64,000 nt of DNA, from the NCBI RefSeq assembly GCF_008831545.1, contig NZ_CP044523.1, positions 248,001 to 312,000 on the forward strand. Reading direction: 5' to 3'. Made by a program: the position numbers and the translations under genes. This DNA is from Halorussus halophilus (GTDB lineage Archaea > Halobacteriota > Halobacteria > Halobacteriales > Haladaptataceae). Position 1 is the stretch's first letter; every line of letters begins with the position of its first letter. The notes beneath the pieces were generated by a model. The model made no database searches, was not told the origin of the DNA, and was given only the letters and a program-made list of their open reading frames with translations. Shown piece by piece: positions 1 to 64,000 of the stretch.

Positions 1-45
1 CTTGTACTTGGTGTCGATATCGGACCGTTCCGGAACTGAACTCAT
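1..45 (-). CDS. pepF: Oligoendopeptidase F (M3 family), N-terminal fragment
   Basis: An ATG on the minus strand opens a frame that runs off the left edge of the window, giving 15 residues (MSSVPERSDIDTKYK). This matches the usual start of haloarchaeal PepF-type M3 zinc oligopeptidases, which begin with a MSSVPxRSDID-like stretch. Only this tip is visible, so the catalytic HExxH motif cannot be checked. It is divergent from the M28 peptidase gene, so two peptidase genes would share one intergenic promoter region. Confidence 0.5.
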   Translation of the reverse strand, partial: MSSVPERSDIDTKYK

Positions 46-63
46 ACCACGGGCTAAGCAGAG

Positions 64-76
64 ACTTACTGTAAGT
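64..76. promoter_or_regulatory. Inverted repeat in the pepF / M28 divergent promoter region
   Basis: ACTTAC-T-GTAAGT is a perfect 6-bp inverted repeat around a single base. It lies 19-31 bp upstream of the minus-strand ATG at 45, where a TATA box or operator is expected for a leaderless transcript. No regulator is known from the sequence. Confidence 0.35.
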
Positions 77-167
77 GTTTGTCATTCGGAACCCGCAAGC
101 AGCGTCCGCTCTGCAGAAAGTAGTACACGCCTGTAGGTTTTTGTCCGTCCGTCACCCACGGACTGCC

Positions 168-1559
168 ATGGACGAGGACACGGATGGGCAGACGAGGAAC
201 GACGCGACTGTCCACGCGAGAAACGACGAAGACGACCACGCGACCAATCTTACTGCGGTCGCGCTCGGCGAAGCGTGGCGCGACGACTACCCGTGGGAGT
301 TTCTCACGCAACTCACCGAAATCGAGAATCGGCTGGGTGGCCACCCCGGCGAGCGACGCGCGGCCGAGTTAGTCGCCGAGGGGTTCGAGCGGGCGGGCGC
401 TCGCGAGGTGACAGTAGACCCGTTCGAGATGCAGCGCTGGACCCGCGGCGACGCGGAACTCGGCGTCACCGACCCCGTCGAGCGGACCTTCGAGACGATT
501 GCGCTCCCCTACTCGCCCGCTGGCGAGGTCCACGGCGAACTCGTAGACGTGGGTCACGGCACGCCCGAGGAGATAGACGAGCAAGACGTAGCCGGAAAAG
601 TCGTCGTAGCTTCCACGACGACGCCGAAGGGGTCGCGGTTCATCCACCGCATGGAGAAGTTCGGCTACGCCGCGGCCGCTGGCGCGGAGGCGTTCGTCTT
701 CCGCAACCACGTCCCCGGGCAACTCCCGCCGACCGGGTCGCTCCGGTTCGACGCGAAAGCCGCGATTCCGGGCGTCGGGGTCAGCAAGGAGACCGGCGAC
801 TGGTTGACCGACTACGCCGAGCGCGGCGCGACGGTTTCGCTCCAAGTCACTGCCGACACCGATCCCGGCACGAGCCACAACACGCACGCGCTCCTCGGCC
901 CGGACACCGAGGAGGAAGTTCTCGTCGTCGGCCACCACGACGCCCACGACATCGCCGAGGGCGCACTGGACAATGGCTGTGGCATCACGACTGTCGTGAC
1001 GGCAGCCCAACTGCTCGCCGAACTCGATTTAGATACGAAAGTCCGCGTCGTCGGCGTCGGATGCGAGGAAATCGGCCTACTCGGTGCGGACGCACTTGCG
1101 AGCGAACTCGACCTCGACACCGTCCGCGCGGTCGTCAACGTCGATGGCGCGGGGCGATTCCGTGACATGCGCGCCCACACCCACGGTTCGGAGACGATGA
1201 AGGAACTCGTTCAAGCGGTCTCCGACCAAGCGAACCAGCCGATTGCCACGAACGAGCAAGTCCACCCCTTCAGTGACCAGTGGCCGTTCCTGAAACGCGG
1301 CGTACCAGTACTCCAACTCCACAGCGAGAGCGGCGAGCGCGGTAGAGGCTGGGGCCACACCCACGCCGACACCCGCGACAAGGTAGACGACCGAAATCTG
1401 CGCGAACACGCGATGCTGACGGCGTTGCTCGTGCAGGAAGTGGCGAGTACTGACGAGATTCCGCGCCAGAGTGCCGAGAACGTCGCGGACAATCTCCGCG
1501 ACGGCGACTTCGAAGAAGGGATGCGAGCGGCCGGAATCTGGCCGGACGCGTGGGCGTAG
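168..1559 (+). CDS. M28 family zinc aminopeptidase
   Basis: This is a 463-residue member of the M28 peptidase family, which are two-zinc exopeptidases that remove N-terminal residues. The expected metal ligands are visible: HHDAHD at 256-261, the DNGCG stretch near 268, the GCEEIG glutamate pair at 300-301, an NVDGAG stretch, and an HTHAD motif at 397-401. A protease-associated (PA)-like insert precedes the catalytic half, at about 110-220. I chose the ATG at 168 because the upstream extension is not acidic and reads like non-coding sequence. There is no signal peptide, so it is probably cytoplasmic. Its stop codon directly abuts the stop of the convergent gene that follows. Confidence 0.85.
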   Translation: MDEDTDGQTRNDATVHARNDEDDHATNLTAVALGEAWRDDYPWEFLTQLTEIENRLGGHPGERRAAELVAEGFERAGAREVTVDPFEMQRWTRGDAELGVTDPVERTFETIALPYSPAGEVHGELVDVGHGTPEEIDEQDVAGKVVVASTTTPKGSRFIHRMEKFGYAAAAGAEAFVFRNHVPGQLPPTGSLRFDAKAAIPGVGVSKETGDWLTDYAERGATVSLQVTADTDPGTSHNTHALLGPDTEEEVLVVGHHDAHDIAEGALDNGCGITTVVTAAQLLAELDLDTKVRVVGVGCEEIGLLGADALASELDLDTVRAVVNVDGAGRFRDMRAHTHGSETMKELVQAVSDQANQPIATNEQVHPFSDQWPFLKRGVPVLQLHSESGERGRGWGHTHADTRDKVDDRNLREHAMLTALLVQEVASTDEIPRQSAENVADNLRDGDFEEGMRAAGIWPDAWA

Positions 1560-1796
1560 CTACGACTTCGAAGGGGTGGATTGGCCTTCGACGGCGTCGT
1601 CGATGAGAATCGAGACCCCGATCAGACCGAGTCTGATGCCGTAGAAGTGGGCCGCCAGCCAAATCGCGGCGAACAGTAACTTACCGATAATTGGCAGTTC
1701 CACGAACAAACTACCGACGAAATTCCCGAGCGCGACGACTACGAAGCCGGAGAGCACCCAGATAGTTGCGTCTGTGAGGGCGTTGTCGGAGACCAT
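1560..1796 (-). CDS. Small membrane protein, function unknown
   Basis: The protein has 78 residues with two or three hydrophobic segments (about 10-30, 33-50 and 50-66) and a short polar C-terminus. I do not recognise a family. I chose the ATG at 1796 over the in-frame GTG at 1811. It lies 42 bp downstream of truA on the same strand and could be co-transcribed with it. Its stop codon is immediately next to the stop of the convergent M28 gene, with no spacer. Confidence 0.6.
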   Translation of the reverse strand: MVSDNALTDATIWVLSGFVVVALGNFVGSLFVELPIIGKLLFAAIWLAAHFYGIRLGLIGVSILIDDAVEGQSTPSKS

Positions 1797-1838
1797 ACGC
1801 CCGCGACTCACGTGGAGGTCGAAAACCTTGTCATCTGG

Positions 1839-2633
1839 CTATTCTATTCGCCGTTCTACTTCACTAGCGACCCGCCCGCGGGTCGCTCGCTCTGCTCGCA
1901 ACAGCTCGAAGACGGCCCGCGCGCTCGCTGCCGCTCGCTCGTCTACCGAGAAGTCCAGTTCCGAATACGCCACGTCTGCCAGCACCAACGGATACGCAGG
2001 CGCAGCGGCGATGCCTTCCGGGCCGTCGATTGGCTCTGGTCCCAGCACGCGCTCGACTTTCGCCACGTCCGAGTCGCCGGTTGCAACTGCCTGCACGAGC
2101 GAGACGATTCGTCGGACCATCCCACGGACGAACCCGCCCGCTCGGAGACGGAAGACGAGGTAGCCGTCCTCACGCCGAACCTCGCCGCGGAGTTCTCGAA
2201 TAGTGTTTTGCTCGTCCGTAGTGAGATTGTGGAAGTCGTTCTCGCCGCGGAGTACGTCGAGTGCGGCCCGCGCTCGTTCGAGGTCCGCGTCCGGCGCGTA
2301 GCAGTGATAGACGTACTCCCGGTACTCTGCGTGATGGGTCGCGTGGAAGTGGTCCGGGGCGTCAGCGCTCGCCCACGCTCGAATGGACCCCGGTAGCTCG
2401 CTGTTGAACGCGGCCGGAGTCAGCCAGTCGGGGCACTCGAACGCGACAGTTTGTCCGACTGCGGAAACACCCGCGTCCGTCCGCCCCGCCGCGGCGTAGC
2501 CCGTTGGCTTCTCGTCGGCGACGCCCAAGTTCTGCAGTGCCGAAAAAATCCGCCCCTCTACGGTCGGCACGTCTGGCTGGCGCTGGAAGCCATGGAACGG
2601 GCGGCCGTCGTACGCGATCCGGAACGCTCGCAT
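1839..2633 (-). CDS. truA: tRNA pseudouridine(38-40) synthase TruA
   Basis: The 264-residue protein isomerises uridines in the tRNA anticodon arm (positions 38-40) to pseudouridine. The N-terminus (MRAFRIAYDGRPFHGFQRQP) and the catalytic aspartate motif GRTDAGVSA, near residue 55, are characteristic of TruA. Length fits the archaeal family. The ATG at 2633 is preceded by a TATA-like AGTATTTAAC on the opposite strand, about 26 bp away, which suggests a leaderless transcript and supports this start over longer in-frame alternatives. Confidence 0.93.
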   Translation of the reverse strand: MRAFRIAYDGRPFHGFQRQPDVPTVEGRIFSALQNLGVADEKPTGYAAAGRTDAGVSAVGQTVAFECPDWLTPAAFNSELPGSIRAWASADAPDHFHATHHAEYREYVYHCYAPDADLERARAALDVLRGENDFHNLTTDEQNTIRELRGEVRREDGYLVFRLRAGGFVRGMVRRIVSLVQAVATGDSDVAKVERVLGPEPIDGPEGIAAAPAYPLVLADVAYSELDFSVDERAAASARAVFELLRAERATRGRVASEVERRIE

Positions 2634-2654
2634 TGTTCGGTGATTGACGGTGAT

Positions 2655-2664
2655 AGTATTTAAC
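2655..2664 (-). promoter_or_regulatory. TATA-like box of truA
   Basis: GTTAAATACT, read on the minus strand, is centred about 26 bp before the truA ATG. That spacing is typical of haloarchaeal leaderless promoters. Confidence 0.5.
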
Positions 2665-2734
2665 GCCGGGCAAACGACCGAGCGAGAGTTTATCCGAGAA
2701 GAGGGGACCAACACCGACCGTGACCTGACCGACG

Positions 2735-2777
2735 AACGCGAAACGGTCCGCGGGTGTACGGTACCCCGTTTCGCGTT
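2735..2777. terminator. Long hairpin between truA and the SHOCT gene
   Basis: AACGCGAAACGG (2735-2746) and CCGTTTCGCGTT (2766-2777) form a perfect 12-bp stem with a 19-nt loop. It lies 88 bp downstream of the SHOCT gene stop (minus strand) and upstream of the truA promoter, so a terminator or processing element for the SHOCT transcript is the simplest reading. No long U-tract follows. Confidence 0.4.
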
Positions 2778-2864
2778 GCCCTCGTCTCGCGGGTTTGCGT
2801 CCGTTCGACGAATCGAGGCCTTCGCTGAGTGAATGTCTCGCTCGTACCGTCTGCTTGCCCTTCG

Positions 2865-3263
2865 TTACGTCTCGAACTCTTCGTAGCTTCGTTCTCGATT
2901 GCTCTCGGGCACTTCCATGCCCTCAGTTTCGAGCAGTCGCTCCAGACGCCGCTCGAACTCGTCCTCACTCAACTCGCCGCGGGCGTAGCGAGACCGTAAC
3001 TCTTCGAGGGGGTCGTCTTGGGTCGTGTTGGCCGACTGCTGTTCGACCGCCGTTCCCTTGCTTGCGTACTCTTCTTCGACCATCGGGAGCGAGTCGCCGA
3101 GAATTGCGACCAGCGGAACGAGGATGAACATACCGATTACGAAGATAATCGGGACGAGGCTCCCGAATCCCAGAACCGCCGCCAGCGCCGTCAGACCGAA
3201 CGACAGAACTGCGAGGACCGCGACCAACGTCCCGTGTTCGATCTGTACCGAACTCTCCTGCAT
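2865..3263 (-). CDS. SHOCT-domain membrane protein
   Basis: This 132-residue protein has two hydrophobic helices (about 10-32 and 35-58), an acidic linker, then a C-terminal SHOCT motif (DPLEELRSRYARGELSEDEF) at about 85-113. SHOCT is a short C-terminal oligomerisation-type domain common on haloarchaeal membrane proteins. The ATG at 3263 is preferred to the upstream in-frame TTG at 3290. The molecular role is unknown. Confidence 0.75.
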   Translation of the reverse strand: MQESSVQIEHGTLVAVLAVLSFGLTALAAVLGFGSLVPIIFVIGMFILVPLVAILGDSLPMVEEEYASKGTAVEQQSANTTQDDPLEELRSRYARGELSEDEFERRLERLLETEGMEVPESNRERSYEEFET

Positions 3264-3317
3264 GCCAGCGCGTTTGAGAGCGGTTGTCAAAAAGGTTAAA
3301 CTGCGGGCGGCGTGCGA

Positions 3318-4625
3318 CTACTCGAAGTCTTCGTAGGTCGGCCGCTGCTCGTCTTCCGGCGGGAAGTCGTCTACCGGCACTTGCGTCTGGTCGCCGGAGT
3401 CCATGTCCTTGACCGTTACGTTGCCGTCTGCGAGGTCCTGCTCGCCGACGATGACGACCGTCTCGGCGTTGATAGAGTCCGCATAGTCGAGTTGGCCGCC
3501 GAAGCTTCGACCGGACACGTCGGTCTCCACGACGAAGTCGCGTTCTCGAAGCTCGCGCGTTATCTCGGCCGCCACGTCGCGCGTGTCGCCGATTTGCAGG
3601 ACGTAGTAGTCCGTCGAGAGTGCTTCTTCTGGCCAGACGCCAGCGCGCTTGCAGAGGAGCGTCAGCGTGGCGTCACCGACTGCGTAGCCGACTGCTGGCG
3701 TCGGTTGGCCGCCGTAGTCTTCGATGAGGTCGTCGTAGCGACCGCCGCCGAAGATCGAACGACTCACGTCGCCCGTCGCGTCGAAGCACTCGAAGACGAT
3801 ACCGGTGTAGTAGTCCAGTCCGCGAGCGGTGTCCAACGAGAGCGTGCAGTACTCGCGGACGCCGAAGTCTGTGGCGGCTTCCAAGACGGCCGTGAGATTC
3901 TCGACAGACTGCTCGACCCGCTCGGTTTCGGCGAACGTCACGAGTTCGTCCAAGTTCTCTTCGGCGGTGTCGAGGAGTCCATCGAAGGTCTCTGCCTGCT
4001 CGTGGGAGAGTCCGGCGTCGGTCAGCAGACCGTAGAACTCCGCTTGTTCTATCTTCTGGTTCTTGTCCACGGCGCGAATCGCGGCTTCCGTGTCTACGTC
4101 GGCGTCGAACGCTTCGAGTAGTCCACCCAGAATGTCGCGGTGACTCACGCGGAACTCGAAGTCGTCGCTCGTCAGTCCGAGGTTCGTCAGCGAGGAGGCC
4201 GCACACGCGAGCAGTTCGGCGTCTGCTTCCGGTTCGGAAGAGCCGAAGATGTCCACGTTCGTCTGGTAGAACTCGCGGCGACGGCCGCTCTGTGGTTCCT
4301 CGTAGCGCCAGAACGGCCGCGTCGAGAACCACTTGATGGGCTTGCTGAGTTCCTGTTGCTTGGCGACGACCATCCGGGCGACGGTCGGTGTCAACTCGGG
4401 CGTCAGTGTGACGTGGCGGCCGCCTTGGTCCTCGAAGGCGTACAGTTCGTCTACGATTTCTGCGCCGCTCTTGTCTGTCCACAGGTCTACGCGCTCCAGT
4501 GCTGGCGTGCCGATTTCTCGAAAGCCGTAGCGCCGAGCGGTGTCTTCGAGAGTATCGAACATCTCTCGCCGAGAGCCCATCTCGGCTGGGTAGAAGTCTC
4601 GAAAGCCCTTGATGCGGTCGTACAT
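3318..4625 (-). CDS. hisS: Histidyl-tRNA synthetase
   Basis: At 435 residues this is a complete class II aminoacyl-tRNA synthetase charging tRNA-His. The start (MYDRIKGFRDFYPAEM) and motif 2-type sequence (FRYEEPQSGRRREF in variant form) are visible. The histidine-specific LDTARGLDYYTGIVFE and GGGRYDDLI motifs are present near 260-300, and a C-terminal anticodon-binding domain occupies about 335-425. It is monocistronic, with a 360-bp non-coding region upstream. Confidence 0.96.
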   Translation of the reverse strand: MYDRIKGFRDFYPAEMGSRREMFDTLEDTARRYGFREIGTPALERVDLWTDKSGAEIVDELYAFEDQGGRHVTLTPELTPTVARMVVAKQQELSKPIKWFSTRPFWRYEEPQSGRRREFYQTNVDIFGSSEPEADAELLACAASSLTNLGLTSDDFEFRVSHRDILGGLLEAFDADVDTEAAIRAVDKNQKIEQAEFYGLLTDAGLSHEQAETFDGLLDTAEENLDELVTFAETERVEQSVENLTAVLEAATDFGVREYCTLSLDTARGLDYYTGIVFECFDATGDVSRSIFGGGRYDDLIEDYGGQPTPAVGYAVGDATLTLLCKRAGVWPEEALSTDYYVLQIGDTRDVAAEITRELRERDFVVETDVSGRSFGGQLDYADSINAETVVIVGEQDLADGNVTVKDMDSGDQTQVPVDDFPPEDEQRPTYEDFE

Positions 4626-4986
4626 GTGGCCAGTTTGGGCGAGCGCGCGCTTGAAAGCTTCCGTTCGGGCTTTGGGTACTGTCTGGATTATTTGATTCGT
4701 CGGGTTCGGATGTCATTTTGGATAGCACTGCTTCGAAAGCTCCTGCACACCCGCTAGAAGTTGCAGACGACACATCGGATACGATCACTTCGAAAGCCCC
4801 CGAGTGGTGGACTCGCGCGGAACACTCTGCGCGCCTCGGCTTCGCCTGCGGTGCTTGAGGCTCCGGGCTTCGTCCACCACTCGGCCCCTTTCATTCCCAC
4901 CCGTCGTTTGGTCGGCCGGGCGTTTCCGGTGGTTGGGTTCACCTGCTGTTTCCGGTGGAAGTGCCACCGAGCGTTTTGGAGGGTTC
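4626..4986. other. Intergenic region holding repeat family R2, copy A
   Basis: This 361-bp gap has no convincing gene. Near hisS it holds two copies of CTTCGAAAGC (about 4732 and 4788). The second half, from 4788 to about 4932, is copy A of the two-copy repeat described separately. Confidence 0.6.
4788..4932 (-). repeat. Dispersed structured repeat R2, copy A
   Basis: Read on the minus strand the element has a block GGGAATGAAAGGGGCC (4883-4898). Next to it is one arm of a perfect 12-bp inverted repeat, 4872-4883 pairing with 4801-4812. About 60 bp of GC-rich loop separates the arms, and a GGGGCTTTCGAAG end lies at 4788-4800. On the plus strand the 16-bp block is followed 31 bp later by GGCCGGGCGTTTCCGGTGG (4914-4932). 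Copy B at 48.7 kb has the same layout with different arm sequence, so the arms have co-varied. No reading frame is conserved. Confidence 0.65.
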
Positions 4987-6201
4987 TCACGCAGTCGCGA
5001 CTCTAACCGAGACGTTGCCCTCGCTCCCCGAAACTCGCGTCTGCTCGACGATTCGCTCGCTCCCGATTACCACGACAACCGTCTCGTTGCTGACTCGCTG
5101 GAGTCCGAACTGCTCGCCGTCTGTCTGCCAGCGGTTCTCGCCGATGCGCTCGCTGCGGGCGTCCATGTAGTCTGCGAACGCTCGTTGGAACTCGGTCGCG
5201 TTCTGTTGGTCGTCCCACCGGAGTGCCCAGACGAAGTTGCGCTGGTCGGATTCGTTCGCGCCGTGGTTCCAGAGCGTGACCATGCGGTCGTTGCCCCAGC
5301 CTTCGGCGGCAGTCGCGGCCCGCGATTCGGAGAGGTCTCCGCCGAGTACGTCGCGGACGAACAGTTCGCCGGTCGTGTCAGTCTGGCCTGCGCTTACGGT
5401 TTCGGTCTCCCGTACCGAGACGCGCAGGGTCGCCGGAGGTTCATTCTCTGGGCCGTAGTTGTGTATCAGCTGTTCGGTCGTCTCCGGCGGGTTGCGGTAG
5501 ACTGCGGTCAGATTCGCGGGGGAGTCGAGTCGCTTCTCGAAGTACCTGCCACCGAACAGATACGGCCCGCGGACGTACCGACCGAGCGCGGAGCCAGCGC
5601 GATAGTCACCTCGCATCTCCTCTATTTGTCCCGGCCCTGTGAGGTAGCGTTCGCCGTAGGTGTCGGCGACGTACACCGCGCTCCCTTCGACCATCGCTCG
5701 GGAGACCGCCGCGGAGTCTGTCGTTCCACCTCGTAAGTCCATCGCATCTCGGTAGCGCTCGCTGGTGAGCGTCACCGCGTGGGCGTACTCGTGGGCGAGG
5801 ATGGCTTCTAACTCCGGGAGATTCTGCGCGCCTGCTGGCACGCCGTCGTGGAGGATGACCGTGACTCGGTGTGCGCCCTGCCCGTAGTAGGCCGCGGGCG
5901 CACCCTCCTTCGAGTCGTCGGCGTCGAGGAGCAACCGATGGAACGGTCCGGCCCGCCCGCCGAGATAACTGACTTGGTTTCCACTGGCGCTCGTCGTCTG
6001 CAACGAGGGCTGTGAGACGTTGCTGTCTAACAGCGTCGCTACTCGGTCGTAGATACGGCTCTCGTTCGTCGGCAGCGAGTCCGGCCCTTCGTCCGGCGTC
6101 CGTGTTTGGAGCGTGGAGTTCTCCGTAGTCGGACCGGCCATCGGGGCCGTACAGCCCGAAAGCACGAGTAGACCCGCGAACAGGACGACGACGCGACGCA
6201 T
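4987..6201 (-). CDS. Surface lipoprotein with HExxH motif (Hvo_1808-like)
   Basis: A 404-residue exported protein with a hydrophobic leader ending in a lipobox-like LSGC at 14-17, so it is probably lipid-anchored on the cell surface. LAHEYAHAV places H137, E138 and H141 as a gluzincin-type zinc site, suggesting metallopeptidase activity. The remainder is acidic and Ser/Thr-rich at the N-terminus. It resembles what is annotated in haloarchaea as Hvo_1808 family surface protein. The substrate is unknown. It sits 39 bp beyond the end of the PP-loop gene, same strand. Confidence 0.65.
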   Translation of the reverse strand: MRRVVVLFAGLLVLSGCTAPMAGPTTENSTLQTRTPDEGPDSLPTNESRIYDRVATLLDSNVSQPSLQTTSASGNQVSYLGGRAGPFHRLLLDADDSKEGAPAAYYGQGAHRVTVILHDGVPAGAQNLPELEAILAHEYAHAVTLTSERYRDAMDLRGGTTDSAAVSRAMVEGSAVYVADTYGERYLTGPGQIEEMRGDYRAGSALGRYVRGPYLFGGRYFEKRLDSPANLTAVYRNPPETTEQLIHNYGPENEPPATLRVSVRETETVSAGQTDTTGELFVRDVLGGDLSESRAATAAEGWGNDRMVTLWNHGANESDQRNFVWALRWDDQQNATEFQRAFADYMDARSERIGENRWQTDGEQFGLQRVSNETVVVVIGSERIVEQTRVSGSEGNVSVRVATA

Positions 6202-6240
6202 GCGCCGATAGAGGAGTGGTCCGGTAAAAGTGTCTGTGGA

Positions 6241-6831
6241 TTAATTCAATCCTGTCACGTACGTCTGCGTGTGGTCCGGGAACACGTCCGCGACTGCCTC
6301 TTCGCCGTGTTCGCGGCGCAGAATCGCCCGGAGCTCGTCTTCGTAGTCGGCCTTCGGTATCTCTTCGCTCGGCCCCGTAGTGACCGAGAGCGTCTGTTCG
6401 ACGACTCTATCGACCGCGCCGCGGCCGAATCCCGAGAGCGGGACGATGTAATCGACGTCGTGGCGGTCCTCCAGACTCTGGGCCTGCGCCCGAGAGATGG
6501 AGGGTACCCGGTCGTCCCGGCGCGTGCCGTCCGCAATCGCGTCGAAGTCCATCTCTGCGACCATCTCTAGGGCGTGCTGGTGGACGTGTTGGATCCCGTT
6601 TCGCGGGTAGCCGTCTTCGACCATTTCGGCGACGGCTTCCTCGGCGACCGCGGTCTCCAACTCGACGGTCTCGAAGTCGAATCCCGTCTTCTCCGCCGTC
6701 TCGCGGGCGTACTCCCACGCGTCGGTGACCCCGAAGCTAGCGGTGACGAGCGTGACTTCGTAGAAGTCGTCGAGCAGGAGGGCGGCCAGCGTCGAGTCTT
6801 TCCCGCCGCTGTAGAGGAGTCCCAGTTCCAT
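6241..6831 (-). CDS. PP-loop ATP pyrophosphatase-type protein
   Basis: The 196-residue protein opens with a PP-loop signature SGGKDS at residues 8-13, the adenylating ATP-pyrophosphatase fold seen in tRNA-modifying and asparagine-synthase-like enzymes. A later DGTRRDDRVPSIS stretch is also family-like. The substrate is not evident, and no zinc or rhodanese domain is attached. It is separated by one base from the upstream PDCD5 gene, so the two are almost certainly co-transcribed. Confidence 0.75.
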   Translation of the reverse strand: MELGLLYSGGKDSTLAALLLDDFYEVTLVTASFGVTDAWEYARETAEKTGFDFETVELETAVAEEAVAEMVEDGYPRNGIQHVHQHALEMVAEMDFDAIADGTRRDDRVPSISRAQAQSLEDRHDVDYIVPLSGFGRGAVDRVVEQTLSVTTGPSEEIPKADYEDELRAILRREHGEEAVADVFPDHTQTYVTGLN

Positions 6832-6832
6832 C

Positions 6833-7174
6833 TCAGCGACGGCGGATGTTGAAGCTCTTCGAATCGGGCTTCAGTTCGCGGAGGAGTTCCTTCATCTTCT
6901 CTTCGTCTATCTTGCCGTTGACGCGGCCACTCTGGGCGACGGCGAGGACTTGCTGTTCGACCTTCTCGGCGAAGTCCGGCTTGCTCATGCGCACCGAGTT
7001 GAGTCGCTTGCGCGCGCCGTCGGTGAGGTACTGACGAAGCATCGCCTGCTTCTGGGCGTCGGCTTGCTGTTGGGCGGCCTCTTGGGCCTCTTGCTGTTCG
7101 CCTTGCTCCTGCATCTCCTGCATCTTCTGCTTGCGAAGTTCTTCGAGTCGTTCGTCGTCGGGGCTGTCGGACAT
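6833..7174 (-). CDS. PDCD5/TFAR19-family DNA-binding protein
   Basis: A 113-residue protein with a long Gln/Glu-rich N-terminal helix, a compact helical core ([21 protein letters not shown] at about 46-66, shown here as a landmark of the family) and a basic C-terminus. Archaeal PDCD5 homologues bind DNA and are usually encoded close to ribosomal protein S19e, as here, where only a DsbA-like gene intervenes. It is directly followed by the PP-loop gene. Confidence 0.9.
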
Positions 7175-7251
7175 CCTTACTGGGTCGTTTGACGCGCAGG
7201 ACCAAAAACGATTACGGAGGAAACGGCGGCAACAGAACAGTCGCGCCGTGC

Positions 7252-8190
7252 TCAGAACAGCGAGCCGAACGCCTCGTACTCGACGTTTCCTTCGAGGCGG
7301 TCTACGAGCGTGGCCCCGTCGAACAGGAAGAAGGTTGGTGTTCCGCTGACGCTCGCTTGCTTGCGGTTTTTCAGGTCGGCTTGGAGAGTCGGCTTGTACG
7401 CGCCCTCCGCCATGTCCTCGACCACGGCGTCGGGGTTCACACTCGTATTCGCTCGCAGCAGCGATTCGATTCGGTCGTAGACGTTCTCCATCGTGAACGA
7501 CGACTGCTCTTCGTAGACGTGATGCCGGAGCGGCCAGTACATCTCCGGGTTCCGATCGTACGTCGATTCGAGGCCGGTGGTCGCCGGATACGTCCAGTTG
7601 TCTACGTGGGGGTAGTCCCGGACGACGAAGGTCACGTCGCCGGAGACGATGCGCTTCGAGCGGAGTTTCTGGAACGCACCGAACTCGAAGTCTCTACACA
7701 CCGAACAGGACATGTCCTGATACATCACGACGACCTTGCCGGTCTGACTGGGCGGGTCGCCGAGATACGGTTGGCGGCCGAGTCCCGACGCCGACGCGTG
7801 ATTCGCAGTGAAGCTGAACTGCGGCTTGCGGCGTTTTCCACTGGTCGTCGTGGTCGTGGTCGGTTGGCTGGTCGTCTGGGTCTCGGTCGTCGTTCCTGCG
7901 TCGGTCGTCGTTTCGGTCCCTGCCGTCGTTTGGGTCTCGGTCGAACTCGTCGCTGTCTCCGCGTTCGTCGTCTGGGTCGCCTCTGTCGTCGCTCCATCTG
8001 TACTAGTGGTCTTCCGAGTGCTCGTCGTTCCGCGCGTGGTCCCGATGCTCCCCACCGTCGTCCCCGACGTTCCTCCGGTCGTCGTCGAGTCCGCGCCATC
8101 ATCGCCGGAACACCCGGCGAGCAGGACGCTCGCGCTCGCAGTCGCGGCGAGAAACGCTCGCCGGTCAAATCGCTCGTTGTCGTTGGTCAT
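7252..8190 (-). CDS. Tat-exported DsbA-like thioredoxin-fold lipoprotein
   Basis: The 312-residue protein starts with a twin-arginine leader (DRRAFLA) and a lipobox-like LLAGC ending at residue 27. A roughly 90-residue Thr-rich linker follows, probably O-glycosylated or simply a spacer, then a DsbA-type thioredoxin domain from about 150. The redox motif is CSVC (C162, C165), followed by DFEFG. The role is probably oxidation or reduction of disulfides in cell-surface proteins. I chose the ATG at 8190 because it places the Tat motif correctly; an in-frame GTG lies two codons upstream. Confidence 0.85.
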
Positions 8191-8414
8191 ACTCACTCGC
8201 CGATAGGCAGTTACACCGCTTTACTATCCGCAGGATAAGCGGCTGAACAGTGGCAAATTGAACGAAACTCAGGAGAATAAACGATGGATGGTAAGGAAGA
8301 ACCTACCCGTCGCTACGAACGCTGTGAACGACGGACGAAAAACACCGCCCGCGTCGAATCAGTTCGTTCTGTGTCGAACGAAGTCGTACTGGTCGAATCG
8401 CGTCGAGCGCGTAC

Positions 8415-8870
8415 TTACGCGTAGCGTTCGAGTTCCGGACGGTCGAGGTCTTCCATAACCTCGCCCGCGGTATCGTCGAGGAGGCTGCGACCCTCGGCGG
8501 TCACGCGGCGGCCTTCGCCTTCGCCGATTTCGATGAGGTCCTCGTCTTCGAGTTGCTGGAGGATAGTGCGGATGACGTTTCGACTGCCGTCCTTACGGTG
8601 TTCCGGCGCGACGACGTAGCGGTTCGTGCCGCCCTTCTTGCCGCCGTACTCGGTGGCGAGTCGCTCGACGCCGATGGGGCCGTTGTCGGCGACTTTGCGC
8701 AGGAGGCTGGCACCGCGAATCGCCCAGAAGTTCTCCTGCTCCGGTGGGAGTTCGCGCTGGGAACCGGTCTTGGCGAACTGGGCCCAGTCTGGTTGTTCGA
8801 GTCGGTCCTCTAGCTTCGCGGCGACCGCTTCGATGAGGTCGTCCGCGGGAACGTCGTAGAGCGTCGTCAT
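8415..8870 (-). CDS. rps19e: 30S ribosomal protein S19e
   Basis: A complete 151-residue S19e, an archaeal/eukaryotic small-subunit protein with a winged-helix fold. Landmarks include the DWAQFAKTG and WAIRGASLLRKVA stretches and GGKKGGTNRY. The ATG at 8870 gives the family N-terminus (MTTLYDVPAD). It is the first gene of the minus-strand S19e - DsbA-like - PDCD5 - PP-loop run. Confidence 0.95.
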   Translation of the reverse strand: MTTLYDVPADDLIEAVAAKLEDRLEQPDWAQFAKTGSQRELPPEQENFWAIRGASLLRKVADNGPIGVERLATEYGGKKGGTNRYVVAPEHRKDGSRNVIRTILQQLEDEDLIEIGEGEGRRVTAEGRSLLDDTAGEVMEDLDRPELERYA

Positions 8871-8946
8871 ACCCACGATTTCCGTTCCGCGGCGTTTAAA
8901 GCCATCGTTACAATCCCGTCTCTGGCTTGGGAATTGCTCTCGTCCA

Positions 8947-9993
8947 TCAGTCCGATTTCGTGGCTTTCGAAGCGTTGTCGGCTTCCAACATCGCGGTAGC
9001 GCTCCCGCCGAGTAGCACGGGAAGCCAGTACGTCGCCCCGCGGTGGATGACTGCCGCCGCACCTGCCGTCGCGGCGTCCACGCCCGTCACGGGGACGATT
9101 AGGACGACAAGTACGGCTTCGACGCCGCCGAGTCCGCCCGGAAGCGGCGTCACTCCGGCGACGCTCGCCAGCGGGACGACGAACAGCGCGGCCGCGAAGG
9201 GGACGGCGTGGCCGAGCGCGAGTAGCGAGAGCCACAGCGAGACCGACAGTAAGAACCAGCCAATCGCGGAGAATGCGAGCGCCAAGGCCAACTGGTGGCG
9301 GTCGCCAGCGACCCGCTCCAGCGCGGAGAAGAACCCCTCGACTCGGTCGCGGAGGCTGGACTCGTCGGGTGCGTCGAGAAACGGGACGACGCGTGCGAGT
9401 CGCGTCCCGACCGGCACGATGAGGCCGACTGCCACCTCGGCGACGGAATCGCGGTATCGCCACCCGAAGTAGGCCGCCACCGGAACCGCGATAGCCAGCG
9501 CGGCCAACGAGATGGCCGCCAACTCGACGCGGTCGCCGACTGTGAACGTCGTGGCGTAGTAGCCGATGCCCAACAGCGCGAACGAGACGGAGGGGACGAA
9601 GTTGAGCGTATCGACGCTGGCGACGGCGGCCAGTCCGTTCTCGTACTCCGTTTCGGTCGTGCGAGAGACCAACAGCGCGCTGAACGGTTCGCCGCCCGCC
9701 TGCCCGAAGGGCGTGACGTTGTTGGCGAACGTCGCGCCCGCGAACAGCAAGAACGACCGTAGCACCGAGACGGGAACGGCGATGACACCGAGGACAGTCC
9801 GGAGCGCGAGACTCCACGCGAACAACCAGCCCACGGCGACGCCGCAGACGGCCGCGACGAGTGTGATGTCGGCCTGCGAGAGTGCCGCCGCTACCTCGTC
9901 GAGACCGACGAGTGAGTACAGTCCCAACAAGACGAGGGCACCGACGCCGAACCCGACCACTATCGAGCGGGCGTCGCCGAAGTCTACGTCCAT
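8947..9993 (-). CDS. UPF0104 / lysylphosphatidylglycerol synthase TM-domain protein
   Basis: A 348-residue polytopic membrane protein with about eight hydrophobic segments. It has the family motifs NNVTPFGQAGGEP (about 110-122) and LPGGLGGVEA (about 290-300) of the UPF0104/MprF-like flippase domain. There is no soluble synthase domain, so it is probably a lipid-linked substrate flippase or transporter. The start at 9993 is the first ATG that yields an acidic N-terminus (MDVDFGDARS). It is divergent from thiL across a 148-bp region with a 20-bp-period repeat. Confidence 0.8.
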   Translation of the reverse strand: MDVDFGDARSIVVGFGVGALVLLGLYSLVGLDEVAAALSQADITLVAAVCGVAVGWLFAWSLALRTVLGVIAVPVSVLRSFLLFAGATFANNVTPFGQAGGEPFSALLVSRTTETEYENGLAAVASVDTLNFVPSVSFALLGIGYYATTFTVGDRVELAAISLAALAIAVPVAAYFGWRYRDSVAEVAVGLIVPVGTRLARVVPFLDAPDESSLRDRVEGFFSALERVAGDRHQLALALAFSAIGWFLLSVSLWLSLLALGHAVPFAAALFVVPLASVAGVTPLPGGLGGVEAVLVVLIVPVTGVDAATAGAAAVIHRGATYWLPVLLGGSATAMLEADNASKATKSD

Positions 9994-10030
9994 CGATTCG
10001 ACGGACGGCGGGTCGGGGCTTGAAGCCACC

Positions 10031-10100
10031 GAAGCAGATAGCAGGTTGAAGCGACCGATAGCGGGCCGACGCGACCGATGGCAGACTGACACGACCGATT
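10031..10100. promoter_or_regulatory. 20-bp-period direct repeats between UPF0104 gene and thiL
   Basis: GCGACCGAT begins at 10051 and 10071, and ACGACCGAT at 10091, exactly 20 bp apart. A degenerate fourth unit starts near 10031. The 10051 and 10071 units match at about 16 of 20 positions. Two-helical-turn spacing in a divergent promoter region suggests tandem binding of a regulator on one DNA face. Confidence 0.45.
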
Positions 10101-10141
10101 CGAGACGGGAGGGTTTTGTCTTCCGACCGAAAAGTACGACT

Positions 10142-11023
10142 ATGAACGAGCGGGCGGCACTCGCACTCCTCGCCGAGGACGTGGCGAGCGCGGGCGACGA
10201 CGCGGCGGTGGTCGATGGGCAAGTCCTGACGACCGACATGCTCCACGAGACGACGGACTTCCCCGCGGGAACGACCCGCTACACTGCTGGCTGGCGAGCA
10301 GTCGGTGCCTCGCTTTCCGACGTAGCCGCGATGGGAGCGAGCGCGTCGGCAGCCGTCGCGGTGTACGCAAGTCCCGACTTCGACCGCGAGGAACTGGAAG
10401 CGTTCGTCTCGGGTGCGACCGACGTGTGCGAAGCCGTCGAAGCCGAGTACGTCGGCGGCGACTTAGACCAAAGCCGAGAGTTCACCGCTGCCACGACTGC
10501 CCTCGGTCGAACCGACGACCCCGTACTTCGCTCGGGTGCGACGCCCGGCGAACTCGTCTGCGTGACGGGCACGCTCGGTCGAAGCGCGGCGGCGCTCGAA
10601 CTGTTCGACCGCGGCGACTGCGAGCGCGCGAACGACCTGTTCCGGTTCGAGCCACGAGTCGCCGATGGACGTGCGCTCGCCGACGACGCCACCGCGATGA
10701 TGGATTCGAGCGACGGCCTCGCGCGCTCGCTCCACCAACTCGCGGAGGCAAGCGACTGTGGTTTTTCGGTCGAGTGGTCGGCGATTCCGGTGGACGACGC
10801 GGTGCTGGCGGTGTCCGCAGACGACCCCGAAGAGCGGATTCGAGAACGCGCGCTCTTCTTCGGCGAGGACTTCGAACTCGTCTTCACGCTCGCCGAAGAC
10901 GACCTCGAAGCCGCCCGCGAAGCCTCGCCGACGCCGATTTCTGTGGTGGGAACTGTGACCGAGGCGGACGTTCGAATGGACGACGACCTACTCCCGGACC
11001 GTGGATACACCCACGGAGAGTGA
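10142..11023 (+). CDS. thiL: Thiamine-monophosphate kinase
   Basis: The 293-residue enzyme phosphorylates thiamine monophosphate to thiamine diphosphate, the last step of cofactor synthesis. ThiL/PurM-fold landmarks are visible: the GDDAA metal-binding stretch at 18-22, a DMLHETTDF variant of the usual DxxxEGxHF, GGDLDQS (about 104-110), MMDSSDGL (about 186-193) and a C-terminal FFGEDFELVFT. The start is set by the ATG at 10142, just after a purine-rich stretch. Confidence 0.9.
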   Translation: MNERAALALLAEDVASAGDDAAVVDGQVLTTDMLHETTDFPAGTTRYTAGWRAVGASLSDVAAMGASASAAVAVYASPDFDREELEAFVSGATDVCEAVEAEYVGGDLDQSREFTAATTALGRTDDPVLRSGATPGELVCVTGTLGRSAAALELFDRGDCERANDLFRFEPRVADGRALADDATAMMDSSDGLARSLHQLAEASDCGFSVEWSAIPVDDAVLAVSADDPEERIRERALFFGEDFELVFTLAEDDLEAAREASPTPISVVGTVTEADVRMDDDLLPDRGYTHGE

Positions 11024-11105
11024 GTTCTGCTACGTCCTCAGAAATCGTACCACGGCCCCGGAAAATGAGTCGTTACGCGCGACGGGACTCGTTAACTACC
11101 AAACA

Positions 11106-11114
11106 CTGATTAGC
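11106..11114 (+). promoter_or_regulatory. Promoter element CTGATTAGC, first copy
   Basis: CTGATTAGC starts 29 bp before the ATG of the first tandem paralogue. The same 9-mer lies 30 bp before the ATG of the second (12054), so this is probably the TATA-region element of a leaderless promoter duplicated with the gene. Confidence 0.5.
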
Positions 11115-11134
11115 GAGGGCGTCGCCCACACGCT

Positions 11135-12022
11135 ATGGTTTCCGGACGCATCGTGGTGTTTTCGACCGACGGCTTCGACGCCGACGAACGACTCGTCAGG
11201 GAGTACGTCGTCCCGGAGTTCGACCGACTGACCGGCATCGAAGACTGTGAGGGCATCGCCTTCTCGCGCGCTACCACTGACCGCCACGCCGACCGCGGCG
11301 GCGTTCACCTCACGATATTCGGCGACCACGAGTCGGTCGTCGAGACGGAGCGCGACCGCTGGAATGAGTTCGTCGCCGACGACCTCGTCGAAGAGTGGTC
11401 GGTCTTCAGACCCGAGTGGGAACAGTGGCCCGAGGAGCAAGCCCGACTCACGCGCCGCTTCCAGACGCTCGCCTCGGAGATGGCCTGTTCGTACTTCCGT
11501 GAGTTCGACGCCGACGAGCGACCTGCACCTGCCGACCAGTTCCACGACGACGAGCGACCGCTGGGCTTCTGGCTCGTCTCGCACTTCCTCTACAACCAAG
11601 CTGGCTACGGTTCCCACGGAGAACTCGACGGGAGCTATCGGTCGATAGAGAACCAACTGCGGACGCTCGTGGAACTCGGCGGTGCCGAGAACGCGCTGGA
11701 GAAGGTGCAGCTATTGCAAGGACGACTTCGCGCTATCGAGGAAGAACTTGCGGCGGTAGTCGAACCGGAGCGAGAAGAGGCGAGCGAGTCGGACTCCGAC
11801 TCGCTCGCGGACGAAGAGAACTCGAGTACGTCTGGCGAAGCCGACGGTTCGGAGTCGTCTTCGGAAATGAGTCCAGCCGAAGTCGCCGAGGCAGACCCGC
11901 GGGAAGCCGCCGACGTAGACCCCGAGGAACTGGTCGAGATGGACCCCGAGGAGATTCTCCAGCAGAATCTGGGCGACGACGCGCCGTCTCCACCCGACCT
12001 CGACGCAGACGACGAATCCTAA
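11135..12022 (+). CDS. Tandem paralogue 1, unknown function, acidic C-terminal tail
   Basis: I do not recognise a named family for this 295-residue soluble protein. Residues 1-200 align along their whole length with the next gene: shared landmarks are RxVVF.TD, ADERx.REYVVP, HL.xFGDH, RDRW.EFV, PAPAD and LGFW..xHFL. The first gene has an extra tail of about 90 residues, Ser/Glu/Asp-rich and with a degenerate 8-10-residue repeat (VAEADPREA, DVDPEELVE, MDPEEILQ). No transmembrane segment or catalytic motif is evident. It probably arose by tandem duplication. Confidence 0.75.
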   Translation: MVSGRIVVFSTDGFDADERLVREYVVPEFDRLTGIEDCEGIAFSRATTDRHADRGGVHLTIFGDHESVVETERDRWNEFVADDLVEEWSVFRPEWEQWPEEQARLTRRFQTLASEMACSYFREFDADERPAPADQFHDDERPLGFWLVSHFLYNQAGYGSHGELDGSYRSIENQLRTLVELGGAENALEKVQLLQGRLRAIEEELAAVVEPEREEASESDSDSLADEENSSTSGEADGSESSSEMSPAEVAEADPREAADVDPEELVEMDPEEILQQNLGDDAPSPPDLDADDES

Positions 12023-12053
12023 GATTTCTTAGAGAACTACGATTCGCCGAACG

Positions 12054-12062
12054 CTGATTAGC
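12054..12062 (+). promoter_or_regulatory. Promoter element CTGATTAGC, second copy
   Basis: An identical 9-mer to that at 11106, here 30 bp before the ATG at 12084. See the first copy. Confidence 0.5.
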
Positions 12063-12083
12063 ACGGCGCGTGCCTCGTTCTGC

Positions 12084-12704
12084 ATGGTCGAACGACGCGT
12101 CGTCGTGTTCGAAACCGACAGTCACGAGGCTGACGAACGGTTCATCCGAGAGTACGTCGTCCCGAAGTACGAACGACTGACCAGCATCGACGGCTGTACC
12201 GGGCTTCGATTCTCGCGGTACGCGGCCGACCCGAGGAAAGACCACGGAGAGATACATCTCGTGCTGTTCGGCGACCACGACGCAGTCGTCGAGCGCGAAC
12301 GCGACCGCTGGGACGAATTTGTGGAGGATGGTCTCGTCCGAGAGTGGCGACGAACGGGTCTCAGTTGGGAGTCGTGGCCAGACGACCAGTTCGAGTTCAT
12401 GAAGCGCATGCAGACGCTGGCGACAGAGATGGCGGTGGTCTACTACCGGAACTTCGACTCCCACGAGCGCCCCGCGCCCGCCGACGCCTTCCCGGAGACC
12501 GACCGACGACTCGGCTTCTGGGTAGCCGTTCACTTCCTCTGCAACCAGATGGGCTACCAGTCGGTGCAGGACGAAATAGACGCTAGCTTCGGGTCGATTC
12601 GGAATCGCCTGCGCGCGTTGCAGGAACTCCGGAGCGAGGCAGTGGCCAGCGAGCGAATCGAGGAGCTACGGAAACGGCTGGACGAAGTCGAAGCAGAACT
12701 CTGA
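12084..12704 (+). CDS. Tandem paralogue 2, unknown function
   Basis: The 206-residue protein is the shorter partner of the gene before it and shares its full-length core, but ends in a charged helix (RIEELRKRLDEVEAEL) likely to form a coiled coil. It starts with MVERRVVVFETD. It has its own promoter element, so it is probably transcribed separately as well as by read-through. No function can be assigned from sequence. Conserved His and Arg/Asp positions in the core (GDH, RDRW) are the obvious candidates for an active site. Confidence 0.75.
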   Translation: MVERRVVVFETDSHEADERFIREYVVPKYERLTSIDGCTGLRFSRYAADPRKDHGEIHLVLFGDHDAVVERERDRWDEFVEDGLVREWRRTGLSWESWPDDQFEFMKRMQTLATEMAVVYYRNFDSHERPAPADAFPETDRRLGFWVAVHFLCNQMGYQSVQDEIDASFGSIRNRLRALQELRSEAVASERIEELRKRLDEVEAEL

Positions 12705-12731
12705 GTTGGGCGAGACACCCAACCACTTCTC

Positions 12732-13847
12732 TCACGCGATTATCTCGATGGGAACCGGCGTGAAGCACAGCGCCCCGAGGACGAAGGTCAGCAGTCCGAC
12801 CAACTTCCGGCGGGTGTCTAACCCCTCTTCGTCGATGGGGTTCGCCGGGCCGACGTAGGCGACCCACGTCGCGAGTAGACCCCAGAACACCCACAGCACC
12901 GAGGCGTTGCTGACGTGTTCGACGTAGAAGACGTACGCGGCGAGACCGAACAGCGCGACGGGGACGAGTGCCGCGATGCGCTCTTGGTCTTCGCCGAGCA
13001 TTGCGCGGACGATGTGGCCGCCGTCGAGTTGGCCGACCGGGATGAGGTTCAGGAGGGTGATGAACATCCCGACCCAGCCACCGATGACGACCGGGTTGAC
13101 TGCCAAGCCCTCGCTGTAGCTCACTGGTTCGCCGACTGCCATGGCGATGAGGTGTAACAGGGGTGGGTAGCCGAACTCCACTTGGATGGTGTTGGGACTG
13201 TTGACGACGCGTTCCGGCACCGAAATCGGGTCCATCGTCAGGCCGATGGCGGTCACGACGATAGTCGCTACGAGTCCCGCCAACGGTCCAGCGACGCCGA
13301 TGTCGAACAGTGCCTCGCGGTCGGGCATCTGACCTTTCATGCGGATGACTGCGCCCATCGTCCCGATGAGCGTCGGCATCGGGATGAAGTACGGTAACGA
13401 GGCTTCGACGCCGTGGTACCGAGTCATCACGTAGTGGCCCAACTCGTGGGTGAGCAGGACGCCGACCACGGCCGCGGTGAACGGCCACGCTTCGAGGACG
13501 GCCAGCGGATTCTCCGCGAGTTGGATGTGATACCACGCCGTCCCGGCGTACATCGTCGAGAGAATCGTGAGCAGGAACAGGACGACGTTCGTCAACGGGA
13601 AGCCGTTTACGCCCGTCTCGGCGGGTTCGGCGACGAGGACGTACTCGCCGGTTTCGGTCGCTAGGTTCACTTCGTAGCCGTGTTCCCGGAACAACGGCCA
13701 GACGGTCTGCATGAGCCGTTCTTGGGGGACGAGTGGTTCGCCGTAGTACACAAGTCGTCGGCCGTCGCTACGGGTCTCGTACACCCTGAAGACCGATTTG
13801 AGTCGCTCGGGCGACGGACCATCGTCAGGCGGGGCGGTCGAACCCAT
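12732..13847 (-). CDS. Site-2 protease family (M50) membrane metalloprotease
   Basis: A 371-residue intramembrane zinc protease. HELGH at 134-138 supplies two zinc histidines and the catalytic glutamate, and LNLIPVGQLDGGH near 270 supplies the third, aspartate ligand. About six or seven hydrophobic helices surround these. An N-terminal soluble domain (about 15-85) precedes the first helix. M50 enzymes cleave membrane-spanning substrates during signalling or surface-protein processing. It is convergent with the paralogue pair. Confidence 0.88.
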   Translation of the reverse strand: MGSTAPPDDGPSPERLKSVFRVYETRSDGRRLVYYGEPLVPQERLMQTVWPLFREHGYEVNLATETGEYVLVAEPAETGVNGFPLTNVVLFLLTILSTMYAGTAWYHIQLAENPLAVLEAWPFTAAVVGVLLTHELGHYVMTRYHGVEASLPYFIPMPTLIGTMGAVIRMKGQMPDREALFDIGVAGPLAGLVATIVVTAIGLTMDPISVPERVVNSPNTIQVEFGYPPLLHLIAMAVGEPVSYSEGLAVNPVVIGGWVGMFITLLNLIPVGQLDGGHIVRAMLGEDQERIAALVPVALFGLAAYVFYVEHVSNASVLWVFWGLLATWVAYVGPANPIDEEGLDTRRKLVGLLTFVLGALCFTPVPIEIIA

Positions 13848-13919
13848 TCACTTGCACTATGGCGTGACCGTTGATAAACCTCCGGACGGCGGAGAAGTGG
13901 AGTGGTACGTCTACAGGTC

Positions 13920-14876
13920 TCAGACCAGCAGTCCGGCCCGCAGAATCGCGATCAGCGCGGTCAGTGTGACGACGCTGGCGAGCGTACTCGCGAAGATGGC
14001 GGTGCTGATGTACTCCGGGGCGGTCAACCCGTCGCCGCCCTCGTCGTACTCGATAGCGAGGATGAGCGGCGTAATAGCGGCGGGCATCCCACATTCGAGT
14101 ACGAACACCCGCGCGACGGTTGCGTCGTTGGTCGCCATTCCGAGACCGACGGCGACGGCCGCGCCGACCAGCGGCGCGACGACGAGTTTCAGGCCGTTCG
14201 AAACGCCGACGCGCGAGATGGACGCGCCGTGGCGGGTGTTTGCTAACTGGATGCCCAAGATGAGGAGCATCACGGGAATTGCCGAGTCGCCGACGAGTTT
14301 CAGCGTCTCCATCGCCGCGGTGTCGGTCGGCGGGACGACACCGAACCAGCGGGCGAGTCCGGCGGCTACGACGGCGTACACCAGCGGCAGGCGAAACACC
14401 TCCGAGACGGAGCCGAGAACGTCGCTCTCCTCGCCGCGGGAGGCTAAATAGACGCCCACGGTGTACATCAGCACGGACTGCCCGGCGATGTAGAGGACGG
14501 CCGTCGAGCGGCCGACTGCGCCGAACGCGAACGCCGACAGCGGGATGCCGTAGTTGCCCGCGTTCGGGAACGACGAGGAGAGGACGAGCGCACCTTGCAC
14601 GGGTTCGGTCTCGCCGAGCAGTCGGCCTGCGCCTTCTGCGAGACCGACCATCGCCGCCGTGAACAGGGCGACGCCGCCAAGTATCTTCGCCGCGAGCGCG
14701 CCGGACAGCGACGAGGTAGCGAGACTGTAGAAGACCAGCGCGGGCGTGAGGACGTAGATAGTGATGGTTCCGAGCGGGTCCACGTCGATTTCGCGGGTCC
14801 GACCGAGCAGAAAGCCGACCGCCGCCACGGAGAGAACTGGGAGAATCGCCGTCGAGAGCGCGGAGAGCAGTGACAC
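13920..14876 (-). CDS. AEC family (auxin efflux carrier-like) transporter
   Basis: The 318-residue protein has about ten hydrophobic helices in two repeats, typical of AEC/bile-acid-type permeases that move small organic acids. Landmarks are NAGNYGIPLSAFAFG in the first half and a conserved-length loop between helices 5 and 6. I prefer the GTG at 14876 (giving MSLLSALSTAILPVL) to a TTG ten codons upstream. The upstream stretch matches a 16-bp element also found before the gene at 24857, at the same distance from its start. Confidence 0.8.
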   Translation of the reverse strand: MSLLSALSTAILPVLSVAAVGFLLGRTREIDVDPLGTITIYVLTPALVFYSLATSSLSGALAAKILGGVALFTAAMVGLAEGAGRLLGETEPVQGALVLSSSFPNAGNYGIPLSAFAFGAVGRSTAVLYIAGQSVLMYTVGVYLASRGEESDVLGSVSEVFRLPLVYAVVAAGLARWFGVVPPTDTAAMETLKLVGDSAIPVMLLILGIQLANTRHGASISRVGVSNGLKLVVAPLVGAAVAVGLGMATNDATVARVFVLECGMPAAITPLILAIEYDEGGDGLTAPEYISTAIFASTLASVVTLTALIAILRAGLLV

Positions 14877-14884
14877 TGTTTCGG

Positions 14885-14900
14885 AGATGTTTTCGTGGTA
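14885..14900 (-). promoter_or_regulatory. Shared upstream motif TACCAYGARAACATMT, copy 1
   Basis: TACCACGAAAACATCT, read on the minus strand, begins 24 bp before the AEC start codon. A 13/16 match lies at 24866-24881, also exactly 24 bp before its gene. An operator or an extended promoter element is likely. Confidence 0.4.
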
Positions 14901-15020
14901 TCTCAAAACTGTCGAAGGCGGCTAGGAAGGGGTGGTTTTGTGGTGGGACGCTGTCTCTCTACTCCGTGAGACGTTCCTTCGCCCGGTTTCAGGAACTACT
15001 GCTACCTCAAACGAGTCGAA

Positions 15021-15260
15021 GCTAGCTACTCCCGAGACAACGCCGTGCAAAGACCGCTCAGCACCGCTCCGCGACGGCCACACGCCTCCCCAACCGACTG
15101 CGTTACTCAATTCCGGGAGACGCGACCACCGTCGGAGCAAGCTCCGACGAGCCTTCCTTCGCTACGCTCAGGAGGACACTTCGGATCGCGTCTTCCGAGT
15201 TGCGTTACTCATCCCTCGCACGGATTCGGTCGCGGTACGAGCCCGCGACCGGCGCGCGCC
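15021..15260 (+). repeat. Dispersed structured repeat R1, copy 1
   Basis: The element begins GCTAGCTACTCCCGA (15021-15035). It contains a core of 26 bp at 15077-15102, which opens GCCACACGCCTCCCCA. It ends in a 9-bp hairpin, CGGTCGCGG (15227-15235) with CCGCGACCG (15243-15251), followed by GCGCGCGCC. An internal GTCGGAG-CAA-GCTCCGAC-type hairpin lies at about 15133. The same layout recurs at 40.7 kb (inverted) and 59.2 kb. Reading frames across the copies are not preserved, so it is non-coding. It occupies most of the 434-bp gap between the AEC gene and the DapA-like gene. Nothing else is seen there. Confidence 0.7.
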
Positions 15261-15310
15261 GTCTAGCCGCGAAAATCCGAAATTGAAACCCCGAACTGAA
15301 ACGCTGAAAC

Positions 15311-16177
15311 CTACAGTCGTGCAGTCTCTACTAACCCTTCCAACTCCTCACGAACCGCTTCGCTGACCTCACGATGCGGTTTCCGGGCGTACCCAGCAGG
15401 CGCGCCGCGCTCGCGCATCGCCGCTTTCAACCCCGGCACTCCGAACCCCGCCGTGACCGCGTAGTTCAACTCGACCAGTCGGGCGTTCAGTTGCCGCGCT
15501 TGCTCGTCTTTTCCCCCACGGTGCAGTTGGAAGATTTCGCTGGCGCGCGCTGGCGCGACGTTCGCCAGTGCCAGCACGCCGCCGTCCGCACCCGAGTCGA
15601 GTCCGTGCGCGTAGACGCTGCCACTGCCAACCAGCAGGTCGAACTCCTCGTCTGCCGTCAGGGCGCGCTCGCGCTGGAGTGTCTCCAAGTCCCCGGTCGA
15701 ATCCTTCATGCCCGCGACGTTCTCGTGGCTCGCCAGTCGCCCCACCGATTCGGGAGCCAGTTTCACGTCCGTGTAGGCAGGCACACTGTAGAGGTAGACT
15801 GGAATCGGACTCTCGTCGGCTACTTTGCGGTAGTACGTTTCCAGCGAGTCGTCGTCGTAGCTGTAATAGAAGGGCGTCACGACGAGTGCGGCGTCAGCAC
15901 CCGACTCGGCCGCCAACTCCGTCTGCTTGAGCGTCTCGCGGAGCCCCGGATGACCCGTTCCCGCAATCGTCGGTACGTCGGACTCCTCGGCGACGATTTC
16001 CGTGACGCGAGCGCGCTCCTCGACGCTCATCAGTTCGGCCTCGCTGTTGGACCCGCAGGGGACCACGAAATCGACGCCGTGTGATTCGACCCAGCCGACG
16101 AGTTCGCGGAGGCGCTGCTCGTCGAGTTCGCCGTCGCTCTCGAAGGGCGTGACCAACGGGACGCCTGTGCCTTGCAT
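15311..16177 (-). CDS. Dihydrodipicolinate synthase / N-acetylneuraminate lyase family aldolase
   Basis: A 288-residue class I aldolase-fold protein. The Schiff-base lysine is K158 in GMKDSTG, and the partner tyrosine is probably Y130 in YLYSVP. The carboxylate-binding loop is CGSNSE at 41-46, where DapA proper usually has a GTTGE-like sequence. The reaction could therefore be a 2-keto-3-deoxy sugar-acid aldolase or another pyruvate-dependent lyase rather than lysine synthesis. The start is the ATG at 16177. No pathway neighbours help. Confidence 0.75.
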   Translation of the reverse strand: MQGTGVPLVTPFESDGELDEQRLRELVGWVESHGVDFVVPCGSNSEAELMSVEERARVTEIVAEESDVPTIAGTGHPGLRETLKQTELAAESGADAALVVTPFYYSYDDDSLETYYRKVADESPIPVYLYSVPAYTDVKLAPESVGRLASHENVAGMKDSTGDLETLQRERALTADEEFDLLVGSGSVYAHGLDSGADGGVLALANVAPARASEIFQLHRGGKDEQARQLNARLVELNYAVTAGFGVPGLKAAMRERGAPAGYARKPHREVSEAVREELEGLVETARL

Positions 16178-16778
16178 GCGAGTAATTCGTCGCTCCGGCC
16201 CTATGAATCTGGGTGCGCAGGCAGTCGGCATCGGACGACCGCCCCTGCGTCTGCCGAGCGTCTGACGTAGTTTTAAGTCAATCCCGCCGAGTCCCCCGAC
16301 TGGGCGCGCATTACGGCCTCTCTTCCCCCATCCTTCCGGACCCGCGCCCGGCACACCACCACACCCTCTCTCCCCCTTTCCGAACCGCTGGTTAGCGGGA
16401 CGTCGTCCCGCACAACCGTTTCAGGCTTCTTCCCCTACTGTAGGCTCCGACTGGCCGCTCTGTTGCCGATTACTACCAGTTACAGTGAGTGCCTACTACC
16501 CCCGCAAACGGCCCATAACAAAGTCCGAGTTCGCCTTAGAAAGGAATGCGTCCGACGGTTCGGGCGCAATGCGTGCAGCAGACTCTCGACGGGTACGCCG
16601 ACGGAGCCGGAGGCCCTGGCGGTGGGCTGGCCTCCCACCACCGTGTCACCAACCCTCCCACGAAAGTTCTCGTCTCGGCCCCGTTTTCGACCCCGCGCTG
16701 TGCATGTTCTGCCCTCCGCTTTTCCCGGATAGACGTTTTATCCGGGCGATTATTTGTCCGAAGTGACGCGTCGTCCAG
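16178..16778. other. 601-bp intergenic region, unassigned, possible structured RNA
   Basis: No credible protein gene is seen. Contents are: a TATA-like TTTTAAGT near 16270; a pyrimidine-rich plus strand (about 16310-16380); and a strong hairpin at 16390-16417 (GGTT-A-GCGGGAC with GTCCCGC-AC-AACC). There is also a CATAACAAAGTC element at 16514-16525; a GGAGGCC/GGCCTCC hairpin at about 16609-16634; and a terminator-like hairpin at 16724-16746. The density of stems suggests an RNA gene or an extended 5' leader. I could not match it to RNase P or SRP RNA. Confidence 0.35.
16724..16746 (-). terminator. Hairpin after the trkA-like gene
   Basis: CCCGGATA (16724-16731) pairs with TATCCGGG (16739-16746) around a 7-nt loop. 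It lies about 33 bp past the stop of the minus-strand TrkA gene, and T-rich sequence is part of the loop and stem. Confidence 0.45.
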
Positions 16779-17453
16779 CTAGATGTTCGCTTCTGTGGCC
16801 TCGCCCAACAGTCGCTCTTTGACCTCCGGCAGTGCGCCTTGGTCTACGATGACGGCGAGTCGGTCGCCCGCGTCGATTTCGGTCCCCGGCAGTGGAATCG
16901 TCAGTCTGTCCCGGGAGTGGCCGTGGGCGTAGATTCTCGCGTCCTCCGGCAGTTCGATTCCGGAGACGCGCTGGCCGACGATGGGAGCGCGCTCGGGGAT
17001 GGTCAACGTCGTCAGTTGCAGACCCTCGGTGAGGTCGGCGATGACGTTGAAGTCGCCGCCCAGCAGCGCAGTCTTCGCGCCCGCCGCGCCGAGTCGCTCG
17101 GGGTAGACGACCTCGTCTACGTCGTCGGCGAACTTGTGATAGATGTCTTCGCGGTAGTCCTCGTCGATTCGCAGCACCGTCCGACAGCCGTAGTGCTTGC
17201 CAATCATGCAGGCCGCGTAGTTGACGTTGAGGTCGCCGGTGACGCCAGCGATGGCATCGACGGTTTCGAGGTCCGTCTGTTCTAAGATATCTTCGCTCGC
17301 ACCGTCGCCTTCGATGACCATGAATCCCATCGAACGGGCGAGGTCGGCCTTGTCGGGGTCGTTCTCGACCACCGTCACGTCGTGACCTTCTTCCTGTAGA
17401 ATCTGGGCGGTGCGACGGCCGACCCGGCCCGCACCGACGATAACCAATCGCAT
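16779..17453 (-). CDS. trkA: TrkA-type NAD-binding potassium channel/transport regulator
   Basis: The 224-residue protein has a TrkA-N Rossmann domain (GAGRVG at 7-12, an acidic strand-2 end, VVEND, binding the ribose) and a C-terminal RCK/TrkA-C domain from about 140. Such subunits gate potassium transporters in response to nucleotides. No membrane partner is encoded next to it, so it must act with a Trk or channel subunit elsewhere. The start is the ATG at 17453. Confidence 0.88.
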   Translation of the reverse strand: MRLVIVGAGRVGRRTAQILQEEGHDVTVVENDPDKADLARSMGFMVIEGDGASEDILEQTDLETVDAIAGVTGDLNVNYAACMIGKHYGCRTVLRIDEDYREDIYHKFADDVDEVVYPERLGAAGAKTALLGGDFNVIADLTEGLQLTTLTIPERAPIVGQRVSGIELPEDARIYAHGHSRDRLTIPLPGTEIDAGDRLAVIVDQGALPEVKERLLGEATEANI

Positions 17454-17545
17454 GTCAACCTCTACCGCACCAGGGGACAAAAAGATTCGGCGCACCGAAC
17501 CCCGGGAAGATTCCGTACGCGCTGGACCTCGGGAGGACCGTCCGC

Positions 17546-17947
17546 TCAGGCGGGTGGCCGACTGCCGCCGTTGCCATTCCGACTGGTCGCACTGCTCTCC
17601 TCACTTTCGAGGAGACTATCGACGGTTTCGTGGAGCGTGTCCGAACCCCAAATCGGCTTCGTGACGTACATGTCGCAGTCGAGGTTCGGGGAGGGGTCGG
17701 CCGCGGAGACGAACGCGACCCGACAGTCGAGTCCCCGCCGCCGGATGTCTTCTAACACGTCGTCGCCGGAGATACCTGGCAGTCGCCGGTCGAGGAGGAC
17801 CACGTCGATGGTCTCGTCGAGAAGACTGATCGCCTCCTCACCGTTGTAGGCGGTCAGAACCTCGTACTCTGCGGAGAGCATCTTGGCGAATCCTTCGGCG
17901 AGCGGGCGATTATCATCGACAACCAGGATAGTAGTGTCGGCGGACAT
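17546..17947 (-). CDS. Stand-alone receiver-domain response regulator
   Basis: A 133-residue CheY-like receiver. Acidic pair D11/D12, phospho-acceptor D53 (LLDRRLPG), switch S81 and K97 are all in place. After the receiver there is only a short Ser/Gly/Asn tail; the HalX output domain common in haloarchaea is missing. The output must be through protein interaction. No kinase gene is adjacent, and the nearest in this window is at 21-22 kb. Confidence 0.88.
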   Translation of the reverse strand: MSADTTILVVDDNRPLAEGFAKMLSAEYEVLTAYNGEEAISLLDETIDVVLLDRRLPGISGDDVLEDIRRRGLDCRVAFVSAADPSPNLDCDMYVTKPIWGSDTLHETVDSLLESEESSATSRNGNGGSRPPA

Positions 17948-17983
17948 GGTGAGAGTCGTACTTCTCGCTACGACACCAGGGCT

Positions 17984-17993
17984 CTTTATTACC
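17984..17993 (-). promoter_or_regulatory. TATA-like box of the response regulator
   Basis: GGTAATAAAG on the minus strand lies 37-46 bp before the ATG at 17947, allowing a leader of roughly 10-20 nt. Confidence 0.4.
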
Positions 17994-18211
17994 CGGAATG
18001 TAACAGGTTCGTCTCAGTTCGTTCCGTACCGTTTCGCGGGTTTCGTACCGGTTTGGATGAGCGTATAGAACGGAACGATACCATTTGTGTTACATATCGT
18101 TGGATCGACCTGTATATTTATTAGGACGGACTACCGACAGGGGTGGAACGATACCGACCCACTAGATGTCGCCAAACCAAGAGCTATCGAAGCGTAGTTC
18201 AGAACAGAACA

Positions 18212-18283
18212 AGCCTAGGCCGGGATTTGAACCCGGGCTCTCGTCCTTACCAAGGACGCGCTTTACCGCTAAGCTACCCAGGC
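18212..18283 (-). tRNA. tRNA-Thr(GGU)
   Basis: The 72-nt minus-strand transcript folds as a cloverleaf. Acceptor GCCTGGG pairs with CCTAGGC (one G-U), the anticodon stem is CGTCC/GGACG with loop TTGGTAA (anticodon GGT), and the T-arm is GCCCGGGTTCAAATCCCGGC. The discriminator is U. There is no intron and CCA is not encoded. Confidence 0.95.
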
Positions 18284-18354
18284 ACAGTGCAGTTCGCACC
18301 TGCTGTGTGCAATGCTTCGTTGTCCCGTTTCCTCTTTAGGGGTTTCGATTTCGG

Positions 18355-19038
18355 TCACGGGTCGGTGGCCGAGGGTCGCGGTTCGCCGCCGAGAACGTGG
18401 TCCGGCGACCGACCGGTCATCGCTTTCTCGACGGCGTCCGGAACGGCCTCCGGTGGGTCGCTGTCGTCGGCATCAGTGTCGGCGGCTAACGCGGAGACGT
18501 ACGCCAGCAGTGCCGTCGGCGGCGTGCGGCCGACGACGGCCGTGCCTGCGACGACAGCCAACTCGAACACGTCGCCCTCCAGACCGTTCTCGGTGCCGTC
18601 GCGGCCCTGCTGGCGGTCAGTCTGGTCCTTGCCGAACGACTGGACAGTCTCGACTGCCTTGTCTGCGGCGTCCGTGCGAGCGAGAAGGTAGAAGCCACGA
18701 GCGACCATGACGTCCGCCGCGAGTACGTCGATGTTCGCGTCGGTGTGGGGCGATTCTTTCTCCCATGGAGTGTCGCCCGCGAGCGTCCGTGTGAGTCGAA
18801 GCCCCTCGTAGATGAGTTGCACTCCGGCCGCTCGCTCGGCAACGCCCTCGACGGTGTACGACTGACTCGGCTGGCCAGCGGTCTCACCGTCGGCAGCGTC
18901 CGCAGACGACAGCGTCAACACGGCGGGGACCATCGCCGAGTCGTCCAACAGCGCGTGGATTCGGTCGCGCAGGGGTTTCGGTGTGATATCCTGCACAGCC
19001 TCTCTCCCCGCGTCTCGTGCCCGGACGGCCGGTTCCAT
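18355..19038 (-). CDS. Conserved haloarchaeal protein, all-helical (DUF7114-like)
   Basis: The 227-residue protein is Ala-rich and predicted helical throughout, with no signal, transmembrane or catalytic motif I can name. The N-terminal portion (VRARDAGREAVQDITP) and the helical bundle with scattered Asp residues suggest a polyprenyl-synthase-like fold that has lost its DDxxD motifs, but this is inference. I believe it belongs to a haloarchaea-only domain of unknown function. The start is the ATG at 19038, 62 bp from the divergent enoyl-CoA hydratase gene. Confidence 0.6.
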   Translation of the reverse strand: MEPAVRARDAGREAVQDITPKPLRDRIHALLDDSAMVPAVLTLSSADAADGETAGQPSQSYTVEGVAERAAGVQLIYEGLRLTRTLAGDTPWEKESPHTDANIDVLAADVMVARGFYLLARTDAADKAVETVQSFGKDQTDRQQGRDGTENGLEGDVFELAVVAGTAVVGRTPPTALLAYVSALAADTDADDSDPPEAVPDAVEKAMTGRSPDHVLGGEPRPSATDP

Positions 19039-19099
19039 CAGTCGAAGCTTATGACGGCACCGCCAAAGACCTTTGGAAACCCGCCTCCGAGGTCCGGGT

Positions 19100-19807
19100 G
19101 TGATAGAAATTGCCGACGAAGCAGGCGTACGCGTCGTCACGCTCGCGCGCCCCGAGCGGCGCAACGCGCTCACGCCGGACGGACTCGACGCCCTCGAATG
19201 GGCCGTCACCGACGCCGACCAACCTGTCGTCTACCTCCGCGGCGACGGCCCCGCGTTCTGTGCCGGAGCGGACTTGGACGTGGTCGCGGACCTCGACCAG
19301 CACGAAGCCGAATCTTTCGCCGAACACGGCCAGCGAGTCGCAAACGCCGTCGAAGCCACTGACTCGGTCGTCGTTGCCGGAATCGACGGTGCAGCACGGG
19401 GTGGCGGCGTCGAACTGGCGTTGGCCTGTGATTTGCGGATAGCGACCGCGGGAGCCACCTTCGCGGAACCCGGGGTCAGCCTCGGCCTGTTCGGCGCGTG
19501 GGGTGGCACTGTCAGGTTGCCACGCATAGTCGGCGAGGGCGAAGCCTTGGACCTCGCGCTCTCGGGCCGGACGATAGGTGCCGACGAAGCACTCCGCATG
19601 GGACTCGTCTCTCGCGTCGTGGACGAGCCTCGACTCGTGGCAGACGAAATAGCCGGCAACGACGCCGAAACGCTCCGAGCGCTCAAGACGCGGATGCGTG
19701 ACGACGCCGCGTCGGGAGAACAAGAAACAGCAGAGGCGACCACGTTCGGACGACTCGTCGAGCGCCACGCCGACGCGATTGCGGAACAGCGCGGGAAGGG
19801 CGAGTGA
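19100..19807 (+). CDS. Enoyl-CoA hydratase/isomerase family protein
   Basis: A 235-residue crotonase-fold protein. The two oxyanion-hole segments are visible: FCAGADLD near 60-67 and GAARGGGVELALACD near 100-114. Enzymes of this fold hydrate or isomerise acyl-CoA thioesters; the family is too broad to name the substrate. A GTG at 19100 gives MIEIADEAG and is preferred to a TTG nine codons upstream, because the upstream codons overlap the divergent promoter region. It ends 12 bp from the convergent nadE stop. Confidence 0.82.
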   Translation: MIEIADEAGVRVVTLARPERRNALTPDGLDALEWAVTDADQPVVYLRGDGPAFCAGADLDVVADLDQHEAESFAEHGQRVANAVEATDSVVVAGIDGAARGGGVELALACDLRIATAGATFAEPGVSLGLFGAWGGTVRLPRIVGEGEALDLALSGRTIGADEALRMGLVSRVVDEPRLVADEIAGNDAETLRALKTRMRDDAASGEQETAEATTFGRLVERHADAIAEQRGKGE

Positions 19808-19819
19808 GAAACTACCCGT

Positions 19820-20617
19820 TCAGTGCAACGGTTCTGGTGCGGGCGGCACCGACCGCTTGTGGGCGCTGCGCTCGTACATCTTCCTGACCTGCTCGACCTG
19901 CGCTTCGGTGACGCCCTCGACTTCGCGGGCAGTCGCGGCCACCGAGAGCGGGCCATCGACGTGGAGCGCGAGAATGGAGTCGAGGGTGTCGTAGTCCAGT
20001 CCCAACTCCTCCTCGTCGGTCTGACCTGCCCACAGACCTGCAGTGGGTTCTTTCTCGACGAGTTCTTTCGGGACACCGACGTGAGCCGCGAGCTGTCGCA
20101 CTTGCTGTTTGTAGAGGTTGCCGAGTGGGTGGCAATCGACCGCGCCGTCGCCGTACTTCGTGAAGTAGCCGACCAGCGCCTCGCTCCGGTTGCCGGTGCC
20201 GACGACCATCGCGTCCTCGTGATTGGCGACGAGATAGTTCAGCACGGCCCGCGAACGCGCACGGACGTTCCCCACGGCGGTCTTGTCGTCCTCGGCCTCG
20301 CTGTAGGCATCCAAAAAGCGGTCTACGATGGGATTTATCTCGAACACGTCGTAGGGGATTTCGAGTTCTTGAGCGACCCACTCGGCATCGCTCATGTTGT
20401 CGTTCCTGCTCACCGCGCCGGGCATAACCAGCCCGTGGAGGTGCTCTGCTCCGAGTGCTTCTGCCGTGAGATAGGCAGTGAGCGTGCTGTCGATGCCGCC
20501 CGAGAGACCGAGGATCGCTCGGTCGGTCCCCGCGGCCTCGGCGGTGTCTTGGATGAATTGAACGACGTGTTCGCGGCGGGCGTCGAGTTCCGATTCCGAG
20601 AGTCGCAGGTCTACCAT
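19820..20617 (-). CDS. nadE: NH3-dependent NAD+ synthetase
   Basis: The 265-residue enzyme converts deamido-NAD to NAD with ATP and ammonia. The PP-loop is SGGIDS at 39-44. Family motifs GTGNRSEALVGYFTKYGDGA and PLGNLYK lie in the middle of the protein, and EPTAGLWAGQTDEEELG follows at about 190-207. There is no glutaminase domain, as is usual for this archaeal type. It is followed downstream by nothing on the same strand. Confidence 0.93.
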   Translation of the reverse strand: MVDLRLSESELDARREHVVQFIQDTAEAAGTDRAILGLSGGIDSTLTAYLTAEALGAEHLHGLVMPGAVSRNDNMSDAEWVAQELEIPYDVFEINPIVDRFLDAYSEAEDDKTAVGNVRARSRAVLNYLVANHEDAMVVGTGNRSEALVGYFTKYGDGAVDCHPLGNLYKQQVRQLAAHVGVPKELVEKEPTAGLWAGQTDEEELGLDYDTLDSILALHVDGPLSVAATAREVEGVTEAQVEQVRKMYERSAHKRSVPPAPEPLH

Positions 20618-20728
20618 ACTCCGCCGTTGGGTCGGTAGTGACTAAAATCGTCCTGTTGGCGCTGATTTCTGGACGAACGGTCAAACGCTACGTTGAAGTG
20701 TCGCCGAGTGGAAGCAGTGAGTGGATGA

Positions 20729-20834
20729 CCATGCGTCGGTGCATGGCCCGCGTGAGATTTCTCACGTGATTTCGAACGCAGAGTACCTGCGTCGAAGAAC
20801 GAAGCGCCGGTGGTGAGCAAATCCGGTGGATTTG
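20729..20834. repeat. Cluster of four hairpins upstream of tRNA-Gly
   Basis: Four stems occur in 106 bp: CCATGC/GCATGG (20729-20746); CGTGAGA/TCTCACG (20751-20766); ACGCAG/CTGCGT extended by TTCG/CGAA with one bulge (20771-20796); and AAATCC/GGATTT with flanking GC/GC (about 20817-20835). The 11-mer GCGCCGGTGGT at 20804-20814 duplicates the 5' end of the tRNA that starts 69 bp later. No ORF is supported in this 255-bp gap. Confidence 0.5.
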
Positions 20835-20872
20835 CGAGCCTCGGGGCACAAGTGAGCAAAGCGAACGCAGTG

Positions 20873-20943
20873 CGCCGGTGGTCTAGTGGTAGGACATGAG
20901 CTTCCCAAGCTCATAGCCCGGGTTCAACTCCCGGTCGGCGCAC
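20873..20943 (+). tRNA. tRNA-Gly(CCC)
   Basis: The 71-nt gene has acceptor GCGCCGG pairing with TCGGCGC (last pair G-U), anticodon arm TGAGC-TTCCCAA-GCTCA (anticodon CCC), a T-arm with GGTTCAACTCC, and discriminator A. CCA is not encoded and there is no intron. It reads GGG codons. Confidence 0.95.
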
Positions 20944-20962
20944 CTTCTCCCGAAAACCCTAA

Positions 20963-22159
20963 TCACGCCACCTGCACACCCTCGACTTCGAACCGCGCAC
21001 CACCCTCATTCCCGTCCACAATCTTCACATCCCACCCGTGAGCGCCCGCAATCTCTTCAACGATACTGAGGCCGAAGCCGGTACTTCCTTCCCCGATAGA
21101 ATACCCGCCTTCGAACACGCTCTCGCGTTCGTCTTTCGGAATTCCGGGGCCGTCGTCTTCGACGTAGAACCCACTGTCGAGCATTCCGATTCGGACCGTC
21201 GGAGTGGTCCCTGCGTAGTCGAAGGAGTTCCGGAAGAGGTTCTCGAAGAGTTGCTGGAGGAGTCCGTGGTCGCCAACTATCGGCCGTAGATTCTCACCGA
21301 CCTTCAGCGATGCGTCGTCGCTCTCGACGGTATCCCACGCACTGTCAGCGACCGTCTTGAGGTGGAGTCGCGTCCGGTCGATGTCTTGCTGACCGATATT
21401 GGCCAGCGTCAGTACGTCGCCGATTATCTGTTCCATTCGGCTCAATGCGGTGCTTACTTCCTCTAAGTTCTTCGTTACGTCGTCGTCTTCCAACTGCCCA
21501 CGTGCGAGTTCCAACTGTACGGCGGCGATGTTGAGCGGATTGCGCAGGTCGTGGGCGACGACCTTGGCGAAGTCTTCGAGAACCTCGCGCTGACGGGCTA
21601 ACTCGTCGGCCTGATTTTTGCGCTCCTGCTCGTAACTGACCCACTTACCCATCAGTTCGACGAGGGTCACTTCCCACTCCGAAAACGACTCAGTGCGAGC
21701 AGTGCGGTCGTAGAAGCAGAACGTCCCGTACGTCTCTCCCTCGACTACGACAGGCGTTCCGATGTAGCACTCGATGCCTTGGTCGGTGAATCCGGTGCGG
21801 TCGGTCAACTCTGGCGCCTCGGCTTCGATGTCAGAGAGGACCAGCGTCTGTTCGGTGTCGATAGCTCGCTCGCAGTTCGTCTCCCCTAACGGAACGACGT
21901 CGCCCGGTTGGGTTTGGCCCTCAGGGTCGTGGACGATTTCGAAGATGTAGTTGTCGCCGTCTACGTACGACAGTGCGCCGTACTCGGTGTCGAGTGTCTC
22001 GCGGCCGAGCTCGAGCAGTCGCTCGACTTTCTCCTCGAACTCCCTGTCCTTGTCGGCGATGACGTGGTACATCTTCCGGAGAACGGTCTCGCGTCCGTCG
22101 GCGTCCGATTCGAGTTCCCGTCGTTCGACGGAGTAGCCACAATTGTCGTCCGAAGTCAT
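20963..22159 (-). CDS. GAF-domain sensor histidine kinase
   Basis: A 398-residue soluble kinase. A GAF sensor domain covers about 40-175. A coiled linker follows, then a HisKA domain with phospho-acceptor H203 (VVAHDLRNPL), and a HATPase domain with N-box (N311), G1 box DDGPGIP (335-341) and a GSTGFGLSIV G2 box. There are no transmembrane helices, so it senses an intracellular signal. No response regulator is adjacent; the stand-alone receiver at 17.5 kb is a possible but unproven partner. Confidence 0.9.
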   Translation of the reverse strand: MTSDDNCGYSVERRELESDADGRETVLRKMYHVIADKDREFEEKVERLLELGRETLDTEYGALSYVDGDNYIFEIVHDPEGQTQPGDVVPLGETNCERAIDTEQTLVLSDIEAEAPELTDRTGFTDQGIECYIGTPVVVEGETYGTFCFYDRTARTESFSEWEVTLVELMGKWVSYEQERKNQADELARQREVLEDFAKVVAHDLRNPLNIAAVQLELARGQLEDDDVTKNLEEVSTALSRMEQIIGDVLTLANIGQQDIDRTRLHLKTVADSAWDTVESDDASLKVGENLRPIVGDHGLLQQLFENLFRNSFDYAGTTPTVRIGMLDSGFYVEDDGPGIPKDERESVFEGGYSIGEGSTGFGLSIVEEIAGAHGWDVKIVDGNEGGARFEVEGVQVA

Positions 22160-22584
22160 ATCTTACGTTTGTTGCTGTGGGTCGCGCCGTGACCGTCGTC
22201 ATTGGCACCACGTGTCCTGCCGCTTGCCCACCTGGGGTTGCAGTGGTGGGAACCGAGACGACGACCGATCTGGTACACTATAGCAGGTTTACACGCTGAA
22301 GTTATAAAACCAGTTGCCACCTCGTGATTTTCTCGACGAATTGGTTTTGAAATTCTACCACTTGTGCGAATAGAATTTTCGAATCTACTTTATTGACGAG
22401 TTCGCTTCTCCAACCTGACGTGGAATATGTACGAATCCGGTCAGAGAAGGAGGTTTGCATTTTCGATTACTGTCTACCTGTCGTGACATTAGACGCGTAT
22501 AATCATCCATACCAGAGGACAGCGGGCCAATAACAAAGTCGCCGTTGGCGGTTTGTAGTCAGTTGTGACACTGGAGTGTCTTCG
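22160..22584. other. AT-richer intergenic region between kinase and FemAB-like gene
   Basis: The 425-bp divergent gap is clearly AT-richer than its surroundings. It contains a TATA-like GTTTTATAAC (22301-22310, minus strand), pointing to the kinase with a leader of roughly 110 nt or more, and an AATAACAAAGTC element at 22529-22540, 45 bp before the next gene. No coding frame is convincing. Confidence 0.5.
22301..22310 (-). promoter_or_regulatory. TATA-like box upstream of the histidine kinase
   Basis: GTTTTATAAC on the minus strand is the best TATA match in the region. It lies about 142 bp before the kinase ATG, implying a long leader if it is used. Confidence 0.35.
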
Positions 22585-23697
22585 ATGAGCGTAGAAATAA
22601 CGACGAAGGGAATTCTCGTTCGAGAGGCAGACGACGCGGACCGCGAGCGATGGAACCAGTACGTTGAGCGTTCGACTACGAGTACGCCGTTCCATCGGTT
22701 GGAGTGTCTCCGACTGTTGGAAGAGTGGTCTACGATGACTCTCCACCTACTCGTCGGCTACAAAGGCGACCAACCTATCGGCTTGTTTCCGGTATTCGAA
22801 ACATCGAGAGGGCCGCTAACGCTCGTCTTCTCCCCGCCTCCGTCGTTCCGAGTTCGGTACCTCGGTCCGATTCTGCTCGATACAGACCGTCTGAGTCAAC
22901 AGCGACTGGAAAAACGACAGTTACGGTTCGTCGATGCCGTTTCCGAATGGATCGAGACTACGTGCCAGCCCTCCTACGTGAGAATTCGGACGACCGATAG
23001 AAACTCGGACCCGAGACCGTTCGCTTGGAACAACTTCGGAGTCACGCCCCGCTGTTCGTACGTCGTAGACCTCACGCCCGATGAGAACGAGTTGCTGGAC
23101 AGTTTCAGTAGTGACGCGCGCAACCACATCCGTACGAGCGACGAATCGGACTACTCGATACGCGAGGGGAGCCGTGACGACGTTCGGCGACTGATGAAAC
23201 TCACGGAGGAGCGCCACGCGGAAAAGGGCGTCCAATTTCCGCTCGAAATTGAGTTCGTGGTCGCACTGTACGATGCACTCCCTGCAGGTTACATCCGTCC
23301 GTACGTCTGTCTCGTCGGCGGTGAACCAGTTGGCGGTACTCTCACAATCGAGGACGGAGATACGTGCTATGCGTGGCAAGGAGGGGTCAAGCCACGAACG
23401 ACGATACTTCCCGTCAACGACCTCGTAGACTGGCACATCATGCGCGAGATGAAGGCCCGAGGGCTCACCCGCTACGACTTCATGGGTGCGAACGAACGCG
23501 GGCTCGTGGACTATAAAGCGAAGTTTGCCCCGGAACTGACTACGTACTACCATTGTACCCGAACGACACCCACAGCGGGGGCAGTAGAAAAGATCTATCG
23601 GCAAGTCAAAGAGTACAGTTCATTGTCGCTAGTTAGGTCTCGACGAAATGTCCGAGCGACGGATTTTGCGAGCTACGTCGCAAGTAAACTCCGATAG
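22585..23697 (+). CDS. FemAB/GNAT-like acyltransferase
   Basis: The 370-residue protein has the two-GNAT-domain layout of FemAB/lipid-II aminoacyltransferase-like and BioF2-type acetyltransferases. The first half has PFHRLECLRLLEEWS, and the second has a GGEPVGGTLTIEDGDTCYAW strand and a closing YDFMGAN motif. In archaea such enzymes probably modify cell-surface polymers or lipid-linked precursors, since murein is absent. Base composition is clearly lower in GC than neighbours, suggesting lateral acquisition. The ATG at 22585 is chosen; an in-frame GTG lies three codons upstream. Confidence 0.7.
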   Translation: MSVEITTKGILVREADDADRERWNQYVERSTTSTPFHRLECLRLLEEWSTMTLHLLVGYKGDQPIGLFPVFETSRGPLTLVFSPPPSFRVRYLGPILLDTDRLSQQRLEKRQLRFVDAVSEWIETTCQPSYVRIRTTDRNSDPRPFAWNNFGVTPRCSYVVDLTPDENELLDSFSSDARNHIRTSDESDYSIREGSRDDVRRLMKLTEERHAEKGVQFPLEIEFVVALYDALPAGYIRPYVCLVGGEPVGGTLTIEDGDTCYAWQGGVKPRTTILPVNDLVDWHIMREMKARGLTRYDFMGANERGLVDYKAKFAPELTTYYHCTRTTPTAGAVEKIYRQVKEYSSLSLVRSRRNVRATDFASYVASKLR

Positions 23698-23706
23698 TTT
23701 ACAGTT

Positions 23707-24486
23707 TTAGGCGTCGGTACGTGTTCGCTCGACGACTTCGCGGACGTTCTTCGACCCGTCGCTTCCGGCCACTTCCAGCACGGCCGCCGTCGCCTCCGAG
23801 TCGAACTTCATCGGCCGCCGCCACCACGGCCCTTTCCCCGAATCGCTCGACAGTTCAGTGACCACCTCGTTCGCGGTCGAACCCTGTTCTGGGCTACTCA
23901 ACGGCACCGCCGTCTCGTACAACTTCGATTCTTCATCCTCGCCCACCAGCATGACCGCCGCGTCGAACTCCTCGCGCTTGACGTGGGCGTTGTTTGCGAA
24001 GACTGCCTGCTCTCGTTCTGGTAGTTCCGAGAATGCCGCTCCGTCGATGGGGTCATCTGCCAACCGAAACTGACCGATGACGTAGGTCCCCCACTCGGGT
24101 GTTATCCACGATTCGCGTCTCTCTGGCTCTGGCTCTGGCTCTGCATCTTCGTGCGTCGTCAGCGTCGCGTAGAAGAAGACGTAGTCGCCAGCTGTCAGTT
24201 CCAACAGCGGGCGCGCCTTCACGCCGTGCGGGTCGCCGTAGGTGTAGCGTTCGCATTCGGGGTACTCCGCGAACTCGGGGTCGAGGTGAACCGGCAGTTC
24301 GTCTTTTCTCTCCGGTAACTCCGTCTCCAACGCCAAGTCCGCGTAGGTCGGAACCGAGACGCTCTCGCTCGTCTCCTCGTCCTCCGGAATCGGCACGTAC
24401 TCGAACGTTCCGTCGGGATATATCGGGCCACGGACGCCGGGGACGTTGGTGTTCGCTCCGACGTTGATGGCGACGGCACGGGGCAT
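23707..24486 (-). CDS. Nmad3-like putative nucleotide modification protein
   Basis: The 259-residue protein begins with a strand-rich region holding RGPIYPDGTFEYVPIPE at about 19-35, which resembles the start of the Nmad3 (nucleotide modification associated domain 3) family, where a conserved S/GPI.PDG...PIP pattern occurs. A Tyr/His/Asp stretch YTYGDPHG follows at about 80. The C-terminal 40 residues look like a separate helical tail. The exact activity is unknown and no phage or restriction genes adjoin it. It converges on the FemAB-like gene with a 9-bp gap. Confidence 0.5.
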   Translation of the reverse strand: MPRAVAINVGANTNVPGVRGPIYPDGTFEYVPIPEDEETSESVSVPTYADLALETELPERKDELPVHLDPEFAEYPECERYTYGDPHGVKARPLLELTAGDYVFFYATLTTHEDAEPEPEPERRESWITPEWGTYVIGQFRLADDPIDGAAFSELPEREQAVFANNAHVKREEFDAAVMLVGEDEESKLYETAVPLSSPEQGSTANEVVTELSSDSGKGPWWRRPMKFDSEATAAVLEVAGSDGSKNVREVVERTRTDA

Positions 24487-24578
24487 ACACACTGCTCGGG
24501 AGTCTACCGAGAAAGGTCTTTCATCGTACAGTCGCGCTCGTGGCACTTCCTTGCCGTGCAATTGTCGAGCAGTCGCCG

Positions 24579-24857
24579 CTACCGAGCAGTCATCGCTTCC
24601 GCACAGTTCCAGCAGTACGTGTAGCCGGTCTCGTTCTCTTCGTCGCAGCGCGGACAGACTATCGTCTCCGGGTTGGTACTGGCCGAACGGTCTTCTAACT
24701 CGAAGTCGTTCAAGTCGTCCATCGCAGAGAGGTCGCTCGACGGGGGCGTCGAACGGAACAACGCTCTGTCGTCGTCGCTCCGCAAGTATCGATAGAGCAA
24801 CAACTGAAGCAAGGAGAACGCCAAGACGTAGAGGACGATGAGTCCCCAGACGCTCAT
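24579..24857 (-). CDS. Membrane-anchored zinc-ribbon protein
   Basis: A 92-residue protein with one N-terminal helix (about 4-22), a Ser/Asp-rich linker and a C-terminal zinc ribbon of two CxxC knuckles (CPRC and CWNC, near 69-85). Such proteins are common in haloarchaea and unassigned. The ATG at 24857 is preceded 24 bp upstream by the motif shared with the AEC gene. Confidence 0.65.
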   Translation of the reverse strand: MSVWGLIVLYVLAFSLLQLLLYRYLRSDDDRALFRSTPPSSDLSAMDDLNDFELEDRSASTNPETIVCPRCDEENETGYTYCWNCAEAMTAR

Positions 24858-24865
24858 GGAGTGAC

Positions 24866-24881
24866 ATATGTTCTCATGGTA
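24866..24881 (-). promoter_or_regulatory. Shared upstream motif TACCAYGARAACATMT, copy 2
   Basis: TACCATGAGAACATAT on the minus strand begins exactly 24 bp before the start codon at 24857. It matches the element at 14885-14900 at 13 of 16 positions. Confidence 0.4.
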
Positions 24882-24939
24882 CTTGGTTCTTCGGTCGGAG
24901 ACCGCCAACGATTAGCCACCGCGGTTGCGAGTCAACAGT

Positions 24940-26205
24940 ATGAAGCGACGGAGTAGGATGCGGTATCTCGCGTGGGCCGTACTGCTATTGGGGCTCGCGC
25001 TCGCCGGACAGGCGGTGACCGCCGACCAAGGCGTCTCAGCCAAGTCGGTCGATAACGGCAGCTACGAGGGCCACACGCTCATCAGCGTCCAGAGCTACGG
25101 GCTCGACGGCCGACTCGTCGAAGTGGACGAGAACAACGAAGTCGTCTGGGAGTACGCCCCCGAGAACTCCCGGGTGTTCGACGCCGAGCAACTGGAGAAC
25201 GGTAACTATCTCGTGGCGGTGACGACGAAACTGAAGCCGAAAAACTGCCCCCAAGAACAGTTGCAGGTAGCGAAGGGGCAGTGTATCGAGGCCAAAGTCA
25301 TCGAGATGAACCCCGACACGTTCGAGGTCGTCTGGCAGTATTCCTGGCACGACGAGTACATCACCCACCACGAGGTTCACGACGTGGACCGACTGGACAA
25401 CGGCAACACCGCCATCGTGGACATGGGCAACGACCGAGCGTTCGTCGTCAACCAGAGCGGCAACATCACGTGGGAGTGGCACGCCGAGAACCACGTCGGC
25501 AACGGCACGGAGTTCCGCGAAAAGTACGGCGGGCCGAAGAACCCCGGCGGCGAGAAAGACTGGACCCACATGAACGACATCGACAAGCTCGACAACGGGA
25601 ACTTCCAGCTCTCGCTCCGGAACTTCGACACCGTCATCGAGGTTGACCCGGAAACGAAGAACATCACTAACGTCGTCGGCGAACCCGGCAACCACAGTAT
25701 CCTCCACCGCCAGCACAACCCCTACAAACTCCGCGGCGGCACGGTGTTGGTCGCCGACAGCGAGAACGACCGCGTGGTCGAACTGAACGCGACGACCAAC
25801 GAAATCGTCTGGGAATACGGCGGTAAGAGCCTGCTCCACTGGCCGCGAGACGCCGACCGACTGCCGAACGGCAACACACTCATCGTGGACACCTTCAACA
25901 ACCGCGTGGTGGAAATCAACCCCGCGGGCGAAGTCGTCTGGAAGTACGAAGGCGTCATGATGCCCTACACCGCAGACCGACTGTCGGTCCCGGAGGAGGA
26001 CCACGAGACGGTTCCCGGTTCGGAACTCCAGAGCCAAGAGAGCGACACTGGCACGGTCGAAAGCTCGCTCAAGCAAGCTGAAGCGTACGCCTCGTTCGTC
26101 TTTCCCGGGTGGGTCCGACTGCCGGAACTGCTGACGATGCTGGGGATGCTCGTCGGCGTGTTCGCGCTAGTCGGCGACGGCGCGGTGGCACTGCTCAGGG
26201 ACTGA
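24940..26205 (+). CDS. Arylsulfotransferase-family beta-propeller protein
   Basis: The 421-residue protein has an N-terminal signal or anchor helix (about 8-27) and a C-terminal transmembrane helix (about 398-416). Between them is a beta-propeller of repeats of the form LDNGNxxI.D....VxEI.....VVWEY, typical of the arylsulfotransferase (ASST)/PQQ-like family. Conserved His residues (THHEVHDVD near 137, SILHRQHNPY near 252) may form the catalytic or ligand site. It is probably extracytoplasmic and membrane-held. The start is the ATG at 24940; an ATG six codons later is also possible. Confidence 0.75.
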   Translation: MKRRSRMRYLAWAVLLLGLALAGQAVTADQGVSAKSVDNGSYEGHTLISVQSYGLDGRLVEVDENNEVVWEYAPENSRVFDAEQLENGNYLVAVTTKLKPKNCPQEQLQVAKGQCIEAKVIEMNPDTFEVVWQYSWHDEYITHHEVHDVDRLDNGNTAIVDMGNDRAFVVNQSGNITWEWHAENHVGNGTEFREKYGGPKNPGGEKDWTHMNDIDKLDNGNFQLSLRNFDTVIEVDPETKNITNVVGEPGNHSILHRQHNPYKLRGGTVLVADSENDRVVELNATTNEIVWEYGGKSLLHWPRDADRLPNGNTLIVDTFNNRVVEINPAGEVVWKYEGVMMPYTADRLSVPEEDHETVPGSELQSQESDTGTVESSLKQAEAYASFVFPGWVRLPELLTMLGMLVGVFALVGDGAVALLRD

Positions 26206-26521
26206 CTACGCTCGATTCTCTCTCCCTCTTTTCTACACTCGATTAGACCCCACCAACCACCCGTATCGCCCGACTAACCATCCACCTTGTTTCGCCTGAC
26301 TGTCTTTTCCCACTGCTTCGACTGGCTGACCTTGTGCGGTTGACCAGCGTGCTGTACCGCGAGCGAGGCGAGATTCCTCTGGAATCTCGCCGAGCAAGCG
26401 CGTCCGAGGAACCGTCAGAAGAGCGCGCTTCGCGCGCTCTGTAGGCGGTGACGACGTGATTTTCATCGACGTTTTTATCGAGCGTGCGCCCCCGGGGCAC
26501 GCTCGCAATAAAAAGGTCGGT
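26206..26521. other. Convergent intergenic region with three strong hairpins
   Basis: The 316-bp gap between two convergent genes has no ORF of note. Hairpin 1 is a perfect 11-bp stem GGCGAGATTCC/GGAATCTCGCC with loop TCT (26367-26391). Hairpin 2 is a 9-bp stem AGAGCGCGC/GCGCGCTCT with loop TTC (26420-26440). Hairpin 3 is the long terminator-like stem listed separately. A CAACCAC/ACCATCCACC-type pyrimidine-rich stretch fills the first 120 bp. Confidence 0.55.
26472..26514. terminator. Bidirectional terminator-like hairpin
   Basis: TTTTTAT-CGAGCGTGC (26472-26487) pairs with GCACGCTCG-(CA)-ATAAAAA (26497-26514) with a two-base bulge, so a GC stem is flanked by T-runs on both strands. It stands 8 bp beyond the stop of the minus-strand sugar dehydrogenase and would also stop plus-strand read-through. 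Confidence 0.65.
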
Positions 26522-27616
26522 TTACTTGGGCTGAATCCGCAGGACGCGGTCGTCTTGGGGTGCGGGCGACCCGCGGCCGTCCTGATTGCTGGTCGTGACG
26601 TAGAGGTGGCCGTCCGGGCCGGTGAACGCGGTTCGAAGCCGACCGTACTCGCCGTCCAGCAACGGTTGCTGTTCGACGACGTTGCGATTGTCGTCGATTC
26701 GAACGCGTCGGAGATGCGTTCCGGCGAGCGTGCCGAAGAAGAAGTCGCCCTGCCAGTCCGAAATCGGCCCGTCGTAGAACGTCGCACTCCCCGGCGCTAT
26801 GGTCGGCGTGTAACTCGTGACGGGGTCGGTGAATCGCTCTTTCTCGCTCGCACCTTTCACCTTGGGCCACCCGTAGTTGTTCCCGGCCTCCAAGACGTTG
26901 ATTTCGTCGTGGGTGTCCGGGCCGTGTTCGGTGGCGAACAGGGTGCCGTCGCGCCACGCCAACCCCTGCGGGTTGCGATGGCCGTAGGTGAACACCCGCG
27001 AGTCGAAGGGGTTGTCCGGATGCGGCTCCCCGTCAGGGGTGACTCGCAGGACCTTCCCCGCCAGCGACTCTTTGTCCTGTGCCAGACTCCCCTGACTCGC
27101 ATCTCCGGTCGTGACGAACAGCGCGCCGTCGGGACCGAACGCGATGCGGCCGCCGTCGTGAATCGACGCCCCGGGAATGTCGTCGAGAATTACGCTCTCG
27201 CGGGCGAATTCTTCGCTCACCCGGTGACGAACGACGCGATTGGCGAGGCCGTTGTCGCCCTCGTACGTCTGGTAGGTGTACGCCAAGTCCGAGTCGTCGG
27301 GATGGAACGCGAGGCCGAGCAGGCCGCCCTCGCCTCGCGGTGCGATACTCTCGGTGAGGTCGGCGACCATCTCCTTGCGGTTGGTCTCGCGTTCGACGCG
27401 TTGCACTCGGCCGGGTCGCTCGGTGACGTACAGGTCGTCCTCGGGCCCGAACGCCAGGCCCCACGGCACCTCTAACTCCATCGTCACCGTCTCGATGCGG
27501 AAGCCAACGCCCTTCGTCGTCGTCTCCGTGGCGGTGCCGGGGTCGCTTCTGGCGGGCCGGAGACAGCCCGCGCCGAGGAGGGAGGCCAGCGACCCCAGAT
27601 ACGCACGCCGTTGCAT
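26522..27616 (-). CDS. PQQ-type glucose/sorbosone dehydrogenase family lipoprotein
   Basis: The 364-residue protein has an N-terminal leader with a paired arginine (MQRRAYLGSLASLLGAGC) ending in a lipobox cysteine at residue 18, so it is exported, probably by Tat, and lipid-anchored. The six-bladed propeller of the soluble glucose/sorbosone dehydrogenase (GSDH) family follows. Landmarks are VPWGLAFGP, GEGGLLGLAFHP, HDGGRIAFGPDG, YGHRNPQGLAW and NNYGWP. It probably oxidises sugars outside the cell; bound cofactor is inferred from family. Confidence 0.85.
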   Translation of the reverse strand: MQRRAYLGSLASLLGAGCLRPARSDPGTATETTTKGVGFRIETVTMELEVPWGLAFGPEDDLYVTERPGRVQRVERETNRKEMVADLTESIAPRGEGGLLGLAFHPDDSDLAYTYQTYEGDNGLANRVVRHRVSEEFARESVILDDIPGASIHDGGRIAFGPDGALFVTTGDASQGSLAQDKESLAGKVLRVTPDGEPHPDNPFDSRVFTYGHRNPQGLAWRDGTLFATEHGPDTHDEINVLEAGNNYGWPKVKGASEKERFTDPVTSYTPTIAPGSATFYDGPISDWQGDFFFGTLAGTHLRRVRIDDNRNVVEQQPLLDGEYGRLRTAFTGPDGHLYVTTSNQDGRGSPAPQDDRVLRIQPK

Positions 27617-27845
27617 GGACGATGACAACGACGTGCCAACTCAAAAGTAGCGTGGTTCCGCTCGTGAGTGTGCAAGAGTTAAACGTCCGCCACGCTTACG
27701 CCCGGCCGGTGGCAGTGACGAAAGTTACCCCCTCTGAGCCCCTTGTGACGAGGACTTTCTACTGAGCCACCTTTCGAATTCGCCGAGTGCCACGCTTCTA
27801 GCCGCTGTCCGAACATTCAACCCACTAGCCGCGCATACCCCGCTC

Positions 27846-28781
27846 ATGCAACTGCAAACGATAGGGCTTCACGACTCGCTCGGAGTCGTCTTCCCGCCGG
27901 AGAAACTCCGCGAAGCACTCGCCGACCTCGACGCCGAGGTCCGCATCGTCGGCGACGACCCCAACAAACTCACCGACTGCGACGCTCTCGTCACGTTCGC
28001 TCACCGCGAGGAATTTCTCGACGCGGACCTCGATTGGATTCACTCGATTCAGGCGGGCTACGACCGCTTCCCGCTCGACGCCTTCGAAGAAGCGAACGTC
28101 ACACTCACCAACAGCAGCGGCATCCACCGCACCAGCGTCGGCGAATTTGGCGTCGGTCTCATGCTGATGCTCGCACGCCGACTCCACGCCTACTCGCGTC
28201 AGCAGACCAGAAACGAGTGGCGACGCCCCGAGTGGGACGAAGGGTTCACGCTCGCCGGAGAATCGCTCTGCGTGGTCGGTCTCGGCACCCTCGGCTACGG
28301 CATCGCCGAGCGCGCAGACGCCCTCGGCATGACCGTCACGGGCGTTCGACGCTCCGGCGAGTCACGTCCGGGCGTCGAGGAAGTGTACACCCCCGACGAA
28401 CTCCACGAAGCAATCTCTGACGCCACCTTTGTCGCGCTCGCGGTGCCGCTGACCGAGGAGACAGAAGGGATGATGAGCGACGCGGAGTTCGCTGCCATGC
28501 GCGAGGACGCGTACTTCCTCAACGTCGCTCGCGGAGCCTGCGTGGACCAGTCGGCACTCGTTGCCGCGCTCGAAGCGGGCGAAATCGCGGGTGCGGGACT
28601 CGACGTGTTTGAGGAGGAACCGCTTCCGGAGTCCTCGCCGCTGTGGGAGATGGACGAGGTAATCGTCACACCCCACGCGGCGGCCGCGGAGCGCGATTAC
28701 TACCGGCACATCGAGGAGTTGGTTCGGGAGAACGTCGAGCGGATTCGGACGGACGGAGAACTGACGAACCGCGTGATTTAG
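27846..28781 (+). CDS. D-2-hydroxyacid dehydrogenase (NAD-dependent)
   Basis: A 311-residue member of the D-isomer-specific 2-hydroxyacid dehydrogenases. The nucleotide-binding GLGTLGYG motif lies near 144-151. The catalytic arginine is in NVARGACVD (about 223-231), the glutamate in VFEEEPLP and the histidine in TPHAAA (about 281). The residue after the acidic end of strand 2 (GVRRSG) suggests NADP may be accepted. Substrates are keto acids such as pyruvate or 2-ketoisocaproate by family knowledge. Confidence 0.88.
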   Translation: MQLQTIGLHDSLGVVFPPEKLREALADLDAEVRIVGDDPNKLTDCDALVTFAHREEFLDADLDWIHSIQAGYDRFPLDAFEEANVTLTNSSGIHRTSVGEFGVGLMLMLARRLHAYSRQQTRNEWRRPEWDEGFTLAGESLCVVGLGTLGYGIAERADALGMTVTGVRRSGESRPGVEEVYTPDELHEAISDATFVALAVPLTEETEGMMSDAEFAAMREDAYFLNVARGACVDQSALVAALEAGEIAGAGLDVFEEEPLPESSPLWEMDEVIVTPHAAAAERDYYRHIEELVRENVERIRTDGELTNRVI

Positions 28782-28908
28782 AACCACCTTTTACTGCGCT
28801 CTCTGGTAAAAGCTGGACCAAAAACACGGCGTTCCTCCCTACGGTCGTCACTTGGCCCGCTCGCTCTGCTCGCGGCACAGCGAATTTCGACGACCGCAAC
28901 CGTATCGC

Positions 28909-30123
28909 TTACCCCAACAAGTCCGCCGCCGCTTCCGTCACGATTTCGGTCACCTCGACCACTTCGTCGGTGTAGACGAACTCGCCCGCGCCGTGGATGT
29001 TCTCGCCGTCCGGGCCGATAATTACTGTCGGCAACCCTGCGCGGTCGCCGAGATAGTTGAAGTCGCCGACGCTGGCGAAGTAGCCGAGTGCAGGTTCGAC
29101 GCCCGCGACTGAGCGGGTCGCTTGCTGTAGTGCCCCCACGAGTTCGTGGTCCTCGTCGGTGACGTAGGGACCGTACTTGATGCCGGGGTCCGGAGCCTCC
29201 CGGAAGTTGATTTCGACCTCGCTATCGAGATTCAGGTCAGCGACTACCTGTTCGGCGTCGGCACGCACGTCTGCTTCTGTCTCCCCGAGGACGACGTGGC
29301 GGTCCACCATCAGGCGGGCGCGCTCTGGCACCGAGAGCGTCTGACTCCCGCTGTCGAGCATGAGCGGGCAAATCGAGCCGTCGCCCAACTTCTCGTGGCT
29401 CCCGACTTCGATTTCCGTGAGTGCCTCTGCGAGTCGTCCGGCGTCCACGAGCGCGCTGGTGCCCTTGTGCGGTTGTGACCCGTGAGCGGCCTTCCCCTTG
29501 ACCGTGAAGTCGTACAGATACCGGCCGCGTGCCCCGAGCAGGAGCGCAGGATTCTCGATGTCCTCTTGAGCGAGAATCGGCCCCGGTTCGGTGACGATTG
29601 CCATGTCGCAGTCGTCGGTCAGGCCGTCCCGAATCAATCGGTCGGTGCCGAGGCCGTAGGGGCCCTCTTCATCGACTACGGCAGTGAGGAGCACGTCACC
29701 AGCCAGTTCCTGCTCCGACTCGGCGAGCGTCTTGAACGCCATCATCACGGCCGCCAAGCCGCCCTTCATGTCGCAGGAGCCTTGCCCGTACAGTTTACCG
29801 TCTTCGATGCGACCCGAGCAAGGATCTTCCTCCCAGTCTTCGACCAGTTTCACCGTGTCCATGTGGGCGTTCAGCAGTAACGTCGGCGCTTCCGGGTCGG
29901 TCCCCTCCAACCGTGCGATTACGTTGTCGCCCTCGTACTCCGTAATCTCTGGCTCGCTGACGTGGTGGTACTCCGGTTCTAAGTCGTAATTATCGAGCCA
30001 ATCGTAGACGAACTCCGCGAGGTCGTGTTCCTCGAAGTACGGACTCGGGATGCGGACCATCTCTCCCAAGAGGTCGATGGTCTCCTCGGCGTCTACGTCA
30101 AACTGACGCTCCTCGTCAGTCAT
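28909..30123 (-). CDS. M20 family deacylase/peptidase (ArgE/DapE type)
   Basis: The 404-residue metal-dependent amidohydrolase has zinc ligands H87 (NAHMDT), D118 (GSCDMKGG), the catalytic and ligand glutamates E152/E153 (DEEGPYG), and a later HGSQPHKG in the dimerisation lid. These enzymes deacylate N-acyl amino acids or cut dipeptides. Its first 8 nt overlap the end of the upstream amino-acid permease gene, so they form one translation-coupled operon. Uptake followed by deacylation of an N-acyl amino acid is the natural reading. Confidence 0.87.
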   Translation of the reverse strand: MTDEERQFDVDAEETIDLLGEMVRIPSPYFEEHDLAEFVYDWLDNYDLEPEYHHVSEPEITEYEGDNVIARLEGTDPEAPTLLLNAHMDTVKLVEDWEEDPCSGRIEDGKLYGQGSCDMKGGLAAVMMAFKTLAESEQELAGDVLLTAVVDEEGPYGLGTDRLIRDGLTDDCDMAIVTEPGPILAQEDIENPALLLGARGRYLYDFTVKGKAAHGSQPHKGTSALVDAGRLAEALTEIEVGSHEKLGDGSICPLMLDSGSQTLSVPERARLMVDRHVVLGETEADVRADAEQVVADLNLDSEVEINFREAPDPGIKYGPYVTDEDHELVGALQQATRSVAGVEPALGYFASVGDFNYLGDRAGLPTVIIGPDGENIHGAGEFVYTDEVVEVTEIVTEAAADLLG

Positions 30124-31555
30124 CGCTCACACCCCCCATCGCGGGGTCTTCGTCGGCGCTCACCCCGCCAGTAGTTCGGTTCTGGTCGCGCTCCTCGGAG
30201 GAGACACCCGGGAGGGTGTCGAGAATCGCTTCCACGTCGGTGTCGCGCTGCTTGCCGAGGTACCAGTAGATGCCGAAGACGACCAGTCCCACTGCGAGCC
30301 ACGGAACGTAAATCGTGAGAGACCCCTTGTATGCCTCCGTGAGCAGGCCGACGGCACCAAGAACGCCGACGATTCCCGTAATCGGGGTCAGCCAGCCGAA
30401 GTCGAAGCCTGCCTGTTCGACGAGGTCAGGTCGGGAGAGCCGAGCGTACAGCAGAGTACCGGAGACCGACGCGTAGGCGATGAGGTAGCTGAACGTGGCG
30501 ATGGCGAGCGCCTGATTCAGTCCCGAACTCCAGAATGTGAGTCCGGCGGCGACGACGTACAGCGTCGCAAGCGACCAGTGAGGCGTGCCGAAGCGGTCGC
30601 TCACTTCCGAGAACTTCTGGGGGAACACTTCGTCCCACGACCACGAGTAGGGCATCTTGATTCCGGCGGCCATGACTGCGTGGACGCTCGACGCGGTTGC
30701 GAGCATGCCACCGAACGCGACGACGCTGATTCCAGCGTCACCCAAGAACGCCTGCGCGGCCGTTGCGAGCGGCCGGGCCGAGTCCGCCAGCACCGTGTAG
30801 TCGGCGACGACGCCGTAGATAACCGCGGCGGTCCAGACGTAGAGGACGATGAGGACCAAGGTACCGCCCGCCATCGCCAGCGGCAGGTTCCGCTCGGGGT
30901 TCTTCACTTCCGCGCCCATCTGCCCGGCGACGGCGATGCCGATGTAGGCGTAGAACAGCGGGACGGCGGCCCCGACGAACCCATCGAACCCGCCCGTGAA
31001 GAACGGCTGGTAGTTCGCCGGGTCTACGTTGAAACTCCCGGGAATGACGAGGACGAGAATCGAGAGGATGAGGAAGCCGAAGATGGCGTTCTGCGAGAGA
31101 CTGTACCCCTTCGTGCCGACGAGGTTGACCAGAAAGAGGACGGTCAGCAAGGCGAACCCCGCGATTGTCGCGTCCACCGAGGGGTAGAACACTTGGAGAT
31201 AACTGCCGAAGCCGATGGCCAGCACGGCGTCTGCGGCCATGTAGCCGAGCCACTTCGACCACGTGACGAGAAAGCCCGGCAGGCGACTGTCGAACGTCCG
31301 GGAGACGTAGGCGTACGACCCCGCGGCGGCCGGGAAGATGGTCGCCATCCAACTGTAGTTGATGGCGATGCTCATAGCCAGTATTCCCGACAGAATCACT
31401 ACGAGGATGACGCTCGGACCGGTGGTCGCGCTTGCGGTCCCCAAGGTCACGAACAGACCTGCTCCGAGTGTTCCTGCGACGACGGTACTCATCGCACCGA
31501 GTGCGCCCATGTCACGCGAAAGACTGCGGTCGTCCTTCGACTGTGTGGATGACAT
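30116..31555 (-). CDS. APC family amino-acid permease
   Basis: A 479-residue membrane protein with 12 predicted helices. The family start motif GTLGAGLFVTLG in helix 1 matches the substrate-binding G-A/S-G turn of the APC superfamily. The C-terminal 45 residues are charged and cytoplasmic. It lies directly upstream of, and overlaps, the M20 deacylase gene. An amino acid or N-acyl amino acid is the likely substrate; neither is proven by sequence. Confidence 0.88.
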   Translation of the reverse strand: MSSTQSKDDRSLSRDMGALGAMSTVVAGTLGAGLFVTLGTASATTGPSVILVVILSGILAMSIAINYSWMATIFPAAAGSYAYVSRTFDSRLPGFLVTWSKWLGYMAADAVLAIGFGSYLQVFYPSVDATIAGFALLTVLFLVNLVGTKGYSLSQNAIFGFLILSILVLVIPGSFNVDPANYQPFFTGGFDGFVGAAVPLFYAYIGIAVAGQMGAEVKNPERNLPLAMAGGTLVLIVLYVWTAAVIYGVVADYTVLADSARPLATAAQAFLGDAGISVVAFGGMLATASSVHAVMAAGIKMPYSWSWDEVFPQKFSEVSDRFGTPHWSLATLYVVAAGLTFWSSGLNQALAIATFSYLIAYASVSGTLLYARLSRPDLVEQAGFDFGWLTPITGIVGVLGAVGLLTEAYKGSLTIYVPWLAVGLVVFGIYWYLGKQRDTDVEAILDTLPGVSSEERDQNRTTGGVSADEDPAMGGVSDD

Positions 31556-31668
31556 GCATTGTCATAGGGGTGAGGGAGGGTATCAACCCCGTCCCTAGAA
31601 TGAGAGGCGGATAGCCGAAACGGGGTTTTCGACCGGTTCTCGGCCGAGAAAAATAGAGTTCAGCGGTC

Positions 31669-32367
31669 TTACGATCCGCCGAGTAACTTCACTTCCGCTT
31701 TCCGGAGATGTTCGAGAAGCGTCGCTTTCGAGATGCCGACTTCGTCGGCGAGTTCGGCCGCCGACACCTCGCGGGGCCACGTGTAGTAGCCGTTCTGGCG
31801 CGCGAGTTCGAACACCTCCCGCTGTCTGGTCGAGAGGTCGTCGTCGTTGAAGATGCCGCTGCCCGCCGCGGGCGCGGTCAGTAGGTCTACGTCGATTTCG
31901 GCGTTCATCTCCTCGCGGATTTCGTCGAGTCGCTCGAACGCCGCCTCGCGGTCTTCGTCCACGATGACCGTCCAGTATTCGCGGCCGCCGTGCATTCTAA
32001 CCGGTTCGTCGGGGATGAACCCCCGCGAGACGAGCGCGTCGTTGATGCTGTTTTTCAACTCGTACTTGACGACGATGCCCCGATTCGCACTCCCGGGAAC
32101 CACTGCGTCGGCGTCGGTGACGTGTGGACTGTCGGTCTCCCAGACAGACCGAGTCAGGTTCGACTCCCGGATTGCCGCCACGAGTCGGTCTACCGCCTCG
32201 ACGGTGTCGCCGTAGGCGGTGAATCGACCCGTCGCCAACCCCTCGATGGTGTGGACGCCGTGGCCGAGCAGGCCTCCTGCCGTGCGTTCTGTCACCTCCA
32301 GCGTCCAGCAGTTCGGATGCCAGATGTCGAGTGTCAGGCGTAACCCCCGTTCGTCACTGTGTGACAT
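31669..32367 (-). CDS. Bacterio-opsin-activator-type HTH regulator
   Basis: The 232-residue transcription factor has an N-terminal ligand or protein-interaction region and a C-terminal HTH_10 (Bat-type) domain at about 177-230, with LSTRQREVFELARQNGYY and the helix-turn-helix SAAELADEVGISKATLLEHL. It is divergent from dgcN across 73 bp and sits 113 bp upstream of the APC-M20 operon, so it probably controls one or both. Confidence 0.85.
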   Translation of the reverse strand: MSHSDERGLRLTLDIWHPNCWTLEVTERTAGGLLGHGVHTIEGLATGRFTAYGDTVEAVDRLVAAIRESNLTRSVWETDSPHVTDADAVVPGSANRGIVVKYELKNSINDALVSRGFIPDEPVRMHGGREYWTVIVDEDREAAFERLDEIREEMNAEIDVDLLTAPAAGSGIFNDDDLSTRQREVFELARQNGYYTWPREVSAAELADEVGISKATLLEHLRKAEVKLLGGS

Positions 32368-32395
32368 ACCCTTCGACTAAACCGATGGACGCTCA

Positions 32396-32408
32396 CAGTA
32401 AATAACTG
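32396..32408 (+). promoter_or_regulatory. Palindromic TATA-region element between the HTH regulator and dgcN
   Basis: CAGTAAATAACTG has inverted ends CAGT/ACTG around AAATA and lies 33-45 bp before the dgcN ATG. It could serve as TATA box and operator together in this divergent promoter. Confidence 0.4.
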
Positions 32409-32440
32409 TCTCTCTCCCTCTCATAGTTGGGAGGGTAGCT

Positions 32441-33511
32441 ATGCGCTTGCGGTCACCTTCACCAGAAGTGAACCTCCACGACGCGTTCGACGCGCCAGCG
32501 CCCGCCGTCGTCCTCGCCGAAGGGAAGTTCGGCACTCCCGAGGGGAAGACGGCCAACGGCGTAGTGATGCACAGCGAACTGTTCGACTCGCAAGCAGTCG
32601 TCGATTCGACCGCCGCCGGGCAGTCTGCGAGCGACGTTCTGAACCGCGACGACGTACCGGACGTACCGGTCGTTGCCTCGGTCGAAGACGCGCTCGAAGC
32701 CGCACCCAACGCAGAAGCGCTCGTCATCGGTGTCGCGCCCGCGGGCGGCAAACTTCCCGAGGAGTGGGTCGAAGACATCAAAGAAGCCATGCGTGCAGGC
32801 TGTGACGTGGTGTCTGGTCTCCACACGTTCCTCTCGGCCGACTGCCAGTGGGCAGACATCGCCGACGAGTTCGGCGTCCAACTGTTCGACGTGCGAAAGC
32901 CGCCCGAAGGAGACGACGTGCGCGTGGGGGACGGCCGAGTTGACGACGTAGACGCCGACGTGATTCTCACGCTCGGGACCGACTGTGCGGTCGGCAAGCG
33001 AACGACTGCCTTCGAACTGTACCGTGCGGCACGCGACGCAGGACTGGACGCCGGATGGGTGGCGACCGGTCAGACTGGTCTCATGGTCGGCGCGCACCGG
33101 GGCGTCGTCATCGACCGCGTTCCGGCGGACTTCACAGCAGGCGTCGTCGAAGACCTCGTCTGCGACGTGGCGGCGGACCACGATTTCGTCGTCGTGGAAG
33201 GCCAAGCCGCACTGACTCACCGGGCGTACTCGGGCGTGACGCTCTCGCTTCTCCACGGGGCGAATCCCGACGCAGTGGTGCTCGTGGACGACCCCAATCG
33301 GACTGGTCGGGCGGACTTCGAACGGTTCTCTGTGGCAGGGGTCGAGGCAGAAATCGAAGCTATCGGGGCACTCTCGGACGCGACTGTCGCCGCACTCTCG
33401 ACGTGGGGCGACGGCGAGACGGAAGCGGAGAAACACGGGCTTCCGGCGGCGAACGTCTACGACGAAGACGGGCCGTCAGAGTTGTTAGAAGCAGTCCGAG
33501 AGTCGCTGTAG
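32441..33511 (+). CDS. dgcN: DUF1611 family protein, DgcN-like N-acetyltransferase
   Basis: The 356-residue protein has an N-terminal Rossmann-like half and a C-terminal P-loop half with GTDCAVGKRT at 179-188 and VVEGQAALTH near 255, the DUF1611 pattern. Members named DgcN transfer acetyl to D-glutamate in a D-glutamate catabolic route, usually with a racemase (DgcA) next door. Here no DgcA gene follows; the next gene is engB on the other strand. An M20 deacylase, permease and regulator lie just upstream. Confidence 0.75.
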   Translation: MRLRSPSPEVNLHDAFDAPAPAVVLAEGKFGTPEGKTANGVVMHSELFDSQAVVDSTAAGQSASDVLNRDDVPDVPVVASVEDALEAAPNAEALVIGVAPAGGKLPEEWVEDIKEAMRAGCDVVSGLHTFLSADCQWADIADEFGVQLFDVRKPPEGDDVRVGDGRVDDVDADVILTLGTDCAVGKRTTAFELYRAARDAGLDAGWVATGQTGLMVGAHRGVVIDRVPADFTAGVVEDLVCDVAADHDFVVVEGQAALTHRAYSGVTLSLLHGANPDAVVLVDDPNRTGRADFERFSVAGVEAEIEAIGALSDATVAALSTWGDGETEAEKHGLPAANVYDEDGPSELLEAVRESL

Positions 33512-33535
33512 GGCTCGGTTCGGAACTCGTTGTAA

Positions 33536-34156
33536 TCAGGAGAAGAACTTCAGCAAATCGTCGCGCTTCTGCTCGTGTAGTTTCTCTTTGACCGCTTCGT
33601 TCAGCGGGTCGATACTGCCGCGCTTCGCGGAGATGGGCGCGATGGTGTCTTGCCACTGCTTCCACGGCGGATGCAGACCCAGTCTGTCACAGAGGTCGCT
33701 CAGGCGCTCGTCCTCGTCGTCTACCTTGTCCATCTTGTTGACCGCGACGACTGTGGGAATGCCGACGTCCCGCAGGAAGTAGAACATCTCCACGTCGTAG
33801 GGGACCTCGTCCTCGCCGGAGTGGCGGTCGATGATGTCCACGACGCTCTTGCCGTCCACGACGAGGATGCCGACCAGAATCTTGTCGGCGTTGTCCTCGA
33901 CGTAGCGCACGATGTTTGTCTTGATTTGCTCGCGGCGGTCCTCGGAGACGCCGGACATAAAGCCGAATCCCGGCAGGTCGGTCAGCATGAAGTCGTCGCT
34001 GGCCCAGTCGTAGTGGTTGGGCGAGCGCGTGACGCCAGGCTTGCCACCGGTGTCGAACTTGTGGCCGGTGAGTTCTCGCATGAGCGTCGATTTCCCGACG
34101 TTCGACCGGCCGACGAAGACGACCTCCGAACCGATATTCGGGCGATTTTCGAACAT
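33536..34156 (-). CDS. engB: GTP-binding protein EngB (YihA/YsxC family)
   Basis: A 206-residue small GTPase of the TrmE-Era-EngA-YihA class, involved in ribosome assembly by family knowledge. G1 is GRSNVGKS (16-23), G3 DLPGFGF, and G4 NKMD near 140. The N-terminus [16 protein letters not shown] is typical of archaeal forms. It is convergent with dgcN with a 24-bp gap. Confidence 0.93.
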
Positions 34157-34270
34157 GGTCTGATTTGGCTTCGAGAGGGTTTAATCGGTGTGATTTGGAA
34201 ATGCAGGTTTCGAGGGGTCTCGGTTCATCCAGCGCGTGACTTTCGCACCGACTGGTGTCGGCCACGAGTA

Positions 34271-34278
34271 TTTTATAG
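34271..34278 (+). promoter_or_regulatory. TATA-like box of the HalOD1 gene
   Basis: TTTTATAG is the best TATA match, about 65 bp before the ATG at 34339, implying a leader of about 38 nt. Confidence 0.45.
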
Positions 34279-34338
34279 TATAGGGGACATCGACCAATAC
34301 TCTTTTCACCGTTCCTCCATTGGAGTACGTGAGAAGTC

Positions 34339-34599
34339 ATGAAGGTCAGTTCCGAAACCGAGGCCGTTCGAGCGAAGGCGAGCGTCGTCGTCCTCGAAGC
34401 ACTGGAGGAATTCGAAGGGTTCAGCTTTCCCCTAGGTTCGACACTCTACGACTTCGTCGATACGGACGCCCTCGATGCGCTGTTCGACTCCGACCGAGAG
34501 GCGAACACGACTATCCAACTCGATATTCAGGAAGTGACGGTGACAGTCCGGGAATCTGCCGACAAGATTTCTGTCCGGGTCACCGACGAAGAAGAGTAA
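34339..34599 (+). CDS. HalOD1 output-domain protein
   Basis: An 86-residue stand-alone HalOD1 domain, a small alpha/beta domain found in halobacterial signalling proteins. Landmarks are VVVLEALEEFEGFSFP, LYDFVDTDALDALF and a closing beta hairpin VTVTVRESADKISVRV. No DNA-binding or receiver domain is attached. It has its own promoter and is followed by a 158-bp gap to the next gene. Confidence 0.85.
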   Translation: MKVSSETEAVRAKASVVVLEALEEFEGFSFPLGSTLYDFVDTDALDALFDSDREANTTIQLDIQEVTVTVRESADKISVRVTDEEE

Positions 34600-34726
34600 C
34601 TACTCCTTCTGGACGCAGTTTCCGGTACTCTGAGACGCACGTTTCTGCGCCGTATCCAAAGAAACCGCACGACATCCCCGACAACGAAAACAACCCACTA
34701 AACCCACTCACGCTATTGCCGCCCCA

Positions 34727-34733
34727 TTTATAG
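34727..34733 (+). promoter_or_regulatory. TATA-like box of first DUF389 gene
   Basis: TTTATAG lies 25-31 bp before the ATG at 34758, which fits a leaderless transcript. Confidence 0.55.
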
Positions 34734-34757
34734 TCAGTCGCCACACCAGTTGCGGGT

Positions 34758-36083
34758 ATGCGGTTCGTGCAGGTCTCGATACCGGCGGGCAAGCGAGAAG
34801 CGGTTGCCGACGTCCTCGACTCCGAGGGCGTCGATTACATGATGACTGACGAGACCAGTGGTCGGGAGTACACCGCCATCGCGTACTTCCCCCTTCCGAC
34901 GAACGCCGTCCAGCCAATTCTGGACAAACTGGACGACGCGGGCGTCGGCGACGAGACCCATGCCATCATCATCGACGCCGAGACCGACACTTCACGGAAG
35001 TTCGAAGAACTGGAGAAACGCTACGCCGAAGAGAACGGCGATACCGAGCGCATCGCCCGCGAGGAAATTCGGACCAGAGCACGCGAGATGTCGCCCGAAC
35101 TGCCGACGTTCGTGGCGATGACCATCATCAGCGCAGTCGTGGCCACGGCGGGTCTTCTCCTCGACTCACCGGCCGTGGTCGTCGGGTCCATGGTCATCGC
35201 GCCGCTCATCGGTCCAGCCATGGGTGCGAGCGTCGGGACCGTGCTGGGAGACCGCGACCTCTTTCGAGAGGGCGTCAAACTCCAGATTATCGGCGGCCTC
35301 ACCGCCGTCGGGAGCGCCACGCTGTTCGCGTTGGGGGTGCGATACGGCTATCTCGTCCCGCCGGGGATGAACGTCACCGAAATTTCCCAAGTCAGTGGCC
35401 GACTCTCGCCGGACTTCCTCTCGCTCGTCGTCGCCCTCGGTGCGGGTGCGGCCGGAATCTTGAGTCTCGCGTCCGGCGTTTCGGTCGCGCTCGTGGGCGT
35501 CATGATTGCGGCGGCGCTCGTCCCACCCGCCGCGGCCGTCGGCATCGCTATCGCGTGGGGGGAACCCCTCGCAGCGTTTAGCTCGGCGGTCCTCGTGCTG
35601 GTGAACCTGCTCTCCATCAACCTCGCGGGCCTTCTAGTCCTCTGGTATCTCGGCTACCGACCGAAGACGTGGTTCGACTTGAAGGAGACCCGCTCGCTGT
35701 TGTACAAGCGTGTGGGCGTCTTGCTCGTCGCCCTCGCGGTGCTGTCGGTATTCCTCGGCGGCGTGACCTACACGACGATTCAGTCGGCCGGATTCCAGAA
35801 TCAAGCGCAGGAGGACATCCGGACGACGGTCGAGGGAACTGGGAACGCGTCGCTGCTCGACACCCAGTTCGAAACAGGCGGAACGTTACCGTTCACGCGA
35901 CCGGAGAGAGTCGTCGTCACGGTCGGCCACCCACCGGGCGAGAGCTATCCGGGGTTGGCCGAGCGAATCAGCGAGCGCGTCAACGACGCGAACGGGCGTC
36001 GCGTGGAGGTGCAAGTTCGATACGTAGAGTACGAGCGGATACCGGGCGAAGACGAGAGTAGTCCGTGGCCCGATTGGCTCTGA
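34758..36083 (+). CDS. DUF389 / TIGR00341 membrane protein, paralogue 1
   Basis: The 441-residue protein has a cytosolic ferredoxin-like N-terminal domain (MRFVQVSIPAGKREAVADVL, then VDYMMTDETSGREYTA) and about seven transmembrane helices with the family motif SPAVVVGSMVIAPLIGP near 135-152. A small extracytoplasmic domain at about 345-435 closes the protein. The role is unknown. Two more paralogues follow at 36920 (minus) and 38243 (plus), a rare clustering. Confidence 0.88.
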   Translation: MRFVQVSIPAGKREAVADVLDSEGVDYMMTDETSGREYTAIAYFPLPTNAVQPILDKLDDAGVGDETHAIIIDAETDTSRKFEELEKRYAEENGDTERIAREEIRTRAREMSPELPTFVAMTIISAVVATAGLLLDSPAVVVGSMVIAPLIGPAMGASVGTVLGDRDLFREGVKLQIIGGLTAVGSATLFALGVRYGYLVPPGMNVTEISQVSGRLSPDFLSLVVALGAGAAGILSLASGVSVALVGVMIAAALVPPAAAVGIAIAWGEPLAAFSSAVLVLVNLLSINLAGLLVLWYLGYRPKTWFDLKETRSLLYKRVGVLLVALAVLSVFLGGVTYTTIQSAGFQNQAQEDIRTTVEGTGNASLLDTQFETGGTLPFTRPERVVVTVGHPPGESYPGLAERISERVNDANGRRVEVQVRYVEYERIPGEDESSPWPDWL

Positions 36084-36130
36084 AACGCAGATTACTCCGC
36101 CGCCATGAGTAAAGCCGCCATTTGACTCTA

Positions 36131-36146
36131 CGGGAACTATATCCCG
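36131..36146 (+). promoter_or_regulatory. TATA box inside an inverted repeat, upstream of the SIMPL gene
   Basis: CGGGA (36131-36135) and TCCCG (36142-36146) flank ACTATA. The TATA centre is about 29 bp before the ATG at 36169. A regulator binding the palindrome would block TBP. Confidence 0.45.
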
Positions 36147-36168
36147 GTTACCGTCGTAGCAGTGTTCG

Positions 36169-36918
36169 ATGCACAGGGGAATACTCGCAACGCTGGGAGT
36201 CGTCTTGCTCGTTGTCACCGCTGGGTGCGCTGGGAGCCTGAATCCGACCGACTCGGCGAACGCACAGGTGCAGAATTCGACGGACGGTCAGTCGATCAGC
36301 GTCGCGTCGAGCGGACAGGCCGAGGCGACGCCGGACCAAGCCATCCTCCGGGTCGCAGTCGTCGCGGAGGGTGACGACGCCAACGCAGTCCGTCAGCAAC
36401 TCGCGCAGAACGTCTCGCAGATGCGCTCTGCGCTCGCGGACGCGAACGTCACCGACGACGACATCCGGACCGTCGCGTTCAACATCGACCAGCAGTACGA
36501 CCACACCGAGAAGGGCCGCGAACCGACCGGATTCCGGGGCATCCACGCCTTCGAAATCACGCTCTCGAACGCCGACCGCGTGGGCCAGATAATCGACGTG
36601 GCCGTCTCGAACGGCGCGAACCGGGTCGATAGCGTCGAGTTGACGCTCTCCGAGGACCGCCGCCGCGAAGTGCGCTCTGCCGCGCTCCGCGACGCGATGA
36701 GCAACGCCCGCGCCAACGCAGATGTCATCGCCGAGGAAGCCAACCTCACCATCACGAACGTCCACAGTGCCTCGACTGGCGACCTGTCGTTCAGTCCAGT
36801 TCGGGCGACTGTCGCCGAGGCCACGACGGCGGGCGGTGACGCCGCCACCAACATCGAATCTGGGCCAGTCACCGTGGTCGCACAGGTGCAGGTGGTCTAC
36901 AACGCCAGCAGTAGCTAG
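36169..36918 (+). CDS. SIMPL-domain (DUF541) lipoprotein
   Basis: A 249-residue exported protein with a signal helix and lipobox-like TAGC at residues 17-20. A SIMPL/BP26-type domain fills the rest, with SVASSGQAEATPDQA, VSQMRSAL and FEITLSNADRVGQIID as landmarks. BP26-like proteins form surface oligomers; their function in archaea is unknown. It ends 1 bp before the stop of the convergent second DUF389 gene, between two DUF389 genes. Confidence 0.85.
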   Translation: MHRGILATLGVVLLVVTAGCAGSLNPTDSANAQVQNSTDGQSISVASSGQAEATPDQAILRVAVVAEGDDANAVRQQLAQNVSQMRSALADANVTDDDIRTVAFNIDQQYDHTEKGREPTGFRGIHAFEITLSNADRVGQIIDVAVSNGANRVDSVELTLSEDRRREVRSAALRDAMSNARANADVIAEEANLTITNVHSASTGDLSFSPVRATVAEATTAGGDAATNIESGPVTVVAQVQVVYNASSS

Positions 36919-36919
36919 T

Positions 36920-38206
36920 TCAACTATTCGCCCGCTGGCGCTCCACGAACTGCACTTCGACCGTGATGCGCTGGTCGTACTCCCGGTCTAATCGCTCGGC
37001 GATAGTCGAAGCTAACTCGGGATACCGAACGTCGGCGGGACGACTCACCTGAACGGTTATCTGCTGGGTCGGTTCGAAGACGCCGCGGTCGTTGAAATCT
37101 GTCTCGACGCTCTCCAGTTCGAGTTGATTGTAGCGACTCTGTTCGAGGACGTCCTGCACTTCGCGATTGGCCGTGTTTTCGAAGGCCATCTGTTGAGACA
37201 TGGCGAAGCCAGCACCCGCAGTGACAGTTAGCACGAGACCGGCGAGCGCGACTTTCTTCGCGAATCCCATAGAGCCGTTCGATTCGTCGGGCGACTGGTG
37301 GCTTCTGTAGCCGAGCAGGCGCAGTGTTGCGATGCCGACGAGGTTGATGGCCAGCGCGTTCACGACCAGCAGACTCGCCGCACCGAGCGCGACGACGGGG
37401 TTTCCGGCTGCCAGTCCGATGCCGACGGCCGCGGCGGCCGGGATGATCGCCGCCGCAATCATGACGCCGACCAGCGAAACGGGGAGTGCCGTCGCCAACC
37501 CGAACGCCCCAGCCGCGCCCGCCGCAATCGCCACCGCGAGCGAGAGCAGTCCGGGCGAAGCGCGCTTCCCGATTTGACTGACGGTCGTCACGTCTAACGC
37601 GGGCGGCACGAACGCCGCCGCGCGGAGAAAGCCGCTGAACACGAGCGCGCCGACGACGGCGAGAAAGAGGCCGTACACCTGCGCGCCGATGCCGTCTTTT
37701 GCCATCTTTCGGTCGCCTAGCACGACGCCGACGCTGGCGGTCAGCGCCGACCCGACTTGGGGCGCGATGACCATGGACCCGACGACGATGGCCGGTGAGT
37801 TCAACAGGAGACCCGCGGTAGCCACCACCGCCGACAGTAGCGTCATCGAGTAGTAGGTCTTCGCGTCGGGCGTCATGTCCAGCGCCTTCGCCCGAATCTC
37901 TTCGTGGGCGATTCTGTCGTCGTCTTCGCCACCCGCGACGAAGCGCGCTTCTAAGTCGCTGAAATTTTGCGTACGAGCGGACTCGGCTGTGCCGACGACC
38001 GTGTAGCGGTCCTCCTCCAACCCGGCCTCTCGCAAGGTCGAAAGCACCTCTTCGACGGCCTGCGTGGGGAGTGGAAATCGAACGACTGCAGCGTCTTCAC
38101 GCCCGCTCGTCTCGTCTGTGAGTACGTAGTCGATGTTCTCCTCGTGGAGTACGTTCAAGACTGCGTCTTGGTGTTCGTCCAACACGAGGACTTCGATGTG
38201 CCGCAT
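36920..38206 (-). CDS. DUF389 / TIGR00341 membrane protein, paralogue 2
   Basis: The 428-residue protein has the same layout as paralogue 1: a soluble domain (MRHIEVLVLDEHQDAVLNVL, DYVLTDETSGRED), about seven helices with SPAIVVGSMVIAPQVG, and an external C-terminal domain. It reads away from paralogue 3, whose ATG is only 36 bp away, so the two share one divergent promoter. The ATG at 38206 is chosen; longer starts would run into paralogue 3. Confidence 0.88.
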   Translation of the reverse strand: MRHIEVLVLDEHQDAVLNVLHEENIDYVLTDETSGREDAAVVRFPLPTQAVEEVLSTLREAGLEEDRYTVVGTAESARTQNFSDLEARFVAGGEDDDRIAHEEIRAKALDMTPDAKTYYSMTLLSAVVATAGLLLNSPAIVVGSMVIAPQVGSALTASVGVVLGDRKMAKDGIGAQVYGLFLAVVGALVFSGFLRAAAFVPPALDVTTVSQIGKRASPGLLSLAVAIAAGAAGAFGLATALPVSLVGVMIAAAIIPAAAAVGIGLAAGNPVVALGAASLLVVNALAINLVGIATLRLLGYRSHQSPDESNGSMGFAKKVALAGLVLTVTAGAGFAMSQQMAFENTANREVQDVLEQSRYNQLELESVETDFNDRGVFEPTQQITVQVSRPADVRYPELASTIAERLDREYDQRITVEVQFVERQRANS

Positions 38207-38242
38207 TCGACCCGGACGACTCACCCTGAGGTGAAGGGTCTT

Positions 38243-39610
38243 ATGAACGAGAGCGCGCCGGTTGCCATCGGCGGCCTGAACGCTTTTGCACCACCGAATC
38301 GTGGCACGTTCGTGCGACTCGTTCACGTCTCCGTCCCACAGGAGCAGCGCGGTCCCATCGTTCACGTCCTCTCCGAGAACGACGTTACGTACGTCGTGTT
38401 GAACGACGACGGCGACTCGTTGCTCCTCGAATTCCCGCTCCCGGCCGACGCCTCCGGCGAGATGCTCGACGCGCTCCACGACGCCGGACTCGACGAGGAC
38501 GCCTACACGGTGGTTGGCACCGTCGAAACTGCGACGACGCCGACCATCGAGACCCTGATGGACCGCTACGCCGGGACGTACGACCCGCTTCCGTTGCCGG
38601 AACTGCGCTCGAAAGCCCGCGACCTGAGCCGCGACCCGCTCTCGTACGTCGGTCTCGTCTTTCTCGCGGCCGTTATCGCGGCCGCCGGGTTGCTGGTGGA
38701 GTCCCCTGCCGTGGTCGTCGGCTCTATGGTCATCGCGCCCTTCGTCGGCCCGGTACTGACCGCCAGCGTCGGCGTCGTCTCCGGCGACGGGGCGATGGTT
38801 CGAGAGAGCGTTCGCTTGCAGGTCGTCGGACTCATCGTGGCGATTCTCGGCGCGGCACTGTTCGCGGCGTTCGTCCGCGTGCTGAACTTCGTCCCGCCGA
38901 GTCTCACGATTACCACTATCGACCTCGTCAGCAGTCGGGCCGCACCGAGCTTTCTGACGATTGCGGTCGGTATCGCGGCGGGCGCGGCCGCGGCGTTCGG
39001 TATGACGACGAAGGGACCGACCTCGCTCATCGGCGTGATGATAGCCGCGGCACTCGTCCCGGCGGCCGCGGTGGTCGGCATCGCACTCGTCTGGGAACGA
39101 CCGGTCGTCGCGGCCGGGTCGCTCGTCGTCGTCACCGCGACGTTCCTGGCCATCAACGCCGCGGTGTACACCACCTTGCGACTACTCGGGTATCGACGGT
39201 CACGCGTCGCGTGGGGGTCGAACAGCGAAGGTCTCCCGTCGCTCGGCGCGACTCCGAGGCGCTCCGCAATCGGTCTCGCACTCGCGCTGGTCGTCGTCGC
39301 CGCAACTGTCGGGGCGGCCTACGGAACGTACCAGCAAGCGACGTTCGAGCGCGAAGCGAATCGAGCGGTCGAAGACGTACTCTCGCAACCAGCCTACGCA
39401 GACCTCTCGCTGGTGACGGTGCGCTCGGGGTACGCTGGCCCCGTTCTCGGGCGAGGAAAAACGACAGTGACTGTCGTCGTGCAAGCACCGCGGGGACAGT
39501 CGTACGCCGGATTCGCACAGACGATTCGAGAACGCATCGTGGCTCGAACCGGTCGAGACCCAGCAGTTCGCGTGCGGTTCGTCGGTGTGCAGCACGCTGG
39601 AGAAACGTAA
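38243..39610 (+). CDS. DUF389 / TIGR00341 membrane protein, paralogue 3
   Basis: The 455-residue protein is the most divergent of the three. The ATG at 38243 gives a 20-residue extension before the conserved VRLVHVSVPQEQRGPIVHVL. The soluble domain has YVVLNDDGDS in place of the TDETSG motif of the other two, so its ligand site may differ. The helix motif SPAVVVGSMVIAPFVGP and the external domain are retained. Confidence 0.88.
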   Translation: MNESAPVAIGGLNAFAPPNRGTFVRLVHVSVPQEQRGPIVHVLSENDVTYVVLNDDGDSLLLEFPLPADASGEMLDALHDAGLDEDAYTVVGTVETATTPTIETLMDRYAGTYDPLPLPELRSKARDLSRDPLSYVGLVFLAAVIAAAGLLVESPAVVVGSMVIAPFVGPVLTASVGVVSGDGAMVRESVRLQVVGLIVAILGAALFAAFVRVLNFVPPSLTITTIDLVSSRAAPSFLTIAVGIAAGAAAAFGMTTKGPTSLIGVMIAAALVPAAAVVGIALVWERPVVAAGSLVVVTATFLAINAAVYTTLRLLGYRRSRVAWGSNSEGLPSLGATPRRSAIGLALALVVVAATVGAAYGTYQQATFEREANRAVEDVLSQPAYADLSLVTVRSGYAGPVLGRGKTTVTVVVQAPRGQSYAGFAQTIRERIVARTGRDPAVRVRFVGVQHAGET

Positions 39611-39620
39611 CGCGACGCGT

Positions 39621-40586
39621 CTATTCTCGGTCGTCGAACGGCAGGTCGGGTTCGTAGCCGACGGCGTCCACGGCGGTTTCGAGTACTTCGTCTACGTTCT
39701 CGTCGTTCTCGACGCTCATGTACGCGTCGGCGTCCACGTCTTCCGAGAGGTCCGACTTGTTGCAGACGGTGAGAACGGGCACCTCGCCGAACTGTTCTGC
39801 GAGGTCGTCCCGGAGTTCGAGTTGTCGGTCGATCGGGTAGCCACAGTAGCCGCTAGCGTCCACGACGAACAGCACGCAGTCGGCGAGATGTTCGAGCGCG
39901 GAGACGGCTTGGCTCTCGATGTCGTTGCGCTCGTCGGCGGGCCGGTCGAGCAGACCGGGCGTGTCCACGATTTGGTAGCGGATATGGTCGCGCTCGAAGT
40001 GGCCGACGCGGACGCCCTTCGTGGTGAAGGGGTACTCCGCGATTTCGTTGCGCGCGTTCGTGACGTGGTTGACGAACGAGGACTTGCCGACGTTGGGGTA
40101 CCCGGCGACTACGAGCGTCGGTTCGTCGGGGTCGATGTCCGGCAGGTTTCGAAGGTCGTTTCTGGCCTTGCCAACGAGCAGGAGGTCGTCTTCGACCTCT
40201 TCGACCACGTCGGCGAGGCGGGCGAACGCCTGCTTGCGAATCTTGCGGTCTGCTTCCGCGTCGCCCATCATCTTGCCTTGGTACTCGCGGCCGATTTCCT
40301 TGGTCTTCCGGGAGGCCCACTGAATCTCGGAGAGGCTCTTGCGCAACTCGTCTACGTCCACGATGGCGTCCGCGAGTTCGTAGTAGAAGGGGTCTACGTC
40401 GCGGAAGTCCGGCCACTCGGTGCCGATGTTCTGGAGGTTGTCGCTGAGGATGTTCGACGCCGTCTGGAGCATCGACTCTTGGCCCTGCGTGCCGCTCTGG
40501 GCGCGGCCGGTGCGTGCGGCCCGGGAGAAGGCCTTGTCGATGAGTTCCTCCGACGTTGGCGTCGTCGGCAGGTTCTCGAAAATCAT
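39621..40586 (-). CDS. NOG1-type GTPase
   Basis: A 321-residue GTPase with an N-terminal helical NOG1 domain and a C-terminal G domain. G1 is GYPNVGKSS at 162-170, G3 is DTPGLLDR and G4 is NKSDLS. Archaeal NOG1 proteins act in large-subunit ribosome assembly. The ATG at 40586 is preceded by a TATA box 22-30 bp upstream, which supports a leaderless start. Confidence 0.93.
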   Translation of the reverse strand: MIFENLPTTPTSEELIDKAFSRAARTGRAQSGTQGQESMLQTASNILSDNLQNIGTEWPDFRDVDPFYYELADAIVDVDELRKSLSEIQWASRKTKEIGREYQGKMMGDAEADRKIRKQAFARLADVVEEVEDDLLLVGKARNDLRNLPDIDPDEPTLVVAGYPNVGKSSFVNHVTNARNEIAEYPFTTKGVRVGHFERDHIRYQIVDTPGLLDRPADERNDIESQAVSALEHLADCVLFVVDASGYCGYPIDRQLELRDDLAEQFGEVPVLTVCNKSDLSEDVDADAYMSVENDENVDEVLETAVDAVGYEPDLPFDDRE

Positions 40587-40607
40587 GGCCGTACGTAACT
40601 CTCGTTC

Positions 40608-40616
40608 GCATATAAG
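40608..40616 (-). promoter_or_regulatory. TATA box of the NOG1 gene
   Basis: CTTATATGC on the minus strand is centred 26 bp before the ATG at 40586. Confidence 0.6.
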
Positions 40617-40659
40617 CGCGTTCATACCGCCTTGGGTGTGTCCGTGTCTGACGGTGGCG

Positions 40660-40692
40660 TCGCTGAATCGATACTGGTATCGCTGAATCGAT
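40660..40692. repeat. Tandem 13-bp direct repeat, 20-bp period
   Basis: TCGCTGAATCGAT occurs at 40660-40672 and again at 40680-40692. It lies upstream of the NOG1 promoter and next to repeat R1 copy 2. Confidence 0.6.
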
Positions 40693-40734
40693 GAGCGTGA
40701 TTCTGGATTCCGTGTCGAATTTCCACCGTCGAAC

Positions 40735-40939
40735 CGGCGCGCGCGGTCGCGGCGTTGATGCCGCGACCAGTCCGCGCGAGGTCTGCGCGAACGAATGTGA
40801 GTGCTGGCTCGGCAGACGCGGTTTGTCTGCCGGTGGACGAGGATTGCAAGCCCTGAAGCCCGCAGTCGGGTGGGGACGCGTGTGGCTGTTGCGGCGCGGG
40901 GCGGTGCGTGCGGTCTCATCGGTTTCGGGAGTAGCTAGC
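40735..40939 (-). repeat. Dispersed structured repeat R1, copy 2 (inverted)
   Basis: On the minus strand it starts GCTAGCTACTCCCGA (40925-40939) and has the 26-bp core opening GCCACACGCGTCCCCA (40861-40886). A GGCAGAC/GTCTGCC hairpin lies at about 40813-40835. It ends in a 9-bp hairpin GGTCGCGGC/GCCGCGACC (40745-40768), then GCGCGCGCC. It lies in the 547-bp gap between the NOG1 and DUF7123-like genes. Outside it and the 13-bp direct repeats I see nothing gene-like at 40940-41133. Confidence 0.7.
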
Positions 40940-41133
40940 TTCTCTGCTGTTTTTCTTCACAGTTTCAGTCTAAGTCGTCGCCAATTCCTACTGTATCGAC
41001 TAGTTCGACTCACCAATAACTCACCCAAAGCTACACAATCTGAGAAAGCAGGAACGTGTGAGGGCGGGGACCATCGGGGACCAACCAGATGGCAGATGAC
41101 CGCGCGATGCGACCGATTACGACGCGACTCCGA

Positions 41134-41406
41134 TTACGCCGGGCAGACGCGCCACGTGGTCGCGCTCGTGTACGACCACTTCTCGATTTCGATGTTCGTG
41201 GCGGATTCCTTGAGCTTGACCATCAGCGCGCCGATTTCCTTGGAGGACAGGCCCACTTCGTCCGCGATGAACTTGCTCTTGAAGTACATCTCGCCGTCCG
41301 CGGCCTCGCGAGTGAGGAACTGCTGGAGGCGTTCCTTCTTCGACGCAGTTTCGGGGGTTTGGGCGTCAGCGGACTGGACTTCGGAGGGTTGGGTAGTTGC
41401 GCTCAT
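41134..41406 (-). CDS. Small winged-helix-like protein (DUF7123 type)
   Basis: The 90-residue protein has a disordered N-terminus of about 22 residues and a winged-helix-like core (KERLQQFLTREA, YFKSKFIADEVGLSSKEIG, WSYTSATTWRV). Helix 2-3 (IADEVGLSSKEIGALM) is a plausible DNA-recognition segment. It is probably a small transcription regulator, of a haloarchaea-restricted type. A clear TATA box lies upstream. Confidence 0.75.
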   Translation of the reverse strand: MSATTQPSEVQSADAQTPETASKKERLQQFLTREAADGEMYFKSKFIADEVGLSSKEIGALMVKLKESATNIEIEKWSYTSATTWRVCPA

Positions 41407-41435
41407 CTTCACTCATCGCTTAGCACCATAGCATG

Positions 41436-41443
41436 TTATAAAG
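41436..41443 (-). promoter_or_regulatory. TATA box of the small winged-helix gene
   Basis: CTTTATAA on the minus strand lies about 30-37 bp before the ATG at 41406, giving a leader of about 10 nt. Confidence 0.55.
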
Positions 41444-41653
41444 AGGAGATGTGTAGGGTGGTTTTCCGAGTCTTTACCTCAATCCAAAAACACGAAAGCT
41501 AAAAATCAGTTAAAACCGACTTTTTACGACGTTTTCTAAGGACAGTAGATAGTTCAAAAACTCCTCAGAGTCTTTGTTTCTCGGTTTCTCCAGCACTCCC
41601 AGAACGTCTTGCGAATAGCTGACACAGTGTCGGAAATTCCCCGCGCTCGGCGG

Positions 41654-42463
41654 TCACGACTGTTCGTGAACCCAGAACTGCTCGTCGCTCGTGACCTCCT
41701 TCTTGAATATCGGAACCTCGTCTTTGAGCCGGTTGATGCCGTCCTCGACGGTTCGAAACGCCTCTTCGCGGTGGCCCGCCAGTACGACGACGAAGACGAT
41801 GTCCTCGCCGTACTCGATGACGCCGGTTCGGTGGTGCATGAGCACCTCGAAGACGCCCTCGCGCTCGGTCAGTTCGTCGCTGATGGCGTCCATCCGCTCC
41901 GCCGCGACCCCTTCGTACTTCTCGAATTCGAGGTATTTAGTGGGTTCATCCTCCGAATCTTCCTTCGAGCGCACTCGGCCGGTGAAGGTAGCGATAGCTC
42001 CCGAGTAGGGGGCGTCCTCGGACGCTTTTGCTTGGGTGACGAGCGAGTCCAGCGTCTCGTACGGTTCGGTCCCGTGGAGCTTCGAAACCGCTTCTGCGGG
42101 GTCGAGCGTGTCTGCATCGTCTACTTCGAGCAAGGTCTCGCGCACTTCTGCCTCGGCTCCCCGCAGCACAATTTGTGGCACGTCCGCTTTTGGGAACCCT
42201 GTCAGAATCGCGTAGTCGTAGTCGGGCGCGAGGTCGGACAGCAGTTTCGGGAGCGACCGCTCTTTGCCCGTTGCCGACCAGCCGTCTTTCGAGAGGCGAT
42301 AGCTCGCGTCGGCAAGGCCACCAGACGACTCACTGTCAGTCGCTCGGTCGCTCTCGTCTCGGGCGACGGTCGCCACCCGTCCGTCTTCGCGGAGTCGGTT
42401 CACCAGTCGCTCGGCGACGCGGTCCGTCGCCACGTCGGGGCCGACGACACCCAGCACGTACAT
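41654..42463 (-). CDS. moaE: MobB-MoaE fusion (molybdopterin synthase large subunit)
   Basis: A 269-residue two-domain protein. Residues 1-130 resemble the MobB GTP-binding adaptor (MYVLGVVGPDVATDRVAERL), although the usual P-loop is degraded to GPDVATD and probably no longer binds GTP. Residues 135-269 are MoaE, which inserts the dithiolene sulfur into molybdopterin: GAIATFTGRVRS, YLEFEKYEGVA, HRTGVIEYGEDIVFV, and VPIFKKE with the catalytic lysines. A separate MoaD is not in the window. The start is the ATG at 42463. Confidence 0.88.
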   Translation of the reverse strand: MYVLGVVGPDVATDRVAERLVNRLREDGRVATVARDESDRATDSESSGGLADASYRLSKDGWSATGKERSLPKLLSDLAPDYDYAILTGFPKADVPQIVLRGAEAEVRETLLEVDDADTLDPAEAVSKLHGTEPYETLDSLVTQAKASEDAPYSGAIATFTGRVRSKEDSEDEPTKYLEFEKYEGVAAERMDAISDELTEREGVFEVLMHHRTGVIEYGEDIVFVVVLAGHREEAFRTVEDGINRLKDEVPIFKKEVTSDEQFWVHEQS

Positions 42464-42586
42464 GGACGAACAATCGGCCGGGCAGCGTTTGTAGCCTTCG
42501 GTGGTTCTCGACAATTTGTGTCCCCAGTAACACGCTACGGGCAGTTGGCAACCCTTAAGGCCGCGTCCGGGTTATTCCGCGACAAC

Positions 42587-43312
42587 ATGAAGGTAGTCGT
42601 CTCCATCGGCGGCAGTGTACTCGCGCCGGACCTCGGCTCGCAGCGGGTGCGCGACCACGCCGACGTCATCGAGGGACTCGCTGCGGAAGGATGCACTGTC
42701 GGGACCGTCGTCGGTGGCGGCGGCGTCGCACGGGAGTACATCGGTGTCGCGCGGGACTTGGGAGCGAACGAGATCGAACTCGACGACATCGGCATCGACG
42801 TGACGCGACTCAACGCCCGCCTGCTCATCGCCGCCCTTTCCGAGCAGGCCGCGCCGAGTCCGCCCGAGGACTACGAGGCGGCAGGCCGTGCGATGCACCG
42901 CGGTGACATCACCGTCATGGGCGGCGTGACGCCCGGTCAGACCACTGACGCCGTGAGTGCCGCGCTCGCCGAGTACGTCAACGCCGACCTGCTCGTCTAC
43001 GCGACCAGCGTCAACGGCGTCTTCAGCGACGACCCGAACGAAACCGACGACGCGACGAAGTTCGACGAAATCACCGGGAGCGAACTGGTGGACGTCATCG
43101 CGGACATCGAGATGACCGCGGGCAGTTCCGCGCCGGTGGACATTCTGGCGGCAAAGCTCATCGAGCGGTCTGGCGTCCGAACCATCGTCCTCGACGGTAC
43201 TGACCCCGAACGCATCGCCGACGCGGTCCGCTACGGTGACCACGACGGGACCGACATCATCCCCGAGGGTGCCGACGACCAGATGACCTACTGGGTCAAC
43301 GACGAACGGTGA
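42587..43312 (+). CDS. pyrH: Archaeal-type UMP kinase
   Basis: The 241-residue amino-acid-kinase-fold enzyme phosphorylates UMP. Landmarks are MKVVVSIGGSVLAP, VGGGGVAREYIG (about 43-54), a GGVTPGQTTDAVSA segment and SVNGVFSDDPN. This is the archaeal form, shorter than bacterial PyrH. It lies 17 bp upstream of lysS in the same orientation, suggesting one transcript. Confidence 0.93.
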   Translation: MKVVVSIGGSVLAPDLGSQRVRDHADVIEGLAAEGCTVGTVVGGGGVAREYIGVARDLGANEIELDDIGIDVTRLNARLLIAALSEQAAPSPPEDYEAAGRAMHRGDITVMGGVTPGQTTDAVSAALAEYVNADLLVYATSVNGVFSDDPNETDDATKFDEITGSELVDVIADIEMTAGSSAPVDILAAKLIERSGVRTIVLDGTDPERIADAVRYGDHDGTDIIPEGADDQMTYWVNDER

Positions 43313-43329
43313 ACTGGGTGAGCGAATAG

Positions 43330-45120
43330 ATGAGCGACGAGTCTTCCGAAGCCGCTCGGTCGATGCACGACGACGACAACCCGTACGTCCTGCAAGGTCC
43401 CCAGCCACACGCGTTCTGGGCGGAGTCGGTCGCCGAGAAGATTCTGGACCGGAACCCCGAGGAGCCAATCGTCGTCAAGGGCGGCATCTCGCCCTCGGGC
43501 GTACCACACCTCGGCAACATGAACGAAATCGTTCGGGGCTACTTCGTCGCCGAAGCCCTGCGTGACCGCGGTTACGAAGTCAGACAAGTCTTCACTGCCG
43601 ACGACCGCGACCCGCTTCGCGGCCTCCCCCGGAAACTCGCGGACTTAGACGGCAACGTCGTGGAGTTGGGCGACGTGAACGCCGGTGCCTTGGGCCGAAA
43701 TCTCGGCAAGCCCTACACCGACATTCCGGACCCCTTCGACTGCTGTGAGTCCTACGGCGAACACTTCTCGAAGCTCATCGAACGCAGTGCGGAACTGCTC
43801 GGTATCCCGGTCGAGATGGTCTCGAACACGGAACTGTACGAGGAAGGGAAGTTCGACGGCACTGTCCGACACGTCCTCGAAAACCAAGAGCAAGCCCGCG
43901 AAGTTCTGAGTCACTATCAGGACAAGGTGGACGAGGACTACGTGCCGTTCAACCCCATCTGCGAGGAGTGCGGCAAGATTACCGAGACGGTCACCGCGGT
44001 CAATCTGGACGACGAGACGGTCGAGTACCGCTGTACGGACATGGAGGCGGGCGACCAGACAATCGACGGCTGTGGGCACGAAGGTACTGCCACCTTCCGA
44101 GAGGGCAAACTTCCGTGGCGCTTCGAGTGGCCCGCTCAGTGGAAGGTTTTGGGAGTTGACCACGAACCGTTCGGCAAGGACCACGCCGAGGGCTCGTGGC
44201 CCAGCGGTTCGGACGTAGCGCGCAACGTCTTCGAGTTCGAACCGCCGCTTCCGATGGCCTACGAGTGGTTCACGCTCGACGGCGAGGCGTTCTCCTCTTC
44301 CTCCGGTCACGTCGTCCTCGTCCAAGACGTGCTGGAGATGATAGAACCCGAAGTCCTTCGGTACTTCTTCACCAAAGACCCGAGCAAGGCGCGGGACTTC
44401 AGCGTCGAGCATCTCGACCACCTCGTCAACGACTACGACGAACTCGAACGCGTCTACTACGGCGACCAAGAGGCAGAGGAGAAGGCGACCGAAATCGCGA
44501 CTGCGAGCTACCCGCCGACGGTTCGACCGTCCGTCGCCGCTCGCTTCGAAGCGGATGGAACCCCAATCGCTGACCCCGAAACCGGAAGCGTCCCGGTTCG
44601 GACTGACTCGAAGCGCGAGGCCTACGACGCCGTCATCGACGACACCTTCGGCCATCGACTGCGACTTCCCTACACCTTTGCGGCAGTGCTGGGCATGACC
44701 GACGACCCCGAGTTGCGAGAGGAAATCGCCCGGAGAGAGGGGCACATCCCCGAGGACGCGCCCGAGTGGGCCGTCGAGATGGCGCTCTCGCGCATCAGTC
44801 ACGCCCGTGAGTGGGCACGACGCACGGGCAACGAGTTCGACTACGACCTCAAACGTACCGAGATGCCCGATGTCGAACTGGACGACGAAACTGCGGCCGC
44901 GCTGGACGACCTCGCGGACTTCGTGGAGGAAAGCGACGACCCCGAGGCGATTCAGGGCGAAATCTACGAGACGGCGAAACGTCACGACATCGACATCGGG
45001 GAGTTCTTCTCGGTTGGCTACCGCCTGTTCTTCGACGACGAGCAGGGGCCGAAACTCGGCCCGTTCCTCGCCAAACTCGACAAAGAGTTCGTGCTAACCC
45101 GCCTCCGGCGGCAGGGTTAG
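43330..45120 (+). CDS. lysS: Lysyl-tRNA synthetase, class I
   Basis: The 596-residue enzyme is a class I LysRS, typical of most archaea. The HIGH-equivalent SGVPHLGN lies at 56-63, and the KMSKS-equivalent FSSSSG at 321-326. A zinc-binding insert (CEECGKIT ... CGHEG) occupies about 214-255, and a C-terminal helical anticodon-binding domain follows. It is somewhat longer than many homologues because of an extended insert near 240-260 and a C-terminal acidic extension. Confidence 0.95.
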   Translation: MSDESSEAARSMHDDDNPYVLQGPQPHAFWAESVAEKILDRNPEEPIVVKGGISPSGVPHLGNMNEIVRGYFVAEALRDRGYEVRQVFTADDRDPLRGLPRKLADLDGNVVELGDVNAGALGRNLGKPYTDIPDPFDCCESYGEHFSKLIERSAELLGIPVEMVSNTELYEEGKFDGTVRHVLENQEQAREVLSHYQDKVDEDYVPFNPICEECGKITETVTAVNLDDETVEYRCTDMEAGDQTIDGCGHEGTATFREGKLPWRFEWPAQWKVLGVDHEPFGKDHAEGSWPSGSDVARNVFEFEPPLPMAYEWFTLDGEAFSSSSGHVVLVQDVLEMIEPEVLRYFFTKDPSKARDFSVEHLDHLVNDYDELERVYYGDQEAEEKATEIATASYPPTVRPSVAARFEADGTPIADPETGSVPVRTDSKREAYDAVIDDTFGHRLRLPYTFAAVLGMTDDPELREEIARREGHIPEDAPEWAVEMALSRISHAREWARRTGNEFDYDLKRTEMPDVELDDETAAALDDLADFVEESDDPEAIQGEIYETAKRHDIDIGEFFSVGYRLFFDDEQGPKLGPFLAKLDKEFVLTRLRRQG

Positions 45121-45148
45121 GACGCTCCTATACTCGTTCAACGACTGC

Positions 45149-45158
45149 ATAACAAAGT
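45149..45158 (+). promoter_or_regulatory. ATAACAAAGT element, third copy
   Basis: The 10-mer ATAACAAAGT occurs also at 16515-16524 and 22530-22539, always on the plus strand and in an intergenic region. Here it is 79 bp before the next ATG. Confidence 0.3.
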
Positions 45159-45199
45159 TGCTGGCTGCCGTTAATCAGAGTGTGAAGTCCGCCGACAGG

Positions 45200-45207
45200 T
45201 CTATAAT
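45200..45207 (+). promoter_or_regulatory. TATA-like box of the gene at 45237
   Basis: TCTATAAT lies 30-37 bp before the ATG, consistent with a leaderless or very short leader. Confidence 0.5.
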
Positions 45208-45236
45208 CGGCGAGACCGAACTATAGGATACCTACC

Positions 45237-45548
45237 ATGGCCCTTATCGAACTAAACCTTGAGAAACCCGCGCTGAAGCGCGTCGAAGCTGTCGAAGAGA
45301 AAAACGTCGAAGAAGAAACGGTCGAGGTCGAACCCGATGTGGAAGTCGAGGAAGCGGAGACCGAGACCGAAGAGACGACCGAAACGGAATCGTCTGGTCC
45401 CGGCCGTGCCCGCAGCTACCTCCGTCGCATGGCAATCCTCGCTGGCGTGGTCGCCGGTACCGTCGCCGCTCGGAAGATTCGCCAACGTCGGAAGGCTGGC
45501 GATACCGAGCAGCAGGACCTCGAAGAAGACTGGCAGACGGCGGAGTAA
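45237..45548 (+). CDS. Acidic single-pass membrane protein, unknown
   Basis: The 103-residue protein is very Glu-rich over residues 15-60, with a hydrophobic helix (about 67-80) near a basic cluster (RKIRQRRK). Its topology would put the acidic part on one side and a short tail on the other. No family is recognised. It is preceded by a good TATA-like box and the ATAACAAAGT element and is followed 56 bp later by the M50 gene. Confidence 0.6.
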   Translation: MALIELNLEKPALKRVEAVEEKNVEEETVEVEPDVEVEEAETETEETTETESSGPGRARSYLRRMAILAGVVAGTVAARKIRQRRKAGDTEQQDLEEDWQTAE

Positions 45549-45604
45549 CTCGAACTCGGGGCGTTCCCAAACGCCTTTGACCGCCGCGTTCTTTCTTTCG
45601 TGCG

Positions 45605-47428
45605 ATGAACGATACGCTCTTGTGGGTTGCTGTCGGTCTCGCGCTCTACTGGTTCGGAGTGCTGTACCTCGACTCGCAGGGGTGGCTGCCGTCGTACGTC
45701 GGCCTCCAAGGCCCGATTCTGACGATTCACACGAAGCGCGGCCGGAAGTTCCTCGACCGCCTCGCCGCTCCCAAACGGTTCTGGCGAGCGTGGGGGAACT
45801 TCGGCCTCGGTATCGCGCTCGTCGTGATGCTCGGGTCGTTCCTCCTGCTCGTCGTACAGGCGGTCGCCGTCCTCCAGAACCCGCCTCCGGCGACCGCGGC
45901 GACCCAACCGCGGAACGTCCTCGTCATTCCCGGCGTCAACGACTTCCTCCCACTCTCTGTCGCTCCCGAAATTCTGTTCGGCTTGCTCGTCGGACTGGTC
46001 GTCCACGAGGGCGGCCACGGTCTGATGTGCCGCGTCGAAGACATCGACATCGAGTCGATGGGCGTCGCACTGCTCGCTATCCTCCCGGTCGGTGCGTTCG
46101 TGGAACCGGACGAAGAAAGCCGGCAGAAGGCCAACCGCGGCAGTCAGAGCCGGATGTTCGCTGCTGGCGTCACGAACAACTTCGCGGTGACGCTCGTCGC
46201 GTTCCTGTTGCTCTTCGGGCCGGTCGTCGGGTCGATTTCGGTCGCATCAGGTGCGGCAGTCAGCGGCGTGCTTCCGGGGTCGGCGGCCGAACAGGCCGGT
46301 ATCGAGCCGGGCGACCGCATCGTCGCCGTCGGCGGTCAAAACGTCACGAGCAACGCCGACCTCGGTCGGAAACTCACCCAGACGGACGGCAAGACGGTGT
46401 CGGTGACGCTCGCAGATGGAACCGAATCGAACATCGAACGCTCGCTTTTAGTGACGGTCGTCTACCAGAACTCCCCGTTCGCGCCGGAGTCGAGCGGGTC
46501 CGGTGACACCGGAATCGCTAAAGGCTCCACCATCACCGCAGTCAACGGCACCGCCGTCCACAGCGAGGACGGGTTCCGGAACGCGGTCGAAAACCGGTCG
46601 GTGGCGTCGCTGAGCTACGAAACCGAGGACGGACAGACCGGCACGGTCACCGGGCCAATCGGCGCGATGGTGACTGTCCAATCGGCAGCTGGCTCCGAGA
46701 CGGCAGGCGGTGCGGAAGCCGCGGGGATGCCGACGGACGGACCAATCGTCCTCACGCGCATCGACGGGGAGCGAATCGTCAACGCGAGCGACCTGAGTGC
46801 TACCTTGGACCAGTACGGTCCCTCGGAGACCATCTCTGTCGAGTACTACGCGAACGGCCAGCTCCAGACCACGGACGTGACGCTCCGTGACGGGAAGGTG
46901 GGCGTTCTCGTCGTGCCGGGTACCAGCGGCATCTCGTTCAACAGCTTCGGCGTCCAGTTGTACCCCGCAGAGCAGTTCCTCGGTCTACTCGGCGGCGAGT
47001 TCGCAGAGGGCGTCGGCGGTCCGGTCGTCGGGTTCCTCTCGGGACTGCTCGGCGTGCTCTTGCTCCCGTTCGCGAGCATCTCGCTCGGCATGTCGTCGAA
47101 CTTCGCAGGCTTCGTCGCGTTGAACAGCGGCTTCTTCACCGCCGCAGGTGGCCCCCTCTCGTTCCTCGGCGACTGGGGCCTGTTCCTACTGGCCAACCTG
47201 CTGTTCTGGACTGGGTGGGTGAACCTCAACCTCGGCTTTTTCAACTGCATCCCGGCGTTCCCGCTCGACGGCGGCCACATGCTCCGGATGGGAACGGAGG
47301 CTATCGTCTCTCGGTTACCGACCGCACAGGGCCGTCAGCTAACCACGATGGTCACGACGACTATCGGACTGGTGATGCTGGCCAGTCTGCTGTTGATGGT
47401 GTTCGGCCCGCAGTTGTTGGCGGGGTAG
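45605..47428 (+). CDS. Site-2 protease (M50) with PDZ domain
   Basis: A 607-residue intramembrane metalloprotease. HEGGH at 134-138 is the zinc and catalytic motif. A PDZ region (GSAAEQAGIEPGDRIVAVGG) lies at about 220-245, and a second PDZ-like repeat (IAKGSTITAVNGT) at about 300-320. FPLDGGHM near 553-560 gives the aspartate ligand. About six helices flank the PDZ tandem. It is larger than the other M50 enzyme at 12.7 kb and probably processes a membrane-anchored regulator or surface protein. A hydrophobic start anchors it. Confidence 0.88.
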   Translation: MNDTLLWVAVGLALYWFGVLYLDSQGWLPSYVGLQGPILTIHTKRGRKFLDRLAAPKRFWRAWGNFGLGIALVVMLGSFLLLVVQAVAVLQNPPPATAATQPRNVLVIPGVNDFLPLSVAPEILFGLLVGLVVHEGGHGLMCRVEDIDIESMGVALLAILPVGAFVEPDEESRQKANRGSQSRMFAAGVTNNFAVTLVAFLLLFGPVVGSISVASGAAVSGVLPGSAAEQAGIEPGDRIVAVGGQNVTSNADLGRKLTQTDGKTVSVTLADGTESNIERSLLVTVVYQNSPFAPESSGSGDTGIAKGSTITAVNGTAVHSEDGFRNAVENRSVASLSYETEDGQTGTVTGPIGAMVTVQSAAGSETAGGAEAAGMPTDGPIVLTRIDGERIVNASDLSATLDQYGPSETISVEYYANGQLQTTDVTLRDGKVGVLVVPGTSGISFNSFGVQLYPAEQFLGLLGGEFAEGVGGPVVGFLSGLLGVLLLPFASISLGMSSNFAGFVALNSGFFTAAGGPLSFLGDWGLFLLANLLFWTGWVNLNLGFFNCIPAFPLDGGHMLRMGTEAIVSRLPTAQGRQLTTMVTTTIGLVMLASLLLMVFGPQLLAG

Positions 47429-47487
47429 TAGATTCGAGCGCCTTCTGTTTCTCTTCGAACTGAATCGAGAACGGACTGAACCGGAAC

Positions 47488-47916
47488 TTACGCCGCGACT
47501 CGCCTTCGAGCGACGTATTCGACACCGCTAGCGACTGCGTAGCAGACGAAGTACAGTGGCGAGAGACCGATAGCGTACAGTCCCAGTCCGAACACGTCGT
47601 CTGCCGTGAGAGTCCCCGTCGAGACGGCGAAGCCGAACCAGCCGAGAAGGACCACGCCGAGAATCACGGCCGGTGCGAGCAGGCGGAGTCGAGCGTAGGC
47701 CGCGATTGGGATGGCGAACGTACCGACCGTGAGTACTCCCAAGAGGAGGAACGTCCCGATTGCTTCGAGAGTCAGATGCGCGATAACGTCAGAGACGTCC
47801 CACTCTGCGATGGTGAGTCCGCTGACGAGGTAGAGGAACACGACGCTCATCCCGATGGCGATTCCGACGAGTAAGGCGGTCATCGTGGAGGGAGGACTTT
47901 CGAGGGACCTGTTCAT
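47488..47916 (-). CDS. Membrane protein, unknown, downstream of PadR
   Basis: The 142-residue protein has four predicted helices (about 13-36, 46-68, 76-97 and 106-130) and a basic tail. No family is recognised. It lies 66 bp downstream of a PadR regulator gene on the same strand, an arrangement often seen with PadR-controlled membrane or efflux proteins. The ATG at 47916 is preferred; a GTG lies four codons upstream and an ATG at 47883 is possible. Confidence 0.6.
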   Translation of the reverse strand: MNRSLESPPSTMTALLVGIAIGMSVVFLYLVSGLTIAEWDVSDVIAHLTLEAIGTFLLLGVLTVGTFAIPIAAYARLRLLAPAVILGVVLLGWFGFAVSTGTLTADDVFGLGLYAIGLSPLYFVCYAVASGVEYVARRRVAA

Positions 47917-47982
47917 ACATGAAGGCACGCTGTCATGTGCGGTAAACTCTTGGGTCCCCTATTGTTCCTCGACTGCGGCGCG

Positions 47983-48501
47983 CTACTCCTCGTCCAACTC
48001 CATCCGCTCGTAGAACTCCTCGGGCGTGTCCGGAATCCGCTCGAACTCCTCGAAGTCCCGCTCGTGGTGCCGGATTATCTGCTCGACTATCCACGAACTG
48101 AACGTCTCGTTGAACTGCCACTCCCCCGGTAAATCGGCGACTTCGAAGCGGTCGTCGGTGGCGAACGCGACGAAGACGTGGTAGAAGCCCAAGATTACGT
48201 CCGCGAAGTCGTGGGCCTTGCCGCCGCTCTCCTTGCGCTTCTCTTCGAGTTCTTCCCGACCCGCCTCGGTGAGTTCGAAGTACTTCCGGTCTGGTTCGTC
48301 CTCGCGCTCGATGCGCTGGGCCCACTCTTTCTCCTCGAACTTGTAGAGGATAGGGTAGACAGAGCCGTAGGATGGCTCCCAGTGGCCGCCGCTGATGTCG
48401 CGTATCTCTTTGAGTATCTCGTAGCCGTACCGCGGTTTTTCGTCCAAGAGTTCCAGCACCAGATACGAGATGAGGCCTTTCGGTGGGCCGCTTTTCCGCA
48501 T
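47983..48501 (-). CDS. PadR family transcriptional regulator
   Basis: The 172-residue winged-helix regulator shows the PadR signature GLISYLVLELLDEKPRYGYE at about 9-28, and a recognition segment ending GSVYPILYKFEEKEW. An extended C-terminal helical domain (about 95-170) provides dimerisation. It is the first gene of a likely two-gene operon with the membrane protein that follows. Confidence 0.9.
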   Translation of the reverse strand: MRKSGPPKGLISYLVLELLDEKPRYGYEILKEIRDISGGHWEPSYGSVYPILYKFEEKEWAQRIEREDEPDRKYFELTEAGREELEEKRKESGGKAHDFADVILGFYHVFVAFATDDRFEVADLPGEWQFNETFSSWIVEQIIRHHERDFEEFERIPDTPEEFYERMELDEE

Positions 48502-48913
48502 TACCGGACTTTCAGAGTCTGTTTTTGAAAGGGTTTCGGTCGGGGAAGGTTTGGGAGCGAGAGTAGCCGGTTTGGGGAGTTTGGGTTATTGTGCAGTGAG
48601 GAGTACTGCATCTACGTCTCTTCTACGACAATCGACAGAAGTCACGGCGACGTTGACCAATTAGAAATCCCCTGCCCGCTCGCGGTCGCTGTCGCGGGAT
48701 ATTCGAAGCGCGGCAAACCGCGCCGCGTTCGAATAGTAGCCCGCGCAGACGACCGAGACAAGCGCGAGCGGACGGCCCCTTTCATTCCCCCTGTGGTAGG
48801 TTAGGCGGGCGTTTTCGGCGGAAGGTTTCACTGAGTGTCGAGGGGAAGGCTTGGACCCGTCCCCGCCACGCCGACTCAAAAACTCCTTACCCCGTCAGTC
48901 CCGAGTTGGAGAT
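48502..48913. other. Intergenic region holding repeat family R2, copy B
   Basis: The 412-bp gap between divergent PadR and HemQ genes has no supported ORF. Its second half is repeat R2 copy B. The first part contains G-rich tracts (GGGGAAGG, GGGGAG) on the plus strand; nothing else is seen. Confidence 0.6.
48666..48821 (-). repeat. Dispersed structured repeat R2, copy B
   Basis: The block GGGAATGAAAGGGGCC (48774-48789, minus strand) is identical to copy A. Beside it is one arm of a 9-bp inverted repeat, CCGCTCGCG (48676-48684) with CGCGAGCGG (48763-48771). An internal hairpin ATTCGAA-GCGCGG/CCGCGC-CG-CGTTCGAAT lies between the arms (about 48700-48735). GGCGGGCGTTTTCGGCGG follows at 48804-48821, 30 bp from the block. 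Arm sequence differs from copy A but pairs in both. Confidence 0.65.
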
Positions 48914-50446
48914 ATGACGAGAGAAATGCCAGCGACGAACGAGGGCTGGTACGCACTCCACGACTTCCGGACCATCGACTGGGACGCGTGGCGAGACGCC
49001 CCCGAGCGCGAACGCGAACGGGCACTCGACGACGGCGTCTCGTTCCTTCGCGAGCGCGTGGACGTGGCCGACGCCGAGGAAGGCTCTTCGGCAGTGTTCA
49101 CGATTCTCGGCCACAAGGCCGACCTGCTCGTACTGCACTTCCGACCGACGATGGCGCAGTTGGACACCGCCGAACGGGCCTTCGAGGACACCGAATTCGC
49201 AGGCTACACCGAGCAGACGAGTTCCTACGTCTCGGTCACCGAGGTCGGCGGCTACACCTCCGAGGAGATGACCAAGGACCCCGCAGATATCGAGGAGACG
49301 GGGATGGCTCGCTACGTCGAGAGTAAACTCTACCCCGAGATTCCCGACAGCGAGTTCGTCTGCTTCTACCCCATGAACAAGCGTCGCCAACCGGAGCAGA
49401 ACTGGTACGACCTGCCGTTCGACGAGCGTGCGGAGATGCTCGGCACCCACGGCGACATCGGCAAGACCTACGCCGGACAGGTCACGCAGGTCATCAGCGG
49501 CTCCATCGGCCTCGACGACTTCGAGTGGGGCGTGGACCTGTTCAGCAACGACCCGACGCACATCAAGGAACTGCTGTACGAACTGCGCTTCGACGAGAGC
49601 AGTTCGAAGTACGCCGAGTTCGGCCAGTTCTACTTCGGTCGCCAGTTCGACCCCGAGGACCTCTCGGCGTTCATGGCTGGCGAGACGGTGCCCGCAGAGG
49701 ACGAGGACGGCCATCATCACCACGCCGAAAGCGGTCAGCACCACGGTGAGAGCAATGGCCATCATCACGGCGACGATGGCAAGGGCAGTGGGCACCATCA
49801 CGGCGATGATGGCGAAGGTGGTCACCACGGCGACGAGAGCCACCACGACCACGGCGACGACTCCGAGAACATCCGCGGCGAACTCGAAGACTTAGACATC
49901 TACGCGGGTCAGCCCCATGGCGAGGACGTGTACGCGATGGTGCTGTACTCGGAGGCCGACCCCGACGAACTCTTCGAAGAGGTCGATGGCCTGCGAAAGA
50001 ACTTCGACCACTACGACACGCACGTGAAGACGGCAGTCTACAATGCTGAGGACGCCGACCGCTCGGCGGTCGTCAGCATCTGGGACACTCAGAGCGCGGC
50101 CGACACAGCAGGTGGCTTCTTGGCCGACCTGCCGGGAATCGTCGGTCGAGCAGGAGAAGGTGCAGGCTTCGGCACGATGGGGATGTTCTACACCGTCAAA
50201 CCCGAACACCGCGAGGACTTCACCGAGAAGTTCGCCACCGTCGGCGGCGTCTTAGAAGACATGGACGGCCACGTCCAGACCGACCTGCTCGCCAACCTCG
50301 AAGACGAGAACGACATGTTCATCGCCAGCGAGTGGGAGTCCAAGGAGAAAGCGATGGGCTTCTTCCGCAGCGACGCCTTCAGCGACACCGTCGAGTGGGG
50401 CCGCGACATTCTGGCTGACCGACCGCGACACGTGTTCTTGGCGTAG
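48914..50446 (+). CDS. pitA: HemQ (chlorite-dismutase family) - ABM fusion, PitA-like
   Basis: The 510-residue protein has a Cld/HemQ-type domain (about 8-255), a His/Gly/Asp-rich linker (about 263-318, with 17 histidines), and an antibiotic-biosynthesis-monooxygenase-like (ABM) domain to the end. This matches the haloarchaeal PitA architecture. HemQ-type proteins decarboxylate coproheme to haem b; the ABM part may bind or degrade haem. The His linker could bind metal or haem. The ATG at 48914 gives MTREMPATNEGW, the family start. Confidence 0.88.
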   Translation: MTREMPATNEGWYALHDFRTIDWDAWRDAPERERERALDDGVSFLRERVDVADAEEGSSAVFTILGHKADLLVLHFRPTMAQLDTAERAFEDTEFAGYTEQTSSYVSVTEVGGYTSEEMTKDPADIEETGMARYVESKLYPEIPDSEFVCFYPMNKRRQPEQNWYDLPFDERAEMLGTHGDIGKTYAGQVTQVISGSIGLDDFEWGVDLFSNDPTHIKELLYELRFDESSSKYAEFGQFYFGRQFDPEDLSAFMAGETVPAEDEDGHHHHAESGQHHGESNGHHHGDDGKGSGHHHGDDGEGGHHGDESHHDHGDDSENIRGELEDLDIYAGQPHGEDVYAMVLYSEADPDELFEEVDGLRKNFDHYDTHVKTAVYNAEDADRSAVVSIWDTQSAADTAGGFLADLPGIVGRAGEGAGFGTMGMFYTVKPEHREDFTEKFATVGGVLEDMDGHVQTDLLANLEDENDMFIASEWESKEKAMGFFRSDAFSDTVEWGRDILADRPRHVFLA

Positions 50447-50614
50447 GTGTCGGCCACCGCTTTCGTACTACGCTCCCTGCGCGTTCGAATTCCTGTTAAT
50501 GTTTTACTACGAACGTAACTCGCTCTCGGGAGATACTGACCCGTACCGCCGGAACCAAAACCCCCATGAAGACAGACTGAGAAGTAACGGGATAGCAAAC
50601 ATCTGGAGGATCTC

Positions 50615-51529
50615 ATGACTAAACGACACGTAACCCTCCCGGACGAGATGGAGGACGGATTGGCCGAGTTTATCGCGGAGGTGGACGAGCGACTGTCGAA
50701 TTCGGGTCCCGGAAACCCCGGAAAGATGTGCGAGGTGGTCGAAGAGGTGCTGGTAGACCTCCACGGCGACCGCGAGGCATACAACCGCTGGCAGGCGGGC
50801 GAGTCGGTCTCGCCAGCAGAGCGCGTGCGCTTGCAGAGCTACGACCCGTGCAACGCGACGCTCGAAAGCGAGTACTACGCCGAGAAGGACGAGGAGGAGT
50901 TCAAACGCTCGAAGCACCTCCAGTGGCTCTGGCGGCAGTTCGACGCGACGCCGATGGCCGACAACGTCGCGTTCGCGCTCCGATTCCGCGCGATGCTCGC
51001 CGACCATTTCTTCGAAGAGTGCGGAGAGGACTGCCGATTCTTCAAGGGCATCACGTTCACCTACGGGCACAACATCACTATCGGCGACAACGCCGTCGTC
51101 CACGACGACGTGCATCTAGACGACCGCGGGAAGCTGACCATCGGCGACCGCGTGTCCATCTCGGACGACGCCCACATCTACAGCCACGACCACGACATCG
51201 TGGACCAGACGGAAGTGACAAACTTCCACACCGTCGTCGAAGACGACGTGCGCCTGACCTACGACTCGATGGTGAAGGCGGGCGTCAGAGTCGGCGAGAA
51301 CGCGGTCGTCGGCGCGAAGTCCATCGTCCAGAAGGACGTGCCCGCTCACCACATCGTCGCGGGCACGCCCGCGAAGAGTCTGAAAATCAAGCCCGGTTGG
51401 GAAGCGGTCGCGGAACCGATAGAGGACGCGGGCGAGAACCGCAAAGACGAACGGAAAATCGAGGACCACGTCCCAGACGACCTCGACGTGTTCGACGAGT
51501 TCCAGCGCGACCTGAACCCGCCGAACTAA
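50615..51529 (+). CDS. Left-handed beta-helix acyltransferase
   Basis: A 304-residue protein with a 130-residue helical N-terminal region and a hexapeptide-repeat (LbH) acetyltransferase domain at about 150-260: ITIGDNAVVHDDVHLDD, LTIGDRVSISDDAHIYSHDH and VRVGENAVVGAKSIVQKDVP. The VAGTPAKSLKIKPGW coda is typical of CoA-dependent acetyltransferases such as maltose/galactoside acetyltransferase. The extra N-terminal domain is unusual and may give substrate specificity. It is monocistronic and convergent with the ModE-like gene, overlapping it by 4 bp. Confidence 0.8.
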   Translation: MTKRHVTLPDEMEDGLAEFIAEVDERLSNSGPGNPGKMCEVVEEVLVDLHGDREAYNRWQAGESVSPAERVRLQSYDPCNATLESEYYAEKDEEEFKRSKHLQWLWRQFDATPMADNVAFALRFRAMLADHFFEECGEDCRFFKGITFTYGHNITIGDNAVVHDDVHLDDRGKLTIGDRVSISDDAHIYSHDHDIVDQTEVTNFHTVVEDDVRLTYDSMVKAGVRVGENAVVGAKSIVQKDVPAHHIVAGTPAKSLKIKPGWEAVAEPIEDAGENRKDERKIEDHVPDDLDVFDEFQRDLNPPN

Positions 51530-52275
51530 TCCTCCTGTGCCGTCGCCCGCGTGGCCGTCGCTTTGAACGAGGCGACGACTTTTGACCCGACGTGCAAGTC
51601 TAACTTCTCGACGCTCGATTTCGTCACCAGCGCGGCGAGCGACGACTGTCCGTCGCGCTCACCGTTCACTGTCTCACTGTCACCGTCCAGAGTCACCACC
51701 ACGCGCGCGACCGCTTGCCCTTCCTCAAGCACCGAAACCGTTCCCGAAAACCGGTTTCGAGCGCTCGTCGCGGATTCCGGGGGCGCGTCGTCCGGCGCGT
51801 GCAAGGTCACTGCGTCGGCCCGAACGCTGAGTTGCACTTTACTGTTGCTTACCCCGCTCGCCCTGCTCGGAACCAGCGCGCGCACTCGTCCCGCATCCGT
51901 CTCGATGGTCGCTAACTCGCCGTCTCGGTCCACGATGCGTCCCGAAAGGACCGTCTCCTCGACTTCAGCGGTGCCCGTAAATTCTGTGCGAACGCGTTCG
52001 AATCGCGCAAGCAACTCGCGTGCTTCGTCGGTCAGTTGACTGCCGCCGCCGCCACTGCCCCCGCGTTGGCGCGCGACGAGCGGGCCGAACGACTCCTCTA
52101 ACTCGGTCAGGCGTTGGTGTGCTCGCGAGTACGACCGACCGAGCGCGTCCGCCGCGCGATTGAGCGACCCCTCTTCGTCCACGGCACGCAGTAGTCTTGC
52201 GTCGTCGTCGGCGAACTGCACGCCGTCAGCGTGGAGGTGCGCGTCGAAACCGGTGTCCAGACCACCGTCGTCCAT
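51526..52275 (-). CDS. ModE-like molybdate/tungstate-responsive regulator
   Basis: The 249-residue protein has an N-terminal winged-helix domain (DDARLLRAVDEEGSLNRAADALGRSYSRAHQRL at about 27-60 is the HTH region, a LysR-like ModE type), a GSGGGG linker, and two C-terminal TOBE/Mop domains (about 115-165 and 180-240) that bind oxyanions. It is divergent from a molybdate/tungstate ABC transporter operon, so it almost certainly represses that operon when Mo or W is plentiful. The start is the ATG at 52275. Confidence 0.88.
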   Translation of the reverse strand: MDDGGLDTGFDAHLHADGVQFADDDARLLRAVDEEGSLNRAADALGRSYSRAHQRLTELEESFGPLVARQRGGSGGGGSQLTDEARELLARFERVRTEFTGTAEVEETVLSGRIVDRDGELATIETDAGRVRALVPSRASGVSNSKVQLSVRADAVTLHAPDDAPPESATSARNRFSGTVSVLEEGQAVARVVVTLDGDSETVNGERDGQSSLAALVTKSSVEKLDLHVGSKVVASFKATATRATAQED

Positions 52276-52300
52276 GCCCTCCGTTTTCGGGGGGAGTTGC

Positions 52301-52336
52301 AAAACCGTTATGTCGCACGCGCCAAAACGTTGTGTC
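52301..52336. promoter_or_regulatory. Direct repeat in the ModE-like / ABC divergent promoter
   Basis: AAAACCGTTATGTC (52301-52314) and AAAACGTTGTGTC (52324-52336) are near-identical direct repeats 23 bp apart, ending just before the ATG at 52338. The first overlaps the expected TATA position, so it is a good candidate for the ModE-like operator. Confidence 0.45.
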
Positions 52337-52337
52337 C

Positions 52338-53399
52338 ATGACGGAACAACGCTCTCGACGGCGATTCTTGCAAGCGACTGGCGCTCTCGGCGTCGCCGGA
52401 CTCGCTGGCTGCATGGGTGGCGGCCAGAGCGGCGACGGGACGACGGAGTCCGGTGGCGATACGAACGGGTCCGACTCCGGTACCACGAACGCCGACCTCT
52501 CGGGGTCGATGACTATCTTCCACGCGGGGAGTCTCGCGCCGCCGTTCAGCGCGGCCGAACCGAAGTTCGAAGACGAGTACGGCGTGCAGGTCAACCGAGA
52601 AGCGAAAGGGTCGGTCGATTCGACGAAGAAAATCACGAACATCGGCCGTAAGGCGGACGTACTCGGCGTCTCGGACTTCCGCCTGATTCGGGACATGGTG
52701 GTTCCCGACTACGGGAGTTGGTACGCTATCTTCGCCACCAACGCGATGTCGCTCCAGTACCGCGAAGACTCGCCCGGAGCAGACGAGATCAGCGAGGACA
52801 ACTGGTGGGAAGTCCTCGCGCGCGACGACGTGACCATCGGCCACAGCGACCCCGCGGCCGACCCCGGCGGCTATCGCGCCGTGATGGCCCAGCAGTTGGG
52901 GAAAGAGAAGTTCGAGGGCGAGCGACTCTACGACGAGCAGACCTACCAGAAACTCCGAGAGAACTCGACAGTCCCGACCGGCACCGAGACCAAGCTAGAG
53001 GGACAACTGAAGGCCGGAAAGCTCGACTATGCGTTCTACTACCGCTCTATCGCCTCGACCTCCGACATGCCGAAAATCGACCTCCAGCCCGAAGTGGACC
53101 TCTCGAAGTTCTCCACGAAGTACGCCGAACACTACGCGAAGGCGACGGTCGAGGCTGGCGGAAACACCTACAAGGGTGCGCCAATCGCCTACGGCATCAC
53201 CGTGCCGAGCGTCGCGAAAGCCCCCGACCTGGGCGCGCGCTGGGTCGAGTACATGATCACCGACCCCGGTCACAAGATTCTGAAGAACAAGGGTCTCATC
53301 CCGAAGCAACCCGCCGTGGTCACGAAGGACGGCGACGTGCCCGACCGAGTCGCGGCCCACGCAGAGGCAAAAACTTCTGTGGGTCCGCTCGAACTGTAA
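52338..53399 (+). CDS. wtpA: Molybdate/tungstate ABC transporter substrate-binding lipoprotein
   Basis: A 353-residue Tat-type lipoprotein: RSRRRFLQATGALG leader and LAGC lipobox near residue 27, then a flexible Gly/Ser/Asp-rich spacer. The binding domain opens with SGSMTIFHAGSLAPPFSA and has GRKADVLGVSDF and GHSDPAADPGGYRAVM, hallmarks of WtpA-type proteins. It is the first gene of a three-gene operon. Whether molybdate or tungstate is preferred cannot be read from the sequence. Confidence 0.88.
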   Translation: MTEQRSRRRFLQATGALGVAGLAGCMGGGQSGDGTTESGGDTNGSDSGTTNADLSGSMTIFHAGSLAPPFSAAEPKFEDEYGVQVNREAKGSVDSTKKITNIGRKADVLGVSDFRLIRDMVVPDYGSWYAIFATNAMSLQYREDSPGADEISEDNWWEVLARDDVTIGHSDPAADPGGYRAVMAQQLGKEKFEGERLYDEQTYQKLRENSTVPTGTETKLEGQLKAGKLDYAFYYRSIASTSDMPKIDLQPEVDLSKFSTKYAEHYAKATVEAGGNTYKGAPIAYGITVPSVAKAPDLGARWVEYMITDPGHKILKNKGLIPKQPAVVTKDGDVPDRVAAHAEAKTSVGPLEL

Positions 53400-53402
53400 G
53401 TC

Positions 53403-54401
53403 GTGAGCGCGGACACGACGACTTCGACGGACAACACCACCTCGGCGGAGCGGCGCGCGGTCCCGGCGAGCGTCGGCAAGGGAACTACCGTTCTCGCCGT
53501 GCTGACCGTGCAACTCGTCGCCTTCGCGGTGGCGTTCTCGCTCGGCTACCCCGGCGTGTACGCAGTCTTCGCCGTCCTCTCGGCGGCCGCGCTGGCGGTC
53601 GCGCATAACCGCGGCACGTTCGGACTCGCGGCGGCGACGTTAGGGACGGTGCTACTCGTCGCGCTCGGACTCCCGCTCCTGTTGCTCGTCGCGCGCCAAG
53701 ACCCCGCGCTCGTCGCGGAGATGGCCGCCGACCCGTCGGTCCAGCAGGCGCTCTACCTCTCGGTGTACGCCCCGCTGCTCGCGGCGCTGGCGAGCGTCGC
53801 CTTCGGCGTGCCGCTGGCGCTCGTCCTCGCTCGCGGGTTCCCCGGAAAGACGCTCGTCGAGAGCCTCGTCGATTTACCGCTCGTCGTTCCCCACAGCGTC
53901 GCTGGCCTCGCTATCCTCTTCGGGTTCGGCAAAGGTGGCGCGTTCCCGCAGTTGAAGATTCTCGGCACGATGCTCGGCATGGTACTGGCGATGACGTTCG
54001 TCTCCGCGCCGTTCGCCGTCAACGCCGCTCGCGAGGCCTTCGAGTCGGTCGATACTCGCGTCGAGTGGGCCGCTCGAACCTTGGGCGCGAACCGCTTCGA
54101 GACGTTCCGGCGCGTGACGGCACCGCTGGCGTGGCGCGGCGTCTTGACTGGTGGTGTCCTCGCGTGGGCGAGAGCGGTCTCGGAGTTCGGTGCAGTCGCC
54201 ATCGTCGCCTACAGCGTCGATTTCTTCTACCCGCCGAAGGGCGAGATTACGGGCCAGCACGCGCCGGTGTTCATCTACAACACCTACCTCTCGTCGGGCC
54301 TCGAAGAGAGCGGCGCAGTCGCGACGCTCCTGCTCGGACTCTCCGCGATTATCTTCCTGCTCGTTCGAACGATTGCGTACGATGACGGAGGGTGGCCATG
54401 A
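53403..54401 (+). CDS. wtpB: Molybdate/tungstate ABC transporter permease
   Basis: A 332-residue membrane protein with about seven helices. The first 100 residues hold an N-terminal extension with two helices, followed by the BPD_transp_1 domain. The EAA-type coupling loop (EWAARTLGANRFETFRRV) is at about 220-238. It starts with GTG 3 bp after the wtpA stop and ends in ATGA overlap with an 8-codon reading frame, so translation is coupled. Confidence 0.87.
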   Translation: MSADTTTSTDNTTSAERRAVPASVGKGTTVLAVLTVQLVAFAVAFSLGYPGVYAVFAVLSAAALAVAHNRGTFGLAAATLGTVLLVALGLPLLLLVARQDPALVAEMAADPSVQQALYLSVYAPLLAALASVAFGVPLALVLARGFPGKTLVESLVDLPLVVPHSVAGLAILFGFGKGGAFPQLKILGTMLGMVLAMTFVSAPFAVNAAREAFESVDTRVEWAARTLGANRFETFRRVTAPLAWRGVLTGGVLAWARAVSEFGAVAIVAYSVDFFYPPKGEITGQHAPVFIYNTYLSSGLEESGAVATLLLGLSAIIFLLVRTIAYDDGGWP

Positions 54402-54420
54402 GCGTTGGAGGTGTCCCGTT

Positions 54421-55386
54421 GTGACCTTCGACATCGACATCGCTGCCGCGTTCACCGCCGAGGGCGCAGACCGCTTCGAAGTCACGGCCGACCTCTCGGT
54501 TCCGGCGGGTGAAACGCTGGTCGCGCTGGGGCCGAGTGGGTCGGGCAAGAGCCTCCTACTCGAAACGATTGCGGGCTTCCACGACCACGAGGGCACCGTC
54601 GCGCTGGACGGCGAGGACCTGACCGACAGATCCCCTGAAGACCGCGGTTTGGGCTTCGTCTTCCAAGACTACGCGCTCTTCCCGCACCTCACGGTTCGGG
54701 AGAACGTCGCGTTCGGCGCGCGCTATCACGAGATTCGAAATCCGGACGAACTACTCTCGGAGTTCGGCGTCTCGGACCTCGCCGAGCGGTATCCGCCGAC
54801 TCTCTCCGGCGGCGAGAGCCAGCGCGTCGCGCTGGCGCGGGCGCTCGCGGTTCGCCCCGACGCGTTCCTCTTGGACGAACCGCTGTCGGCGCTCGACGTG
54901 CCAACCCGCGCGACGCTCCGTGAACTGCTCGCGGACGTGCTGGCCGACGAAACTGCGGTGTACGTCACGCACAACCGGACGACTGCGCGCGTCCTCGCGG
55001 ACCGCATCGCCGTGGTTCACGACGGCGAAATCGTCCAGACCGGAACGCCCGAAGCGGTGTTCGAACGCCCCGAATCACCGTTCGTCGCCCGGTTCACGGG
55101 TGCGAACTGCCTCGAACTGGACGACGGAATTCTCGACACACCGGGTGACTCGCTGGACTTCGAGTCTGGGTCGCACCTGACGATTCGGCCCGAACACGTC
55201 GCGCTCGGTGCGGCCGCCCCCGACTTCACCGCGCCCGTTGAGCGCGTGCTCCGGGAAGACGGCCGCTGTCGCGTCGTCTGTTCGGTCGGCGACCAGCGAC
55301 TCGACGCCTACGCGGCCGACCCACCGGAGGGCGAGCGTGTTGGCGTCGCACTGCCGCGCGAGCGCGTGACCGTCCTCCGGTCTTGA
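54421..55386 (+). CDS. wtpC: Molybdate/tungstate ABC transporter ATP-binding protein
   Basis: The 321-residue ATPase has Walker A GPSGSGKS (37-44), Q-loop VFQDYALFP, signature LSGGESQRVALARAL and Walker B AFLLDEPLSALD. An H-loop (VTHNRT) and a C-terminal TOBE-like domain (about 235-321) follow. The GTG start overlaps the stop (GTGA) of an 8-codon frame that itself begins at the permease stop, so ribosomes probably reinitiate twice. The alternative is a longer protein with an early frameshift, for which I see no need. Confidence 0.87.
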   Translation: MTFDIDIAAAFTAEGADRFEVTADLSVPAGETLVALGPSGSGKSLLLETIAGFHDHEGTVALDGEDLTDRSPEDRGLGFVFQDYALFPHLTVRENVAFGARYHEIRNPDELLSEFGVSDLAERYPPTLSGGESQRVALARALAVRPDAFLLDEPLSALDVPTRATLRELLADVLADETAVYVTHNRTTARVLADRIAVVHDGEIVQTGTPEAVFERPESPFVARFTGANCLELDDGILDTPGDSLDFESGSHLTIRPEHVALGAAAPDFTAPVERVLREDGRCRVVCSVGDQRLDAYAADPPEGERVGVALPRERVTVLRS

Positions 55387-55553
55387 CGACTACTCTCTCC
55401 TCTCGACAATTCCTTCCTCTCGATGACCGCTCTACCGAACTGACACGCAACCTGCTATTTTCGCCGTTCCGGCCTTCGACTGCCCACCGAGCCAATTATC
55501 GAATCGGTCAACTTCGGGAAAACTACTTGTCGGCCCCCTCCAAAACGCCCCGC

Positions 55554-55652
55554 ATGGCACGTGAACGTGATGGGGTGGACAGTGGGACAGTCCACGACCG
55601 GACAGCAGACAGTCGAACAGGCCGCGACCGACACGGCGAGGTGTCGCCGTGA
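55554..55652 (+). CDS. Possible 32-residue leader ORF coupled to the WHy gene
   Basis: An ATG at 55554 opens 32 charged codons (MARERDGVDSGTVHDRTADS, then more of the same) that end in TGA overlapping the GTG start of the next gene (GTGA). The overlap argues for translational coupling. The composition is acidic/basic mixed and no family is recognised. It may be only a by-product of a non-coding leader. Confidence 0.25.
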   Translation: MARERDGVDSGTVHDRTADSRTGRDRHGEVSP

Positions 55653-57469
55653 GTCTGGTCGGCGGGACGCTCGGCAAGATTGCGACCGTCCTCGTCGTCG
55701 GGATGGTCGTCACGACGGTCGGACTCGGGGCGGCGCTCTCGACGGGCACCCTCTCGACGACGCCGCCGAGCGTCGAGTCGATAGAGAACGAGTGGGGCGA
55801 GGTGTCGGCCGACCGGACCGAGATTCGGACGACGATTGCGGTGAACAACCCGAACAAAGTCTCGATTCCCGGCGTCGCGGGGGTCTCCTACGAGGTGGCG
55901 ATGAACGACGTGACGCTCGCGAACGGGAAGAGCGGCGGCGTCGGCTTGTCCCCAGGGCGAAACGAACTGACGCTGACGACCGGTATCGACAACCAACAGA
56001 TTCCGTCGTGGTGGGCGAGCCACATCAACAACGGCGAGGAGACGACGGTCTCCATCTCGCCGAAGATTCGCGCGGTGGGCATTTCCCAGTCGGTTCCGAC
56101 CCAGAAGCAGACTTTCTCGACGGACCTGCTGGCGTCGTTCAACAGCCAGTCCGGCCAACCGGTGCAAGTCGGTAACCGAACCCTGCTGACCGTCGAATCG
56201 ACGAGCGCGTCGTGGGGGCACGCGACCGAATCGGAGACGCCGCTGAACTTCGCTGGTACGGTTCGAAACCCGAACGACTCCCCGCTGAAGTTCTCGAAGA
56301 TCGGCTACACCGTGCGGATGAACGACGTGACCGTCGCCGAGGGAACGACCGACGAGGGCGTCGAAGTCGCCGCCCGAAGTACCGAGACGATTCGCATCAA
56401 CTCGACGCTGGACAACGGCAAACTCGACGAGTGGTGGGTCAGCCACATCGAGAACGACGAGCGAACGCGCCTCGACGTGCAGGCGTTCGCCGTGGTCGAG
56501 ACCGACGAGGGGACTCAGCGAGTGCCGCTGCCGTTCCTCAGCAAAGCCGTCGTCTTCGAGACGGACGTCCTCGGCGGCGGTCAGGCGACGACACGCGCAG
56601 TCTCCGGTGAGGCTGGCATGGGCTTCGAACCACCCACCGTCGAGACGATGGAGAGCGACTGGGGCGCCAGCGGCGAGGACACGAAGTTCTCTACGCGCGT
56701 GGTCGTGAACAATCCAAACGGTGACGACTCGTCGGCCAGCGAAGTCGGTCTCGACGCGGCTTACACCGTCTCTCTCAACGACGTAACGCTCGTGGAAGAC
56801 GAGACGAACGCGACGCTGGGACCGGGCCGAAACGAACTGACCTTCGCCAGCGACGTGCCCCGCGAGCGCATCCAGCGGTGGTGGGTGAGCCACGTCAACA
56901 ACGGCGAGCAGACGAAGCTTCGAACCGACTCCAGCGTCCGCGCCGATCTCGGATTCGCGACCGTTCCCGTCGAGTTGCCCGAGCGCGAACAGACCTTCGA
57001 GACGGACATGCTGGCAGGCTTCGAGACGACCGAACAGCGCGTCGAGATTCGAGGCCGACACGTCGCTACCTTCGGCGACATGCAATCTCGCTGGGGCGAG
57101 GCGACGTTCGAACGCACGCCGATGCTCGTCACCGGCGAAGTGCAGAACGAGCGGAGTCGCCCGCTCGAAATCGTGAAGTTCGGCTACCAGGTCGAGATGA
57201 ACGACGTGGTGCTGGCGGACAACGCGACCAAAGTCGGGACGACGGTGCCCGGTCAATCGACGCGCCGAATCGAGACGACGGGCTACCTCGACAACGCGAA
57301 GATTGGCGACTGGTGGGTGAGCCACCTCGAAAACGGCGAACGCTCGGAACTGTCGGTGACCTACTACGCCGTCGTAGAGTATCGCGGCCAACGCCACCGC
57401 GTCGCGCTCGACTCGATGAGCTACACCGACACCATCGAGACGAACGCATTCGGCACGAGCGGCCAGTAG
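55649..57469 (+). CDS. Four-repeat WHy/LEA14-type membrane-anchored protein
   Basis: The 606-residue protein has one N-terminal helix (about 10-32) and then four tandem LEA14/WHy domains. Each contains a WW[AV]SH motif, with the first W at residues 121, 262, 411 and 555 (spacing 141-149). Each repeat also has a 'VxMNDVxLAxG' strand. WHy domains are thought to protect against desiccation or low water activity. The N-terminal anchor puts the repeats outside the membrane. It starts with GTG at 55649. Confidence 0.8.
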   Translation: MSLVGGTLGKIATVLVVGMVVTTVGLGAALSTGTLSTTPPSVESIENEWGEVSADRTEIRTTIAVNNPNKVSIPGVAGVSYEVAMNDVTLANGKSGGVGLSPGRNELTLTTGIDNQQIPSWWASHINNGEETTVSISPKIRAVGISQSVPTQKQTFSTDLLASFNSQSGQPVQVGNRTLLTVESTSASWGHATESETPLNFAGTVRNPNDSPLKFSKIGYTVRMNDVTVAEGTTDEGVEVAARSTETIRINSTLDNGKLDEWWVSHIENDERTRLDVQAFAVVETDEGTQRVPLPFLSKAVVFETDVLGGGQATTRAVSGEAGMGFEPPTVETMESDWGASGEDTKFSTRVVVNNPNGDDSSASEVGLDAAYTVSLNDVTLVEDETNATLGPGRNELTFASDVPRERIQRWWVSHVNNGEQTKLRTDSSVRADLGFATVPVELPEREQTFETDMLAGFETTEQRVEIRGRHVATFGDMQSRWGEATFERTPMLVTGEVQNERSRPLEIVKFGYQVEMNDVVLADNATKVGTTVPGQSTRRIETTGYLDNAKIGDWWVSHLENGERSELSVTYYAVVEYRGQRHRVALDSMSYTDTIETNAFGTSGQ

Positions 57470-57505
57470 CGACAGGCCTTTTCTCCGCCACCGTCCACTC
57501 TCGGT

Positions 57506-57643
57506 ATGGACTGGGCGACGCTCTTCGAACGCGCCGAGGCGTACGAGACCGACGTAGCGACGATTCGAGAGACGTTGGCAACGCGACGGAGCGGGCGCGA
57601 GACGAGCAACGGAGAAACGAGCGAGGGGCGCGACGATGCCTGA
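57506..57643 (+). CDS. 45-residue protein, coupled to a PIN-like gene
   Basis: An ATG at 57506 opens MDWATLFERAEAYETDVATI and continues to 45 residues. It ends in a TGA that lies inside the start of the next gene, an 8-nt overlap. The N-terminal half looks helical and the C-terminal half is charged. I do not recognise a family. The small size and overlap with a PIN-like gene resemble an antitoxin-toxin layout, but no DNA-binding motif is seen. Confidence 0.55.
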   Translation: MDWATLFERAEAYETDVATIRETLATRRSGRETSNGETSEGRDDA

Positions 57644-58115
57644 AAGCCTACAAACCGACCCCGCGAGCGTCGTCGCAGACGCCGACGTACTCGTCGCGGA
57701 CCTCTTCGTCGGGGGTGCGGCCCGCGAGGCCATGGATCTCGTTCGCGCACACACGTGGGTCGAACTCGTCGCCAGTGACGCCCTGCTGGACGATGCCGAA
57801 GCCGTCATTTCAGAACTCGCCACGGCCGACCTCGCAACCGCGTGGCGCGAGCGAATCGAGGACCTGCGCGTGCCGGTTGACCATCCCGAAGGCGACCACC
57901 CCGCGCTGGCGAGTGCGTATCGTGGCCGGGTCGCACATCTCCTGAGCTACGACGACGACCTTCGAGGAGGCAAGGCCAGCGCGGCGTTCGGGTCGCGGCT
58001 GAACCTGAGCGTCAAGACGCCGGAAGGCTTCGCACGCCTGTTCGACCCTGAGAGCCTCTACGAGGTCGTGGAAGGTGGCGAGTACCCCGGCCCGGACTGC
58101 GACCCCCGGAGCTGA
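57636..58115 (+). CDS. PIN-like domain protein
   Basis: The 159-residue protein shows PIN-fold features: VVADADVLVADLF at about 12-24 gives the first acidic residues, an acidic helix region follows (SDALLDDAEAVI), and LLSYDDDLRG (about 110) then SVKTPEGFARLFDP (about 128-141) complete it. PIN domains are metal-dependent RNases, often toxins. The final conserved aspartates fit loosely, so nuclease activity is plausible but unproven. It overlaps the preceding 45-codon gene. Confidence 0.65.
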   Translation: MPESLQTDPASVVADADVLVADLFVGGAAREAMDLVRAHTWVELVASDALLDDAEAVISELATADLATAWRERIEDLRVPVDHPEGDHPALASAYRGRVAHLLSYDDDLRGGKASAAFGSRLNLSVKTPEGFARLFDPESLYEVVEGGEYPGPDCDPRS

Positions 58116-58179
58116 GCCGACTTAAAGACTGGAATACGCCAGACGAACATCTTTCTCAGTTTGGTCCCGAGTGCCGATA

Positions 58180-59109
58180 ATGCCGTCACGTCGGGGGATG
58201 CTTCGGCTGTTCGCGTTAGGCGTCGGAACGCTGGCTGGCTGCTCGGCGAACGAATCGAACGACGACCAGACTACCGTCCAGAGTACCGAAAAGACGGTCA
58301 CGACCACGCGAATCTCGACACCGAAAGCAACCTCCACAGTGGCGACTCCCGAAGCGACTGCGCCGACCGCAACTTCGGACGAGGCGGCCTCGGAACCTGC
58401 TGAGGCGGACGGGACAGTCGCCGAGACGCCGCCAACGACTACGGCACTGCCCACGGAAACGAACGCGACCACTACGACCAACGCGACCACTACAGCCACC
58501 ACGACCGCGGCCCCCAGCGAGCAATCGGGTGGGGTTGTCGGCAGTGGTGGCGGTTCTACTGGCGGCGGGGGTGGCGGAGGCGGCGGTGGAGGTTCTACTG
58601 GCGGCAGTAGCGGTGGCTCTACTGGAAGCGATGACGGCTCCACCGATGGCGATTCGACCGACGATTCCTCAACTTCGGAGGGAGAGGCGGTCGAATCCAC
58701 GCCGACCGACAAGCCGCTTCCCGACCCGGTACGGAGCTACCCGCACGACGCGCGACTCACTGTCGCCGCTGGCGACTACGAACTCGTCGGCTTCGAAGTA
58801 ACGTCGAAACAGGTGTTCACGTTCATCATCACCACCGACGACGACCGCGACTTCGACCTCTACGGCGTGACTGCCGAGCAGGTCGGTGCCTACGAGGACC
58901 AACTGTTCAGCGACGGCGGGTCGTTCGAAGTCGTGGACAACCTCACCGAGCGCGACTCCAACGGCGAGGCGTGGGCCGTGAACGAACCGGTGACGGGCAC
59001 CTACTACTTCATCATCGACAACACTCAAATCGGCTCGGCGACCACGGCCGACGGTTCGCTATCGGTGAACGTCTGGCTCCGAACGGACCCCTACGGAGAC
59101 AAGATTTGA
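58180..59109 (+). CDS. Secreted lipoprotein with Gly-rich linker, unknown
   Basis: The 309-residue protein has a twin-arginine-type leader (SRRGMLRLFALGVG) and lipobox LAGC near residue 22. A Thr/Glu/Ala-rich stalk follows, then a Gly/Ser tract (about 122-155) and a C-terminal globular domain of about 120 residues with many Asp, Tyr and Trp (AVNEPVTGTYYFIIDNTQ). The globular part resembles extracellular beta-sandwich binding domains. The ATG at 58180 is preferred to a GTG three codons upstream. No function is known. Confidence 0.7.
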   Translation: MPSRRGMLRLFALGVGTLAGCSANESNDDQTTVQSTEKTVTTTRISTPKATSTVATPEATAPTATSDEAASEPAEADGTVAETPPTTTALPTETNATTTTNATTTATTTAAPSEQSGGVVGSGGGSTGGGGGGGGGGGSTGGSSGGSTGSDDGSTDGDSTDDSSTSEGEAVESTPTDKPLPDPVRSYPHDARLTVAAGDYELVGFEVTSKQVFTFIITTDDDRDFDLYGVTAEQVGAYEDQLFSDGGSFEVVDNLTERDSNGEAWAVNEPVTGTYYFIIDNTQIGSATTADGSLSVNVWLRTDPYGDKI

Positions 59110-59169
59110 GCGGAACTGCTCTGTCTAAATCGAGCTAGCTACGATTTCTATTCGGTCTACAGAGTTTGA

Positions 59170-59434
59170 GCTAGCTACTCCCGATACCGAGGAGAGACCG
59201 CACCGCGACCACCGGCAGACAAACCGCGTCTACCGAGGCCACCCTCACTTCGTTCGCGTGACTGCCACACGCCTCCCCACCCGACTGCGGTCCTCGGGTC
59301 CGAAAGACGCGTCGCGTCTTCCGCGCTGTGATCCTCGTCCACCGGAAGAGCAAGCTCTCCCGAGCCTACGCTCGCTTCGCTCACGCAGACCTCGCGCGAA
59401 CAGCTCGCGGCATGAACGCCGCGACCGCACGCGC
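59170..59434 (+). repeat. Dispersed structured repeat R1, copy 3
   Basis: It begins GCTAGCTACTCCCGA (59170-59184) and has the 26-bp core opening GCCACACGCCTCCCCA (59264-59289). Internal hairpins are GAAGACGCG-type (about 59308-59323) and GGAAGAGC-AA-GCTCTCC-type (about 59344-59362). It ends with hairpin CGCGGC-ATGAAC-GCCGCG (59406-59423) and CACGCGCC. A second GCTAGCTAC lies at 59134-59142. It fills most of the 563-bp gap between convergent genes; nothing else convincing is there. Confidence 0.7.
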
Positions 59435-59672
59435 CACCCCATATCTGTCGAAATACACGCTACTAAATTCAAGTCACGGCGTGCGCTGGTGCGGCACCTG
59501 CAGAGCGGTGCGGTCTCTCAGTTGTGGAGTGTTAGGAGCGGTCGTCACTCAGCCGAATCCTCCACACCAGCCAGAAAAGACTGTCTCTTCTCGACAGAAG
59601 TTCCCCGGTAACCTCACTCGCCCGTCTGAAAATCGAACCAACAGACGAACACGTTCAGGAAGTCGCGCCGCA

Positions 59673-60218
59673 TCATTCTCCTCGCTCCGCCAGCCAGTCA
59701 GCGAACTTCGCCAGCGCACGCCCACGATGGGAAATCGCGTTCTTCTGTTCGGTACTCATCTCCGCCAACGTCTGGCCCTCGTGTTCGAAGATGGGGTCGT
59801 AGCCGAAGCCGCCCTCACCGCGCGGTGCGACCATTCGCCCCGGCACCGACCCGTCGAACGTCTCCGCTGTCTCGCCGTCGTAGTAGGCGACCACGCAGCG
59901 GAAGTACGCACGGCGGTTCTCCTCTCGTTCTGCCAATTTCCAGACGCGCTCGACGCCCACCGTGTCCTCGACGTAGGAGGAATACGGTCCCGGAAAACCA
60001 CCGAGAGCTTCGACGAACAGTCCCGCGTCGTCTACCAAGACCGGTTCGTCGCTGTCGGTTCCCTCGTAGGCTTCTTTCGCGCCAGCGACGGCGATTTCTC
60101 CGAGGTCGTCGCTCTGAATCTCGGTGTAGTCGTAGTTGATTTGCTCGACTTCGTCGGTCAGATACTCGCGGGCCTCCTCGACTTTTCCCGCGTTGCTGGT
60201 GACGAACCGGATGGTCAT
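59673..60218 (-). CDS. rdgB: XTP/dITP diphosphatase (RdgB/HAM1 family)
   Basis: A 181-residue house-cleaning nucleotide pyrophosphatase that removes deaminated purine nucleotides. The family motifs are TSNAGKVEEA near 7-16, VDDAGLFVEALGGFPGPYSS near 62-81 and a GFGYDPIF motif near 135. The substrate-binding SHRGRAL coda is intact. The ATG at 60218 gives the usual short N-terminus (MTIRFVTSN). Confidence 0.93.
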   Translation of the reverse strand: MTIRFVTSNAGKVEEAREYLTDEVEQINYDYTEIQSDDLGEIAVAGAKEAYEGTDSDEPVLVDDAGLFVEALGGFPGPYSSYVEDTVGVERVWKLAEREENRRAYFRCVVAYYDGETAETFDGSVPGRMVAPRGEGGFGYDPIFEHEGQTLAEMSTEQKNAISHRGRALAKFADWLAERGE

Positions 60219-60349
60219 GGGTGGAGGTGGTCGCGGGCCGGAGAAATAGCCGTTGGTTCCTACTCGTCTGCCAGCGCATCGTAGGCACGACCCCACAAAC
60301 TCCATCCGCATCCGGTAGCCACAAGACCACCGCGCCCTAACTCCCAGCT

Positions 60350-60673
60350 ATGCCCTCGGCCGCGACTGTCATCGGGTTCCTCCTGATAATCGTCGTCAAC
60401 ACCGTCGCCGCGGCGGTCGCCATGCGATTCTTCCGCCTGCGACTGGCGACCCAGTGGGGAACGGTCGTCTACACCGCGCTGTTCGTCCCGCTCATCTACT
60501 TCGTGACCACGCTCCTCCTCTCGGGGTTCGTCGGCTTCGGCGGCGAGGGGGTCGCCAACAAGGGGAACGCGCTCATCCTCGTGTGGGTGCTCCCATTTAC
60601 GCTGGCGCTGTCGCTCGAATTGTTCTGGATGCCAGCACCGGAGGACGTGGAACTGCCGGAGCAGACTGGGTAG
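60350..60673 (+). CDS. Small three-helix membrane protein, unknown
   Basis: The 107-residue protein has three hydrophobic helices (about 5-27, 37-60 and 72-90) and an acidic tail. No family is identified. Its stop is 5 bp from the convergent next gene. Confidence 0.55.
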   Translation: MPSAATVIGFLLIIVVNTVAAAVAMRFFRLRLATQWGTVVYTALFVPLIYFVTTLLLSGFVGFGGEGVANKGNALILVWVLPFTLALSLELFWMPAPEDVELPEQTG

Positions 60674-60678
60674 ACTCT

Positions 60679-61149
60679 TTAGCGCCTGAGCGCCAATCTT
60701 CCAAGCACCAACAGCGTCGCCGTCGGTGCGAGCGCCAACCAGCCGAAACCAGCAACCGTCGCTATCAACTCCCACGCGTACAGCAGGCCCGCCGGTCCTG
60801 CGAACAGTATCGAGACGCCGAGTCCGACGACACTGCGGAGCCACGGGAGGGTGTCGAACCCTGCGATTAGACCGACCACTGCATCAAGCAAGTCCAGCAG
60901 GACGACTATCGCCAGCACCCACGATGTCCGGAGTCGAACCGACGGCGTGTACTTCGTCGCCGGTTCGGGAATCGGCAGCAGCAGGTGAATCCGCTCGGGG
61001 AGTCGCACGTCGGGGAGCGAAATCGGTGGCAACGAGAACACTCCCAGAGACGGCTGTTCGCGCTCGTGGCGCGGAGTCGGCGAACTGTCGATTTCCTCGC
61101 CGGACGCTCCCGTCGTTCGTTTCGTCGTCCCCGTCTCCTCGTCTGCCAT
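60679..61149 (-). CDS. Membrane protein with proline-rich N-terminus, unknown
   Basis: A 156-residue protein with a charged/Pro-rich N-terminal region (about 1-70) and two or three helices (about 75-100 and 110-155). I see no known domain. It is separated from the tmk gene upstream by 72 bp, same strand, so it may be co-transcribed. The start is the ATG at 61149. Confidence 0.55.
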   Translation of the reverse strand: MADEETGTTKRTTGASGEEIDSSPTPRHEREQPSLGVFSLPPISLPDVRLPERIHLLLPIPEPATKYTPSVRLRTSWVLAIVVLLDLLDAVVGLIAGFDTLPWLRSVVGLGVSILFAGPAGLLYAWELIATVAGFGWLALAPTATLLVLGRLALRR

Positions 61150-61221
61150 GTCGTGTTCTACGATACCAATGCCCAAAGACCTACTCGTCCGGGAGCTCCT
61201 CCGGTGCTTCTCGTCCAGTGC

Positions 61222-61830
61222 TTACTCGTCCGGTGCGAAGTCGTCGTGTTCTTCGAGCAGTCGGCCGAACACGTCGATGACCGAGTCGAGAACTTCCTCG
61301 GGCGACTGGGTGGCGTCCACTTTGACGAACCGCTCCGGTTCGGCTTTCATCAGTCGCTCGTAGTTCTGCTGGACCTGACTCAGGTAGGCGGCTTGCTCGA
61401 ACTTGTTCGTCGCGCCGCTTCGCGCTGCGCCCGTCTCGGGGTCCACGTCCAAGTAAATCGTCGCGTCCGGCGGGCGGGTCCACGGCTGGTGGACGCCGCG
61501 GATGTATTCGAGGGGACGCGGCACCGCGTCGTCGATGCTGACCGCCTGATAGGCGTACCGGGAGTCAGAATATCTGTCCGAGACGACGATGTTCCCGGCT
61601 TCGAGCGCGGGGCGAACGGTGTCTGCGAGATGAGCCGCGTGGTCGGCGGTGAAGAGAAACAGTTCCGCCACGGGGTCGGCGTCGTCGTCGCCCATAGAGC
61701 GGTTCACGGCGTCACCGTACCACGTGTCGGTCGGCTCGCGGGTGAAGACGAACTCGGGGTACTCCTCTCGGAGCACCTCCCAGACCGTCGTCTTCCCACT
61801 CCCGTCGAGTCCCTCCAGAGTGATGAGCAT
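61222..61830 (-). CDS. tmk: Thymidylate kinase
   Basis: The 202-residue enzyme phosphorylates dTMP. The P-loop GLDGSGKT is at 7-14, the DR(Y/F) motif is in [14 protein letters not shown] near 87-99, and the lid-like arginine lies in [12 protein letters not shown] near 133-144. Length is family-typical. The start is the ATG at 61830. Confidence 0.93.
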
Positions 61831-61963
61831 AGAAAGAGGTGGTCACGGCTCCGTATAAAGGGCTGTGGGTTGGGGCTGTGGCGAGAGTGCCGTGCCGTTG
61901 CTGTCAGTTCCGGCACCCACCGCCGGCAGTTAGCTTTACCTTCTATCCGTACTTATCTGCACT

Positions 61964-62854
61964 ATGAACATTTTAGTTGCCGGAGGGACCGGCTTCATCG
62001 GTAGACACCTCTCGACCGTACTGGACGAGCGAGGCCACGACGTGACGGCCATGTCTCGACACCCCGACGAAGGAAACCTGCCGTCGAGCGTCGAGCGCGT
62101 GCAGGGCGACGTAACCGACTACGACTCCATCGAAGGAGCGTTTGAGGACCAAGACGTAGTCGTCAACTTCGTTTCGCTGTCCCCGCTGTACAAGCCTACT
62201 GGCGGCAAGTCTCACATGGAGGTCCACCTCGGCGGCACCCAGAACGTCGTCGAGGCCGCCGAAACCCACGACGTGCGAAAACTCGTCCAGATAAGCGCGC
62301 TCGGCGCAGACCCGGAGGGTCCGACCGCGTACATCCGAGCGAAGGGGCAGGCCGAGCGAGTCGTGGAAGATTCGGACCTCGCGTACACCATCTTCCGGCC
62401 CTCTGTCGTCTTCGGCGACGGCGGCGAGTTCGTCGGCTTCACGAAGAAACTCACGACGCCGTACGTCACCGGACTGCCGGGCGGCGGAAAGACCCGCTTC
62501 CAACCGATTTGGGTCGAAGACTTCGCTCCCATCCTCGCCGACGGCTGTGGGGAAGAACACGACGGCGAGACCTACGAAATCGGCGGCCCACAAGTGTTGA
62601 CGATGGCCGAAGTAGCGAAACTCGCCTATCGAGCGGACGGGAAGTCGTTGACGGTCGTTCCGGTGCCGATGCCGCTGGCGAAAATCGCGCTGAGTGCCGC
62701 GGGCCCGGTTCCGTTCGTCCCGTTCGGGAGCGACCAATATCGTTCGCTCAAGTTCGACAACACCGTGTCACACAATGACTTGGACGCGTTCGGCGTCGAA
62801 GCGTCGGAACTGACGACGCTGGCGGAGTATCTCGGCGTCAAAGGTCTCGCCTGA
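61964..62854 (+). CDS. NDUFA9-like NAD(P)-dependent epimerase/dehydratase family protein
   Basis: The 296-residue protein has an N-terminal Rossmann motif GGTGFIG at 7-13, the usual short-chain dehydrogenase/NmrA layout, and a complex I NDUFA9-like core (LVQISALGADPEGPTAY, YIRAKGQAERVV, FRPSVVFGDGGEFV). The active-site Tyr-Lys pair (YxxxK) is present as YIRAK. In archaea these may bind quinone-pathway or lipid cofactors; no complex I genes are nearby. Confidence 0.78.
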   Translation: MNILVAGGTGFIGRHLSTVLDERGHDVTAMSRHPDEGNLPSSVERVQGDVTDYDSIEGAFEDQDVVVNFVSLSPLYKPTGGKSHMEVHLGGTQNVVEAAETHDVRKLVQISALGADPEGPTAYIRAKGQAERVVEDSDLAYTIFRPSVVFGDGGEFVGFTKKLTTPYVTGLPGGGKTRFQPIWVEDFAPILADGCGEEHDGETYEIGGPQVLTMAEVAKLAYRADGKSLTVVPVPMPLAKIALSAAGPVPFVPFGSDQYRSLKFDNTVSHNDLDAFGVEASELTTLAEYLGVKGLA

Positions 62855-62897
62855 CTTTTAAATAAATAGATACATCGAATCACAGATAAACTTAAAG

Positions 62898-62907
62898 GGA
62901 CATGTCC
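62898..62907. promoter_or_regulatory. Palindrome GGACATGTCC in the CetZ upstream region
   Basis: A perfect 10-bp palindrome sits 152-161 bp before the CetZ ATG, just after an A/T-rich stretch following the NDUFA9-like gene. Its role is unknown. The 204-bp gap otherwise holds a T-run after the first gene and the TATA-like box described below. Confidence 0.3.
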
Positions 62908-63001
62908 GATTTCTGGGTGTGGTTCGAAGCGGGTCGAAACGGTGGCTTACCCTACTGCGGTTCCCGGTAACGGCGTATTACGGGTCATCGGGTGTGGGAC
63001 C

Positions 63002-63013
63002 AAAAGTATTATC
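63002..63013 (+). promoter_or_regulatory. TATA-like box of the CetZ gene
   Basis: AAAAGTATTATC lies 46-57 bp before the ATG at 63059, implying a leader of about 20-25 nt. Confidence 0.4.
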
Positions 63014-63058
63014 AACCCGTCGTGGTTGTGTTTCTCCCAACGGAGTACGGTACGGAAA

Positions 63059-64000
63059 ATGAAGCTCGCAATGATAGGGTTCGGGCAGGCCGGTGGGAAG
63101 ATTGTCGACAAATTCCTCGAGTACGACGAACGTACTGGCAGCGGTATCGTTCGTGAAGCCGTCGCGGTGAACTCCGCGAAGGCCGACTTGATGGGTCTCG
63201 ACAACGTTCCCCAGGACAATCGCGTCCTTATCGGTCAATCCCGGGTCAAAGGTCACGGTGTGGGGGCAGACAACGAACTCGGCGCGGAAATCGCCGAAGA
63301 AGACATCGACGAAATTCAGGGAGCGATAGACAACATCCCTGTCCACGAGGTAGACGCGTTCCTCATCGTCGCTGGGATGGGCGGTGGCACGGGGTCGGGC
63401 GGTGCGCCAGTCCTCGCAAAGCACGTCAAGCGAATCTACACCGAACCGGTGTACGGGCTTGGAATCCTCCCAGGCAGCGACGAGGGTGGCATCTACACGC
63501 TGAACGCGGCCCGCTCGTTCCAAACGTTCGTCCGCGAAGTGGACAACCTGATGGTGTTCGACAACGACTCGTGGAGACAGTCTGGGGAGTCTGTCGAAAG
63601 CGGTTACGCCGAAATCAACGAGGAAATCGTCCGCCGATTCGGTATCCTCTTCGGTGCTGGCGAAATCGACGGGAGCGACGAAGTCGCAGAGAGCGTCGTT
63701 GACTCCAGCGAAATCATCAACACGCTCGCTGGCGGTGGCGTTTCGACCATCGGCTACGCGGCCGAAGAAGTCGAGAACAGCAACTCCGGCGGCGGCCTCC
63801 TCTCCCGATTCACAGGCGGCGACGACGACGGTTCGATGGACTCTGCGAACACGACCAACCGAATCACGAGTCTGGTCCGCAAGGCCGCACTCGGTCGACT
63901 CACCTTGCCCTGCGAAATCGAGGGCACCGAGCGTGCCCTGCTCGTCATGAGCGGTCCGCCGCAGCACCTCAATCGGAAAGGGATAGAGCGCGGGCGGAAA
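63059..64000 (+). CDS. cetZ: CetZ tubulin/FtsZ-family cytoskeletal protein, partial
   Basis: An open frame of 314 codons runs off the right edge. MKLAMIGFGQAGGKIVD is the CetZ start, and the GTP-binding tubulin signature is GGGTGSG at 108-114. Unlike FtsZ, CetZ proteins control cell shape and motility rather than division. CetZ1-type proteins are about 395 residues, so about 80 more residues should lie beyond the window. The stretch SGGGLLSRFTGGDDDGS at about 244-260 is an insert typical of some paralogues. Confidence 0.92.
   Translation, partial: MKLAMIGFGQAGGKIVDKFLEYDERTGSGIVREAVAVNSAKADLMGLDNVPQDNRVLIGQSRVKGHGVGADNELGAEIAEEDIDEIQGAIDNIPVHEVDAFLIVAGMGGGTGSGGAPVLAKHVKRIYTEPVYGLGILPGSDEGGIYTLNAARSFQTFVREVDNLMVFDNDSWRQSGESVESGYAEINEEIVRRFGILFGAGEIDGSDEVAESVVDSSEIINTLAGGGVSTIGYAAEEVENSNSGGGLLSRFTGGDDDGSMDSANTTNRITSLVRKAALGRLTLPCEIEGTERALLVMSGPPQHLNRKGIERGRK

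Follow-up and report, generated by a model that had tools for sequence, protein, structure and literature searches.

A haloarchaeal DUF1611 gene without an adjacent racemase shares a promoter element with an APC–M20 operon

Introduction

How does an archaeon use a DgcN-like gene that has no racemase gene beside it? The DgcN–DgcA route of D-glutamate catabolism was reportedly described by Yu et al. (2023, ISME J). The locus analyzed here lies in a window of 64,000 nucleotides from a salt-loving archaeon of the Halorussus lineage, and all coordinates are window positions. The original prediction read it as an amino-acid-utilization locus with DgcN but no adjacent DgcA racemase. It pointed to an M20 deacylase that might deacetylate N-acetyl-L-glutamate, and to a plausible rewired D-amino-acid or N-acyl-amino-acid pathway. 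In the literature, a section of PMC12363236 describes DgcN–DgcA D-glutamate catabolism briefly and attributes it to Yu et al. 2023, ISME J, and a section of PMC11747546 names the pathway enzymes.

Results

Gene organization of the locus

An APC-family amino-acid permease (30116..31555, minus strand; PF13520) and an M20 metallo-deacylase/peptidase of the ArgE/DapE subfamily (28909..30123, minus strand; PF01546 and PF07687) are the first and second genes of an operon and overlap by 8 nt. They are followed by an HTH_10 (Bat-type HTH) regulator on the same strand (31669..32367; PF04967, 67.4 bits) and by a divergent gene for a DUF1611 P-loop protein, a putative N-acyltransferase (32468..33511, plus strand; PF07755 and PF17396). 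This is the predicted gene order, and Pfam confirms the named domains. The gene after DUF1611 encodes a GTPase, presumably EngB-like, on the opposite strand. Just 24 nt separate its end from the DUF1611 stop, and a racemase remnant at the locus was rejected on this ground. Inspection of the locus found no epimerase gene behind DUF1611, and an adjacent DgcA gene is absent. Two genomes of another family show the same state, as do five further genomes of the window's genus. The earlier observation is partly confirmed: the gene layout and the local absence of a racemase stand, the DgcN label and a genome-wide absence do not, and the DUF1611 start is probably a different one. The interpretation attached to it is partly supported.

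ATG 32441, the start first proposed for DUF1611, is replaced by GTG 32468. The gene probably starts there, because this codon aligns with the ATG of relatives and lies at the commonest spacing, 52 nt, from a palindromic promoter element.

A B-type DUF1611 protein

The window protein carries the DUF1611_N and DUF1611_C domains and the family-invariant residues. In particular, four A-type proteins, three DgcN-like bacterial proteins and no fewer than 97% of 66 B-type proteins, the solo ones among them, have 43 positions in common. Against the curated DgcN model NF041892 (D-glutamate N-acetyltransferase), the window protein scores 194.4 bits, below the cut-off of 480, and a Sinorhizobium plasmid DgcN scores 496 bits; calling the window protein DgcN was thus an over-call. 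It belongs with a haloarchaeal paralogue, termed B-type in this work and separate from the A-type, which is DgcN-like and more common.

B-type genes have genes for epimerases, amino-acid transporters, D-aminoacylase, and M20 as neighbors, as well as a murein-type cluster. In 12 of the 66 B-type loci, and also in the plasmid record L119, a D-aminoacylase gene is found at a distance of up to about 8 kb. These neighborhoods, together with the promoter element common to APC–M20 and DUF1611, support the predicted link to D-amino-acid or N-acyl-amino-acid metabolism.

Epimerase genes elsewhere in the genome

A search for a DgcA homologue elsewhere, proposed with the prediction, returned 11 enolase-superfamily (MR_MLE) matches in the organism's own genome, two of them directly behind the other two DUF1611 genes. 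An organism without a racemase is therefore not supported. As proof of cooperation, such a gene is uninformative. A-type DgcA-like genes are widespread (by hand count, a match of A-type strength, with E below 1e-70, occurs in 49 of 59 relatives), so that their presence in solo genomes says little.

None of the partner epimerases scored passes the DgcA model NF042940 (N-acetyl-D-Glu racemase; cut-off 400 bits): the A-type enzyme reaches 251.8 bits, the B-type enzyme of plasmid C2 162 and that of Halorarius 181. The usual B-type partner has more in common with the Thermotoga dipeptide-epimerase model than with DgcA. Where A-type epimerases have Arg (5/5), B-type partners have Leu in 52 of 54. 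D-glutamate seems doubtful as the substrate of the B-type system, because its epimerases lack the Arg kept in the A-type; a D-glutamate-specific DgcN, which also misses the curated cut-off, finds no support. The DxD motif is kept in both types. In dipeptide epimerases, DxD holds a free amino group. Its retention would be better explained by a dipeptide substrate than by an N-acetyl one, which counts against the main explanation offered below.

Among the solo genomes, 5 of 14 (G007, G114, G146, G191, and G237) have A-type or more distant epimerases only and no B-type epimerase; a sixth, G059, has a B-type epimerase at 49% identity. In G002, a solo DUF1611 gene and a lone B-type epimerase gene both survive, on different contigs, the latter without the palindromic element.

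Solo and paired DUF1611 genes

An epimerase gene directly follows B-type DUF1611 in 52 of 66 distinct loci, leaving 14 solo. The tree of B-type DUF1611 requires at least seven changes between the two states. In it, the window copy and the other solo genes of its genus, six in all, form one clade (support 100/98). NG86 dN/dS is 0.12–0.20 between solo genes (15 pairs) and 0.14–0.29 between paired copies (10 comparisons). The solo genes of the window's clade are under purifying selection and look functional, because their dN/dS is low and the family-wide conserved positions are retained. Five weak positions, and no more, set solo apart from paired proteins. In the five solo genomes related to that of the window, DUF1611 is followed by the gene of a thioredoxin-reductase-like flavoprotein (a name given by eye; the one that was scanned has PF07992). 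It was dropped as a replacement enzyme at the epimerase site, being absent in the window. Three solo genes (L070, L071, and L080) have no element scoring at least 10 near the start and no M20 or APC gene nearby.

The APC–M20 unit

The M20 protein passes TIGR01910, the ArgE/DapE family deacylase model (219.4 bits; cut-off 217.6), and contains the HMD, CDM, DEEG, TEPG, and IHG motifs, which we take to be the metal site. The best NCBIfam match of the APC protein, TIGR00909, scores 187 bits, below its cut-off of 557. Each protein has an ortholog in 28 of the 243 genomes of the order. The 8-nt overlap, with the ATG at the same place, is kept in 26 of 30 APC–M20 loci (a few being one genome counted twice), indicating that it is not due to chance.

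The conserved unit is HTH_10–APC–M20, which also occurs alone or beside A-type DgcN–DgcA. Within the order, 29 genomes have M20 or APC; the unit is near DUF1611 in 14 of them (12 B-type, 2 A-type) and away from any DUF1611 gene in 15. By rough arithmetic, the number of units expected by chance to have a DUF1611 gene within 10 kb is about 0.3 out of 29. M20 as a substitute for the racemase is not supported, as it is present in loci keeping the epimerase (L018, L021, L051, and L056) and adjoins A-type DgcN–DgcA in two others (L098 and L102).

A palindromic promoter element

A 16-bp palindrome with the core nCCnnnYATRnnAGGn is located mostly 51–57 nt ahead of the start codon. In the window, the copy of the APC–M20 operon is at 31593..31608 (minus strand; GCCTCTCATTCTAGGG), with the APC ATG 53 nt downstream, and that of DUF1611 is at 32416..32431 (no strand assigned; CCCTCTCATAGTTGGG), with GTG 32468 downstream. 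The element test asked for a score of at least 10/16 at 50–57 nt from an allowed start. The palindrome is common to B-type DUF1611 promoters (56/66) and APC promoters (29/30), both window promoters included, in counts that contain the 13 loci from which the consensus was drawn by eye and related genomes that are not independent. For APC, 4 of 30 score at least 10 with the initial, partly wrong starts, and 29 of 30 after a shift to the conserved upstream ATG. The element also precedes the DUF1611–epimerase operon of plasmid C2 and a nearby diaminopimelate decarboxylase gene.

With the same start freedom, control genes rarely pass: epimerase 0/53, M20 1/30, EngB 0/12, 2-hydroxyacid dehydrogenase 0/10, A-type DgcN 0/4, S9 0/7, and DUF389 3/19. 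Random windows pass in 90 of 5000 cases. A stricter test on the 1526 genes called in the examined loci is passed by 56 (repeats removed), comprising 27 DUF1611 genes, 21 APC genes, five genes of a 405-residue protein, and one each for HTH_10, an alanine-dehydrogenase-like protein, and a class III aminotransferase. The element precedes HTH_10 in 3 of 53 cases; where HTH_10 is divergent, the spacer containing the DUF1611 element lies upstream of both genes. A palindrome ahead of HTH_10 genes in stand-alone units was rejected, as scores of 8–11 there are at background level; it sits ahead of APC instead.

The strict pattern CCYNNYCATNNNWGGG has five matches genome-wide, the window and C2 DUF1611 promoters among them, compared with 15 in the reversed control; two extra places in the organism's own genome show nothing notable. 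The loose pattern has 31 sites, compared with 65 in the reversed control, and the element alone was dropped as a genome-wide predictor. Site plus spacing is therefore used as the criterion. Of 29 further sites in the organism's own genome, one is at the right distance from the ATG of a long gene, that of a LysA-type diaminopimelate decarboxylase. Seven of 27 unexplained loose-pattern places have a frame of at least 60 codons starting 46–61 nt on, and solely at L147 does the frame have an ATG and more than 200 codons.

The paralogous cluster on C2

The C2 cluster contains genes for NlpC/P60 with SH3_16, PBP4, Dpp proteins, a dipeptide-type epimerase, DUF1611, S9, LysA, and HTH_10. The set NlpC/P60, DUF1611, epimerase, HTH_10, S9, and PBP4 is also found in G008, G010, G011, and G014. 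The LysA site agrees with the consensus in just 9 of 16 positions; a LysA homologue in G059 has a site at 51 nt. The C2 and window HTH_10 proteins are 36% identical.

Discussion

A tentative model and its alternatives

We favor, at slightly less than an even chance for the explanation as a whole, the model that this locus forms one arm of an HTH_10 regulon with which haloarchaea use D-amino acids, with racemization supplied in trans. The HTH_10 protein would bind the palindrome ahead of both divergent units and turn on APC–M20 and DUF1611. APC would import an amino acid or acyl derivative, and DUF1611-B, the DgcN homologue, would attach an acyl group, probably acetyl, to a D-amino acid; this would probably be a neutral one, D-alanine for example, and not D-glutamate. 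Conversion of the N-acyl-D to the N-acyl-L form would fall to an epimerase of the enolase superfamily, and M20 would take off the acyl group. The Halorussus lineage may have lost the epimerase gene beside DUF1611, its role being filled by the epimerase of the C2 operon or by an A-type DgcA-like enzyme. The frequent pairing of B-type genes with an epimerase, the common element, and the low dN/dS of the solo genes speak for this model. Against it stand the solo genomes with no B-type epimerase, the lone G002 epimerase without the element, the M20 or APC genes far from any DUF1611 gene, and the three solo genes that have neither element nor M20 or APC nearby.

The window genes may instead be the chromosomal branch of murein-peptide scavenging, in which the C2 cluster converts cell-wall D-amino acids and dipeptides. 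The gene content of that cluster, its likeness in four other genomes, the element and spacing that the LysA gene has in common with the two DUF1611-B promoters, and the G059 site speak for this alternative. However, APC–M20 also occurs alone, with no such cluster within the stretch examined, promoters with a common element need not have a common regulator, the two HTH_10 proteins are just 36% identical, and the LysA site agrees in just 9 of 16 positions; we consider it unlikely. The strict original form, a D-glutamate pathway with a true DgcN, no racemase, and M20 acting directly on N-acetyl-glutamate, is quite improbable. It draws on the DUF1611 domains and invariant residues, on the ArgE/DapE-like M20, and on the two genomes in which HTH_10–APC–M20 adjoins A-type DgcN–DgcA, but it conflicts with the missed DgcN cut-off, the Leu of B-type partners, the epimerases in the genome, and the M20 genes found where an epimerase is present.

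Loss of the racemase could also reflect a role that needs none, with DUF1611-B acylating an amino acid so as to store, detoxify, or export it and M20 undoing the step. The solo state is common to a clade under selection, five solo genomes have no B-type epimerase, and on two Sinorhizobium plasmids the 4 to 5 kb examined on each side of dgcN contain no DgcA-like gene. Supply in trans is possible, because a further DgcA-like gene is present in the solo genomes checked, and 52 of 66 B-type genes are paired; this role seems quite unlikely. A decaying leftover of a lost operon would agree with the recurrent loss of the neighbor and with the three solo genes without the element, but the window's clade, with its low dN/dS, intact residues, and retained promoter element, contradicts decay by its purifying selection, and we regard this as very improbable.

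A broader version of the preferred trans model is possible but on the unlikely side. It would have a dispersed, HTH_10-controlled haloarchaeal regulon, marked by the 16-bp palindrome some 52 nt ahead of the start codon, serve D-amino acids and peptides of bacterial cell walls. In the window organism, an acylate–epimerize–deacylate relay of DUF1611-B, epimerase, and M20 would run across replicons, with DUF1611-B specific for a neutral D-amino acid and not D-glutamate. Haloarchaea are without peptidoglycan. If true, the proposal points to parts of bacterial cell walls as a food source of archaea, and it divides haloarchaeal "DgcN" annotations in two, one type being D-glutamate-like and the other having a different substrate. 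Among the matches listed in the open literature on D-amino acids or peptidoglycan in haloarchaea, no title or abstract opening concerns this regulon; the matches listed for DUF1611 have titles on other subjects.

Comparison with known systems

The proposed system resembles DgcN–DgcA in its two-domain DUF1611 family, in an enolase-superfamily epimerase as the usual neighbor, and in the need for a hydrolase to free the L-amino acid. It differs in that the window protein is below the DgcN cut-off, the partner is lost locally, APC and M20 have the same promoter element, and the usual B-type partner is nearer to the Thermotoga model than to DgcA. YkfABCD-type systems of Bacillus recycle murein peptides. 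Like them, the C2 cluster brings Dpp genes together with those for a dipeptide-type epimerase and for NlpC/P60 with SH3_16. Unlike them, it is archaeal and has DUF1611, PBP4, S9, LysA, and HTH_10, and the window locus has no murein enzymes.

Bat is a member of the HTH_10 family, with PAS/GAF in its N-terminal part, and in the bop element CC and GG are spaced as in the palindrome described here. Sections of PMC1447603 and PMC3184054 place the upstream element of the Halobacterium Bat/bop regulon at bop, and also at crtB1 and brp. Both systems combine an HTH_10-family regulator with an element ahead of several target promoters, and differ in central bases and targets; if true, ours would be a second candidate HTH_10 regulon with a defined promoter element, besides Bat/bop. 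In the window regulator, no PAS or GAF Pfam match was found at E up to 0.001. In its AlphaFold2 model (mean pLDDT 80.9), the part before the HTH reads, unlike Bat, as two ferredoxin-like domains (beta-alpha-beta-beta-alpha-beta). An ACT-domain identity was dropped, the fold matches among those listed not being decisive. In a model-based structural alignment, this N-terminal part aligns with Ta1207 (PDB 5m86) at a Z score of 11.0 over 144 residues (rmsd 3.4, 10% identity).

Annotation of the window locus

The window locus comprises, on the minus strand, genes for an M20 protein (28909-30123), an APC protein (30116-31555) and an HTH_10 regulator (31669-32367), and, divergently on the plus strand, a DUF1611 gene (32468-33511). 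By Pfam and NCBIfam, the M20 protein is of ArgE/DapE type, the APC protein a permease, the regulator an HTH_10 protein and the divergent product a member of the DUF1611 family. The M20 and APC genes overlap by 8 nt. The gene outline of the original prediction is borne out. An ATG occupies the overlap position in 26 of 30 APC-M20 loci. The name DgcN that had been given to the DUF1611 protein is over-naming, as it scores 194.4 bits against an equivalog cut-off of 480; for comparison, a Sinorhizobium plasmid DgcN reaches 496 bits. Among solved sequences, 2g0t is nearest (221 bits), and 7xrj scores 135 bits.

The window genome holds three DUF1611 genes. Two belong to the haloarchaeal paralogue that includes the window gene (B-type), and one to the commoner, DgcN-like paralogue (A-type). 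The A-type protein scores 263 bits on the DgcN equivalog (cut-off 480), and the top model of its partner epimerase is DgcA (252 bits, cut-off 400). The B-type partner epimerase on contig C2 matches the Thermotoga L-Ala-D/L-Glu epimerase model best (259 bits, cut-off 500) and scores 162 bits on the DgcA model. Among the window, A-type and C2 copies scored, no DUF1611 protein or partner epimerase exceeds its curated DgcN, DgcA or epimerase cut-off.

Loss of the epimerase in B-type loci

The racemase reported missing is indeed absent locally, but not genome-wide, since the genome contains 11 MR_MLE matches and two DUF1611-epimerase pairs, A-type at C1:647k and B-type at C2:165k. Of 243 genomes of the order, 221 have a DUF1611 match; B-type proteins (63-100% identity) account for at least 62 matches in at least 49 genomes among the matches listed. 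The 85 DUF1611 genes collected reduce to 70 distinct genes, of which 66 are B-type and 4 A-type. An epimerase gene lies directly behind 52 of the 66 B-type genes (paired); the other 14 are solo. At least seven switches between the two states are required on the tree, the backbone of which is poorly resolved. The window gene and five other solo genes of the genus form one clade (support 100/98), and all six are adjoined by HTH_10, APC and M20; the six solo genes are under purifying selection, and their products retain the family-invariant residues.

The complete set, M20-APC-HTH_10 / DUF1611-epimerase, occurs in Halorarius halobius (locus L018) and, in a different gene order, in Haladaptatus (L021, L051, L056, L063), and two genomes of another family (L078, L083) carry M20-APC-HTH_10 / DUF1611 with the epimerase absent. 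In a second solo kind, from Haladaptatus, a gene for a 405-residue protein lies between HTH_10 and DUF1611. This protein has no family match in Pfam or NCBIfam and looks membrane-like by eye; it adjoins DUF1611 in six loci (L012 at 5693-6910, L013, L038, L048, L068, L069).

A B-type epimerase (at least 66% identity) is present in 9 of 18 genomes of the genus, and five of the 14 solo genomes are without one and have an A-type epimerase. In genome G002, which has no B-type DUF1611 besides the solo copy, the B-type epimerase is an isolated gene of another contig, flanked by homologues of the alcohol dehydrogenase and aldo-keto reductase that lie immediately upstream of the C2 cluster in the window organism. 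This distribution is compatible with supply in trans, without proving it. The G002 solo locus appears near both ends of one contig (C1) in nearly identical form (L035, L036); one copy has a split HTH_10 gene and the other a shorter M20 gene, and the duplication is probably an assembly overlap.

A promoter element shared by DUF1611 and APC genes

A 16-bp palindrome close to CCCTCTCATGAGAGGG was spotted by eye in the divergent spacers; we take its CC...GG spacing to resemble that of the bop upstream element. In the window it lies at 32416-32431 (DUF1611 promoter) and 31593-31608 (APC-M20 promoter). Its 5' end is 51-57 nt before the start codon (mode 52) in 59 of the 60 B-type DUF1611 genes having a site with at least 9 matches. 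Ten of 16 consensus matches inside 48-60 nt before the start are found in 56 of 66 B-type genes; 90 of 5000 random windows from the same loci reach this score. The consensus was built without APC genes. With starts as first taken, 4 of 30 APC genes score; once the conserved upstream ATG is taken as the start, 29 do (L107 being doubtful). Their usual distance is 51 or 53 nt, and stand-alone units are among them. Given the same freedom of start, the element is found at 0/53 epimerase, 1/30 M20, 3/53 HTH_10, 0/12 EngB, 0/10 2-hydroxyacid dehydrogenase, 0/4 A-type DgcN, 0/7 S9 and 3/19 DUF389 genes. The Bat-controlled bop regulon has a known upstream element (PMC1447603, PMC3184054).

In the 4.45-Mb window genome, a strict pattern gives five matches, two of them the promoters of the two B-type DUF1611 genes, versus 15 for the reversed control; a looser pattern gives 31 versus 65. 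Among 27 unexplained looser places and two extra strict ones, a single site is correctly spaced, 51 nt ahead of the ATG of a long gene. This gene, on C2, encodes a diaminopimelate decarboxylase of LysA type (331 bits, cut-off 297.9) and is some 15 kb away from the promoter of the C2-cluster DUF1611 gene. The site contains the core, but only 9 of 16 letters match. In genome G059, the homologous LysA gene adjoins a solo DUF1611 and has a site at 51 nt (10/16).

A stricter test of 1526 genes, called by our own script in the fetched loci, is passed by 56: 27 DUF1611, 21 APC, five 405-residue protein genes (of the six loci), one HTH_10 (a divergent partner), one class III aminotransferase and one relative of archaeal alanine dehydrogenase (323 bits, cut-off 409). 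The element-bearing genes are a coherent set of transporters and amino-acid enzymes. Our best account, a little short of an even chance, would be an HTH_10 regulon for D-amino acids with the racemase step now outside the window locus; the promoter element renders this regulon testable. The two domains preceding the HTH of the regulator are predicted to be ferredoxin-like, with Thermoplasma Ta1207 as top structural match of the model.

In locus L104 (5635-9087), the order is HTH_10, class III aminotransferase, M20, and the element precedes the aminotransferase at the place taken elsewhere by that of APC.

Function of the M20 and B-type enzymes

M20 and APC orthologs are each found in 28 of 243 genomes of the order, 29 combined. 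The APC-M20 unit neighbours a B-type DUF1611 gene in 12 genomes (one, G105, without M20), by an A-type DgcN-DgcA pair in two, and away from both types within the fetched stretch in 15 (one, G162, without APC). Because of this distribution, M20 is a likely deacylase of such DUF1611 pathways, yet the 15 separate units show that it also has a use apart from them.

Both epimerase types retain the catalytic lysine, metal ligands and DxD. At the position of Arg24 of the E. coli L-Ala-D/L-Glu epimerase, whose role in that enzyme we assume, the alignment has Arg in 5/5 A-type and Leu in 52/54 B-type epimerases. The Thermotoga epimerase is the top NCBIfam match of the B-type epimerase and second among solved sequences, behind the uncharacterised 3u9i and 3s5s; it accepts hydrophobic residues, according to PMC3605383 and PMC13338154. 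The leucine, the Thermotoga likeness and the presence of an alanine-dehydrogenase relative among the element-bearing genes favour a neutral D-amino acid as the putative B-type substrate.

Genomic context of the DUF1611 family

The C2 cluster encodes an NlpC/P60 protein with SH3_16, DUF1611, epimerase, HTH_10, S9 peptidase, PBP4 (219 bits, cut-off 107.8), Dpp transporter components, a solute-binding protein, LysA, M42 and a beta-lactamase-like (beta-lactamase2-family) protein, and its core recurs in genomes G008, G010, G011 and G014. It is a murein-peptide-like cluster in an archaeon (C2:164-182k; L031 6292-17001, L154 1-7472). Three marine bacterial plasmid records (L116, L123 and L124), from Phaeobacter, Aliiroseovarius and Vibrio parahaemolyticus, have a four-base overlap of DUF1611 with a PLP racemase-family gene, annotated as alanine/ornithine-racemase family or as alanine racemase; no racemase is annotated beside DUF1611 on V. 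coralliilyticus and Streptomyces plasmids. Because of these neighbourhoods, a racemase or epimerase can be said to partner this DUF1611 branch often. On Sinorhizobium plasmids L115 and L121, no DgcA-like gene lies near dgcN within the stretch fetched; the L115 product exceeds the DgcN cut-off.

Twelve of the 66 B-type loci have a D-aminoacylase gene no more than about 8 kb away, and plasmid record L119 also carries one; L120 has an annotated membrane dipeptidase, and L077 gives a match to such an enzyme. Between D-aminoacylase and DUF1611, a second, divergent enolase-superfamily gene is seen in L052, L054, L059, L060, L062, L064, L074, L075 and L077; DxD is absent from 9 of 10 epimerases of this class. 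At 34758-39610 of the window, three related membrane proteins, which we take to be DUF389-like, flank a presumably SIMPL-like gene, an arrangement also found in Halorussus and Haladaptatus relatives.
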